From NCBI GenBank assembly GCA_006384855.1, contig VCJN01002954.1, positions 62,001-126,000 of the forward strand: a stretch of DNA of 64,000 nt. Reading direction: 5' to 3'. The translations under genes were made by a program, and so were the position numbers. This stretch comes from Tetraselmis striata. Its lineage: Eukaryota; Chlorophyta; Chlorodendrophyceae; Chlorodendrales; Chlorodendraceae. The notes beneath the pieces were generated by a model, which was not told the DNA's origin, did no database searches, and saw nothing but the letters and a program-made list of their open reading frames with translations. Positions 1-64,000 of this stretch are shown here, one piece after another; within the stretch, counting starts at the first letter, position 1; the number at the start of each line of letters is the position of its first letter.

Positions 1-1018
1 GACCCCAACGAGGGCTTTGTCGGCTGCCTGCACGCGCTGGGGACCGCGCTGGGCGTCAGCGCCGGCGGCCCGGCCGCCAAGGCGGGCGCCGCGGAGGCGA
101 TGGTGGGCGAGAAGGTGGTGGTGCGCGAGGTGGGTGACGGCGGCAAGAAGGACCGGCGGCGGGAGGAGCCTCGCCACGGCCGGCACGACCGCGACCGGGA
201 GCGCGACCGCGGGCGGGACGGCCGGCGGGAGGAGCGCAAACGGGGCCGCAGCCGGAGCCGGAGCCCCGAGCGCGGCGCGCCAGAGTGTGCGGGCGCAGGG
301 GAGGCGTTCCTGGTGCTGGAGGTGGTGAAGGACGGCAAGGTGGTCTCCAAGCTGGAGATACCAGAGCTCAAGCCCAACCAGCGGTGCGCCGCGGCTGCGC
401 CCCTCACCCTCCCCCCCCCCCTCCCCCCCCTCGCTCAAGTGCACGGCCGTCCGTTGAAAAGGCGGCCACCGGCGCCAATGCGCCCGCAAGAGCCCGTGTT
501 ATGAGGCAGAGAGTGGGGTTGCATGCCGGCGATGGGTGCCGCCGCGGTGATGAGAGCACCACCTGAGCCAATAAGGACATGCCTTACCTGCCAGCGGTCA
601 GTTGCAGGCGGTAACTATATCGGAACTAGAGCGAATGTACCTACAGGCCCGATGTGACCCCAACCTAATTCTCACTTATATCACGGGTTCTCACATGCGC
701 GTCGGCACCTACCTACGAATGTGCGCAGTTGTTCCGCTATGGTTTCTGTCTCCACACATAACCTCTGAGAGGTTCGGCGCGGTCTCCTTTGCGGCGGTGT
801 CATTGCTGCGTCGGAATTGTCTCGGACATATGCAGGCTGGATTCTCATCACCCTGGGCGGCACCCTGACACCGGCGCATCTCCTCCCCCGCTACCGCTGT
901 CCCTGCCCCGTCCAGCCCCCCTCGAGGCATGACGCACATGCATGCGCTGCCTCCCCAGGTGCATCTTCGGCCGCGCGCCCACCTGCGACGTCGTCCTGGA
1001 GCACCTCTCCGTCTCAAG

Positions 1019-1049
<31 letters not shown>

Positions 1050-1547
1050 ACCCTTCCCTTAGCCCCTGCAGCACAAGACCCCCTCCCCCCCCCCCCCCCA
1101 CCCACCCATCCCACCCACCGCGCGCGTCAGGCAGTCCGCTCACACTCGGCGCGCTCAACCACCCCCCCCCTCCTTCCCCCTTCAGGCAGCACGCGCAGCT
1201 GTCGCGCGACGACGCCGGCGGCCTCTCCCTTATGGACCTCGGCACCTCGCACGGCACCAACCTGAACGACGTCTGGCTGCGCCCCAACGCCGCCAAGCAG
1301 CTGTCCGCCGGCGCCGTCATCCGCTTTGGCGCCAGCACGCGCTCCTACCGGGTGTGCCCCCCCCCCCCCCCCCCCCCCCCCCTCCCCTTCTCCCCCCCGC
1401 CCCCCGAAGAGTGCACAGCCCCACAGGCAATTGATCCCGACACACTGACGCTGAGGCTGAGCCCCCCCCCCCCCCCCGCCCCTCGTCGCTCCCCTTTCTC
1501 CCTTTCCCAAAAAGGTCGCCTCCATCAGCGGCAGCGCCAAACGCTAG
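1..1547 (+). CDS. FHA-domain protein, NIPP1/PPP1R8-like (5' partial)
   Basis: Exons read 1-383, 959-1018, 1186-1351 and 1515-1547; all phases agree, giving 213 residues before the TAG at 1545. The gene is already open at base 1, so the N-terminus lies outside the window. The visible part starts with an Ala/Gly-rich stretch, then an Arg/Asp/Glu- and RS-rich segment (about residues 45-95). A forkhead-associated domain follows, with FGRAP, SRQHA and GTSHGTN motifs and a C-terminal FGASTRSY block. FHA domains bind phosphothreonine peptides. The FGASTR block and the charged/RS region resemble nuclear NIPP1-type (PP1 regulator, spliceosome-associated) proteins, so a nuclear RNA-processing role is inferred. 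The protein ends only 10 residues after the FHA core, whereas NIPP1 has a long C-terminal tail. All three introns carry C-tracts, two of them directly after the donor (GTGCCC.., GTGTGCCC..). The FHA call is firm; the NIPP1 relation is moderate. Confidence 0.85.
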
Positions 1548-2815
1548 CGCTCATGTCGCCCACCATGCGCTCCAGAGTATATACCTTGTGGGAGGTCGGG
1601 GGCGAGGTGCGGAGCAGCAGGTGGGGGTGGCACGCTGGGGGCGACGTTGCATCCGTTCCTTGGACGGCGAAGGACGCCCCCTTGGCTGGCGGTGCAAAGA
1701 CTCAGGCTACAGGGCATGTGTCACGTAGCACACACGTAGTAGGGGCCGGTCACCAGATACGCTCAGCATCGTCGGGGCGGTGGCGGTGTCGTGCACTGTC
1801 GTGCTGTCGTGCTGTCGTGCCGCATTGGTCAGCGCGCAGCCAGCGCCCCGTGCTGCAAGTGGGGCCTGGTCGGGGCCTCGCCGCGCTGCGCCCCTCGCCG
1901 GCATTGGTGAATCGGACGTGCTGGGCCGGCCGTTGCGGGGAGGCGGTGCGTTGTATGCGTCCAGGTCGCGGGCTGGCTGCTGACACGTCTGGTGCGTCCA
2001 GTTCGCGGTTCGCCTTTGAGGCACCGTGTAATTTTGATCGCGCGCTGTCTTTTTCCATCAGGCGGCGGCCGACTTGTGTAGCAGCAAGTGTCTGTTATGA
2101 GTACATGCGCTCTCTGTTTCTCGTCCTGTCCTTGAAGATGCCGCTATCATGTCCGAGGATGAAACAGAGCGACGCATCTCGGAGTGTACGGACCGCAGTC
2201 GCTCCATTGCGTTGCCCCCAGCTGGAACATCGTGATGCCGGGGCACGGAGACGCGGTTCGTCAAGCGCAGAATTTTTCCTACAAGAGCAGTGTGGCTGTG
2301 CCTGGATACGAATGAGTGTAGGCGGAACGTTGCGGTATCTGCGCGAGTGCTCAGCTGTCTGCCCATCTCCGGGATGCGGTGCTGCCCTGGCCGTAGCGTC
2401 GGCCATGTCCGCGGGCGTGAAACGGCCATGGCAGCCCAAAAACTACATGTTCACCTAGGGCTCTTCAGGTAGGTTTAATACCCTGGTTTAATCCCCAGGT
2501 AGGAGATTATCTAGGGTTTCAGGCACAAGGAGACCCACATCCAAGCCCTTGCTTGAGTTTGTGGCGAAGTGTAGTACTCCCATTGAGCTGGTGACTGGTG
2601 ACTTGGGAATGTGAAGATGCGATGGCACCATTGAACCAGCTACATCCTCACACAAGGTTTCTCTCTCTTATCTCTATCTGCGATAAGCCCCCCCCCCCCC
2701 CCTCCCCATCTCATCACTTTGACTGTCTGCCTTTCGCTTCAATGCGACACAGTGGTAGCAGCGTACATCGGACGCCAAAGCGTAGCTGCGCGGCCAATGG
2801 TGCTACGAGTACTGT
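1548..2815. other. Intergenic, no gene seen
   Basis: Long open frames here are shadows of GC-rich sequence without coding-like composition. The stretch lies between the converging 3' ends of the FHA gene (+) and the dehydrogenase gene (-). It holds a C-run at about 2689-2702 and a telomere-like TAGGGTTT motif near 2512. Confidence 0.5.
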
Positions 2816-5574
2816 TCACAAGAAGCGTTCGCCGGTCTGCTCCTCCCACAGCTCCCACATGTGCTTCCTCAAGCTCTCATCGTAGGCGGGTTCTGGCCCC
2901 CTGCGCGTTGACCACCACATGGCCACACTCAGCGAGCACACTGACTATATTCAACATGAGTGCGTGGTGTGGTACGGGTGCCGGCACACTTCATATAAGA
3001 AAGCCATATTCTGAGAAGTTTTGGGGGGTACCTGGCGGCGCTTTGTTAGTTTTGGTATACATTTGTTATGTTTTCGTCCGGTTTTCAATGGCAGAAGGCG
3101 CTTTCTCATAGCTAAAAATTTCTTCTTCGTGCGTCGGCGGTAGGGAGAGACTTTGTGACCCACCTATGTTGCCGCCAATCACAGATACTCGATAAATAGC
3201 CTGGTGCTACGCCACATAGATTGATCAGTGACTGCAGCCTACCGCCTGTTGTTGCGTGTCTCAGTTCTGCGAGTGAATGGAGTATCACCCGTATTTCGGC
3301 AGCCGCTACCAGCAGGGCATGTCCGGCTGTGATCACACTGTATGTCGACGAGCCAGCGGTCATTGCCAGTCCCGCGGTAAGTGTCAGTGGGAGCCGCCAG
3401 GTTGTGGCTCGCAGGCACTGATGCATTCATGCAGAGGATGGCGGATGTGTATCTCGGCGCTTTCGGGCCCCCAGGCTCGGATCCAGAGGACCTCACCTGG
3501 TGGGCTGCTTGTCTTTAAAGTACCGCCCGCTGACGTCATCCTCGCTAGTCGCGAGATGGTACTCGTTTGTTGCCGAGCTGAGGGGGACGCCAATGGAGCC
3601 CCAGCCCGCGAGAAGCATCTTGGTGTTCACCACGCCAGGGCACAGCGTATTGACCTGGCGCACCGAACACGCATGAGCACCAGCTGATGCCCGTCCCTAC
3701 CCATCCGGTGACGCAGCGCGAGGGCACCCACGGTGTACGGCCGGGACGACATCCTCTCCGCCATCTCAAACGTGAACATGACACTGCACAGCTTGCTGAG
3801 AGCGTAGGCATCCTGGGAGCTGCGGCACGCCACAAGACAACGGGACCAGGCAGCGGAAGGCTTCAGCTCGGTGTGGCGCAGCAGGGGTGCCGGCGACATC
3901 TGAGCCCAACAAGGTAGCGCTCGTTTGACCCCGGAGGCCGCGGCCGTGGGGTCCCCAGCTGCAGAAAGGGCGAGCCCCTCTCCGCAGCAACCATAAGCCT
4001 CCTTGCACTGGCCAATGGCTGCCCCTCGATGAGGGCCCGGCGAGTCCAAGGGCCGAAAACCACACATGGGAAGCTGCAATCCCTCGGCTGCCGACAAGAG
4101 CGCACACCGGGCTGCAGCCACACACAAGGCAGCGTGGACCCCTTTGCTCATCTCCCCCGCGGTTCCAAAGACCACGCCCGTGTACTCCAACATGTCCAAG
4201 ATGTTCGAGAGGGGGCCCATTTTGCTCATGTTGTGTGCCGTTCCATGTCGCATCCCGCACCGCCGACCCCAGCTGCATGTCGCCCACCCGGGTGCCCCCA
4301 GACTGATTTTCAACCACCGAGGAAGTGGCGGCGCTTAAGCGTCGCTTTTGTGGAAAAGCAGATGCGACACGCTTCGGATATGTTTTCTCAGTGTGGCCCT
4401 GGGTGTCACCTGAAGCCCTTCTCCTGGTTCAGATTACCCAGGTCCAGTGCGCTCGCGGCCAGGTTGGACGCCGTGTTCACCACCTTGGAGGTGACGATGT
4501 CGTGCACCAAAGCTGTCAGCAGGAAAGGGGCCAAGACGTTCACCGCGTACGTCATTTCGAAGCCATCCTGCGTGGGCGGCAGCAAGGGTGGGGTCGAGAC
4601 ACTGCGCATCCGAGTGGTCTCATCGTAAGAAGGTCAGCGCAGTGCGGCACCAGCAGCACCGCACACCTCCGACAGCTCCTTGCTCTCCATGTACACCCCC
4701 GCGTTGTTGATCAGCACGTCGATGGCGCCATGGTCCCCCTTGATGTCCGCAGCCAGGTTTCTTACCTCGCGTAAGTTTGCGAGGTCACGGGTGTACGAGG
4801 TCACCTGCACGGCGGCTGTCAGCTCATGCCATCGCTGCCCTGGCGCTGATGTCACAGCCGCACTATAGTTTATAGTTTATACTAAAACTCAAGTTGATAT
4901 TCTATTCCGGTAGCAATGAGGATTATATACTGACTCCACTGCGTGGCAGTGTATGCAGCCGAGTTCCATCGGCATGTGGCCAGCGTGCGCTGTCCACTTC
5001 TGCCGCGCGTCTCCGCGACTGTCCATGGTACTATGGGCGAACTTCTGGCCGATGGATCCAGTCTTCCTTGGATCCAGGCTCCATGTTCTCTGAGGGGGGG
5101 GCACTGTCTCCTGGTTGGATGAGCTCGGCTGGTAGGTGGAATGGTGGGTGGGTTTTCTTGTCGGTCCCTCTTGGATGTTCTTGGTTGTCTTGTGACTGGT
5201 TCCTTGTTCGACTAATAATGTACATTTAGGTGAGTCATTGAGGCTATTTGTACATTACATATCCGTATTTTATGACTTCACATCATGGTATCGTCATTAT
5301 TTATGTAGCGACTGCTGCAAATAATCCTTGCGTCATCCTGTGCCGCGCGCTGTATGGGGCGCGCACAAGCTGGGGGCGGGCCGCAGGCAGGCGGTGCTGT
5401 ACCTTGGCCCGCCCACGCGACTCGGCCTCCACCTTTGCGACCGCCGCCGACACCCTGTCCTTGGAACGCCCGTGGACGATCACGTTCCCGCCTGCGGCCG
5501 CCAGCCTCTGTGCCGTGAACAGCCCGATGCCGTCCGTGCTCCCAGTGACGAGATAGGTCTTCCCCTCCAGAGCC
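2816..5574 (-). CDS. Short-chain dehydrogenase/reductase, retinol-dehydrogenase-like
   Basis: Minus-strand exons, 5' to 3': about 5574-5403, 4804-4667, 4567-4410, 3819-3732, 3654-3497 and 2900-2816 (TGA at 2818-2816). Every junction after the first exon is in phase. In order, the product has the NAD(P)-binding motif VTGSTDGIG, the NNAGVYM motif, the DGFEMTYAVNVL segment, VVNTASN with the catalytic serine, YALSK (Tyr and Lys of the YxxxK pair), a CPGVVNTKM segment after the active site, SGRYF, and the ending WEEQTGERFL. This is the classical SDR fold. Exon 1 is open upstream but has no clear ATG, so the start (possibly with an organelle-targeting peptide) is unresolved. The fourth intron must use the donor straight after the RPYT codons to give RPYTVNTLCPG. 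The substrate cannot be told. The third intron (3820-4409) contains a retroelement piece on the same strand. Confidence 0.85.
4030..4320 (-). mobile_element. Retroelement 3'-end fragment inside an SDR intron
   Basis: Read on the minus strand this segment encodes NILDMLEYTGVVFGTAG..SKGV. That closely matches DILDMSEYTGMVFGTVG..SKGV at about 49245-49120 (-) in the large retroelement of this window. It lies in the dehydrogenase intron 3820-4409, in the same orientation as the host gene. It looks like a decayed copy of the element's 3' coding end, and its boundaries are approximate. Confidence 0.6.
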
Positions 5575-6823
5575 CTGCTGGGGCCGTGCGCCTCGAGTAA
5601 GTTGTGATGTGCAAGCCAGATGGCTGAGGGGAGTCAGGTGGGGGAGGAAAGGCGGGGCGACCTTCACATTTTAGCGGTGCTGTCGAAACTCGATGGAGAA
5701 ATGTTGCCGAACTGGAAGAGCTCGAATTGGATGTCAGTCGAACGAATCGACGCGCAGAAACTCGACCTTCCGCACTGGGGCGCGCGGGTAAATGCAACGG
5801 CCTCCTGTCTACAATAATACTTTAACGAGACCTAGTGGCTGCGTGAGTAGCTCGCTGTTTCGACTGGCCGACACCACCGCGACTACCAGTTGCGACTTGT
5901 TTAAATCGTTGCGGCTTTGCTGCGGTGACTGGCGGGTTCGCGCAGTGCCAGGAAGGGCGGAAGGGCTTCTCAGCGCCGGATTGTCGGCTGCGCTGCCCAC
6001 TCAGAATAACTGATGCTCGGTGATCCAACAGTGTTGGAAATTCCGTCACTGGCCTCCAATTGGTCTTGCGAAATGCTTCGGCAATTTGCTTGATGACTAT
6101 AACGGAGCGTCGCCTACCCAGGGCTTTCCGTAACTGGATTGCTGCCTAAACGGCCGTCGTAGAGACGCTGCAAGGGTTTCACTGGTGCCAGTCCTGTCCC
6201 GGGGGCGAAAAAAAAGAAAAGAAAAAAAACTGATGCTCATCGCGCGTCGCGCGGGCGGCGCGGATGAAATCATGAAATAACGTGGATGAAATCGACGCCG
6301 GGACGACTCTGCTGCTGGTACTTGTACCCGGGTACCGCCGCGTGCGACCGTATCGGAGAATCTTCCTGATATGAAATCACTGTCCGTTGGATTGAATGCT
6401 GTCAAGCGGCCTCCTGAAGAGATCTGATCATCGGACGGATGTAGATTGCAGATGATATATTCGTTTGTGCCAGGTAGGTTCCCCACATGCAGGAAAGCCA
6501 TCTCAAACGCGATTTTGATGACGTGGCATATTGAGGACGAGGAATTCGAATTTCGCTGTTCAGCTCACATGTATATCCTGGATGTTTGACGTTCTTATGG
6601 AATACGGCCATTTCTCGACCGTCGAGCGGGGAGCCGTCAGGCCTCGTCCTGTGGTCTGGTGCGCGCTGGCCGGCTGCTTGCTGGGAAGGAGCTCACGCTG
6701 AGGCGCAGCTGGCGAGCACCCTGCTGAGCCATTCGCTGGTAGTCCCAGCTCCGAACACAATCGATTTGTGTGCTACTCCACAGGTCGCACCTGCACCAGC
6801 AGTGCTATACACCGTCGGTTGCA
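5575..6823. promoter_or_regulatory. Divergent 5' region between the SDR and the OPR-like gene
   Basis: The dehydrogenase is transcribed leftwards and the OPR-like gene rightwards, so this 1.25-kb stretch must hold both upstream regions and probably 5' UTR or leader exons. I see no convincing core promoter motif. It contains an A-rich run at about 6209-6230 preceded by a motif, CAGTCCTGTCCCGGGGGCGA (about 6191), that recurs inverted near 14400. Confidence 0.35.
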
Positions 6824-12451
<5,628 letters not shown>

Positions 12452-15220
12452 CTTTACCCGCCCGGAATAAATACGGATCTGGGCCTGGCTCAACCTGTCA
12501 CTGCAGCTGAGCCAGGTGGCAGCCTAGCCCCCGGGGGAGGGATGGCACAAAGAGTTGCTTCCTATTCATATTCAGAGGCGCGGAAAGCTGTAAATAATTA
12601 CACAGCACGAAATCCTGCATTTTCTATACAAGTGGTAACTGTTGATATAGTGCGATAGATCGCTACCCCGCCATTTTAAAGCAGTTGTGTCTACCACCGC
12701 TGCAGCAGTAGATAAATAGCATTACTAGTGCTGTATGATTATGACGACTATGATTTAGTTCATCAAAGTATACTCGTTGATCGGGAATGTGGATATGGTT
12801 CTGGATTTTCCACGCAGGTCGGCATGCGGTATATCGACAGCTCAAAAATGAACGACAGGGAGCGGTGATATATACGCTCTGTATTTTGTTCTGCACGTCC
12901 CAATTTATTATTACTGGCGATGAACAACTCAACCAACTCGAGGCAAAACAGCGGGACGAAGAAAACTGACTGATCTGGCAGTTGCATTGATAATAAATGG
13001 TTCCATCAGGTTCTGCTTGCAGGAGTGCAAGGTGCTTCTGGATCCGGTCTTTGGTTTTATTGATGAATATCGCAATGCATATTTTACTCATCATCTCTAT
13101 ATAGCGCTACTTTGGGACGGGCATCGCGGAGTCTGACTGTCCTCTTTCCCAGCCCCAAGCGCATCTGGGAACCGTTTACCACAGCGTTGGCACCTTCCGC
13201 TTTGCAATGCTGATATGGAAACATCGCTTTTCAGTACTGCATCCATCGCTCTGCAGGCTTCCAGACTGCCCTAAATTGCTCCAATATCCCCCGGATTGCC
13301 AATGGAAGCGGCCTTGCCGGACAGGTAGCGTAGCTTAACATACGAGAGTATTACTAGTAACTCTATATATAGCTATGTGACTGTATATAGCTATATAGCG
13401 CGTTGATTACTTGAGGGTTAGTTAAGTACATACTCAGTCTCTAAAACGTTACCTTACCTCAATATTACTTAAGGAGATGGTTTTTTTTTTTGGGAGGGGG
13501 GGGGGGGGGGGGGGGGGGGGTTATCTCGCGAATGTCGCCGGGGCTGGTATACGTCTTTGATGGTGTGATGGGGCATGTTCCTCTTTGTACACTTCCAGGC
13601 ACCGCTCTTATTGCGGAATAATGCACAACCTTGAAAGACAGGTGCAGATACAAGCGCTCTTCATGGCGCATCACTAATTATCATGGCAGTGGCCTTCTTC
13701 GCTGAAATAAAAGTTGTGATGGTGGTGCCTGGCCGTGTTATGCCACCCTTCTAGCGTTTTCCTATTATGGTTATTATATTATGAACTTCGCTGAAATCAA
13801 CCTTTGCCGCTGGTTGGAGCACATTGCAGCAAGGACACATTGGGTCAATTGCATGTTGAGCTGAGCAAAAATGCCTATGCTAATATCCTTGACGGGAGAA
13901 TAAGATACCATATATGCAATGATGACAGTGGTTCTTTCTTTATAATATCGTCCCAACTGGTTGCGCGTTATATTGGTGGTAGTGGAGAGGAATTTATTAT
14001 GATGTGCAAAGTAAATGATTGGACGATTATCAGAAAAATAACGAAAAGAGATGACAACCACGAATGTGGGGCATGACAGTCTAGAAGCGGGGGTACTCCA
14101 GCTCATGTCTTGGCCCATGAGTCGCCGCCAGGCCTGGCCTCTCCGCACCCTAAAGCCCACCCCGTCTTTAAGTATTGGGCTCTTGTCATCTCGCCGCACC
14201 CGCCCTCGCCCATTTTCAGGGGACGGTGGAGGGTTTCCCGAGTGTTCCAAACTTCCAAAGGGGTCGGCTGCTGAGCGCCGCCGAACACTCGGTTGTATAC
14301 TAAGCCAGGATGCTCTGATCCTCAGGTGGAACATATATGAGTGGAGGGGTACGCCAGATCACGTTCAGGTCGGTCGCGGGTCGTATGTCGTTGTTTTTCG
14401 CCCCCGGGACAGGACTGTTTGCGGGTCGTACAGAGGTACGAAAACACGATTGCATTTCCGAACAGCCCTCGCGAATAGGCTGCTCCCAACCGAGTCGTAA
14501 AGCCCCCCTCTCCACCCGTAGGCGGATCATCTAATCGAAGACGTCGACGCCAGGTCGGAGTCGTACAGGAATATGATGTTCAACAGCCCCCGTACAGGAC
14601 TGCTGCCTGGCGGCGCCAACATGCGATACCGGGACTGCGAGTATTTGTCATTGGAAAAGCCCCCGTAGGGATCCCCACTCGTCGCGAGATCCGTGACAAC
14701 CGGCCACCCCGCCCACCTCCCTACCGCACCCTACCGGGTACGGATCCTAAGGATGATCGCCCACCGCGTGGAGGTGGGGATGGTGCCGCCAGGCCTGCGA
14801 AAATCAGGATCCTTCGCTCCCGGTGGGCTGCTGCCTTGTGGCGGGCGCTTGGTCAGTTGGCCAGGCATTCCTCATGCTAATAGAGCCCCATACAAACCCA
14901 GCCAATCTCCCTCCTAGCGATAGCTGCCGCCCACTATCCCGGCCGGTGCAGCTACCCGTAGGGCGCCTCCGCGGACGCCCCGTCTCCTTCCGCTCATTCG
15001 GTCTTTTTCCATAAGCAGTCATTCACGGGTGATGGGATGCTGAGGTACCTGTAGTACATCTGGATTCAGGAATCAATACACGAAAAATCCACGACCAGCA
15101 TTAATTAATTAAAAGCCGATGAAAGAGGACGAGCAAAACTCGTGGATTCTAAAAGCCCTAGTACGAAACTCCGGGTTTTCCTGCAGTACTTTAGCACTGC
15201 AGTGAAACGCCGGTTTTGAT
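12452..15220. other. Intergenic DNA, no gene recognised
   Basis: The composition drops to lower GC and no open frame shows protein-like features. It holds a T11 run followed by a G25 run (13481-13520). At about 14393-14416 is a copy, in opposite orientation, of the CCCCCGGGACAGGACTG motif also seen near 6200. Around 14340-14720 short GGGTCGTAC-type motifs recur, suggesting decayed repeats. Confidence 0.4.
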
Positions 15221-15332
15221 AGTTTATGGGGTTTCCTTCTTTCACATCTACCGCTTTTCCGGCTACCTTTGCTGCGAAGTGGTACGGGTTACTAGTTCAC
15301 CCTCCGGTGCGCCCTTTTTATTGGTGGCCGAA
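15221..15332 (+). repeat. Diverged solo copy of the A repeat of the split-direct-repeat element
   Basis: GTTTATGGGGTTTCC begins this stretch, followed by ACCGCTTTTC, GCTAC, AGTGGTACGGG, ACTAG and TGCGCCCTTTTT in the same order and spacing as the 177-bp repeats at 16864 and 19761. It is clearly more diverged than they are from each other. It may be a solo remnant or the left end of an older insertion. Confidence 0.65.
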
Positions 15333-16863
15333 CGACGTCTCTCGAGGCGCCCAGCTCATCCTCCCTTAGTATTGCCCAGCCGATTAGAGTTAAGGATTAG
15401 CTTTGGTTCATTTAAACGGCACGCCCAAAACCCTGCTCGGATGTGACGCACACATAATATAGCGTACACACATCCGATGCTTGTCCGGCTCCCTGCTGTC
15501 CTTGACGGAGCAGAGCATCAGGTGCTTCTTGCGAGTACAGTGTGGGTCAGAACTCATCTGCTTTAGTCTACACTGCTCCACCCCCTCCCCTGCGTCCCAA
15601 ATAACTCATAAATAACTTCAGTAATCCGGCTGGGGCAGCCCAGGCAGCCCATGCACCCCGCCGCCGGCAGTTTGCACCGTTGTTGGGCTCTCGGGCGGTC
15701 GGGGGCGCTGCGGTGTTGGCCTACTCCAAGCCAGTGCGTCGTTGCCTTCCGCGGGGGAGAAACGGGGCTCCTGCTGCGTGTGGCGTGTCGTTTGGACTAC
15801 CGCATCTTGTCTGGGCGGTTACGCGTAGTGATGCTCAGCCCTCAAGAATGTCGGCCAATTGTTGCACCTTAGTGCATGCCGCTGCACCGACCGTCTCGGC
15901 CCTCTGCTCCGGCAGCGCGCTGCCGTACTCCGGATGGATGAATAGAGCGTGTGCGCGTGTCGGCGTAATGGCCGGGTTCAAGGCGGTGGATATAGAGTAT
16001 CGCCCTTGACTCGGCGAGCAGCACCTCCCGCCGCCAGAGGTGGTTTACTGACGACTCGCTGACTTGGCCGCCCACTCTCGGCAGTCGGCCTGCCGGTGAG
16101 TCTTTTTGCAAATCAAAATTGGTCGCTAAGCACACTCGCTACATGGTAGTAGCTATATCATACCGGTAATATTGGCGGTATGTGAGCGGAGACCATCACA
16201 GTACGTACGACATATTCTTCTTCTCCCCACCCGCTGTCTCGGTGGACCCGACTACCGTCCTCGGCCCTCTGAATCGCAAGCTCTCCCTCCGCCCACATCC
16301 GGTTGGGGATGGGGACGGGGCTCTTGCACGGGTGGCACGTGCTTGGCAGCCTTGGCCCCGCCCGTGCTGTCACTGCAGCGGAGGAGCAGTGCGAGCTGGA
16401 CACCAGCGTCTTGCTTATGTCGTTGCTGGTCCGGTCAACTCCCCGTTCGCTTTTCGTTTAGCACCCTCCCTCTTCCTGTCCTATCGGCGCCTCCACCTCA
16501 CATTCGGCCTAGTGCCACTATTGGAGTGTCTTGGGATGATGTGTTGGGGAGGGAGTTCTACGTTTAGGGTTTGGCGCGAAGGGGACGCGGCCGAGCTGGC
16601 GGTGGATTTGGCGCTGGGAGGCCCGCGTCATCGGTTGCACGCCCGTGGCGCCCCGTTCTAGGTTGAACCACGACGTCTTCGCTCCTTGTTGCGAGACGTC
16701 TTCGAAGCTCCTTTCTTGTCGGCGCCTCCACCTCACATTCGGCCTAGTGCCGATATTGGAGAGGGCCCGGAATGTGTGCTCGGGAGAGCGTCCCTACTGC
16801 GTAGAGCGGCGGCTCGCGGGTATAGCGATGCTTGGTCGATGGCTGCCATGAATGTTTTAAACT
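15333..16863. other. Region between the solo repeat and the YR element; internal duplication
   Basis: No credible gene is seen. A stretch starting TCGGCGCCTCCACCTCACAT and continuing TCGGCCTAGTGCC occurs at about 16483-16515 and again at about 16718-16750, each time followed by similar ATATTGGAG/CTATTGGAG sequence. This is a local duplication about 235 bp apart, and the stretch may belong to an older relative of the element to its right. Confidence 0.45.
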
Positions 16864-17040
16864 TGTTTATGGGGTTCCCTCCCTTGACCTAACCGCTTTT
16901 CAGCTACAAGTGCTGCTCAGTGGTACGGGAACTAGGCATCTGTTGTTGCGCCCTTTTTTGGGTGCAGCACGAGTAGACATAAAAGGAGCCAGAACAGCTG
17001 AGCCTGCCATCTTCCAGTTTTCGCTGCGTTCCACACAGCG
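16864..17040 (+). repeat. A1 direct repeat of the YR element
   Basis: It starts GTTTATGGGGTTCCCTCCC and ends CGTTCCACACAGCG. It matches 19761-19935 almost base for base, including AGTGGTACGGGAACTAGGCA and the ATAAAAG that could serve as a TATA-like element ahead of ORF1. Confidence 0.92.
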
Positions 17041-17153
17041 ATGTAAAAACTGTCTCGTAACCAGTTGCGAGCAAGGTCACCCCAGGTTGTTCAAGACCAC
17101 ACCCGGCTCGCCACCCGAGTGTGATATTCTCGTCCGTACGTCCGTGCGTTACC

Positions 17154-18003
17154 ATGCCAGATGGAGAAGAACCCGTCGATGAGCCGACGCTGGAGTCGCT
17201 GCAAGCAGATGTGCGGGCGCTGGCTACAGCTGTAGCTCAATTGACGGCTCGTGAGCGCGTTGTTGATGGAGAAGGGGCACATGGCTCCGGCTTCGGGCAG
17301 CGCATCGCGGGACAGCCGATAGGCAGCGGGGAAGCCGCAGAGCGCCCCGACTTGCTAGAGCTAGCCCAAAGCGGCCGTGTCGGAGCAAAATCCGTGAGTG
17401 CCGAGGATGACTACCTCGCGGTGCCAGAACTACTGCAGAGAGCAGAGTCTGGTTACGAGGCCGTTCGACCGGTCAGCCGAGTGCCTGGACTCTTCCCCCT
17501 GAGCACCGACCTAACGAACGAGTACCTCAAGCAAGATGACCGGCGTCTGCCGGCCCATGAGGAGTATTTGTGGATGCCGTGTTTCGGGGCCCACATGGCC
17601 GCGCTTTTCGTGGCTCTCGACGAGCTGCTGCCCTACGTCCCTGCCACCAACCAGGACTTCACACCCTACCTCGCGAGAGCTCGGAACCACGCCGAGGCCA
17701 TCGAAAAGGCGTTTCGGTTTCGTTTGGCCTTCCTGCGGAGGCTAAACGAGATCAAGCGTGTGCACGGTGACCAAGGTGTTCTGGACGTGCTGCGAGCCCA
17801 ACCTTTTCAGCCTGCTTCGGAGCATCTGGGCAATTTTTGGGGACCTCATGAGGGACTACGAGCGCCGTGTCTTCGAGGCGACCGTTGCCGGCAGCGCGAA
17901 AGCGACCGATACTGCTCGAGTGGCGGCTGCAGCTGCAGGTCGCGGCCGTGGGCGAGGACGTGGCCGTGGACGCGGGCGTGGCCGCGAAGGTGAGCACGAG
18001 TGA
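17154..18003 (+). pseudogene. ORF1 of the YR element, gag-like, with one frameshift
   Basis: The ATG at 17154 opens an acidic N-terminus (MPDGEEPVDEPTLESLQAD), a short coiled-coil-like stretch and a helical central region (EEYLWMPCFGAHMAALFVALD and following). The frame is good to about 17830. From there the coding-like sequence continues in the next frame (GDLMRDYERRVFEATVAG), ending in an RG dipeptide array (RGRGRGRGRG) and a TGA at 18001. The shift falls near a TTTTTGGGG run, so it may be a true lesion, a programmed slip or a sequence error. The RG tail suggests nucleic-acid binding, as in Gag proteins. The function is inferred from position and composition only. Confidence 0.55.
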
Positions 18004-18097
18004 CGGTGTGGGGCGCCTTTCGCCGGAGCTGCTGGAGCTTTGCGAGGCCACCTTTCGGTGACCGCCGCAAGACGCACCCTTGCAGCTCAACGGCGAG

Positions 18098-19669
18098 ATG
18101 AGCGCCCTGTGTCAGGACCTGACCCCCCCCACCTTACAAACTTTCTTTAGACCTTCCTCGGTGCGGTGCTTCTCACAGCTACAGCCGAGTGCGGCTCAAC
18201 CATCCGCACACCTGCACATGGCGGCTCAACCAACCGCTTTCTTTACCCCATCTCTGCGTCCGTCGGTTGTTACACTACGTGTTACAACTGGTTCGCAACG
18301 ACCAAGTTTCGCGCGGGTACGTTACGCGCGAGACATGCGCTACGAGCGCGAAGGGCGCGCGGGGCGGCCCTCCTACCTGAACCTAGCCCCGCAAACCCGT
18401 ACCGATGCTACTGCAAACCCGTCCAACAGCTACCGGCCAACCGCCGGGAAGCTAACCGCTATTGCCGAGTACTTTGCGAACAGTAGTCGTACCGGCGGAA
18501 CTCTGTCAGTAAAACGACACACTTACGTGATTGACGAGCCCGAAGCTGTCGCTCCCTGGGCTGCTTCATTGCTATCCCGGCTGCAGGACGCGTTCGGCTC
18601 AGACGAGCTGGGCCAACGGACGCTCGACCTAATCTCCAGCTCCCTCAGCGCTCAGACACTCAAGAGCTACGCCGGCCGGCTGTCTCAGTTCGCGGAGTTC
18701 TGCCACGACTCCGAGAACATCAGCCCACTGGAGGCGAATACGTCTACTGTCGTTCGGTATGTTGCCTGGATCGGCGAGCGGGTGCACATCGCAGCTAAGT
18801 CGTTGCAACCTTACATGTATGCAATCAACACGTTCTTCGAGCTGCACAACCTCGACCCAATCGCCAAGGACAGCCTGCACCTAACTTCAGCGAGGCGTGG
18901 GCTGATGCTGCGTCAGCGCCGACTGGACGCTGCCCCTTTGCGTGTCCCTCTGCTTGCGGATGTAGCTTATCGCTTCGTCACAAAGGCCGAGCTGATTGTG
19001 TCTGCTCCCTACCCGGAGTACCACCATGACTTCCAAGCCCTCCTGGCCTCGGTTGTCAACTTCATGTTCTTTGCCAGGGGCCTTACTGGCGTGTCCTGTC
19101 GAGTGCGAGACGTGCATGTCGACGACTACAACATCACCCTGCAAGTGTACCGAGAGAAGGGTCGCGCTGGTCGACGGGGATCCGACGATTTACGCGTACT
19201 TCTCCTCCCGGCGCCAGTGTCAGAGCACCCCCGAGTGGCACGTCTCCTGCACCACTTCCTCGACCACGTCCAATCAGTCCCCCTGGATACTGTTGGCTTG
19301 GCTGTGTCAAACTTCTGGGCTGTCAGTTCAGATGAGCAGTCAAAACCTTGGACTGCGGCTACAATGTCAGACCGGCTGTCCACAACCGTCCGTCTAGTCA
19401 ACGCTGCCCCCCCTGCTGGCACCTCCTGGACCTCGCACAGTCTTCGCAAGGGCGCAGCCTCTGCAGCGAACGCCATCGGAGTGCCATTGTCCCACATTCG
19501 CTACCAAGGCGGTTGGGCCACTAACTCTGACGTCGTTTTGGACTACATCGACCCCAACGTTCTTCCTTCACCTGGCGAATGGTTCTTCTTTGGACACATC
19601 GCCCCCCTACGCCACTTCCAAGTCCAACAGGACTCCGCAGCGGTGGCCTTCGCAGTGCCTCCTTCATGA
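18098..19669 (+). CDS. Tyrosine recombinase (ORF2 of the split-direct-repeat element)
   Basis: 523 residues from the ATG at 18098, the first in frame after the ORF1 stop; an upstream TTG is unlikely. Residues 1-130 are low-complexity. About residues 170-280 form the SAM-like core-binding domain (SAQTLKSYAGRLSQFAEFC). The catalytic domain follows with Arg327 (FFARGLTG), His447 and Arg450 (HSLRKGAASAA), a GGW motif and the probable nucleophile Tyr483 (DVVLDYID). This R-H-R-Y set is that of phage-integrase-like enzymes in DIRS, Ngaro and Crypton elements. It would insert a circular DNA copy by site-specific recombination. The frame is intact over its full length, in contrast to ORF1, so this copy may be young or under constraint. 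Confidence 0.9.
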   Translation: MSALCQDLTPPTLQTFFRPSSVRCFSQLQPSAAQPSAHLHMAAQPTAFFTPSLRPSVVTLRVTTGSQRPSFARVRYARDMRYEREGRAGRPSYLNLAPQTRTDATANPSNSYRPTAGKLTAIAEYFANSSRTGGTLSVKRHTYVIDEPEAVAPWAASLLSRLQDAFGSDELGQRTLDLISSSLSAQTLKSYAGRLSQFAEFCHDSENISPLEANTSTVVRYVAWIGERVHIAAKSLQPYMYAINTFFELHNLDPIAKDSLHLTSARRGLMLRQRRLDAAPLRVPLLADVAYRFVTKAELIVSAPYPEYHHDFQALLASVVNFMFFARGLTGVSCRVRDVHVDDYNITLQVYREKGRAGRRGSDDLRVLLLPAPVSEHPRVARLLHHFLDHVQSVPLDTVGLAVSNFWAVSSDEQSKPWTAATMSDRLSTTVRLVNAAPPAGTSWTSHSLRKGAASAANAIGVPLSHIRYQGGWATNSDVVLDYIDPNVLPSPGEWFFFGHIAPLRHFQVQQDSAAVAFAVPPS

Positions 19670-19722
19670 CTTGGCGCTACCTCTTCTCCGTCAATCCACC
19701 GCTCTCTGCGTTCGCTCAAGAC

Positions 19723-20054
19723 TGGCAGAACTAGACTCAACTTTGAAATGATCTAAACTAGTTTATGGGGTTTCCTCCCTTGCTCAACCGCTTTTCAGCT
19801 ACAAGTGCTGCTCAGTGGTACGGGAACTAGGCATCTGTTGTTGCGCCCTTTTTTGGGTGCAGCACGAGTAGACATAAAAGCAGCCAGAACAGCTGAGCCT
19901 GCCATCTTCCAGTTTTCGCTGCGTTCCACGCAGCGCCCCCCTGACTCCGTTTTCCCTCCACGTTTTCACTAAACCATCCTGCCAATTTCGGCTCTTGACC
20001 GTGTAAAACAGCCTGCGCGATCTTTTTGGCAAAACCAGACTCAACTTTGAAATG
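19723..20054 (+). repeat. B1 (19723-19750) and B2 (20027-20054) direct repeats flanking A2
   Basis: Both copies have the form TGGCARAACYAGACTCAACTTTGAAATG; they differ at two of 28 positions. B1 lies 54 bases after the recombinase stop codon and B2 marks the right edge of the element. Confidence 0.85.
19761..19935 (+). repeat. A2 direct repeat of the YR element
   Basis: Second copy of the A repeat, lying between B1 and B2. Differences from A1 are few (for example AAAAGCAGCC against AAAAGGAGCC, CACGCAGCG against CACACAGCG). Confidence 0.92.
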
Positions 20055-21808
20055 GCGGTTCCCGCCTCGGGTGATCCGTACCTGGATTTCCTTATTCTGG
20101 ATTTCTGTATGGACTCCTCGAATGTTGTAGCTACCCTGTACCTCGTATAGCGCATGTAATCTCATCAGCCATCACCACAGCATTATTATTGCTGAATAGA
20201 CTAAAGGCAGAAATAAGCGACTAAAGCGACTACCCTGTAAGTGACTAAATCGACTGCATGAGCGCAGGGATATCTGGGTTGTGCTAGATGCAACATTCAA
20301 GAAATCCATACAGAAACCCAGAAGGAAATCCAGCTATGGGCCACCAGAGGCGGGCGGAACCCGGAGCGCCGGGATATCATCCGTCGCGAGAGATATACTA
20401 CTACTCGACAAGTATGAATTCGCCGTCTCATCGTCATCATCGGCAGGCCCAGCAGAGGGTAGACAACGCATATATATTCGTAATTCGGATTTGTGTAGCA
20501 TGTAGCACATTATTGGTCGCTGTTTTTAGTCATTTTTCCGGGGCAAGTAGTCGCTGTTCTACACATTTTTCCATCCCCAAAGATTTCCATACGCCTGGTC
20601 CATCTGACGGCTACAGCGGGCCGTGATCGGATTGCTGGATTGTTGTTGCGTTGCTTTCGTTATCAGTGACGACACATCCGATGGACATGAAGAGGTGCGT
20701 CATGTCAAGCTGGCATGATCTGGCCATCGGCCCTTTGCATGTGCGCCCGCTCGTATCGGTTCAGGGCAACCCATGAACCGACGACGTCATATGTCAGCAT
20801 CAGTACTACACGCACATGGTACACAGTAGATACCTGTACCTGTACTGATATAATTCTGGGGAACTGCCCTTTTTGTAATTCACACCTGTACTGATACCAT
20901 GGAAATGGGGCATCCCAAAGCCGTAAATGTAACGAAACACATTGCAAGTAGGGCATACTACTATGAGATCGTCATATCGAGTATAGCTCATCCGACGACG
21001 GGCCGCCAGGCGGCCGAAGCGACTGCTGACGCATTGCACTGCTTTCGCCCCTAGGCGGAACCTTCCCTCGCCTCACTCACTCAACCCACGCCGTGCGCAG
21101 GAGGGCACACTCACGCTGGGCTCGACTACCCCACCGCGAGCGAGCTCTCCGGTTACGAAAACACACGGGTCGCTGGAAGTCCACCCTGCGATTTTACGCC
21201 TATCCGGCAGCCCCCAAGACAGCGTCCGGCAGCCGCCTGGTTCCTATCGCAGAGCTAAACCGACCTCTGCCCGGACCTAGCTAGCCACCCACATAAAATG
21301 CCACTGCCCAGTACCGTCACCGCAGTGGCGCACCGCGCAACACCTGATGTGGGTACGGCTAACGCCGCCCGGCGCGGCGGAGTCAGTCGCCTATCCGCCG
21401 TGCGCCCGCTGCTGCTGCGCGGCGGCCGGCGTGCTGGGCCGCTGTGGCTGTCGCGCGCTCACAACCGCGGCGCGGGGTCGGCTGTCGCAGGTGAGACCCG
21501 TGCGGCGCCCTAGCAGTCGGCTCGCTCGGTTCAGCAGACTTTTTATGCGCTGAAGTATACACGACCAGTTGTGCGCCGAGCGAGGCGCCCGACGTGTTTG
21601 TTTCGTCGAACAGCCCTAGGGCTTTCCTGACGCGCACGGAAGTGCGCTTCAGCGTGTCAAGGGACGACTTGTGCCGACCAGCTGGGTGTGCCGGGGGATT
21701 CCCAACAGCGGCGGCCGGGCGCGTTTGACCTCCCTCCTGTGCTGCTTAAGACGTATTGTGTACCCACTATGATTCGACTCGATGACGTCTTGGTATACCA
21801 TTGACGTA
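20055..21808. other. Intergenic DNA with a retroelement-tail fragment
   Basis: No gene is recognised. At 20867-20888 the sequence CTGCCCTTTTTGTAATTCAC continues with AC. It is the exact reverse complement of 48730-48751, just beyond the 3' end of the large retroelement, so a short piece of that family lies here in the other orientation. A related TTTGTAATTCACACC is at about 32535. Confidence 0.45.
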
Positions 21809-24800
21809 ATGGCTCCCTGCAGTGCAAGACGTGTGCGACTTTCGCAGCGCCGCCAACCACTGCCCGTGTTGCGGGAACCAAATCCCGATTGCCCGCTTTG
21901 ACTTCCCCCCCCCCCCCCCCCCCCCCCCTCCGCCCAAACACCCCCTACCTCCTTGTACTCCTCAGCGTCCGCCGCAAAGAATGGCGGCACCAGTGGCTCT
22001 GGCCCAGCCAACACCCATGCTAGCCCAGCTGCCAGCAACAATCGTTCTGCTGCTGGGAAGCAGGAAGGGGATGCGCTTCAGGAGCTGGAGGACATCCTCA
22101 AGGTGGTTGGGCCCTCGCCGTGCTTGACCCAGAGCGCGCTGTGCAGGTACCTAGCTAGGGGCGGCTGCCGTGTCCTCTATGTGACGCCCGTGCGCTGTGC
22201 TCTGCGCAGACATTAAAGCCGGAGGCCAAGTCCCAGGACGGCAAGCCCACCAGTGGCAGTGACTGGATGATGGCTGTGGAGAAGCAGGTGCGAGCGGCGG
22301 CGCCCCGCGGGACTGGGCGGCCGTGCGTGGGAAGTAGAAAATGCATATGGGAAGCGAGACTCTGCCTGAATGGGGGCCCGGTGGGGTGCTGTGCCGGCAG
22401 GGGCGTGCGCTGGCCGCGGAGATCAAGCGCATGAAGGTGGAGGTCGCGGAGAAGGCCAGGGCGTACGCGCAGCTGCAGGCGGAGCGCGCCGCGGAGCGGG
22501 AGGAGATCATCTCGCTGCGGCGCCAGCTGGAGGATGCACGTGAAGAGGTGCGCCAGCTGAAGCCTACCCGCCCTGTACGCGTATCTCCACAGGTCCAGCA
22601 CCCCTAGCTACCTGGCCCAATGACACCACCGCCGCCTGACTGCTTGCTCCCCTCTCCCCTCTGCCCTCGTCCCCCAGCTGCAAATTCTGTCGAAGGAAGC
22701 CGTCAAGGTGGGGCAGCTGCAGGACGCGCTGGACCGGCAGACCAAGCTGCTGGAGGACGTGGGTGCGGAGATGAGCAGCTTTGAGCAGGGGCGCGCGGCG
22801 GACCTCAACCGCGCCAAGGAGCGCTTCCTGGAGTTGGAGGCTGCGCTGCAGGCGGCGGAGGTGGAGGTGGGCTGCCCCCCCTCCCCCCTCCTCCACCTTT
22901 TCCCCCCGGATCCTTGGCACAGTCAAGGGAAATAACTACTCAACCACTACCAAAACTCGTACCGTCTTGCCGCTGAAACTATCAGCATCGGCAAAGCGCG
23001 CATCATCAGTGAGGCGAGGCGGCTGATACCGCTGTGCCGTCACATGCCATCACGCCGTCTATCAATGCGCACTGCTTTCCGCTTCCTGCCTACTGCTTCC
23101 GAGCCAGCACGGTCTCCCTTGACTTAATCCCCCCTTTCCCTCCCTTATGCTGCCAATCGCTGAACACATCACATTTGACCCTGCGGAGCGCGATGGGGCG
23201 CATCGCCGGGGCACATGTGGCTGTCAGACTGAGTCCTGTTGCCTCTCCTTCCTCAGATGGCGCAAGCACCGGAGGACCTCAAGACGATCGAGACGCTCGA
23301 GAGGAAGCTGCAGGTGTGGATGACACCGCCTCTGGGGGTGGAGCAGTTATCGATTGGCCCCTTCGTGGCGCCCCTTGGTACAGCATTGCCAAATCTGGCG
23401 CTGATAGCATTGATGGGATGCCTTTTGCTGAGTTTGTCCTTGCCGGGGGGTGCTGTGGTTGCAGGAGAGCATGACGGCGATGCAAAAGTCGGTGGATCGG
23501 GCCACGCAGCTGGAGAAGGAGCTGCAGGCGACGCGTGTGGAGGTCGCGGAGGCCAAGGCGGCGCTCAAGGCAGCAGAGAAGGAGATGGCCGCGCTCAGCA
23601 AGCGCCTGGAGGCGGCGGTCGCGTCGGAGGAGAAGTCCGTGGCGGAGGCGCGAAAGGCACAGGTAGGCTGGGTGCCGTCTGCCACCACCCCACATGGGAT
23701 GGAGTGGGCGGGTGAGGGTAGGGGTTTCTTCCCCAAAGGTGGTCCGGCTCCCACCCGACAGCTTTAATGCCGGCAGCAACAGCAAGTTTCTCATGACGCT
23801 GGGCGAGGTATCTTAGGAGATGGTTGCGCATGGCTAGCAAACCGTCCGCTAGCCACATGGTGGTGTTTGGCCTTTGTCCGCAGTTTGTTCTCCACCCTAG
23901 AGCGGCTCCCCTGGCCTGTCCCCACCGGAGTGTGAGGGCGCATGCCTTGCTGCCATGGGGCTGTCACCTGCTTGGGGCTGCTACTGGTCGAAGCCAGCTG
24001 CAACCTTCCAGTCTGGCAGCTTCCTGTGAGTTTGGAATGGTTGCCGATTTGCAGCGCCACAAACGGTTGGAGTTTCTGCAGCACAGGGGCCCTCAGCGAT
24101 GCTTCGTCTATGTGTGATACATATTACATATATTGATGGTCGGTGCCCCCCCCCCCCCCCCCCACCCCCCCCCCGGCGTGTGCAGGAGAAGACCGAGGCG
24201 GAGTGCAAGAAGCTGCGGCAATCGTGCGAGGACGCGCTGCGCGAGAAGAAGGCGGTGACGACCACGCTGGATGTGGCGCGCAAGGAGGTGACGGGCCTAC
24301 GGGAGGATCTCAAGACGCGCACAAAAGAGCTGCAGGCGGCCACGTTTGAGCTGGAGCTGCTGCAGGTGCCCCCCCCCCCCTCCCGGGCGTCCCAGCCTGC
24401 TGCGGGTGGCTTGATTGCGGATGTAGTGGTGGCGATGGTGACATCGGCGGAGGTGATGAATCGTAGGGCACGTGGCAGTTGACAGGGCCACTGCTTCCCT
24501 TCAAGTGAAGCGGAATTGCAACCATGCATCTTGAATGTCGCGCCGGGGGTGTGCTCATAGTCGCAGCACCAGTGGTGGCGGAACCTGCGTCTATGAAAGA
24601 GGGTGGGCTCCCAAGGCGCGCCGACATGCTGACGTGCGCTGGCCCATTCCCCGCTCCCGCAGAAAGCCTCCAAGGAGGTGGAGGATGCGCTGGTGAAAGC
24701 GGAGGAGAGCGTCAAGATCGAGGAGGCTGACCTGCTGCGCGAGGTGGAGAAGGCGCCGCCGGACGAGGCGGCGCCGATCACGCAGCGGCTCAAGCGGCAG

Positions 24801-27800
24801 CTGGAGAAGGCCTCCGTCAGGGTGGGCTGCCCCCTCCTCCAACCCCCCCCCCCCCCCCCCCCCCCCGGTCCCCGGTTGCCCTGATGGATCGACGTCTGTA
24901 TGCTAAGGGGAAGGCGTGCTGATTTTTGGCTGTGGGTGGCTTATGACCGCGAATTTTGAAGGCAGTTTGTTGCTGAGTGTGGATTTGGTGTTCAGTCAGA
25001 CTGCGGATTGAAACGGGTGCTGGGGTTCCGCCAGGTGTTGGGGAATTGCAGGTTTGGACCTATGTTGTGTGTGATGATGTCAGGTGTTTTGATATCAGAA
25101 AACGGCAATCCCTTTGGTTCGTATACAAGTATCGCCCACGCCAAAAACCCTCTATTCTGAACCCTGAAAGCACAGATGCTGACATGGCCCCGACCCCCCC
25201 CCCCCCCCCCCCCCCCCCCACCACCACCACCACACGTTCCGCTGGCAGGCCAACTCGATGCAGTCGGAACTCAACTCGCTGCGTTCCATCAACGCGGACC
25301 TCACCAAGGAGGCGACCGCGCTGCAGAGCGAGCTGAGCAAGCGCAAGGACGAGGTGGCGAGCCTGAAGGCGGCGGTGGCCGAGGCGGAGAAGGTGGAGAA
25401 GGCGCTCAACAAGGAGCTGGACGAGCAGGTAGGGAGGAGGGTATACGATGACAATGGGCGCCGACCCTGAGCCATGCATCGACGGGGTCAGCTTCATTCA
25501 TCAGACGACATAGCCAGCGAAGCGATGGCCGCCCTCGGCGTACTAACCGGTGACTGGTGTGGGTCCTGGCCAGGTGGCAGCGACCAGCGCGGTGGAGGCG
25601 GAGCGCGAGAAGCTGGACGCGGCGCTGAGCGAGGCGACTTCCAAGTACGAAGCCGCGGTGAAGGCCGCCTCGGAGGTGGAGGCGGCGCGGGATGAGCTGG
25701 CGGAGGAGCTGGCGGCCGTGCGGGAGGGGCAGGGGGAGCTGGAGGCGGACCTGGAGAAGTCGAACAAGTGGCTGTCGGTGAGCCTGAAGGAGGTGCAGGC
25801 GCTCAAGGAGCAGGACAAGCGCAGCGCCGCGGAGGTGAAGGAGCTGAAGCAGAGCGTGGCGGCCGCGAGGGACAAGGCGAAGGAGAAGGAGGCGGCGCTG
25901 CGCAAGCTGGAGGTGCGGCGGGGGCGCTCCAGGGGATTGTCACGGGGGGTTCCAGGGCTTCGCATTTATGGGTAAATCTGATGGATGCTTTCAGGGGGTC
26001 GTTTGGGTGGTGTCAGGCGATCAGATTCAGGGGTTGCCTTAGGGCGTGAATCCTATATTGGGGGAGTTCCTTGCCCGCCATTCCGACCCCGCCTGACCGG
26101 AGCCCCCCACCCTGGCGCCCATGCAGGACACACATGCCAAGCTGCAGCGGACGTATGGCGACCAGAAGGGGCAGATGGAGGCACTGCAGGCGCAGGCGCA
26201 GGACATCCAGAAGCAGCTCCTGTCCTCGGAGGCCAAGATGCAGGTGCGCCGCCCGCGCGCATTCTCGCGCGGAGAGGAGGAGGAAGGGGGATGGGGGTCG
26301 GTGTGCTGGGAGGCATCCCTGCGTGGCGGCCACATCCTGGCTGCAATGGCGCCTTGAGAAATACAGCAGGAGAGCACTCCAAGCACTCTTTTGCCAACTG
26401 GTGACTAAGCCTGCGAGGAAGAAAGGGGGAGGGGGGTCCCCACCGTATGCGTCCCTCTGCACTGACACGCATGGTCCCGGCGACACTTGGTGCCGGCCGC
26501 AGGAGCTGTCCCAGGCGGAGACGAAGGCGCGGGCCAAGGTGGAGAAGATATCCATCGAGCTGGAGTCGTCGCTGTCCAGCGAGCGCGCCGCCATCTCGGC
26601 GATGCAGGTGGCCAAGAACAAGCTGGCGTCCCTCAAGGGGGAGGGCGGCAGCGCCAACGCGCGCGTGCTGGCCCTGGAGACCCAGCTGAAGGAGATGAAG
26701 GTGCGCGCGCCGCTGTCGTGGCCCCCTCCCTTATGGCGAGCGCCCCCGTCACGACGCGATCATCTCCCGTAGACACCAGCCAGCTTATGCGGATACCCCC
26801 ACGCCCATCTTGCTGTGTGCTGTGCAGCATATTGACCAGGGCTGCGCTCAACCCCCCCCCCCCCCCCCCCCCCCCCCCACCCCTACCGGCGGCGGAGATG
26901 CGTATTGACCGAGTTGCTGGCTGGCTGGTAGGCGCTGGAGGATGAGCGGGTGGAGGAGATCGCGGAGCTGACCGCGGCGCTGGAGGAGGCCAACATCAGC
27001 GCGACGGAAAAGGCGGAGCAGATGATCAGGCTGATCCAGCAGATCAACGACGTGAAGGCCAACGAGGACAAGCGCAAGGGCGAGCTGAAGTCCGCGGGCG
27101 ACAAGGTGGTGGAGCTGGCCTCGGAGATCGACAAGCTGCGCGGCCTTGTGCAGCAGAAGGAGGAGGCGGGCAAGATGTGGGAGAAGGAGGCGCGCGCGGC
27201 GCAGGAGTTTGCGCGGCGCACTGCGGAGGTGCCCCCCCCCCCCCTCGCTCCCCTTCCCCTCCAACTGCGCTGCTGACTCGGTGCTCTGGTTTCTGTTCAG
27301 TCCATTCTGTTCATTCTGTTCAGTGCATTGTGTTGTGCCGCCGCCAAAAAGTCTGGACAAGTCAAGCAATAACCACACCCCACCAACCCCGAAAGTCTGG
27401 CCCGCTTGCCTCCAGCCCCGCGCCATCTTGTCGATTCGTCGGCGGCATTTGTTGCGTGGCAGCACCCCTAACGCGCATCTCTCTGCTGGCCCCTTTCCCG
27501 ACGCTCTGCCAGATGGGAGAGGAGGCCGCCACTCTGGCGTCTGAGGTCTCGCGGCTCGAGAGCAGCCTCAAGGTGGGCGCGCCTTCACCTCACCTCACCT
27601 GTGCGCTCTCCCTCCCGCTCCGCCTCTTCCTCTTCCAGGCTGACGGCTGCTGACGGGGGTTCCCCTGTCGGCTCCCCAGGCCAAGGAGAACACCCTCGAA
27701 ATGACGATGCAGCAGCGGAAGGAGCTGGAGACGGAGGCTGCCGCGCTGCGAGGGTGACCCCCCCCCCCCCCCTCCCTCTTTTCACACACACACACACACA

Positions 27801-29682
27801 CACACACACCATTACCTATCTACTCCATTCCACACACACTGCCGCGGCTTCCCCACCATGCACTTCCACACTCTGCTCCACCACCACAGATCGACGCAGC
27901 AGGACATGACACGACATGACATGGCGGTTTCCCCAGTTGCCATAAATGGACATGCATGGCTCGCTGCGGACTGACTGTCTCACATTGCCGATCTCACTGA
28001 AACGACCTGTGCCCGCCAGCGCCACTGCGGACCTGGAGAGCCAGGTGCAGCAGCTGCAGCAGCGCGAGGCCAACATGCAGCAGGCCATGGATCGCGTCAC
28101 GCAGGCCGGGGAGCAGAAGCTGGAAACCCTGCGCATGCAGGTACGCCCCCTCCCCTGGAGAGGTCCTTCCCTCATCCTCTAGATCATTGGCCCTCACGGA
28201 GCATCCCCGCCCCCGCGTTGGTTATGAGGGCAGATACCTGGGTAACCTGGAGCCTGGGGACCATTCACGGGCAGGAGCTCGAGGCAGCGCTTTTTATGCA
28301 TGCTCTGCGTAAGTCTTGTAGGGCTCAGGGGATCGTGGGTTTCCAGCCCTACATGTACTGTTTAAAGCCCCGTGTCGACGCACGTAGCCGGGCGCAAGTC
28401 ATCCTCGCACAACACCGCACCCATCCAATGTGTCAGCACGGTGCTTGGGGGCTTACAGCAGCTCCATCGCGACCGACTCGCCGGTAGAAGCCCGGAACAT
28501 AGGGCGGGCTGTGTGCCATCTGTGCGGATATGCGCTATAGGTTCTCTATTGTTTTGTCTATGTTTGACGTTGTGACAGGCCGCTCCCGGGGGGGGGGGGG
28601 GGGGGGGCTTATCGGCAGTGTGTTTATTGCTTTCCCGGCACCCGTGCACAGCCATGGTAAAGGCCGGGCAGCTGCCTGCCAAGAGACCGGGCCCGGAGGT
28701 GCTGAGCTGAGGCCGTCCTGCCGCTGCCGCTGCTGCTGCAGGCGGCGGAGGAGACCCAGGCCGCAATGGAGCTGCTGCAGCGGGCGGAGGACGCGGCGCA
28801 GCTCCTGGGGCAGCAGATGCGCAGCATGCAGAGCGAGGTCGCGACCGTAGACGGCGAGCTGCAGCGGCGCGTGGAGCAGCTGGAGCGCGACAACGCGCGC
28901 CTGGAGGACACGCTCAAGTCGGAGCTCGCGGGCCGTGCGGACGACGCGGAGCGCCTTGAGGTGCTGGAGCAGGAGCTGGTGGCGCGGCGCATGGAGGCGG
29001 AGGAGAGCGGGCCGCTGCACCCGGAGCTGCCCCAGCAGGACGCGGAGGAGGTGGCGCGCACGAAGGAGCGCAACAAGGCGCTCGTGGAGAAGGTGTCCAA
29101 GGCGGAGGCGGAGATGCAGGCGTTCAAGGCCAAGGTGAGCAGCCAGCCCTCCCGCCGCGGCCTGCCCTCCAGCCCCCAATATGAAACTCTTAGCAGCACA
29201 CGCATGTCAATGCCTCACGCCCCTCCCCCTCCCCCCCCCCCTGACGGCAGGCTGCGGCGCTGGAGGACCGGAACGCGGAGCTGGAGGCCAAGCTGACGAA
29301 CGCCACTGGCGCTACCGACATCGACATGGACGCGGTGCTGGCGGGCTCGGAGGACGACCGTCTCATCTCCGCCTTCACGCGCGTGCAGGAGCTGCAGAAT
29401 GAGAACCGCGCGCTCCGGGAGGCGGCCGCTCGCCGCGATATGGTTCGTGGCCGCTTTCCGCCCTCCTCCCCCCCCCCTTTCCGCCCACGTCTGCCCATTG
29501 GCCCGCCGCAATCCCACCCTGCTGGTATAAATGACATCAGCCAGCCATCAGCCAGCGTGTAGGATGGCTGCTGACACTGGCATGGATGGCTGTCGCAGGT
29601 GCTGGCGCAGTCGAAGCACTTCATTGACCAGTACCTGGGCAAGAAGGCCAAGGGCGCTGCACCCGGCGGACAGAAGAAGTGA
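21809..29682 (+). CDS. Large coiled-coil protein, 20 exons
   Basis: Exons: 21809-21830, 21966-22102, 22210-22287, 22401-22547, 22678-22866, 23257-23313, 23465-23662, 24186-24365, 24663-24821, 25249-25428, 25574-25912, 26127-26243, 26503-26700, 26932-27228, 27513-27572, 27680-27753, 28020-28140, 28742-29134, 29251-29442 and 29599-29682 (TGA). These total about 1073 residues. Apart from the first exon, which is tentative (ATG at 21809, phase 1), and the 27753/28020 junction (phase 2), every join is phase 0. After a Ser/Ala/Gly-rich head (about residues 1-40), nearly the whole protein is Glu/Lys/Ala/Leu heptad sequence, i.e. a long parallel coiled coil. It ends QYLGKKAKGAAPGGQKK. I recognise no catalytic domain or named family. 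A structural role (cytoskeleton, basal body/flagellum, Golgi tether or vesicle fusion factor) is possible but unproven. A TGTAA motif lies at 29790. Confidence 0.85.
27784..27810. repeat. (CA)n microsatellite after a C-run in an intron of the coiled-coil gene
   Basis: A C-run right after the donor at 27754 is followed by a CA run, all inside the intron 27754-28019. Confidence 0.9.
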
Positions 29683-30699
29683 GGCGGCTTGGGAAGAGAC
29701 GACTTGAATACATGATAGGCTGATAGCCCCCCCCCCCCCCCCCCCTTCCCGGGCTTCCCAGACCCGCGCGACCGGCCCACCAACATGCATGTAAAATGCA
29801 GCAACGCAGCGGCACGGATCGCTGTCGTGGATAGTCTAGCGCATGGAGCTGCGCTGTTCCATATTTACTATTGACTTTGTCATAGCCCTTTATGCGATGT
29901 AACGTCACTCCAGAGCGGCGCCTCAGCGCCCCATCCGCCGGCTCACATCCCTGGCCCCGACTCGATGCGTGGAATAACGCTCCTTAATGCCGGATGCAGT
30001 GATGATTCTGCTGACAGTATTGGATTGGCACAATAATGCCACACTCGATGGTGGATATGTGTACGTCACATTGGAATCTAACCGGAGGTGAGGACTGAGG
30101 AGGTCCGCGGCGCGGTGGATGGCCCGGCACTTCTGCAGCACGGTGTCAACACAGTGGCTCCGAAACCACCAATAGAAAACTACAGCGGTGCTATAGTGCT
30201 ATTACACTGCCTGGCTGCTCCGCTCAGCTTGACGCGGCATCAGCAACTCAGAGCACACACCGTCCATACCCACCCGCCACATAAGGCTTCTGAGCTTTTT
30301 TTCTGGGTTGTGCGATATAATTTTGATTGCGTGATTTGGGTTGTTTCTGTACAGTCAAAATCTCAGTGAGTCACACGCATAGTTGCGCATGATAGCTATC
30401 TATATTATATGTTGTGACAACTACCATAGCGCAAGGACGAAAGTCGTGATACTAAGGTATAAATAGTGCGGCTCCCACCCCCAGACAGCGCCAGGAGCGG
30501 AGCCTGCGGAGGATTCTGAGTGTGGCCGGCCTGGCGGCATCACCTCCACTCCCACGTGGTGGCGCTGATAACCCCCATGATCAGTGCCCATCTGCGTGCA
30601 CTAAGGTGCTGAGCAGGGTGGCCAGTTTTCGCTGATCCTCCTCGGATCGTGCGACGACCGGGGAGCCCTGCGCTACTGCTCCGCCCTGTCGGACTCTCG
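29683..30699. other. Intergenic, no gene seen
   Basis: This is the downstream flank of the coiled-coil gene, with a C-run at about 29728-29744. No open frame has protein-like composition. Confidence 0.4.
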
Positions 30700-31960
30700 A
30701 GTGCCGCCGATGAGGCTGTAGTGGTGAGCAGTCAGTTGTAAGGTGAGGGTGTTGAGCTGCCGCTTCTCGGCCCGAAGGGCGAGGGATGTTGGGGGGTCTT
30801 GCACACTCGTTTGTTGAGGCCAATGGCTGCTCTCAGGAGCTGGTTGCGCCCGCCAACGCCGAGTTCTTCCCACTCGCGACGGTCAGGCTGAAGAGGTGCA
30901 CCTGCAGCTCCGATGGGTCGTTGCTCGACGATGGACTCCGCGACGTGGACGATGACTGTGCGGAGATGAATCGCTCGAAGGACCGCGACGGGGGAGGTGA
31001 GGGCGACGGCGAGGCGCAACATAGTGGCAAACTCATCGTCCTCCTTGTCGAGAGGGATGGCGCATAGGCTGTAGTCGCCCACTCGCAGCAAATCGGATTT
31101 GGAAGACTCTTTTCAGGTGTCGTCCCAGCCGCCGACAGCGCGTCCGCCATCCATCGGGCATGTTGTAGCTCGGGATAGGTGTTGATCCGTTGGCTGATAT
31201 GGTGGTGGCGATCGCCTCGGCCTGTTCCACCGTCGGCGGTTCTAGGTCCGCAAGTGGGTTGGTGCGGATCTCCCGGGCAGTCATCGCGTACACGAAGAGC
31301 TGCTTGGCCAGTCACGAGGGCAGTAGGCCTCGTTGCTGGGTGGCGGCTTGTTCCTCCCGGCCATTGCTGAGCTCGATAGCGGCGTAAACAACCGCGCGGC
31401 CTTGCGATTTGTGGCCGAACGGTAGAGTCAGCACGGCATCGCGCCGGACCTGATCCATGAGACGGGATGCCTTGGGTGGAGTAGCTCCAGGCACACCTTG
31501 TCGGACGAGCGACAGGCCTTCCACACCTCGCAAATCTGACTCCAGAAGTTCCATCAGGTTGCGGATCGTGGGGCAGATAATTCCCTCCTCCGCCGTAGCG
31601 TCGGCCGCGTGGTGGGTCCAGGCTCGCATGCCCGCCTAGGCCATCGTGTCAGCTGGTGTCGGCGCCATGCTGTGGTTGTCTTCGCCCCCCTCCGCTGCGG
31701 GTTGGGGTGTGTCGAAGTCCGGGAGAAGCCCCTCCGAAGGCTGCTGTCAAATTTCGGCCTCGGTCATAAGCCCCGAAACGACGGAGCATGTAGCCTGACT
31801 TGGTGTACCGGCCGTTCGATATCATCGAGGTGCGGTGGTGCCCTTAAGAGGCGGGTTGCGCAACGGCGGCCCTGACGGTCCAAAACCACCGCCGTGCCTT
31901 CTTCTGTTCGCCCCGGGATCGGCAACGGCGGGCTTTTTGGGCGACGGGTCTTCATGACCC
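30700..31960 (-). pseudogene. Decayed transposon-like ORF, product unknown
   Basis: On the minus strand one frame stays largely protein-like from about 31955 to 30730 but is broken by several stops and at least one shift. Recognisable blocks are RPKSPPLPIPGRTEEGTAVV, GLLPDFDTPQPAAEGGEDN, GIICPTIRNLMELLESDLRG, LTLPFGHKSQGRAVVYAAIE, QLFVYAMTAREIRTNPLAD and LRVGDYSLCAIPLDKEDDEF. I do not recognise the family. It adjoins a fragment of the window's retroelement in the opposite orientation, which suggests nested or rearranged mobile DNA. It could be the first ORF of such an element. Confidence 0.45.
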
Positions 31961-32034
31961 GTACGTCGCCGGCTTGTGTCTATACGCCAATCGTTGGGCC
32001 GGAAATACTACTTGCCACTTCAGCGAATCGGACC

Positions 32035-32260
32035 GGAGGAAGCGGGAAGCGGAGGCTGCATCGGGCTCGCAGAAGGATGAGCTGACGATATTTCCCTTCT
32101 TGGACCATGCCAATAACTCTGGGATTCGGATTTCGGAATGAGGTGGGCACTCTCCCCATAACATCCTGGGAACAGATCTTGTTCATCCAGCTTGATGCGG
32201 CGTCGGGCATGTGGACGGTGACCATGACGCCTAACTCGCAAGAAAGTTTCCCGGGGTCCT
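32035..32260 (+). mobile_element. Fragment of the 48.7-53.1 kb retroelement family (+ orientation)
   Basis: Blocks EAEAASGSQK, FLDHANNSGIR and ILFIQLDAASGMWT are encoded in order with frame changes. They match EVEAASGSQK, FLDQANNSRLR and ILFNQLDAASGMWT on the minus strand at about 49960-49790. DNA identity is also visible (CACATGCCCGACGCCGC). It ends in a stop at about 32262 and is a short dead copy. Confidence 0.75.
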
Positions 32261-32700
32261 GAGCTTTGTGGCGGTTCGAGAGCGTGCTCGCTGCCTCCCT
32301 AGCGCCAGCGTGGACTCGTTCGCCATGCCATTGCCGAAGCTACACAGCGCGCCCGTGGATCACCATCGCACACACGGGCACGCGCGGCCCGGACTCTATG
32401 CTGAACCGGGCGCGCATAGATCACTTCCACCCTGGCTCGTGCGGATTGCGTGCCGCACGTGTTATTTGTAGTGGCTTGTGGCTGTGCGATTATTCATCAT
32501 TTACTACTAATTCTTAACTCCGGCCGTCGGCAAATTTGTAATTCACACCAATAATCTCATATATCACACTGCTCAGCACGCGCCGGCCCGACCGCGGGTC
32601 GCCTTACCCTCGCCGATTCGCCGCCGCCTGTTCACTGCGATTCACCGAGACCGGCCCTCCCTAAGCAGCATCCTTCGCGATTGCCTTCATCTTGGAAACC

Positions 32701-35700
32701 ATGACCTTGCCTCGATGGGAGCCGCTGTCGGTGGAGGGCGAGCCGCCAGGCGTGAGGCCGGGCTACGGCCTGATGGCCGCCGCAGGCGCGTCGCCGACCA
32801 CCCAGCGCCGCAGCTGCCTGGAGTCAGCCCGCTCCCGGGGCGGCGCCCTGCTGCTGCTGCTGCTCACCAGCGGGCTGCTCCTGGCAGCCACGCTTTCCGG
32901 GTTGCGGGAGGTGGCTCGCCGACGAGCGGCGCCGCGCGCCTGCGCCGACACGAGTTTCCTGGAAGATCGCCCGTTGACGGACGACCCGCAGGTGGGCGCG
33001 CGCGCCGGCAGGATCGGCCAGATGTTGGCTAATCGCTACTCCCCTCAGTTAGTGCGCATGCTTTACTTGCGGATGCTTCCATTCGGTAACTGATAGCCAA
33101 GCAACCCATTAGCGGTTTGGGCAGTCGGAAGCCGGCGGCGGCTGACCGCCCGGCCCCGCGCCTGCCCGACCCCCGCAGACATGGCACGTGCTGACCAACG
33201 AGGGCGTGTGGAGCCCGGACAGCTCCAGCGTGGTGTTCGACGTTCGCCGCAATAAATCCTTCAACGGCGACTACATCGGCCTGGCCCGCCTCGCGCCCGG
33301 CAGCGCCCCGAGCGTGCTGTACGAGCGGCCCAGCCGGCAGGCGGGCGGGTGCGGCATCGCGCAGTTCATGGGTGCCGCGCACGCGGGGCAGGTGGCCTTC
33401 ATCCTCGGCCCCGGGCAGGGGGACCCCGCCTGGACGTACCAGTTTTGGCACCGCCGCGGCGTGATCGCCAACGCCTCCGACCCGGGGCAACCCCTCCAGG
33501 TGCGGACGACCCGGCTCGATGCGCAAGATTATTCATTATTCTTATTACAATTATTTTGCCGGGAAGGCCCCAGGAGACGTGGCCAGGCAGACAAGTACAG
33601 TGGGGGAGAGGGTGGAGGGTGCTTGCGTGCACCGGCTGCTCGAGGTGTACAGGGGCTCAGCTGCCTGCCTGCCTGCCTGTGCAAGCATAACTCATTCCCC
33701 ACCCTCTGGTATTAAGTACCCCACTAGTTGCCTCTCACCCCTGATTCCCTCCTCCCTCCTTTATTCGCCTCCGCGGTCCCGGTTACCCACCAGGCCCTGG
33801 ATGCGCGCGACCTGGTGGCGCCCTACACGCCGGGCGCGCTCCGCGGCGGCACGCACGTCCACAAGTCCAGCGGGGACGGCCTCCTGGTGGCGTCCAACTA
33901 CGAGGACGCGGTGCTGCAGGAGCTGGGCGGCGCCGTCACCGCCGACGCCAACCGCCGCCAGCTGGCCGTCACGGTGCTGGGCATCCCGGTGGCGGTGCCG
34001 GCGCGCCACCCGCACAACACCAACGGCAGCCACACCGTCGTGGTGTCGACCGTGCACGACGTGCCGCTGCGCGGCTCGGACCAGGTCGCCCGCCTGCACG
34101 ACCACGCCTGGGTGGGCGCCCGCGGCTACCTCAGCCCGACGGGCAAGCGGCGCAAGTACGCCATCGCTGTGCTGGGCCTGGTCACCGGACGCGACGGCAA
34201 GGTGAGCGCCCCGGGGGGGGGGGGGGGGGGGGGGGGGCATACATGCTATGCCACGGGTGCCGACACAGCAATCAAGCAGAGCGCTGTGAATCAGAACCTG
34301 CCCACGAGAGCCTGGTCAGCAGAGGTCAAGTGAAGATGAGAACTACAGCAGAACTACGGGCGCCGACGCACCTATACAAACCCTATGAGAACCTTTAAGA
34401 GCCCTAGTTACACGCCTCAGGTTGGGGCTTGCATGCCACTTATAAGAACATCTGCCATGGTTCCGCTACAGATAGTGTCGTCTGCATTTGACCTTTGGCA
34501 TGCGGGGCGGGCTCTTATCCGCGCAGTGTTCTCAGACCCGCGTCGGCGCCCCGACAGCAAACGTTCCTATATGCCGTGCGACCCCGGTTTGAGGGTACGT
34601 TGAGGGTTGTTGCGGGGCCCACCGTGATCGGGTCTTTCAGGCTTGCCAGCGGCCATAGTGTCGACGCGCCTGTGAGCCTGTGAGGGCCAGCTAGCCGCTC
34701 CAGCCCAGGCATGTGTATGCGGCCGGCGATTGCATACATGCAGAGGAACGCGGCTGCGTCTCGCCACCTCCGGGCGGGGCATGGGCCTGTGGCTGTGTCT
34801 GTGGGTGTAGCTGCATTTGTGAGGTGGGGAGGTGCATGTCTTCGCTGAGGAGAGCGCGGGGGGGGGTGGGAGGCGTGGGAGGGTCATGCGCCCCCCGGTC
34901 AGCGGTGCTCAGTAGCGGCAACCGGCTCCCCTGGCAGAGGGCTGTGATGCTCCATCCTGCCCCGCGCTGACTCCGGGAACCGCCCCCGGCCTGCGCCCCG
35001 TCTCCTTGCTCGGCAGGCCGTGAGCCAGGTCTTTGTGATCGACCTGCCCGACGACCCGGCGGCGCTGGCGCGCGCGGCGCCCGGCATGCCGCTGGAGGGT
35101 ACCAGCCTGACGCGGCCGCAGCCGCCCGCCAACGTGACGCAGCGCGCGCTGACCCGGCTGCCGCGCGGCGTCGCCACCTCGCCGCGCTTCTGGCCCGCGT
35201 CCTCCCCCGACGGCGCCGCCATTGCGTTCCTGGCGGCGGACGCGGCGGGCGTCACGCAGCTGTTCACCACCTCCCCCGCCGCGGCGCCGGGCGCGGAGCG
35301 CCAGCTGAGCTCCAACGCGCACAGCGTGAGCAGCGCGTTCAGCTGGAGCCCCGACGGCCGCTGGATCGCGCACCACATGGATGGCAGCGTGTGCGCCACC
35401 AGCGCGCTCACCGGCGCCACGCTGCGCCTGACGCCGCCGGCCACGCTGGACCTGCGCCTCGCGCCGCGCCCCGACGCGGTCGTCTTCAGCCCCGATGGCG
35501 CGCACATTGCGTACCTGCGCGGCGAGGACGCGCCGCAGATCTGGGTGCTCGAGGTCAGCCGCCTGCAGGTGAGAGCCTCCCCCCCGCCTCCCCCCCCCCC
35601 CCCCCCGCCCCCAAAAGCAACTGGCCCGCACACCCAATCAAATGGTACAGTCTACCTGCGGGACAGGATTGCCGTCTGAACGTCCGCTATCAAACTCTAC

Positions 35701-36156
35701 ACCCGGATGAAAAGGACTCTACTCGTACTCTAGTTTGGCCTGCGGCGCCATGCCACCTCGCCCTTGCTACCGTGGCGGCTTGATGTCTCATCGCGCACAT
35801 CGATGTCCCAATTTTGGCACCCGCGCCCACCCCCCCGCACAACCTGCAGTGCCGTCGAGCTGCTCGGCGTGCGTGCAATGCCGGCGGGGTCTTTCGCAAT
35901 GGTCTCATGAAGATGCACGACCAAGGATGCCCAGATGCGGCTCAACCCCGAGCCAAAACCGCAAAGCAACGCCCTGGTTGGCCCTCACAGATCGCGCGAT
36001 GCCCCCCCCCCCCCCCCTCGCACCCCCCAGAGTTGCCTTGTGGAGGGGGAAGAGGAGCCTTATGCGGGCGACAGGCGCCGCCTGCCCACGCAGCCCCACC
36101 CGCCGGGTCGCCGCAAGCGCAAGGCGCCGCTCAGGGCGACGCCCCCGGCGAACTAG
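32701..36156 (+). CDS. Membrane-anchored beta-propeller protein, DUF3748/YidR-like
   Basis: Exons 32701-32991, 33179-33499, 33794-34201, 35017-35568 and, less surely, 36031-36156; all joins are phase 0, giving about 565 residues. The ATG at 32701 begins MTLPRWEPLSVEG. Residues about 46-68 are a Leu-rich hydrophobic segment (GGALLLLLLTSGLLLAATL) followed by arginines, so a signal anchor with the C-terminus outside the cytosol is likely. The rest matches, by my recollection of the family, bacterial DUF3748 (YidR) TolB-like propellers: VWSPDSSSVVFDVR, QFWHRRGVI, LDARDLVAPYTPGALRGGTH, VFVIDLPDD, SAFSWSPDGRWIAHHMD and VVFSPDGAHIAYLRG. The repeated SPDG motifs mark PD40 blades. No enzymatic function is known to me for the family. 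The last exon gives a basic tail that bacterial members lack; it rests on a poly-C acceptor and an open phase only. Confidence 0.85.
34213..34237. repeat. G-run just inside an intron of the YidR-like gene
   Basis: A G-tract of about 25 bases begins 11 bases after the donor at 34202. It is one of the few homopolymer tracts in this window with G rather than C on the sense strand. Confidence 0.9.
34285..34370. repeat. Interspersed repeat shared with 43225-43290
   Basis: CAGAACCTGCCC, CAGAGGTCAAGTG and ACTACAGCAGAACTACGG occur in order here. At 43229-43285 the same order appears as CAGGAACCTGCCC, CAGAGGTCAAATG and ACTACAGCAGAACTATGG. One copy lies in an intron of the YidR-like gene and the other in a GLE1 intron. 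It is a short, unnamed element, possibly MITE-like. Confidence 0.6.
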
Positions 36157-39100
36157 GGCTCCCACCGCGCCTGAGAACGCGCACTTCTTGGAGGCAAGGC
36201 AGCGGCGCCGGCCATAGGGCGCCCCCTCCCCTGCGCCCGCCCACCTGTCATCACTGGCCTGGACCATCAGGACGGCGCCTCCAAGATGCCAGGCTTCTCC
36301 TGCCTGTGGGCATCAAAGTGCCCCCTCGCGCCGTGGGTGACGGCTGCGGGGGCTGGCGCGGCCGCAAGGCGAAGCCGGGGTGTCGTCAGTCGGGCGCCTG
36401 TTGTCACCGAACCGGCTCGCTCGGAAGCGGCATCGGATGTCTGGCGGTCCTTGAAGGGATGGAGGGCGGCATTTGCTGCCTCGGCGCGGGAAACGCCAAG
36501 CGACGCGCCGCATGTCAAGAGTGCCCCTTGTCGGACCAATTGCGGCCGCCACCGCCGCCGCACCTCACGCACACGCCGCAATGCCGAGCGGGATACCTAC
36601 TGTGGTTTCGGAGCGGCTAGTCACGCAGGCCATCTCCCGAGCCCCGGGCAGCGGCCAGATCACCAGCACAACGCCGACACACTACAGCGTCACGGCGTGC
36701 CGCCTGTGCTGCGACGCCTGTGCGACACGACCATCCGGCGAAAATCATTGGCCCAGCGAAGCTGGGTGGCTAGTCGGCGCCCTCGATTGGCCCGCCTCCG
36801 GCGCCACCTCGCGCGCACCACGATGCGGACTGGGTCTGGTTTCATCTGGCGCCAAGGCCATTCGGACCAGCTGCAGCGGAGGGGAGCCGAGGGTGGCTGG
36901 AGAGGGCTCGGCGCCAATCGGACGCGGAGCACCAGTCGATGTTGGACGAGGCCTCTTTCCTGAGACATGCTGCAGGCGGAATGCTCAGCCAGGGCCCAAT
37001 AGATGCGTCATGGATGTGACATGAGGCTCCGGGCCGCAGGCTCATGCCTAGCTAGACGATACCGCCCCAGCACGTGCTGTGCCGGTGCCAGCCACACGGG
37101 GCACCGAGGCAGCCGCGTGCAACCACCCCGACAGGCCATTTCCTGCAGCCCGGTGAAGATAACAATAGCCGTGATCCCTATGTAACGCATTCATCATTCA
37201 TAGCCACTACAGAGCATTCGCATGCTGCGTCGTGGAATGGGCCCGTACGCCCCGGGGCCCTCCTGACCATCTGGAGTGCTTGCCCCAGGCTGTGTCGCCA
37301 GTGTCATTTATTTACACATTTGGTTGCCGAGCACTGCGGACATAGCTTGAGATCGAGCAGCCAGGTTACCCTGCATTACTGCCTCCTTCTCTGATTCAGC
37401 AGGCATCTGAGCAGAGCACCATTAATGCCTGCGGTGTCTCTGGCTGGCTGGTAAATCACAGTGTCCGCCCACCCCCGGCGGCCCCTAGCCCGCAGCGATG
37501 TCACACTGGTCTGGTCTGGTTTCGGAGCGCCGGGTTTCCCGAGCGAGCTACCCCGCCTCGACGCTTCGCAACGACATGACATACGCCTGTATTCTACGAC
37601 GTCCATGTCCATGCGCAATCATTGTCCGTTCCTGCGGAAACGCTGGGCGGCGGGTTGGTGCCGTAGACCCCCGGGTGGCACATCACACGCCGCGATTCCG
37701 CGCCGAGTTGCTCTGGTTTCGGAGGCTGCCGTTCCCCTGAGTACGCGAGGGCTGCGAAAACGTAGCCGACGCCTTGCAAAGTCATGCAGTGCCGCCTGCT
37801 CTACAGCATTCTCCAGCATGCACCACGAGTAGCCGTACCCGCAGCATCACTGGGTGGCTAGCCGGCGCCGTGTGTCTACCGGCAGCACCAGAACACCTCA
37901 CATGCCGCGTTGCCAAGCAGGATACCTACTCTGGTTTCGGAGCGGTTAGTCTCGCAGGCCGTCTCCCGAGCCCCGGGCAGCGACCAGATCACCGGCACAA
38001 CGCCGACAGACTGCAGCGCCACGGCGTGCCGCCTGTACGACGCCTGTGCGACGCGAAAATCCGGAAAAAAGATTCGTCCAGCGAAGGTGGGTGGCTAGTC
38101 GACACCCTCCATTGGCCCGCCTCCGGCGCCATCCGCGCGCAGCGCGATGCCGACTGGGTCTGGTTTCGTCTGGCGCCAAGTCGGCCGGCGCCCGACAGCT
38201 ACGAGAACGTCGTCGGATGCCACGACGTGCTACCTGATCAGCAACGTCCATGAACATGGGAAATGATAGTCCGGGAGGACTGCCGCCGCTGCGCCGCTGG
38301 GTGGCTGGGCAGCGCCGCCCCTCGGGCGCCCCCGCAGCACCTCGCGCGCGAGGCGGTGCTGATCGCCCGAGAATATCATTTCGGGTCGCAGCCTTCTCCC
38401 GGAGCGAAAACGCCGCCGACAAATCACGACGTTACGACACGCTATATGTACCACGCATCCGCATACGCTTCGAGAACAGTCACGGGGTCTAGCAGTACCT
38501 GCGATACCGCTAGCGACTAGGTGACTGGTGGGCGCCGTCCACCGCGCCATAGCGGCACGACCTCACGCCCCGCGTCGGCGAGATGCCCCGCGGAGTTGTT
38601 GTGGTTTCTTCGTTTCTGAGCGCGTGTCGTCCCCTGATGCGCGACATCTAAAAAACGGCGACGATACACTGCGATATCGCAGCATATGACATGCCGATGT
38701 GCAATGATGCCGATGCCCATGCGCCACGAGCACGACTCGTACCTGCAGCATGGGTGGGTGGCCGATTGGTGCTGTCCCGTCGCCCCCCGTCGGCGCTTCG
38801 CGCAGTGTCACGGGAAGCACAGAAGCGAAATTTCTAGTCTGGTTTCGGAGCGCCATGTCCCCCCGACCGGTTCGTCCCGCACATACCACGACGAGAACGT
38901 AATCGCCTCTCGTCACAACATCGAGATATCCTGCCTCCTCTGCAATCCCCAGGTACATGCAGCACAGCGACCATATCTGGGGATTATCCTTTATCACCTG
39001 TAGTCCCGCCAGGCGGCCACTCGTCGCGGTCCACGCCCCACCGGCAACCCCACACGCCGTGATATGCCAATATGCCGCACGGGGTTTCAATGGTTTCGGA

Positions 39101-39396
39101 GCGCCATGTCAACCCCTCCCCCCCACCCCCCACCCCCTCTCTCCAGGTATTCACAATGAAAACCGCGAACACGCCGCCCCGATGCATCGCAACGCCGCGA
39201 CATGTGACATGACGGTGTTTAATCGATACCCATGCCAATGCGCCACGAGCGCGACCTGTACCCGCAGCGCCGGTTGGTGGCCGATCGGAGCCATGCGGCC
39301 GCCCCCATGCGGGCGCCGCTTTGAGCACAGTACGACGCGGCGCGCGAAATTTCTTTCAGGCTGGGCATTGCGGCGTGCTGCGAGAGGTGCCCATAA

Positions 39397-39428
<32 letters not shown>

Positions 39429-40395
39429 TGGGGGGGGAGGGGGAAGGGCGGGGGGGGGGGGGGGGGGGGGTTGGGGGAACTATGGTGCCGACCAGGCCCC
39501 ATCGGCAGGCAATCCCGATATATGCTTTGGCATGGGCGTTGCGCATCAGACAGCGCGTCTTATTGATGATGTTGCGACGCGCGTCAGCAACGTTCTCGCT
39601 GTAGCTCGCTTGCCAGGGGCTGTGGATACTATGTAATGCTCGTGGACACACCGCAGGCAAAACGTCCTGTAAAGTATAATCATGTAAGGTTGGAGGTCGA
39701 TGAATTGCGCTCCGCTGCTGGTATGTATGTATGGCAGCTTTGTAGGTGCTGGTAGGGTGTGTTGTACCACATCTGCGATGTTGTCTAGCACTCTTCTCTG
39801 TCTCGAGGAAGGCAGTCGACTGCAGTAGACAGCGCTCACGTGCGCCAGGGAGGGCTGCACGATGGCAGCTGCTTTTGGCGTTGTACCTCAGAAGCACATG
39901 CTACAGGTTGGCGGGCCCTTCATGTTAATGCTGGTGAGAAAGGAGTGAGCGGTACTGTGAGCAATGCATGTTGCAGCGTCGCAGGCCGTCAATCTTCACT
40001 ATGATCGCCACATCTGAAGCTTGCCTGGCTCCCCCAATGCGCCCTTCCCTTCCCCGCCTTCGATTAGGGACACACACTGCTGCCCACTGCTCGGCTTGTG
40101 GGGCAGAGCAATGTGTCGTGTGCCGTTACCGCCCCATGATGCCGGGTACCGTCACGAGCGCCGCAATACTAGTGCAGCTCTGGGAACACACGGGGGGCTT
40201 GTCCCACATGAATCCAGCCCTGGCAGTGCCAACTACAGCCGCGGCATCCAGATGGTCCGTGGAGGAGCGGACGCTTAGATGCGTGCCGAGACGCTGGCAC
40301 GGTGGAGTACAGCGGGGACCACACCGTCGATGTCGCGGAGGCGGGAGACAGCATGCTGCGTTGTCGGCTGCCTGCGGCGCGGCGCTCCGCTGTCG
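36157..40395. repeat. Diverged repeat cluster with a GGTTTCGGAGCG core
   Basis: The 12-mer GGTTTCGGAGCG occurs at about 36604, 37518, 37933, 38841 and 39092, with degenerate forms (GGTTTCGGAGGC, GGTTTCGTCTGG, GGTTTCATCTGG) near 37715, 38162 and 36838. The best pair is 36590-36850 and 37905-38170, which align over about 260 bp (GATACCTACT, CCGAGCCCCGGGCAGCG, CACGGCGTGCCGCCTGT, GGCCCGCCTCCGGCGCCA). Other parts share ATGCGCCACGAGC and GGTGGCCGAT blocks. No gene is supported. A GT run lies at 39397-39424 and a G-rich run at 39430-39470. Confidence 0.65.
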
Positions 40396-43300
40396 CTACA
40401 GTGTGCGCAGCATCGACGCAGACTCGTCGCTCTTCTGCATCTCGCGCCCCTCGGGCGCCCGCTTGTACGCGGCTTCGTTGATGTACAAACCCAGGCGGGA
40501 GGAGACGGCTCTGGGGGGCGGCAAGGCGGTTTATTGGAAAGCGTCACACAGGTGTCAGCGCGCCGGTCGACATAGGGGAGGAGGCGGGCTCCAGGGGCTG
40601 AGGCATCCCGGGGGAAATAGGAAGCATTCGGACACCAACGGCGCGGAACGGTCGTCGGTGATTCTACGACTGAGGACAGTCCTCGCCGGAGGTCTTGAGA
40701 AACGGTACTCAGCGAGGACACGTTTGCCCAAGCTTCGAGTCACTCACACGGCAGCGGTCTGTCCGGACTCCACGTGTCGTAGGGGTTTCGGTTATGGTTT
40801 ACCGAGCAGCGGGACCGGACATCCTGGACTCTGCTTGGTGGCGTCTTCACAGTATGCGCACCCTAATTGATGACATAGAAGGAATGCAGATGCGTTGACG
40901 GGTCCTGGGTGGACTCAGCGCAGGACAAGGATTCGTTGCCCAGAGATTCCGCGCTTTGGGCGGCCCATCGCCCATGACTAGGCGCCATTTGATCGCCAGG
41001 CGTGGCATCTTGATAGAAAATGTGTAACGCTGACTGACTGAGGATATCCACTAGGAAGGGTCAACACCGAGCGAGGGACATCGATGTGTAAAATCACAAG
41101 GTTCGCCCACCTTTGGCCAGTTTAAGTCGGTGTCACTCTCATTTGATACAGGTCAAATCGTGTTACGGGAGCCGACGCGACAATAAGAACCCGAATATTT
41201 GCTCCCAGAATAGCGGTGCCGGCATGTTGTTCTAAGCTCCATAACGATTCCGTGATTTTTTCGTCTAGATTTGAGCCGTGCAGGGTAGGGAAGCTTCTAA
41301 CAAGAATTGTTCTTCTATAGTCGCGTCGGCACCCGAATTCCTAGGTATTTCATGCAAGATAGGTTACCATTGACCTTAACGGACTCTGGATTTCCTCTAA
41401 TTCTGAAAGGAATGCGTAACTATGTATGTACGTTGGGATGCTCGGACCGATGTACTGTGGTGCAGCATCATCGCCATAAGGCATCCAGGCAGGAGTTATG
41501 TCCGGCAGAGCCGCCTTCCCCCCTTCCCGAGGGCAACCCGGCGTGATCGGGGGCAGGCCACAGGCGCGCCCGGCCCGCACTTTGCGTCGGGGTCCGCCGA
41601 CTTTTGCAGCTCCGGCAGAAACTCCACGTAGACGCAGTGTAGCAGCGTGATGAACTGGCCGCGGTAGATGTGGAACATCTTGTAGCCGACCACCTGGGTG
41701 GGGGCGGAAGCATGCGGTACCTCAGCGGGCTATGCCCGCTGAAGGATGCGGGGAGGGGGAAGAAGGGGGGGGGGGAGGGGGGGGGGGGGCGGGGGGGGGG
41801 GAAGGGGGGGGTGGATTGCGGCAGCACATGCCGGCGGTGTGTGGACAAGCTGGCGGGCAGGGCGCGACCTTGAGGAAGGAGTGCAGCACCGTGGCGGATA
41901 TCCGGTTGATGGGGAACGTGTTGAGCAGTCTGCGGACGGGAAGCAGCCAGGGGCAAGACATAAGCCTCAGCGCGGCGGGCAGCAGACAGGCTGCAGCATG
42001 GAAAGAAAAGATGGGGGTTGGGGGGGGGGAGGTGAGGGGGTAACGGGCTGTGGAGCTGTGTGGCGTCGCACCTGGCCAGGAACTGCCAGGCGTGCTCCAG
42101 TCCGTGGGGGTGCGGATTGACGTCCCCCTGGGTGATGGCAGCGTACAGCAGCACGTACCCCTGCAGACACCAGCGGCGCTCAGTCCCCATCCTTTCCGGG
42201 CAGCTAGGCAGCGGCATTACATCACCGGTTGCAAGCTACCTACAACAAATGCCGTACCCAATATAGAAACCTGCAATGGAAGCCGGCGGTTGCGAATCGC
42301 TATAGATAGTTCCCCTTCAGTTTCGTCTATGCTTGACTTCTCATAGGCAGAGCATGACCGTATTCGCAGTGCTCTCATCCGTACTGCTCAATCCAAAGTA
42401 GCCCCATCTCAGCCACTTGTGGGATAAGTTTGACACTACCCGTACCGCTACTTTGGAGCGCCCTCTGATGAAGACAGGACCCATCTGCGATTCTGATGGA
42501 GAGTGCTGCAAGTTGACGCTACTAGGTAGCTTGCATCCGGACATAATATGGAAAGAGAAGCAGCAAGCGGCGGCGGCGGCTCACCGTGGAGCGGTGCAGG
42601 AAGTCGTCGGTGGTCTCGAACGCGCCCTTGGCGGCGCGGTCCGCCTCCTTGTGCTCCTTGTAGCACATGCGGCGGAAGTACTCCGCGTCGTTGTCCTGGC
42701 CGGATGTGCTCTTCTTGTAGATGTAGTACTTTGGCACCGTCAGGATGCACACCTGCGGAGAAGGCGCGGCGGCCGTCAGCCAGGGCGCCGCCGCCTAACA
42801 TCTACAATCCTCACCTACCTGTGACAACTTGACTAATAACGGTTCAATGCCTGCAATGATGAACAGGTGGGTATGCTGCGTGCTGTGCATCGTTGTTCAA
42901 ACCAGGATTGTGCAACAGCATGATTGGGTCATGCCCAAGCGCAGGGCAAAGGCTATCAATATCAGGCGCAACAACCACAACTGCAAAACACATGAGTCGT
43001 ATTTATGACATAAGGACTTACAGCCGTAACAAAAGCACTTGTGGCACAGTCACAGCTTCACACATGGTCGTGCATAAGTCACAGTGCCGTGCTGGTAACT
43101 TGAACGCAAACGCGAGAGCAAGGGTACCGATGAGGGCAGTGCTGGAATGAGCCCATTTCTACGAGGTAGGGCTCTTGACATCTCAGTAGCTACGGGTGCC
43201 AACCCAGTAAAATACGATCACTGCAAGCAGGAACCTGCCCTGCCTGGCAGAGGTCAAATGTAGACAAAACTACAGCAGAACTATGGCGACTGTTCCTATA

Positions 43301-44691
43301 GGTCGCATGCAAGCCTCATTTCAGGCTTGTGGTAGGGGTACGTATGGCGAGTCAGAACCCGGATCTATTGGTCTGGTCAAGTGTTGCTGTATTGTGCGAG
43401 AGGGCAAAGAGAAAGGGGAAGGGGGGGGGGGGGGGGTCTCCTCTCGGTCAGCTGTCTCTAACAACCTATCTGGCCATGCGGTGAAATGCCCCATCACCAA
43501 GCAGCCCTTTGCGGAGGCAGGGGACGCTCAACATGGCTTTTGAAAGAGGGGGGGGGGGGGGGGGGGGGCTCGCCTTGTGGAGATGGCCCACCATGATCTT
43601 GACAAACACGGGGAACGCGGCCATGACGTGCACCAGCACCTCCCCCAGCGCGTACACAAACTCGTGCTTCTCCGCCACCTGTGACTCGCACTGCTTCAGC
43701 ACCTGCGGTGTGGCGCGATGGGAGGGGTAAGTGGGCAGAGGCAATGATCAGCCGCCTGTGATACTAACAATGGGAGCAGAAGTTATAAGACAATGGTGTG
43801 GCGCCTTTGGGGTAATGTGACAGTTACGATGTTTATATATGCTACGAGTACATGTACAATGTACACCTGAGGTTACGACGAGTGTATATGATATCAAGCA
43901 AGAGTCGTGCTTTTGATCCAGTTGCCGCGCCTCTATTGTTACACTGATTTCGGGGCTTGTGTGCTCGATCCTGGGACCTAGGGGTCACAGTTTCGCTCTC
44001 TGCTGAAACCGAGAATTGATCCCTCTCAAAGGGGGGGGGGGGGGGGTGCAGTGGGACAACAACGATGTTTATTGACGCTACAGGTCCGTGTACGATGTGT
44101 ACCTGAGGATACATACGATATCACGCCGCCGTGGGGTAAGCATTGTGCTGTTGAGGCGGATGCCGCACCTTGATTGCCCCAGTTCTCTATGTCTCTATCC
44201 TGGCATTCAAGCAAGATAGGATGTTTAGCTTTTAAAACCCTGGAAACCCTGAAAAAGGACCCTAGTGTCCTCACTTTGATATTGGGGTCATAGATAAGCG
44301 ACCGCAACTGACAATATACATACTACGGGTTGGTACGAGTACGATGTGTACGATTACTAGTATGATGTGTGCCTGAGATTACGAGTATATGTGCGATGTA
44401 ATAAACTGCCGAGAACGACTAAAATCGCCCGATGCGAAGCGCTTAACTACAACACAGACCACATCAAACGGCACCGAAATAAAACGACACCAACCGCTGT
44501 CTTACACTGCACAGATGTACTGGCATCATCAAAAGCGTAGTCCTACTGCACGATCCGCGTACTTGCACTGGTCTTTATCAGACACGCTTGGCATAACCGA
44601 TACTCTTTCTGGCAGTGAATAAACCGCTGATGCGGTCTATTCAGTGCTGCTTGGTGTGGCCTGATGCGGTTTTCAGCGCTATAGCCGCTTT

Positions 44692-44741
<50 letters not shown>

Positions 44742-47700
44742 GTCCGAGCCCCCCCCCCCCCCCCCCCACCACCACCGCCACAACTACAACCACCACCAGT
44801 CCCCTCGACTTTCTGTTTGCCGCCGGCCGCTCAGGGCAGGGCAGGTCATGGCCGGGGCGGGGGCGCCACCTTCTTGGCCAGCATATTGAGCGCAAACCAG
44901 CGCTGCACGTCCGACTGGCAGCGCGCATTGATGAGCTGCACGAGGTCGCGCGTCTTGGCGAGCACCTGGTCCTTGGTGGCGCTGATCTGGATCACAAACT
45001 TGTTGACCTCCTTCTCCAGCGCGCGCCGCTCCTTCTTGCTGCCCTCGTCCTTCTCATACGGCTCTATCGCTGCCGCAGTCATTGCGCATCAGCAGCATCG
45101 CCGAGTCTTAGTGCACAGCGGGTCCCGTGGCTTTCTCACGGCAACTGCAGTGCTGCAGTGTCGCCTGTCAAACCCATACATGGCTCAAGGGCACTACTAG
45201 CAGCGCCCGGTCACCTTGCACAAAACGAGTACCAGCAGGCGGATTGTTCCATCAAATACCACACTATACCACCCGAGTACCATCGAATCCATTGACGGTA
45301 AGGTGTGTCTTGATTAGGTTTTAGGGTTTTAAAACCCTAAAACCCTAAAACCTAAACCCTAATCCATAATTTGCTCCCAGTAGACCTAATACTGACCCAC
45401 GAGCTGGTTAGCCTTTGAAGGTAAGATTTTCGATCATGGCTTGGCTCTAAAGGCCCCCACTCTCCCTAGGGGAATTTGACCCCATGCCAAATTATGGTCA
45501 CGCCAACAGGGTTTCAGGGACCCCCCCCCCCCCCCCCCCCCCCCCCCCGCCCCGCCCAAGCAGAGAACCGCTGTGCGCCCACCCAACAGCCCTACCGCAA
45601 CCCTGGGTCATCCCCCTTTCTGCGTTCAGGGGGGCCGCCACACCTGACAGCGTCTCCTGCAGCCCCACGGCGCACGCCTGCTGCCACTCCTGCGCGGACG
45701 CTGCGACGCGCACAGAGAAGCCGCCCTCCGTGCGGGCCGCCTGCGCCGCCACCTTGCCGCCCGCTGCTTTGGGCGGCGCCGCCTGCGTGTGGTCCGGGGG
45801 GGTGGGCAGGTCGGGGCGAGGCACACGCAGAAACTCACACATGCAGGCCGTGCGCCAAAGGGGCGCAGACGGTGACAACGGGACGGTGCCATTTCACAGG
45901 ATTTGCATGAATGTGGACTCGCGCTCTTGTGTGGAATCCTCTCGCACGGAATTGCGGATCCGCATTACACAGAGTCCCAGGGCATGTGTTTACGCTTCCA
46001 AAGGCTGCCTATGCTTATGCATACCCAAGGTCTTTAGGGTTTCCCAAACCCTAAATCGGAGCAACTCCTATCCGGCATTGCCAATACAGTCAGAGCAAAT
46101 GCCGCGAAATGACAGGGGTTGCACCCCTTCAGCCCGGTGACCTCGCAGAAATGTTACGAATGGGTGGGCGTATGGCAACGGCATGGCAAATGTACCTCAA
46201 GTAGTCAATTGAGCTCATATGGCAAGGCCATGATGAAACCACTACTGCGCGCGTTTGATAGAGGGATGACAGACAGACAGGTGCGTGCGCGTGCTGCTCA
46301 GATTCGGAAACGGCGATATGGCCTCGTGCTTCCCCGCTCGGTGAGCAACCACCCCAGCGGAGAGCCGGCGATACAAATGCACCCTCCTTCCGGCTGTGCT
46401 TGGTGCGTGCGGCAGCGCATGTCCGTCGTGGCCGTGAAGAGCACGCGCCGCCAGACAGTGGTTGAGTGGTGTGTCTGGCACACGGCGGGGAGGGCAGCGC
46501 ATGGGGAGGCTAGGGCTGTGTCGCACCGTAGCGACCGGGGGCTTGGCTGCCTTGGCCGCCTCCGCTGCTTTTGCCACAGCCTGTGCGCAGTCAGCCCCGC
46601 CAGGTAAGCCGCAGCCTCACCTACGTCCGCCCCCAGCCCACGCGGCCCCAGTCGCCCCTTTCTACAGTGCAGCGCAGGCACAACCCAACTGCCAGAAATG
46701 ACGGAGTCGGAGGCGTGCCGCTCACCTCCTCTTTCTGCCGCCGCTCCTGCAGCTGCTGACTCCGCTGCCGCTCCGCCTCCTCCGCCGCCCGCCGCGCTTG
46801 CTCCGCCTGCTGCCGCGCACGCTCTGCCTCCTCCGCCACCCTCTTTGCAGCCTCCGCCCGGCCCAGGTCCTCCGCGGCTTTCTGGCGGCAAAACGCACCC
46901 CCAACTGTGAGCCCCTCCCTCTACCCCTCTTCTCCCCCCCTTCCAATGTCACAGGGCTGTCCCAGGGGCACACCTTCAGCTGCTGCTGCCGGCGCAGCTG
47001 CTCGTCCGTCAGCTTCTGCTGGCGCTCCGCCACCAGGCGCTGCTGCTGCTCCTCATCCCGCTGCATCGCCATCTCCTGTGAGCATGGGAATTGGGAGTGA
47101 GGGGAGGGGAGGCGGCGGACGAGGTGCAGTCACTTGCTCGAACTGAGGGCAACGAGTATGCAGGGTCCCAGGAGGTAGGCCAAGCACATGTTTATGCGCA
47201 ACCTCCGCGTCGATCGCCGCCACCTCCTCCGCCTCTTGTAACGAGATGCCCATCAGCTGCGCGCGCAGATCGGACGCCTTCCACTGGCTCGCCCTCTGCG
47301 CACACTAGCCCCGTCAGCTTCTGTCATCCCACAGCCCCCCTTGCGCGAGGCTGCCTGGCCACCCTGCATTTTGACACATGCCACCACACCCGTCTGCGCC
47401 TGTGATATATGCCAATGCCCACCGACCTAGCCCACCACCCAAAGTTCCAAAGCTGCCGGCTGATGTGGGCTCCGCGTGCCTATCCCTATCCTACGCAGCG
47501 CATCATCCCCTGCTTCTTGGCACCTAACAGCTGAATGGCGCCAGACTGCCACCGGCGAGAGAATATTCGGGCCAAGTTCAAGCTCAGTTGAGACAGGGGG
47601 TGGGTGGGTGGGGGGTGCATTGTCCGTCCGGGACACCGAACTGGCGGGGAAGGTTTCATAGTCGGCATCCTGTCATCCTGAGTCGCTACAGGCGATGGCT

Positions 47701-48353
47701 CAGCTGTGAGTACGGCGGGGACACCGGTGCAGAAGGATGCCGCGTGAGAGATGGGGGGAGGGGGACTGTCTCACCTGCGCTCTCGCCGCCTGCTGCTCCC
47801 GCCACTCCTGCAGCTCCCGTTCCGCGTGGGAAAGGCGGCGCACCCCCGCTGACTCAGACCAGCCGATCTCCGCGCCCGCACCCGCGGCCGCCCAGACCCA
47901 AGCAGCCGCCTCCTCATCGTCGCTGCTGCTGCTCTCGTCGTCGGCGCCACCCGGAGCGCGTAGCACCCGCCGCGACCCGTCCGGCGCCGCCGACCGCCGG
48001 CGGGCGGCCCAGTCGCCCTCCTCCTCGTCGCTGCTCACCGTCTCTTCGCTGCTGTACCCGGAGGGCGCACGCAGCTTGGGGCTGGGCACGCTCCGCGGAT
48101 GCGGCAGCGGTGGCGGCGTGGCGTCCCGGGCCACGTCAGGGCGCTGCCTGTGGTAGAGCAGCCCGGCGCTGGGCGAGGAGGGTACGGGCGAGTACGGTGT
48201 TCCGCCGGGGACGCCGCTGCCGCCATCGTTTCCCCAACGTTGGGCAGCGGGCCCCCCAACCGCCTCGGGGGACAGGCCGACACTGCTGCCACGCCACAGG
48301 GCCGCAGCTTGTTTTCCGACCGGCCAGTCGGAGAGGCGCTGCGGGGCGACCAT
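40396..48353 (-). CDS. GLE1: GLE1-like mRNA export factor
   Basis: Thirteen minus-strand exons: 48353-47775, 47295-47188, 47075-46974, 46881-46726, 46580-46527, 45782-45644, 45069-44870, 43702-43574, 42752-42585, 42160-42072, 41929-41869, 41693-41581 and 40510-40396 (TAG). They give about 670 residues, near the usual GLE1 length, and all phases agree. The N-terminal 190 residues are disordered with a Ser/Asp/Glu acidic block. Residues about 190-330 are a Glu/Gln/Arg/Ala coiled coil. The C-terminal GLE1 domain is clear: VNKFVIQISATKDQV, LNMLAKKVLKQCESQVA, FVYALGEVLVHV, VGHLHKVCILTVPKYYIYKK, NPHPHGLEHAWQFLARLLNT, FPINRISATVLHSFLKVVGY. GLE1 sits on the cytoplasmic face of the nuclear pore and, with inositol hexakisphosphate, activates the DEAD-box helicase DBP5 to release exported mRNPs. 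The 43573 donor is GC, not GT. The short fifth exon and the second exon's donor are the least certain parts. Confidence 0.88.
41764..41811. repeat. G-rich homopolymer block (C on the GLE1 sense strand)
   Basis: Runs of G interrupted by single A or C bases fill almost 50 bases of the GLE1 intron between exons ending 41869 and starting 41693. Confidence 0.95.
43820..44410. repeat. Three copies of a short repeat in a GLE1 intron
   Basis: The arrangement ACGATGTTTAT, a GTACAATGTACACCTGAGG-type block and a GATATC or similar ending occurs at about 43827-43895 and 44062-44125. A third, more diverged version (TACGATGTGTACGATTACTA, GTGTGCCTGAGATTACG) lies at about 44335-44400. All lie between exons 7 and 8 of GLE1. 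Confidence 0.6.
44701..44738. repeat. (GT)n microsatellite followed by a C-run in a GLE1 intron
   Basis: Nineteen GT units are followed by a C-run at about 44751-44767 and a CCACCA-rich stretch, just downstream (sense direction) of the exon ending at 44870. Confidence 0.95.
45314..45364. repeat. Interstitial telomere-like inverted repeat
   Basis: TTAGGTTTTAGGGTTTT is followed directly by AAAACCCTAAAACCC and CTAAAACCTAAACCCTAAT. Two short TTTAGGG-like tracts meet head to head inside a GLE1 intron. Confidence 0.85.
46033..46055. repeat. Perfect telomere-motif palindrome
   Basis: TTTAGGGTTT, a CCC spacer and AAACCCTAAA form perfect 10-bp arms. It lies in the same GLE1 gene about 700 bp from the other telomere-like inverted repeat. 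Confidence 0.9.
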
Positions 48354-48995
48354 GGCGACTCCGTGCCGAGAGATACAACGGGCGATGGGCCCCGAGCTGG
48401 GATGACGATGCTGCCACTACTCAGCGTACTTGGGATCCTGCCTGCTTCACTGCGTTTCGCGCGCGGCCTCCTGTGGAGTGGGCTTCTGGGCTTGCCCTGG
48501 CTGCGTGGCTGGGGCACTGGCAGGCTCACTGATGATGGTTACAGGCAGAGAATGCACTGGCAGGCTGGTGCAGCAAGATGTGACGACGCGCGGATAGTGG
48601 CGATTTATAAAAATATATATTTAGTCGCTAATCCTTAAAATAGATATAATAACAGTCGTAGATTAACGATTAAAAAGGAGTAAAAATCCTTGCTTTCACA
48701 GGAACAAGGTATCTCACCTGAACATAATGGTGTGAATTACAAAAAGGGCAGTAACAAATCCACCTACTACTAAAAGTAGTACTAAAAAATCAACACAGCA
48801 AGCCGCCTAAAAGCGGCCCGCATCCCGCGTGAAGCGGGATGGATGAGTGATGCGCACACGGTTCAGAGTCCGGGCCACGCGTGCACGTGTGTATGGGTGA
48901 TCCTCGGACGTGCTGTGCAGCTTCAGCAACGGGATGGCAGACGAATCTGCGCCGTCTGATGAGGCAGCGAGCGCGCTCTCGAGCGGCCACCAAGC

Positions 48996-50078
48996 TCAGG
49001 ACCCCGAGGAAATCTCTTGCGAGCAAGGCCTCCTGGTGAGCCCGGGTGGTGCACCGAGTGCCCCGCGATGAGAGGGCACCCCGATCCGCAGCCAAGCATG
49101 CAATACCGCGCACTGTGCGGCGCACCCCCTTGCTCGCCTCACCCACTGTGCCGAAGACCATGCCCGTGTACTCCGACATATCCAGGATGTCTCGAAGATG
49201 ACCTTTCTGTCCGGGCTCCGTGTTGTGCCACGCCGCATCCCGCGCTGCCATACCCGTTTTATGTCGCCAAACAGGGAGCGCTCAAACCGATCCACAGCCG
49301 TGGCCCGGGGCACTGATGTGTACTTGACCCCGTACCGCATAGTCTTGAACTCCAGCATCGTGGACTTCAAGCTCCGGGGATCATAGCTCCCGCCGGTCAC
49401 GACGTTGAACGCCGGAAGGGAGAGCTCTGCGTCCGGCACTTGGTCCTTGAGTTCATCCATGGGTACGGTGTTGCCGAGAGGCACTGCCTGCTGGAACAAG
49501 TCGTCCACCTCCCGCCGTACAGTGATACCCAGGTCGTGAGCACAGTGATTGCGGAAGGCGTCTGCGATAGCGTCGTGCTGTACACGCCAGTGGGCGTCTC
49601 CAGCCGCCGGGAGGTTCATGAGCGTGTTGCCGTATAGGTCAACAGTGACGGGGTTGTGCTCTGTCGAGGGCATAATGATCTGGCTCCCAACCACCGGGGC
49701 CAAGCACGGGCTAGGCAGAAAGAAGTACCCGGCAGCGACCTCCCGCAGCTCATGCGGAGTCATGACCGTCCGCGCGGTGGGGATTGCCCCTGTCCACATG
49801 CCCGACGCCGCGTCGAGCTGGTTGAACAAGATCCGTTCCCTACATGTGACAGGGAGAGCGCACACCTCATTTCGAAGCCGAGAGTTGTTGGCCTGGTCTA
49901 GAAATGCCGTCAGCTCCTTTTGCGAGCCCGACGCAGCCTCCACTTCCCGCTCCATCACGCGCGCATGCATCTGCGTCGTTGAGATGGCCAGCAGTAGCCG
50001 CTTGGAGGCGGCCCTACACCTCGCGCATCTCCGCGGCATAGCTGTCCGACCCATGAGCATCGTTGAGGAAGTGGTCAT
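48996..50078 (-). pseudogene. C-terminal retroelement ORF segment, product family unknown
   Basis: A 360-codon open frame covers the element's C-terminal region: KELTAFLDQANNSRLRNEVC, LFNQLDAASGMWTGAIPTAR, SQIIMPSTEHNPVTVDLYG, HCAHDLGITVRREVDDLFQQ, AFNVVTGGSYDPRSLKSTML and VDRFERSLFGDIKRVWQ. Real coding seems to change frame after FGDIK near 49260, where the other frame carries the DMSEYTGMVFGT block. I do not know the domain. Its repeated survival as fragments elsewhere suggests 5'-truncated insertions. Confidence 0.6.
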
Positions 50079-52247
50079 ACCGGCGGGCGGAAGAAGTTAC
50101 GTTGAAGCTGCCTCGGCCAAGTACGGACCCGAGCTGTGGGTCGAAGAAACCAGGGGTGGGGTTGTTGGTGCCGGAGTTCCTAGTCAGGAACCTTGGGAGG
50201 ATGGCATTCATGCAGCCGATAAAGGCGGCATCACGAACGGTAGCCATGCGGCGGATGCCAGCGCCCTTCAACCGAGTGGGAAGGTGAAGCCTGCTGCGCG
50301 CCTTGGCCACTGCATCCTCGCTCAAGGTAGCCACCTCCGCTGCCGTGCGTGGGGTCGGGGTCGTGCAAAAGCTCCGCCAGGAAATCGGTGACCACCGGAT
50401 TGGCGTCGGTGCCGTACGTGGAGGGATCAAAAGAGACCCCTAGCACCCGTTCGACCGCCGCGAGGACAGTGGCATCCACCGCCTCCGCAAAGGCCCCCAC
50501 CTCGGACGGAAGGCAATTGCGGAGCCAATACCCCGCCATGTGTTACATGCAATGGCTTGAGCAGGGCCCATGCGTGGTGATGCCGGGCGTGGGTGTACCG
50601 ACGGCTGGGCTTGGCAGATAGGAGCTTGCTCAGGCTAGCGTCCACCTCCTCTCGTAGCTCCTCCGCCTTGCCGCGCATGTACGCATGCACATACTCTGGC
50701 GATCCGAGCGGCACGTTGAGGACCGCGATGTCGTGATGGCCATCTAGCTCGGGCCACTCGATGTCGGCCGGAGCCTCACGCCGCGCGGCCTCCATGTCTG
50801 CGATGTACGCATGCATCTTGTCGAAGCGCACCTCCAGCCCCACGGACGCCTTGATGGACTTGCGGAAGGCGTGAAGAGCTGGCCAAACGTGCTCCGTCCG
50901 GGAGGCCCACCAAAAATCCATCGTCGGCGTTGAAGCGCGCCGCCCCGTCAGTGACCTCCAACGTGCTGTCACACTGCTGCACGTCGGGGTGAATGCGACG
51001 CAAAAGGAAGTCGTGACCAACTGTGCGCCCTACCGCACGCCGTCCTCCGACCGCAGAGGGGCGGACCGGTCGTCAACGACCAGATACGAATCCGTGGAGA
51101 GGGAGGCTAGGAGCGCAGGGATTACAGGGTGTAGTGGAGAGCAATCGATGTGGCGTTGGATGATGGTGCGGCACCATGCCTCGTTGTAAGCGTTGCGAAG
51201 GTCGTTGTGAACGATGACGGCACGTGGGCCAAGCTTCTCTATGAGCCGGACGCCGTGGATGAGCATCAAGTCGCCCGCGGAAATGCCAACGCCAAGCTGA
51301 GACGGAGCAAGCACCGACACATATGCCTCCTTCATGTTGTCCACCACTGCCCGCTCCGTTGCGCGCCGCTCCGCCTCCCCGACTGCCACATGCCGCACGT
51401 CCGGGGCCCTCCCCTCGCCTAGCTTCTCGACAGGTGCCACGAGCCTAGCAAAGGCGAAGAGCCGGTTGAACCACCCGGGCAGGCGACCTTGGAGGTACAT
51501 GGAGGCGACCTCCGACATGGCGCGGACCGCCGCAGGCCCGGACGCCGGGGCGTATTCGCCCACCAAGTAGCGGAGATACTCGTTGCGCATGCCTGAGGGC
51601 CCCGCCGCCACGTGCTGCTTGAGTTGCTGGTACAACACGCGTAGGTCCACCGTAAGGGCGGCCTCGTCGACCGGAATGTCATACGTGGCGTCTGGGATTG
51701 GGTGGCTACGGGACGGGTGCTTGTCGCGCAGCTAGGCGAGGATAGCAGGATCGGATAGGTCGCCCATACCCTTAGAAGATATTCGGCCCGCCGCCCGGGA
51801 GAGCTCTCCGTCCTCCACCAACGCCACAACGGTGTCCGCGCTGCCCACGAGCAGCGCTGCAAAGAGATCGCCATCCGTTCGACGCTGGCGGGCATTTCTA
51901 GCGTGGAACGCCTCAATGCGCGCGTCGTCCCATGAGCGCACGATTTCGGTCATGCACCTCTCCGCGAAAGCGCGGAAGCGCCACGCCAAGGCTTGTTACC
52001 GCCGCCGCCCGCCTCGGCTCGGGGCCCTAAGCAACAATTGCGGCAGCATGTACTTCCACTTCAACGCCCTATCCAACAGCACGGGGTCATCGGCCTCCAC
52101 CGCCGCCACCACCCGCTCATTCACGCAGCGTTGTGCCTCCACCCACGCTTCTTGAAAGTCAGTAGGCACCGCCGTCTCCATGGACATCTCCGCCGGCATG
52201 TGCACCATGTCCACGTCGGAGAGATGGTCCACCGCACCCCACCCCAC
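50014..52247 (-). pseudogene. Reverse-transcriptase region of the retroelement, frameshifted
   Basis: The RT core lies at about 51650-51030 (one intact frame of 206 codons) and continues in other frames at 51003-50776 and 51020-50560. In these, EVRFDKMHAYIADMEAARRE and LNVPLGSPEYVHAYMRGKAE are good protein sequence. The stretch 50539-50014 continues with LPSEVGAFAEAVDATVLAAV and LKGAGIRRMATVRDAAFIGC. At least four frame changes and one in-frame TAG (near 51735) separate the parts. The product would copy the element's RNA into DNA, but this copy cannot encode it. Confidence 0.7.
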
Positions 52248-53056
52248 CCCGTCGCCGGCAAGAGATGGGCGAGTAGAAGGGGGGGGGGGGGGGGGGGATA
52301 CCGAGCCCGTGAGGCCTGGCTACTGGGGTGGCCGGCCGGTGCACCCACCTCTGGCGGCGCGGGAGCAACAACCGGGGGCGCTGCGACGCCCCGGAACGCA
52401 TCGACGGGCGGCAATGCATGCGACGGCAGCACTGACGATTGTCCCCCTCCACCGGCGCAGCGCGCCCCCCAACGGCGGTGCCGCTCGGCAAGCACGGCGC
52501 GCGCCTTGGCTAGCCACGCGGCGGCGACCTCAGCGAAAGCCACCACGTCGGCCGGGTGGTGCCTGACGCGGGCGGGTTGGAGCGACCTAGCTGCGGCGTC
52601 AATCCTCGACGCCCACGCGGCGCCCGCGGCGACGCCGGCGACTGAAAGCGCGTCGGTGACTGTCCAAGCCGCCGCCGGCGCTACGCCACGCCGCGCCGGC
52701 CATCTGTCGTGTAGCATGGAATGCAAGTGGGTGAGAGCATCGAGGCCGGTGAGCGCCCGGTCGCGGTTGCCACCGCGCGGCCGCGGCTGGGGCCGCTCGG
52801 AGACTTCCTGGCCGGTCGGAACTAACGCCGTCGTGATCGCGCCGCGACGCGCCGGGCCCCGAAATACTGCTGAAAGTACTGCGGCGAGGCGACGACGAAG
52901 ACGAGGCAGCCTCGAGATCATATATTTACAAACATGGGCAGTCACGAGGGCGGCATGCCGTTCCACCAACCCCCGAGCCGCGGAGCTCACTTCCATACTA
53001 GCTCCAATATTATCCAATCTCACATAGCTGGGAACGGCACAGCCCCTGTAGCTCAC

Positions 53057-55373
53057 CCCTCCGTAGGGAGCTCACTACATGCACCCTCTCAGGTGGTGAG
53101 GGACTATATCTTGAGCACGGCGGTGCCCAACCGCACCGGCTCCCGTCTAGTCTCTGAACCTTCCCCTCCGAGCATATTGCGTATCATAGCCATGCACGGC
53201 TCTACACTCGGCCGTAGGTGGAGGGGCTTGGCTGCGTGTGGCCCGATCCTGGGGTGGCGCTGGTAATTGGGGAACCATGCGCTTCACAGAAGTGTATCTC
53301 CGTGCCTTTCTCCCGCGTCGTGCCAATACCCGAGTTGCTCAACCTCTCGGAACCTCCAGTGTTGTGCTAGAGGGTGGGAGCGGGGGCTCAAGGGGCTTCC
53401 TCGCACTTTGAGAGCCCGGCCATGGAAAAACAGCTCCATCAGGGATTCGAGCTGAGTGGACAAACCCTATAGATACTGGTTCAATGGTAATGTACACTGT
53501 ACCCGGCCCGCCCGCCCGGGCCGCCCAGCCATCACTGTTGCGTAAAGGAAGGACGGGCTTGCGCGCTGAGTGGGCGGAGTAATCCTTCCCTCCTGCTCTA
53601 TATTACTACATGTACTGATGTACCTATATACTGTCCCGCGGGCGAAATATACATGTACTGATGTAATACGAACTCAATAAATTATGTCATTTCTAACATC
53701 AGGTCTTTAACATGTGCGCACTACAAACAAAATAAAGAGCAACTATGAAAGGCAAACCGCCCAAACTGAAGGAGTGAACTCCACGCCATCAGCCTCAAAA
53801 CGGGCCAGCATGCCTTGTACCGAGAATGAGCAAAAAGCACCAGGGCATGGCTCGCCAAGGGAGAGGACAGAAGCCGCCGGAAGGCCAAATGGGCGGCAAG
53901 CGGCAACGCGGAACATGGAATCGTATTACTCAGGGGAACGCTCACGGACTTCACCAAGGCGACCCTCACTTGGAGAATCAGTCACCATGAACGTTGTCGC
54001 AGCGCGTAAGAGGCGGCCCCGGAAGCGGTTACTGTCAGGGTTGCTTGTAGGCATACCGAAATCCGCGCGTATCCTCGCCTTGGTGCCAAAGCCATGGGGC
54101 TACGGGGCCATGAAGCTTCGTCTTTCAATGCATGCAAGCCCCCTACGCCAAGGAGGCAGCCGCTTCGTCCGGTTATCACACTTGTAAGAATACTTTTCAG
54201 CAATGGCGTTATTTGGCACATCACGGCTAGAACCACCGAAACACGAAACATGGTCAACGCACATGGGAGCGACATGTTGGCGGTTTAGCTACCGTCCGTC
54301 GCATTTGCACGCGCACTCCCGGTGGTGGGTGGACATATGCAGGGCATGTATTACGTTTAAGTTTGAGAACAATCAATGCACGATGCCGTTGCAATGCATG
54401 GGCATTTCCTTGACAGTGTGCCAATAATGCATACACTCCAAAAAAATTCAATCCCCAAATTTTCCAAGCTATCACAAGATAAGCGCCGCTGGCTGCGCCT
54501 CGCTGGGTTTAAGTAGTACACAGAAGGTGCTTTCGATTCCACAATAGGGGGCATGCTTATACTACCCGCACCATGGGCTATAAGCGCGGGCTCACCCCCG
54601 CCATCAACAACTTCACGACTAGCACATATGTCCGCGCGCATGATGTAACACATGTCACCCATGACCAAAGGGGAGGAGCCGAACTTACGACGGGGTCGAC
54701 GCCACGTGAAGACGCATCCAAGAGGTCCTCGCACCTGGGAGCTTGCGTGGAGTGACACATTGCATGCCCTTATCATGATTGCTCACTACCCACAACACCA
54801 TGCTTGATATGGAATGGACGATAACGTCCATCGAATGTGGGTGTAAGGCAACAACGTCCGCTGTGGAATTGCGTGACATCACGTACGCATTCCGGAGTCG
54901 TTGCAACGCGGGGAGCAAGAGCTTCCTCAGCGGCGCGGCCCTTCTCCTCGGCCTCTCCATGTTTGCATGCACCTCCGTTGGGAGCTGTCCCCGCAAATGC
55001 TTGTCGAACAATGGGCCCAGCGTTGACAAGCTGCCGTACGAAAATCGATGTATATCTGCGCTTGCACCCGTTGCAAAACCACATCCTCTTAGTACCCGAG
55101 CTACTACGGAAATTACAACTTCGCATTCGCGGGGCGTCGTGGCGAATCTTGCATGCAACGAGAATGTGCCTTAAAAGCACATGCCCCCCTCCCATGACGC
55201 CGCCACTACATGGGACTCCACATCAATAGACGATGGTTGCGTGATGCCGGTAAGCGCGCCAGGCTGCCCGACTCTGGGTTGCTCGCCTGGAAATCCCAGT
55301 AGAGTGCCGAACATACTCAAGTAAAATTCCATCAAAGAAGACGCGTCAAAAATTCAGCCGTGCCGGTACACCG
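53057..55373. other. Gene-poor region, no supported gene
   Basis: Several open frames exist, but none shows clear protein character. One minus-strand stretch (about 55100-54900; RMWFCNGCKRRYTSIFVRQL) has a CxxC pair and is in an ORF of 140 codons. It could be a worn transposase or capsid-like remnant. TACATGTACTGATGTA motifs recur at about 53608 and 53650. Confidence 0.35.
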
Positions 55374-56397
55374 TTAACCCTCTCCAGAAGGGGCCCCTGC
55401 CTTGAGGGTCCCCGCCTCCAGGGGGTACCCGACAGAGAGGGAGCCCGAGACAGAGGGGGCGCGATACGGAGGGGGCACGACACATAGGGACTGCGGACGA
55501 AACGGCGGCGTACCATCGCGGACGATGCCTTGCACGAGGCGGTTGGCCATGTTCCGGAAGAAGTCCGGCCCTCTTGCCTCATTGCGGTCGCACCGCAACA
55601 TCTTTGTCGTGGGGAGGCGGTGCACCGTGAGACGTGGGCCTACCTTTATTGGGTGGCGCAGCGCCCACTCAAACATCCTTGTCAAGTCCGCAGATGGCGT
55701 CTCGGACGTGTGCAACACAAGGGCGAGATCCGGCGGCCACGAGGCGTACGACACACCGCTAGCCGGACACCTGCGTGAGGTACCAGAGATGTAAACGCAT
55801 CGTGTCATGATCGCGAGGATGAGTGTTGAGTGCGAGGGTGAGGGAGGGGTGGGGTAGTGTATATACGCACCTCATTAAGCGCAGCTCCTCCACCAAAGAT
55901 TCTTGCCAAAAGTCCTCGTCGTCCGGGAGAGCAAGCGTCAACAAGTCCGTTGTAACATGTACTTGTACGACCTGGCCGCCTGATGTATTTTCGAAGTCCA
56001 AGGGCTCGAAATCATGGGACGGCGTGTCGCCCGTGTACTTCCACAGCATTTCCGACCGTTGGTTGTGCTCGTACAACACAGGGATCCAATCCTCGGGCCA
56101 ACACCGCCCCATGCCCCTTCCAATCCACTAGACACAAGGCTCTCCGTGCTTGAACTGATTGGGTCGAATAAAACGCCCACGAACTCTATTTCCCCGCGCC
56201 GGTGCGTGCGCCTCGTGCACCTTGGAGCCAACATTTTCGAAAACGCCCTTTACATATCGAGTGCCCTTCGCAACGGTCACAGTAGGACCGCCTAGTCCTA
56301 CGTGGAGAAGGCGACCGCCTCGACGGCGGGGGGATTGATTGTCCGTCTCCATCTGCATGTCGTCCTGGATTGTGTCATTTCGGTATGCAAAATACAT
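55374..56397 (-). pseudogene. Hypothetical two-exon gene, possibly interrupted by one stop
   Basis: Exon 56112-55871 (ATG at 56112; MGRCWPEDWIPVLYEHNQRS) joins exon 55770-55374 in phase through a GTGCGT donor and CACGCAG acceptor. The junction gives ..EELRLMRCPASGVSYASWPP, about 212 residues. Exon 2 contains EWALRHPIKVGPRLTVHRLP and PDFFRNMANRLVQGIVRDG, then decays into a repetitive tail. Upstream, the same frame is open from 56397 (GTRYVKGVFENVGSKVHEAH, GRFIRPNQFKHGEP) with a single TAG at 56130. The gene may therefore be longer and broken, or the upstream part may be another exon. The composition looks like real protein. I recognise no family. Confidence 0.45.
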
Positions 56398-57160
56398 GGT
56401 GGCATTGCGATTCCTTGTGGAATATCATCAAGACCCTATGGGGAGGGACCCCTCCGGGGAGGGGCCCCTCTATGGAGTAGGGGGGCATGTGGGGAGGGGG
56501 ACACGGTGTGTGGGCGCGGTCGGCTTCCCCCCGAAGACATATGGCATCCGCCTCGACATCCCCCGCGCAAAACAATGACAGACACGTCGCACGTGTGTGG
56601 ACTTTCCAAGCCCCAACGGTATGGGCGATTTATGACATTCTCAAAGGGGGGGGATGAGTCGCAGGGGAGCATGGGGGACACGGACGGTGCATACCTTGAC
56701 GTGCGTATGGTGGGTTGGGGGCTGCGGCTGGCACCGGAGAAAGCGTGCCCCCCCCTCCCCCCCCCCCCCCCCCCCCCGTGAAGGTGCGAGGCGCCGCGAA
56801 TCTGAACCGTCCATCCTTACGATATATGTGTCGCGACGATGTGTATTGTATGGGTACATGGTACATTTTTGAGTCAAAACGGTCCAATTCCTGGACTCAA
56901 AAATGTCCCCCCCACGTGATCGCCTAGGCTGGGATATGTACCCATTTTTCGGTCACATTTCAGGTGCAATGCAATACTTTACGAGAGTACTAAAAATGGC
57001 ACATCGGCGTGTCCTCTTCGCGCCCTCAGTCGCGTAAAGTACTATCCGCCTCACCTTGGAAGATTGCGGACGCGAGGGCGTGGCGACTGGCGTTGAAAGC
57101 CTGGAAATCGAGCCTCACTCGCGCAGAGAAGACGCCCCGGGCCTACTAGTCTATCGCCGA
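56398..57160. other. No gene seen; C-run and repeat motif
   Basis: A C-run lies at about 56760-56777. Near 56870-56910 the sequences TTTTTGAGTCAAAACGG and TGGACTCAAAAATGT form an imperfect inverted pair. They resemble the TTTTGAGT/GACTCAA motifs at 61870-61930, suggesting a small dispersed repeat. Confidence 0.4.
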
Positions 57161-57286
57161 CCTCAGAGATTGTGTTCGTCGCAACGAGATGCTACCTCTG
57201 AACCCTGCTGACAGCGACACGGCGTTGGGGCGAGATGTCGGCGCATGCGGCGGTGCGGGCTTCGCGTCCCGAGATGAGGGCTCCTT

Positions 57287-57775
57287 AGGCAGAGATGCGG
57301 GTCGGGGAGGCGGATATGCGGCACCGCCACGTGAAGATGTGGCCCTGCGACTCCCACCAGCGGCACCCGAAGGCGCGCATGACGGCTTGATGTGGCTTCG
57401 CGTTTCGGCTTAGGCGTCGGGAAGGGGTCGTCGTCCTCCAACTCTTTCGCCATCTTAAAGGAGGAGTCGGCCCACGCTTCTTGGAATGCTTCTTGCGCAG
57501 CTTAATGGGCGACAAGCTGCTCTTGCCTCCATAGGCGGAGATGCGGGTCGGGGAGGCGGAGATGCGGCACCGCCATGGGAAGATGTGGCCCTGCGACTCC
57601 CACCAGCGGCACCCGAAGGCGCCTGACGGCTTGACGTGGCTCCGCGTTTCGGCTTAGGCGCCTGGAAGGGGTCGTCGTCCTCCAACTCTTTCGCCATCTT
57701 GAAGAAGGACTCGGCCCGCGCTTCTTGGAATGCTTTTTGCGCAGCTTAATGGGCGACAAGCTGCTCTTGCCTCCC
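57287..57775 (-). repeat. Two-unit tandem duplication (about 245 bp) with coding potential
   Basis: The units are about 57287-57531 and 57533-57775, with few differences over most of their length. On the minus strand both encode AFQEARAESFFKMAKELEDD / AFQEAWADSSFKMAKELEDD, then DPFQAPKPKRGATSS / DPFPTPKPKREATSS. A small indel in one unit shifts the frame of the rest. The protein-like part is preserved in both copies, so the duplicated segment may come from the exon of a repeat protein. No start, stop or family can be given. Confidence 0.7.
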
Positions 57776-58104
57776 GTGCTCAACGCACCGTGCGGGCGTA
57801 TCGTCGCACTCGAAGGTTGAGGCTCACTCGGCGGCTTGGCAGTCTCCGAGGGACCAAGCCTGCTTGGGGAAGGGGCGGAGCTGCTCGAATTCTGTCAAGA
57901 GACCTGCTGCAGCGCCGTTTTGGGAGCCATCTCCGCCGGACCCCGGTGGCGGTGGTCGAGATGCGGGCTTGGAGGACCCGCCAGCCTAACGCGGCGCCGC
58001 TACCACCTGGTAGTAGCGGTCGTCAACCAAGAGGGTTGGGGGGTAAAGAGCCGGCTCGGCAACCTTTCAGTGCAAGGAATTATATGACAAAAAGGGGATT
58101 TAAT

Positions 58105-59605
58105 TGCCCATATGCTTTACAATACTATACAGATTGCAAGGCAGTAGGGCTGATACCTGATATTTGCTCGCGGCACACCGCAGATTGCTACAGCGCTACA
58201 CCGCAGATGCTGCCTTTAGGCATGCTTTAACTGCCTAGATGGCTGCACACCATTTCGTATGCGGGGCTGCATGGCATGAAATAGATATGAACACGCACCG
58301 GCTTGACGATACTATGCAGATTGCAAGGCAGTACGGCTAATATCTGATGTTATTTGCTGGCGGCACGCCGCAGATTGCTGCAGCGCTGCACAACAGATGC
58401 TGCTTTTAGGTATACTTGAATTGCCTAGATGGCTACAAACCATTTAGTATGCGGGCCTGCATGGCATAGAAGGGATAAGAACACGCACCGGCTTCACGAT
58501 ACTATACAGATTGCAAGTAAGGCAGTAGGGCTGATACCTGATATTTGCTCGCGGCACACCGCAGATTGCTGCAGGGCTGCACCGCAGATGCTGCCTTTAA
58601 GCATGCTTGAATTGCCTAGATGGCTGCAAACCATTATTTAGTATGCGGAGCTGCATGGCATAGAAGGGGTATGAACACGCACCGGCTTGACGAGACTATA
58701 CGGACTGCAAGGCAGTAGGGATAATACCTGATATTTGCTGGCGGCACGCCGCAGATTGCTGCAGCGCTGCACCGCAGATGCTGCCTTTAGGCATGCTTGA
58801 ATTGCCTGGATGGCTGCAAGCCATTTCGTATGCGGGGCTGCACGGCATGAAAGGGATAAGAACACGCACCGGCTTGACGATACTATACGGAGTGCAAGGC
58901 GGTATAGGGCTAATACCTGATATTTGCTTGCGGCACGCCGCAGATTGCTGCAGCGCTGCACCGCATATGTTGCCTTTAGGCATGCTTGAATTGGCTAGAT
59001 GGCTGCAAACCATTTAGTATGCGGGCCTGCATGGCATGAAAGGGGTATGAACACGCACCGGCTTGACGATACTATGCAGATTGCAAGGCGGTAGGGCTAA
59101 TACCTTATATTTGCTGGCGGCACGCCGCAGATTGCTACAGCGCAGCTGCACCGCAGATGCTGCCTTTAGGCATGCTTGAATTGCCTAGATGGCTGCACAC
59201 CATTTCGTATGCGGGGCTGCATGGCATGAAAGGGATAAGAACACGCACCGGCTTGACGATACTATACGGAGTGCAAGGCGATATAGGGCTAATACCTGAT
59301 ATTTGCTTGCGGCACGCCGCAGATTGCTGCAGCGCTGCACCGCATATGTTGCCTTTAGGCATGCTTGAATTGCCTAGATGGCTGCAAACCATTTATTATG
59401 CGGGCCTGCATGGCATAGAAGGGATAAGAACACGCACCGGCTTGACGATACTATACGGACTGCAAGGCGGTAGGGCTAATTCCTAATATTTGCTGGCGGC
59501 ACGCCGCAGATTGCTACAGCGCTGCACCGCAGATGCTGCCTTTAGGCATGCTTGAATCGCCTAGATGGCTGCAAAACATTTATTAGTATGCGGGGTTGCA
59601 TGAAC
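58105..59605. repeat. Satellite array, about 190-bp unit, eight copies
   Basis: The landmark CTGATATTTGCT (or a close form) starts at about 58158, 58342, 58540, 58729, 58919, 59105, 59299 and 59486. Each copy carries GGCACGCCGCAGATTGCT, GCAGATGCTGCCTTTAGGCA, TGCCTAGATGGCTGCAAACC, and GAACACGCACCGGCTTGACG. Spacing varies from about 184 to 198 bp. Copies differ at a few percent of positions plus small indels. Open frames within it are by-products of the repeat. Confidence 0.93.
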
Positions 59606-60160
59606 CACCAACACCGCGCGTTGGCGCCGCGCTGCGCCGGCCGCGGCGCGTTGGCGCCCCGCTGCCCCGGCCGCGCTAGCAAAGGAAGTGCGGTTTGTGA
59701 AATCGACGGACAGGAGTCGATTCAACTCTTATCTGCGGTCGAAAATAATTTGTTATGATCGTTGATTATGATTAATGAGGTATTGACCAGGGAGCTATGG
59801 CAGCGAAGTTCAAGCTGCATGAATCCCCTGTCACGGACCATACACAAACCCACGTTGCTTGCCGAGGTGCTCCGAGAGATGCCCCCTTAAAGTCGCCGAA
59901 TATCTTCCGACGACCAACCACAAGGCGCGTCCGTTGGTGTCGGGATTTCTTGGGTGCTTTTACGCGATGAGAAGTACACGATCCGCTGTCAACGACTGTG
60001 GAGGTAGTCCATTCGCGGGAGGGGCCCTTGCGTCAAGTAGTGCTCGGAATCTGCACGGAAGAGATTTCCGCCTTGGAGGCCGCCAGCAGCTATAGGAGCA
60101 AATTCAGGTGAGTGAACCAAGGCGACATGACAACGACAAAGGGCTCCTTGCCTAGGGCAG
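59606..60160. other. Right flank of the satellite, with a CGCGTTGGCGC doublet
   Basis: GCGCGTTGGCGCCGCGCTGC and GCGCGTTGGCGCCCCGCTGC stand in tandem at about 59617-59670. At 59840-59935 a sequence reading CCCACGTTGCTTGCCGAGGT recurs at about 60580-60670. On the minus strand both copies encode SEHLGKQRGFVY. Confidence 0.6.
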
Positions 60161-60452
60161 CGTTACAAGAGCTAGGGGAGACAGTATTACACGGGTTTGT
60201 ACGCGAGATGTGCGGGCGTTTATATGCCCCACTCTGCGGAGATGCGGGTAATCCCACCCTTTACGGTTAATTCGATCTCTCCACCCTCCGCATCTCTTGC
60301 TCGTCAGGTCAGTGTTACAAGAGCTAGGAGCGACAGTACACGGGTTTGTACGCGAGAGATGCAAGCGTTCATGTGCCCCCACTGCGGAGATGCGGGTAAT
60401 CCCACCCTCTATCTTTAAATTCTCTCCACCCTCCGCATCTCTTGCTCGTCAG
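60160..60452. repeat. Tandem duplication of about 145 bp
   Basis: The units 60160-60305 and 60306-60452 share GTTACAAGAGCTAGG, ACACGGGTTTGTACGCGAGA, CTGCGGAGATGCGGGTAATC and CCACCCTCCGCATCTCTTGC in order, with small indels. Confidence 0.85.
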
Positions 60453-60744
60453 TCTTGCCAGCGGTGGCCTCAGCCACCGCTGCTTTGACGTCGGGGAGGA
60501 CGAACCCGTCGTCCCCAATGTGGGCCTCCGGGTTCCAGTACCGCATCTTTCGCCGCCGCCATGGTTCTCGCTGTCTCGCATACACGAACCCACGTTGCTT
60601 GCCGAGGTGCTCCGAAAGATGCGCCCTTACACTCGCCGAATCTCGTCCGACGACCAACTTCAAGGCGTCGACAATTGTCACATCTCGCTCCCTCTTGCCG
60701 GCAATGCGTGGCGCGCAGCAATTGAGAAAGATGATGAGGAGCAG

Positions 60745-60775
<31 letters not shown>

Positions 60776-60964
60776 CCACGCCGTCGACGTGGGCAGGGCC
60801 CGAGCCGCAGTCTGGGTCTGCCATGACGAGGGCTTTTGCCGGGCCATTTTACCAGGGGACGAGATTCGCATCTGCCGGTGAGCTTCTTGGACATACTCGT
60901 TGCAAATCCTCCGCAGCTCGTTGTACACAAGCCGGTGGTCTTCAGAGGCCAAGAAGGCCGGCAT
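60415..60964 (-). CDS. Hypothetical protein, two-exon model uncertain
   Basis: On the minus strand an ATG at 60964 opens MPAFLASEDHRLVYNELRRI and RQMRISSP up to a GTAAAA donor at 60852. A long C-run (sense) follows at about 60772-60747. A second protein-like block then runs from about 60700 to the TAA at 60415 (VTIVDALKLVVGRDSASVRA, HLSEHLGKQRGFVYARQREP, DGFVLPDVKAAVAEATAGKT). I could not find an acceptor that keeps the phase, so the join is not proven. A second, shorter copy of the HLSEHLGKQRGFVY part lies at 59840-59935, which hints at a mobile or duplicated sequence. No family is recognised. Confidence 0.3.
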
Positions 60965-62330
60965 GTTATTCACCGTGCTCTCGTCCCTGCCCCTCCCCTG
61001 CAGTCTGAGGTCATCGGGTACTGCGGATCGTGCATGAGGTGTTAGAGGTCGTTGGCAGACAAGGACGAAAACACGTAACGGGTGGGAAACGGGGCGGGTG
61101 TCGCCACTCATGTCGAGATGCGCGACGGCGAGGTGCGCTTAACGTGGCCCACGGCGCCCTGATGGGAGATGCGAGCGAAGATGCGAGTCCGCGTACCGTT
61201 GGAGTCGCTCATGGGAGAGGGTCCAAAGGCTTGGGGGGTCAGGCTGAGGCTCGCGGTGAGGCGAAGGCTGCGAATCTCCGGCCCAAGGCCATGGCGGTCC
61301 GCTTCGATGTTGCCCACCGCTCGGCTGCAGGGGCCTGATGGGCTGAGTCGTGGGTAATATTAATCGCGCCTGGGACACCCTCCTGCCCGAACGCAAGTGC
61401 ATCTGCGGAGAATTATGCGCCATGGGGGTCACTAGGAGTGTGTCGAGAGCCCTCGTTGGTTCAAAACCAAGTGCAGCCGCAGATGCCCCGCCACATGACT
61501 CTGCAAGCGGGCAGAGGTGGGTTTTGATCTGCGAGGACGGTTTGCCATGCTTTTGTGCACCGAGAAGCGTTAAGATGCCTGAAAGAAAACAAGCGCGAGG
61601 GAGCCTACGAGTGGTAGATAAGTGAAAAGCACAGTGGCGGCGTGGCATTCGAGGCAAGAAAAAAGGTTAACATGGAAGGGTAGCGACACATCTAGTCAAA
61701 GGGCGGTGGACATGCGTGTGGTACATAGTGCGGGTTCATTTCACTAGCTAGGTGAATAGTACCTCGTACGGTGTTGGCAAGAAGAGGAACTTGTCAAAGC
61801 CCAGTTTCACAGTACATTCGTAAAGTATTAGGCGTAACTCAAATTTGCACCCCCCAAAAGGGGTACAATTTTGAGTTAAGGGGGGTACAATTTTGAGTCC
61901 AGAAATGTGCCCATTTTGACTCAATAATTGCCCCTTTTCCGTATTGTGTGTTAGTGTTTGTCGGATGTTGCGTGACCAAGTGCCGCCGTGCAAGGGCGGA
62001 AGTGGCGGGAGTGAGCGTCTTTTGAATCAAGTTCCAGCACTTGCACGGTAGAGCTACTGCGGGTCTGATTGGTAAGGTCACATCGCTGGACCCTAGCAGT
62101 GGGCGAGCGGGACAACGGCGGCGTACCGAGGTGCAATTCAAAGCCTTTGGGCGACTGAGCGCGGGCTAACGACGCCCTCGTCATAAACATGTCGTATTCG
62201 TGTCTGCTCAAAACATTAAAAAACCCTTATGGGTCCATAAATGAGCATGATTAACTAGCGGTCATCAACTACCGTAGTATTAGGTGCTACCTGCCATTGT
62301 GCTTTTTGCTCCTTATTATCGGTACACGGC
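60965..62330. other. No gene seen
   Basis: The open frames lack protein-like composition. Near 61850-61930 the motif GTACAATTTTGAGT occurs twice in tandem beside CCCATTTTGACTCAA, the same small repeat as at 56870-56910. Confidence 0.4.
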
Positions 62331-62834
62331 ATGCTAGCCCGTTTTGAGGCTGATGGCGCGGAGTTCACTCCTTCGGCTTGGGCGGTCGCGTACATTGATC
62401 GCGTGGCACGTTGCTTTGGGGGCGACTCCAATCACGCCGCACACGAGTGGGCTGCACATGGCCTTTCCGACGTTTGCAACGACGTTAAGTCCGGGCGTGG
62501 GTGTCCAGGTCCTCACGGACCCGTCGATGCTTGTTTCTCTTCCAAAGGGCAGCGACGGCCGGCCGGCCGATGTTGGGTTTTTGGGTACGGTGGTATCCGC
62601 TAGAACACGGTTGCTGTCGATACCATCATTGCCCCTATCCTCGGCGTGTCAAGCTCGGATCCAACGATTGCATGATTGCGGGCCGCAGAGCGCCACAAAA
62701 TCCAAAAGTATGACGAGGGTGTCCGAAACGCCGGCGGCGGCATGCCTCACTTTGTTCCTTTCGCCGTTTTCGAGTTTGGCTCGCTGGCCCCGCACGCCGA
62801 GGCCTTCTTTCTTGGTGTAGCTCGCGAAAGCTAG
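62331..62834 (+). pseudogene. Decayed retroelement tail (RT-protein C-terminal region)
   Basis: Blocks in changing frames read GVGVQVLTDPSMLVSLPKGS, GRPADVGFLG, NTVAVDTIIAPILGVSSSDP, RAAERHKIQKYDEG and GMPHFVPFAVFEFGSLAPHA, then EAFFLGVARES and a TAG at 62832. An in-frame TGA follows the DPTIA codons. The ordered motifs (DVxxxxP-like strand, a KxxKY helix, FVPFAVExxG, then a final helix) resemble the end of many algal and plant non-LTR or DIRS polyproteins, where they follow the reverse transcriptase. No intact frame spans the region. The family link is by pattern only. Confidence 0.5.
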
Positions 62835-64000
62835 CCACACGCACACTGTCCAATAAATCGGCTAGCTCTTGGCTGCGTGGCGCCGCTGTTTCTCCTTGCT
62901 CATCAACATGGCGCATACAGACAAAGTTCTTAGCGGGGTCGCGGCGGCGCGCGGCACGTGATGGTGCTCATGCGCATGCGTCGCGTCGTTCGTCAGCTTG
63001 TGTTGCTATATATGACCCGGGTCATCGACTGCAAGCGCCCTCGCCGCGGCTGATGGCCCACCCGCCTTGGGCAATGGTCCCCTTTGGTTTCATGTTTCCC
63101 TTAATTTCGGGTTTTTCCTGGTTGTTCCTTGGCTTTCAGTGTTTCCCTGGACCCTTTGATTCCTTGGCGACTTGATGACTTCTTGGTTCTCATGACTCTT
63201 CCTTGTTTCTTGGCTCCCTGGCCTCATGCTCGACTTTGGTTTCAGGCTTATATTTATCTTTTGGTGGCAACCTTTCACGATAACTTTAAGTTCTGCTTTT
63301 AGTGCGTGCATGTCAAAGCTCTAATGTATTTAAGAGCCAACAAGAGGTGCTAGTGTGAAGTACAAAAAAGGCACGTCGTAGCAAATCCACCGTTGTAGTA
63401 GTAGCGGCGCTTTTTATGAAAGCAGTACTTAAAGCCTAAACACAAGCCGCTGATGGCGGGTATGGGTATGTACTAGGGTTGCGCTGAAGGGCCTGCAGTT
63501 TAGGGTACTTCAGCATGAAGTCCCTCCTTGAAACGGTATGTACTTCGGCTGAAATCAGTTCAGCCTGAATACCTCCCGGAAACGGCCTGAATACTCCCAA
63601 CCTGAAGTCCTCTTATAAATACGAGTTTTAAGTGTGGGGCCCGGCGGTAGGACTGACTACCTCTTAATGGTCCCTTACATCCCTTGTCCGCTCGATTGAG
63701 CGGTCGTCTCGTACGCGAGAGGTCCCGGTATCGAATCCATGTCGATGTATTTTCGGCAATATCGGCCCGGCGTGTCCTGGGTTTACCTGGCTGATGCATT
63801 AGCCCTCCGGGGTTCGAATGAGGCAATGGTATATGGGCTATGCCAGACCTACGACTGCAGTTGGCGCAAGAGCATGTCAAGTGCGGGGGTGGCTTCGGCC
63901 GATGTCCCGGGGCGAACTTTACTTTTACTTTTACCTCTTAATAGTCCGAATCCGTAGAGTTATTGTTCCCTGCCGCCCATAAGGGTGTCTTACTTGGCGT
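62835..64000. other. Right end: low-complexity and repeat DNA, no gene seen
   Basis: 63060-63300 is pyrimidine-rich with repeated CTTGGTT/CCTTGG motifs. 63355-63455 (GAAGTACAAAAAAGGC, GCAAATCCACC, GTAGTAG, AAGCCGCTGATGGCGGG) resembles 48735-48815 beyond the retroelement's 3' end (GAATTACAAAAAGGGC, CAAATCCACC, AAGCCGCCTAAAAGCGG). That suggests another tail of the same family. A tRNA-like stretch is noted at about 63690-63755. Confidence 0.45.
63688..63757 (+). other. tRNA-like stretch, possibly tRNA-derived repeat
   Basis: CGCTCGATTGAGCGGTCGTC resembles an internal A box with D arm, and GGTATCGAATCC resembles a B box. The anticodon arm (TCTCGTACGCGAGA) has a loop that is too short and lacks the usual U33. 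It is therefore not a convincing functional tRNA and is more likely a tRNA-derived repeat or chance. Confidence 0.2.

What the first reader, a model, noticed from the sequence alone, without database searches (positions are those of the whole stretch)
16864..20054. A 3.2-kb split-direct-repeat element with a gag-like ORF and an intact tyrosine recombinase but no reverse transcriptase
The A1-ORFs-B1-A2-B2 layout is that of PAT/Kangaroo DIRS retrotransposons, whose autonomous members carry RT/RNase H. Here both A repeats (about 175 bp) and both B repeats (28 bp, two differences) are well preserved and the recombinase keeps its R-H-R-Y residues, yet the whole space is filled by ORF1 and the recombinase. 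Known non-autonomous DIRS relatives usually lose their proteins, so retaining recombinase and gag but not RT is unusual. It could be trans-mobilised by a partner supplying RT, or a DNA-only YR transposon that uses split repeats.
Basis: partly seen in the sequence, partly recalled or inferred. Interest (0 to 1): 0.78.

Follow-up and report, generated by a model that had tools for sequence, protein, structure and literature searches.

The report
Polymerase-less capsid-plus-recombinase retroelement in alga
A green alga's genome carries about a thousand copies of a small jumping element that kept its shell-like protein and its DNA-joining enzyme but lost its own copying enzyme, which it probably borrows from full-length cousins in the same genome.

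Summary
Window 16849-20052 is an A1-ORF1-YR-B1-A2-B2 element, in a genome that matches Tetraselmis striata. It is not one damaged copy: two capped searches listed 53 full-length copies (3.16-3.26 kb) without room for RT, and the B1/A2 junction pattern occurs 1,247 times. ORF1 and recombinase (YR) show purifying selection. A1 and A2 share variants within copies, as LTRs do, though only moderately. Four empty sites show precise insertion without target duplication. RT-RNase H-Dam-YR elements in the same genome (L084, L085) carry homologous YRs (35% identity, E 1e-73), B repeats of the same pattern (TGGCAAA...AAA|TGRTC) and the same UGA-CGG Gag stop followed by a stem-loop. Best reading: an RT-less derivative of a PAT-type DIRS lineage that kept Gag and YR and borrows RT in trans. 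The UGA-CGG/stem-loop resembles a type II recoding signal and could yield a Gag-YR fusion; coding evidence behind the stop is weak, so that step is inferred. New variant of a known kind. No RNA, cDNA or protein evidence was available, and most of the copies were not examined.

The parts
16849..20052 (+). whole inserted element (3,204 bp)
   Evidence: empty site in L018: CCA^TGGCGG against CCA|TGAATGTTTTAAAC...TTTGAAA|TGGCGG
16853..17040 (+). A1 repeat (about 188 nt); 16849-16852 is an extra TGAA that resembles part of a B/A junction
17154..18003 (+). ORF1, Gag-like, RG-rich tail, stop TGA at 18001-18003; frame changes near 17830 in this copy
   Evidence: weak profile match to Gag of RT-bearing relatives
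18001..18006 (+). UGA-CGG: Gag stop with the next codon of the type II recoding context
   Evidence: TGACGG in 50 of 54 aligned copies, TGATGG in 3, CGACGG in 1; TGACGGTG in 9 of 10 RT-bearing stretches
18010..18107 (+). extended RNA stem-loop beginning about 6-9 nt after the UGA
   Evidence: most extreme of 206 scanned fold windows, z -4.7; basal stem covaries between RT-less and RT-bearing families
18123..18130 (+). C-run of variable length between stem-loop and YR; its length decides whether YR is in frame with ORF1
   Evidence: in frame in 24 of 34 copies; this copy has 8 C and is out of frame
18218..19669 (+). tyrosine recombinase (from first conserved ATG; the open frame starts at 18062)
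19723..19748 (+). B1 repeat, ending GAAA at the junction
19749..19935 (+). A2 repeat, starting TGATC directly after B1
20027..20052 (+). B2 repeat, right end of the element

Best explanation
The element is a non-autonomous member of a PAT-type DIRS (tyrosine-recombinase retrotransposon) lineage of Tetraselmis striata. It has lost RT, RNase H and the Dam-like domain but keeps a Gag-like ORF1, its own YR, split direct repeats and the Gag-stop recoding signal. Proposed cycle: transcription from A1; RNA bound by its own Gag; reverse transcription in trans by RT from a resident RT-bearing DIRS element; ends restored from the internal B1-A2 stretch so that a B2|A1 junction (GAAA|TGATC) is rebuilt in a circle; the element's own YR inserts the circle between two target bases without duplication. 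Supported by sequence here: layout, copy number, selection on both proteins, sharing of variants between A1 and A2, precise insertion, descent of the YR from RT-bearing DIRS-type elements. Inferred: RNA intermediate, trans-acting RT, circle, and synthesis of a Gag-YR fusion by recoding at UGA-CGG.
For:: 28 + 25 = 53 distinct full-length copies, 3,162-3,261 bases (40 and 39 candidates scored of 3,190 and 3,096); 1,247 B1/A2 junctions; 20 of 20 sampled belong to this family, 18 with more than 100 aa of YR upstream. (32 copies): variants shared by >=3 copies fall on third codon positions (ORF1 29 of 49, YR 57 of 100), private ones nearly evenly (85 of 220, 140 of 384), Fisher P 0.010 and 0.00025; noncoding flanks show no such pattern. 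(28 of 30 copies): A1-A2 differences 6.1 within against 8.6 between copies, permutation P 5e-5; five segregating sites carry the minor base in both A repeats in 10, 10, 10, 8 and 9 copies against one repeat only in 3, 4, 3, 0 and 0; clean empty sites for four copies (L001, L010, L014, L021). YR homologous to YRs of RT-RNase H-Dam-YR elements of the same genome (L084 35% over 445 aa, E 1e-73; P0157 34%, E 6e-33). L084 has identical A1/A2 (177 nt), B1/B2 97% and an 849-aa RT frame found at 10 places; its B repeat and junction follow the same pattern; shared UGA-CGG plus stem-loop.
Against: No transcript, cDNA, circle or protein was seen. The A1/A2 effect is moderate: a copy's own A2 is the (tied) nearest for only 12 of 28 copies, so later mutation or gene conversion contributes. 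ORF1 is only weakly similar to the Gags of the RT-bearing relatives (hhalign probability 16%) and not to those of L041 and L042. The closest RT-bearing relatives are distant, so no donor of RT is identified.
Confidence: 0.75

Rival explanations
1. DNA-only YR transposon: the former retrotransposon now moves as an excised or copied DNA circle, without reverse transcription, and the split repeats are a relic or serve circle formation.
For: No RT in any copy examined; YR kept under selection; precise insertion without duplication is also what a crypton-like YR would give.
Against: Variants and rare changes are shared by A1 and A2 of one copy, which needs a copying step that rebuilds both from one template; ORF1, of no evident use to a DNA circle, is also under selection; RT-bearing relatives with the same layout exist.
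Confidence: 0.12
2. Dead-passenger derivative: an internal deletion of an RT-bearing element amplified in trans, in which ORF1 and YR are not used.
For: In many copies the frames are broken; further deletion derivatives without YR exist (L071, L073).
Against: Third-position excess among shared variants in both ORFs; catalytic residues kept in 31-33 of 34 copies. Post-insertion decay explains the broken frames.
Confidence: 0.08
3. YR is made by re-initiation or internal initiation at the ATG 18218, and the UGA-CGG/stem-loop is a vestige of Gag-Pol recoding or has another role, such as packaging.
For: ATG kept in 32 of 34 copies; the C-run breaks the ORF1-YR frame in 10 of 34; no coding signal between C-run and ATG in any frame; in the RT-bearing relatives the next ORF lies in the +1 frame, not in frame.
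Against: Stem-loop and UGA-CGG are kept although RT is gone; in the commonest form (7 C) YR is in frame with ORF1; weak in-frame coding signal directly after the UGA (16 of 30 synonymous against 10.3 expected, P 0.02 for alleles in >=3 rows; P 0.06 for >=2; P 0.30 for all).
Confidence: 0.5

Closest known systems
PAT-type DIRS retrotransposons (Pat1, Toc3; PAT-like families of Chlamydomonas and Volvox) and, in this genome, L041, L042, L084, L085
   Same: A1 ... B1-A2-B2 split direct repeats, YR, no target duplication, Gag-like ORF first; YR and B repeats homologous or of the same pattern in L084/L085
   Different: no RT, RNase H or Dam domain; 3.2 kb instead of 4.9 kb (L084) or 6.8 kb (L041)
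Crypton / TEC DNA elements (YR only; PMC4157794, passages seen)
   Same: YR without RT
   Different: has a second conserved ORF, split direct repeats, and a YR that descends from RT-bearing elements; YR not compared with Crypton sequences
TOC1 and other non-autonomous DIRS (recalled)
   Same: split direct repeats, mobilised in trans
   Different: those are recalled as lacking coding capacity; this one keeps two selected proteins
TR-GAG and similar LTR elements that keep gag but lack pol (search listing only)
   Same: capsid gene kept, polymerase borrowed
   Different: LTR/DDE elements; here the integrating enzyme is kept as well
Type II stop-codon readthrough signals (PMC3542737, passages seen)
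   Same: UGA-CGG followed by an extended stem-loop starting around 8 nt downstream
   Different: known in the cited cases from RNA viruses; here in a cellular retroelement, product not shown

Membership tests
DIRS, PAT type | tyrosine recombinase related to those of RT-bearing DIRS elements | tested here: met
   homologous to L084 and P0157 YRs; no BLASTP similarity to L041/L042 YRs
DIRS, PAT type | split direct repeats A1 ... B1-A2-B2 | tested here: met
DIRS, PAT type | reverse transcriptase and RNase H | tested here: not met
   53 full-length copies without room. Hence filed only as a non-autonomous relative
DIRS, PAT type | Dam-like methyltransferase domain | tested here: not met
DIRS, PAT type | insertion without target-site duplication | tested here: met
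   4 copies clean; 2 further copies (L016, L017) with diverged empty sites not interpretable
DIRS, PAT type | Gag protein | tested here: inconclusive
   position and RG-rich tail fit; hhalign E 0.0016, probability 16%; structure model uninformative, pLDDT 41
DIRS, PAT type | RNA/cDNA intermediate | not testable with these tools
   only indirect support from A1/A2 sharing
Crypton | YR as only conserved protein and no split repeats | tested here: not met
Crypton | YR groups with Crypton YRs | not tested
   no Crypton reference sequences could be fetched
type II stop-codon recoding | UGA followed by CGG | tested here: met
   50 of 54 copies, 9 of 10 RT-bearing stretches
type II stop-codon recoding | extended stem-loop starting about 8 nt downstream | tested here: met
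   in the roughly 70%-identity RT-bearing grade z is only -0.5 to -1.8
type II stop-codon recoding | coding sequence continues in frame after the stop | tested here: inconclusive
type II stop-codon recoding | extended protein product | not testable with these tools
   no proteome or ribosome data

The most novel reading that the evidence does not exclude
The family has given up reverse transcription altogether and replicates as a Gag-associated DNA circle through its own recombinase, a retrotransposon turned DNA transposon that still rebuilds its split repeats.
Probability: 0.1. Interest if true: 0.85.

Novelty: new variant of a known kind. Interest (0 to 1): 0.62.

Why it matters
If right, this is a polymerase parasite that brings its own coat-like protein and its own integrating enzyme and borrows only the copying step, in contrast to known non-autonomous elements that give up their proteins or integrate with borrowed enzymes. 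It separates the RT and YR steps of DIRS replication by natural experiment, so the question of what each must recognise becomes testable in one organism that also holds the likely helpers. The conserved UGA-CGG/stem-loop at the Gag stop of both RT-less and RT-bearing elements gives a concrete hypothesis for how DIRS elements express their second ORF. It also warns that hundreds of annotated Tetraselmis gene models are pieces of this element.

Tried and rejected
Chance repeats: rejected (controls of 0). Single internal deletion of an RT-bearing parent: no near-identical parent found. P0085, first thought an RT-bearing relative, is a gene model joining a Gypsy-type RT exon to this element; P0129 joins this element to a neighbouring DIRS RT. 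RVT_1 search of the genome was swamped by one LTR-like family. Dam search: top hits led to L041 and L042; one of the weak hits, fetched as L063, proved to be a Gypsy element, so the 122 matches are not a count of DIRS elements. Intron between ORF1 and YR: donor- and acceptor-like motifs are visible, but the phases that I worked out by hand do not join the frames; JGI gene models splice there differently. ORF1 structure model: low confidence. Rfam: nothing above threshold. Solo A ends sampled (L032, L033, L034) are truncated, interrupted or tail-to-tail copies of this family. Literature: searches (open-licence PMC only) listed no RT-less Gag+YR DIRS element that I recognised; passages were read in five papers, no paper was read whole.
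Full report
Host. The window lies in G000:C2384:62001-126000, a 224-Mb assembly of 2,903 contigs. Proteins of this element match gene models of Tetraselmis striata (eukprot jgi/Tetstr1; 119 of the 120 listed of 343 hits), and one such model, P0158, matches the genome at 100% over residues 1-391, so the host is almost certainly that green alga.

The element. The YR ends with HSLRKGAA...GGW...DYI, the C-terminal pattern that also matches Cre weakly. Catalytic residues are kept in 31-33 of 34 copies.

A family, not an accident. With the window element as query, 28 of the 47 listed matches are full-length copies (3,171-3,253 bases, 91-100% identity, the window's own copy included; 40 candidates scored of 3,190). 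With a diverged copy as query, 25 further full-length places appear (3,162-3,261 bases, 81-100%, the query itself included; 39 scored of 3,096). Among the split matches of these two calls the widest gap I saw between two pieces of one copy was 764 bases, and one fetched copy has about 0.8 kb inserted in ORF1 (L031): too little for RT. In the first 100 places listed for the A-end pattern, 24 same-strand neighbours are 2,869-3,025 bases apart, one pair 3,703 (L031), one 2,012 and one 8,812 (the last two not examined). The B1/A2 junction pattern has 1,247 hits, control 0; 20 sampled hits are all this family. Two of them (L071, L073) lack the YR and share a 558-bp body at 95.5%. These are samples; most of the copies were not looked at.

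Selection. In 32 copies, variants present in at least three copies are concentrated on third codon positions in ORF1 (11/9/29) and YR (28/15/57), while variants private to one copy are spread (76/59/85 and 135/109/140); Fisher P 0.010 and 0.00025; 5' and 3' noncoding parts show no pattern. The family has therefore needed both proteins while it spread, and individual copies decayed after insertion.

Copying mechanism. A1 and A2 of one copy differ at 6.1 of 188 columns on average against 8.6 between copies (28 of 30 copies; permutation P 5e-5). At five segregating sites the minor base is in both repeats of a copy in 10, 10, 10, 8 and 9 copies and in one only in 3, 4, 3, 0 and 0. Against this, a copy's own A2 is the nearest, ties included, in only 12 of 28. 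B1 and B2 are identical in 13 of 20 copies in which both were found by pattern. This is the LTR-like behaviour expected if both repeats are rebuilt from one template, as in DIRS models (recalled); gene conversion could imitate it.

Insertion. Flanks of six copies match unoccupied relatives among held sequences. Four are clean: L010 in an L042-type DIRS element (GATA^TACG), L014 (ATT^CGTC, in L002 and L027), the window copy (CCA^TGGCGG, in L018) and L021 (AGATCT^TCCG, in L011). L016 and L017 have diverged sites and cannot be read. No duplication or loss is seen. Of 27 copies with an intact TTTGAAA end the next base is T in 18 and C in 9. The joined ends would read GAAA|TGATC, which is the internal B1/A2 junction. 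The window copy has an extra TGAA at its left end, as if a piece of that junction had been inserted.

RT-bearing relatives. The genome holds several DIRS families with RT. L041 (6.8 kb) has A copies 100% and B copies 100% identical, Gag 700 aa and an RT-RNase H-Dam frame of 1,331 aa. L042 has split repeats and a 696-aa RT frame; 20 of the 122 matches have a 696-aa frame. Their YRs show no BLASTP similarity to the window's. A third group, found through P0157/P0158, does: RT (RVT_1 E 1.9e-14 in P0158), RNase H- and Dam-like parts and a YR homologous to the window's. L084 is an intact-looking member: A1/A2 177 nt 100%, B1/B2 30 nt 97%, Gag 355 aa, RT frame 849 aa, YR 35% identical over 445 aa, E 1e-73; 10 of the listed matches have the same 849-aa frame. 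L085 is a decayed member of another grade (YR pieces 27-41%). B repeats read TGGCAAAACCAGACTCAACTTTGAAA (ours), TGGCAAACAGTGCCTCCTTGGGTAAA (L084) and TGGCAAACGCGGCCCCACAATGGTCAAA (L085), each followed by TGRTC at the junction. ORF1 aligns weakly with the Gags of L084 and L085 (hhalign E 0.0016, probability 16%). The 112 hits (all listed) are Tetraselmis models; in the listed parts one protein each, P0001 and P0253, comes from a metagenome, both from a 5,779-base contig, probably the same one, with a YR and an ORF1 piece.

Recoding signal. The ORF1 stop and next codon are TGACGG in 50, TGATGG in 3 and CGACGG in 1 of 54 aligned copies. Nine of ten RT-bearing stretches (L084, L085, L086-L091, L093; none found in L092) have TGACGGTG at the Gag stop. 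A stem-loop of about 100 nt follows: z -4.7 and the best of 206 windows in the element; z is -4.1 (ours), -3.8 (L084), -4.7 (L085), -4.4 (L086), but only -0.5 to -1.8 in the other six. Within the family 34 pairs are mostly kept, with one double-sided change (47 rows of 54 given); between families 6 of 16 predicted pairs have double-sided changes that keep pairing (10 sequences chosen). PMC3542737 (passages seen) defines type II readthrough as UGA followed by CGG or CUA, often with an extended stem-loop about 8 nt downstream. In the RT-bearing relatives the RT lies in the +1 frame directly after the UGA (SDGVARRADSC...), so there the signal may serve +1 frameshifting, readthrough followed by another step, or re-initiation. 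In the RT-less family YR is in the Gag frame in 24 of 34 copies, decided by a C-run. The stretch between UGA and C-run has a weak in-frame coding signal (P 0.02, 0.06 or 0.30 by allele cut-off) and the stretch after the C-run none. I put the Gag-YR fusion at about 0.45.

Conclusion. The window element belongs to a large, RT-less but protein-retaining branch of a PAT-type DIRS lineage. Trans-supply of RT by the resident relatives is the simplest account (0.75). What is new is the combination: Gag and YR kept under selection, polymerase lost, over a thousand junctions, and a UGA-CGG/stem-loop signal shared with RT-bearing relatives. The papers seen (PMC4157794, PMC3266345, PMC12477816, PMC8226300: passages) divide YR elements into DNA forms with YR only and RNA forms with Gag, RT and YR, and report PAT-like families in chlorophytes.

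Noticed in passing
window 20061-20354: Inverted repeat arms of 33 and 39 nt (85%) nested around 151 nt, MITE-like, directly at the right flank of the element.
   Followed up: no
window 16474-16791: 83-nt direct repeat (78%) left of the element; a similar sequence in reverse orientation recurs in the repeats at 1245-2428 of L084, and the window copy's empty site in L018 lies in related sequence.
   Followed up: partly
window 15220-15319: Fragment 76% similar to the A repeat, 1.5 kb upstream of the element.
   Followed up: no
L071, L073 (and 177 nt of L067): Further derivatives with the same ends but a shared 558-bp body (95.5%) in place of YR.
   Followed up: partly
L034, L031: Two copies tail to tail about 10 nt apart (L034), and a copy abutting the next one head to tail with its B2 missing (L031).
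   Followed up: no
L084 3981-7220: An open frame of 1,080 aa in the Gag frame overlaps the 849-aa RT frame and runs into YR; in L085 the frame is closed after about 50 codons, so it is probably chance.
   Followed up: partly
L041 2550-2555: In the L041 family the Gag stop is UGA-CAA and Gag and Pol are in the same frame, another candidate for readthrough.
   Followed up: partly
jgi/Tetstr1 gene models: Hundreds of gene models are pieces of this element, some fused to host or other transposon exons.
   Followed up: no
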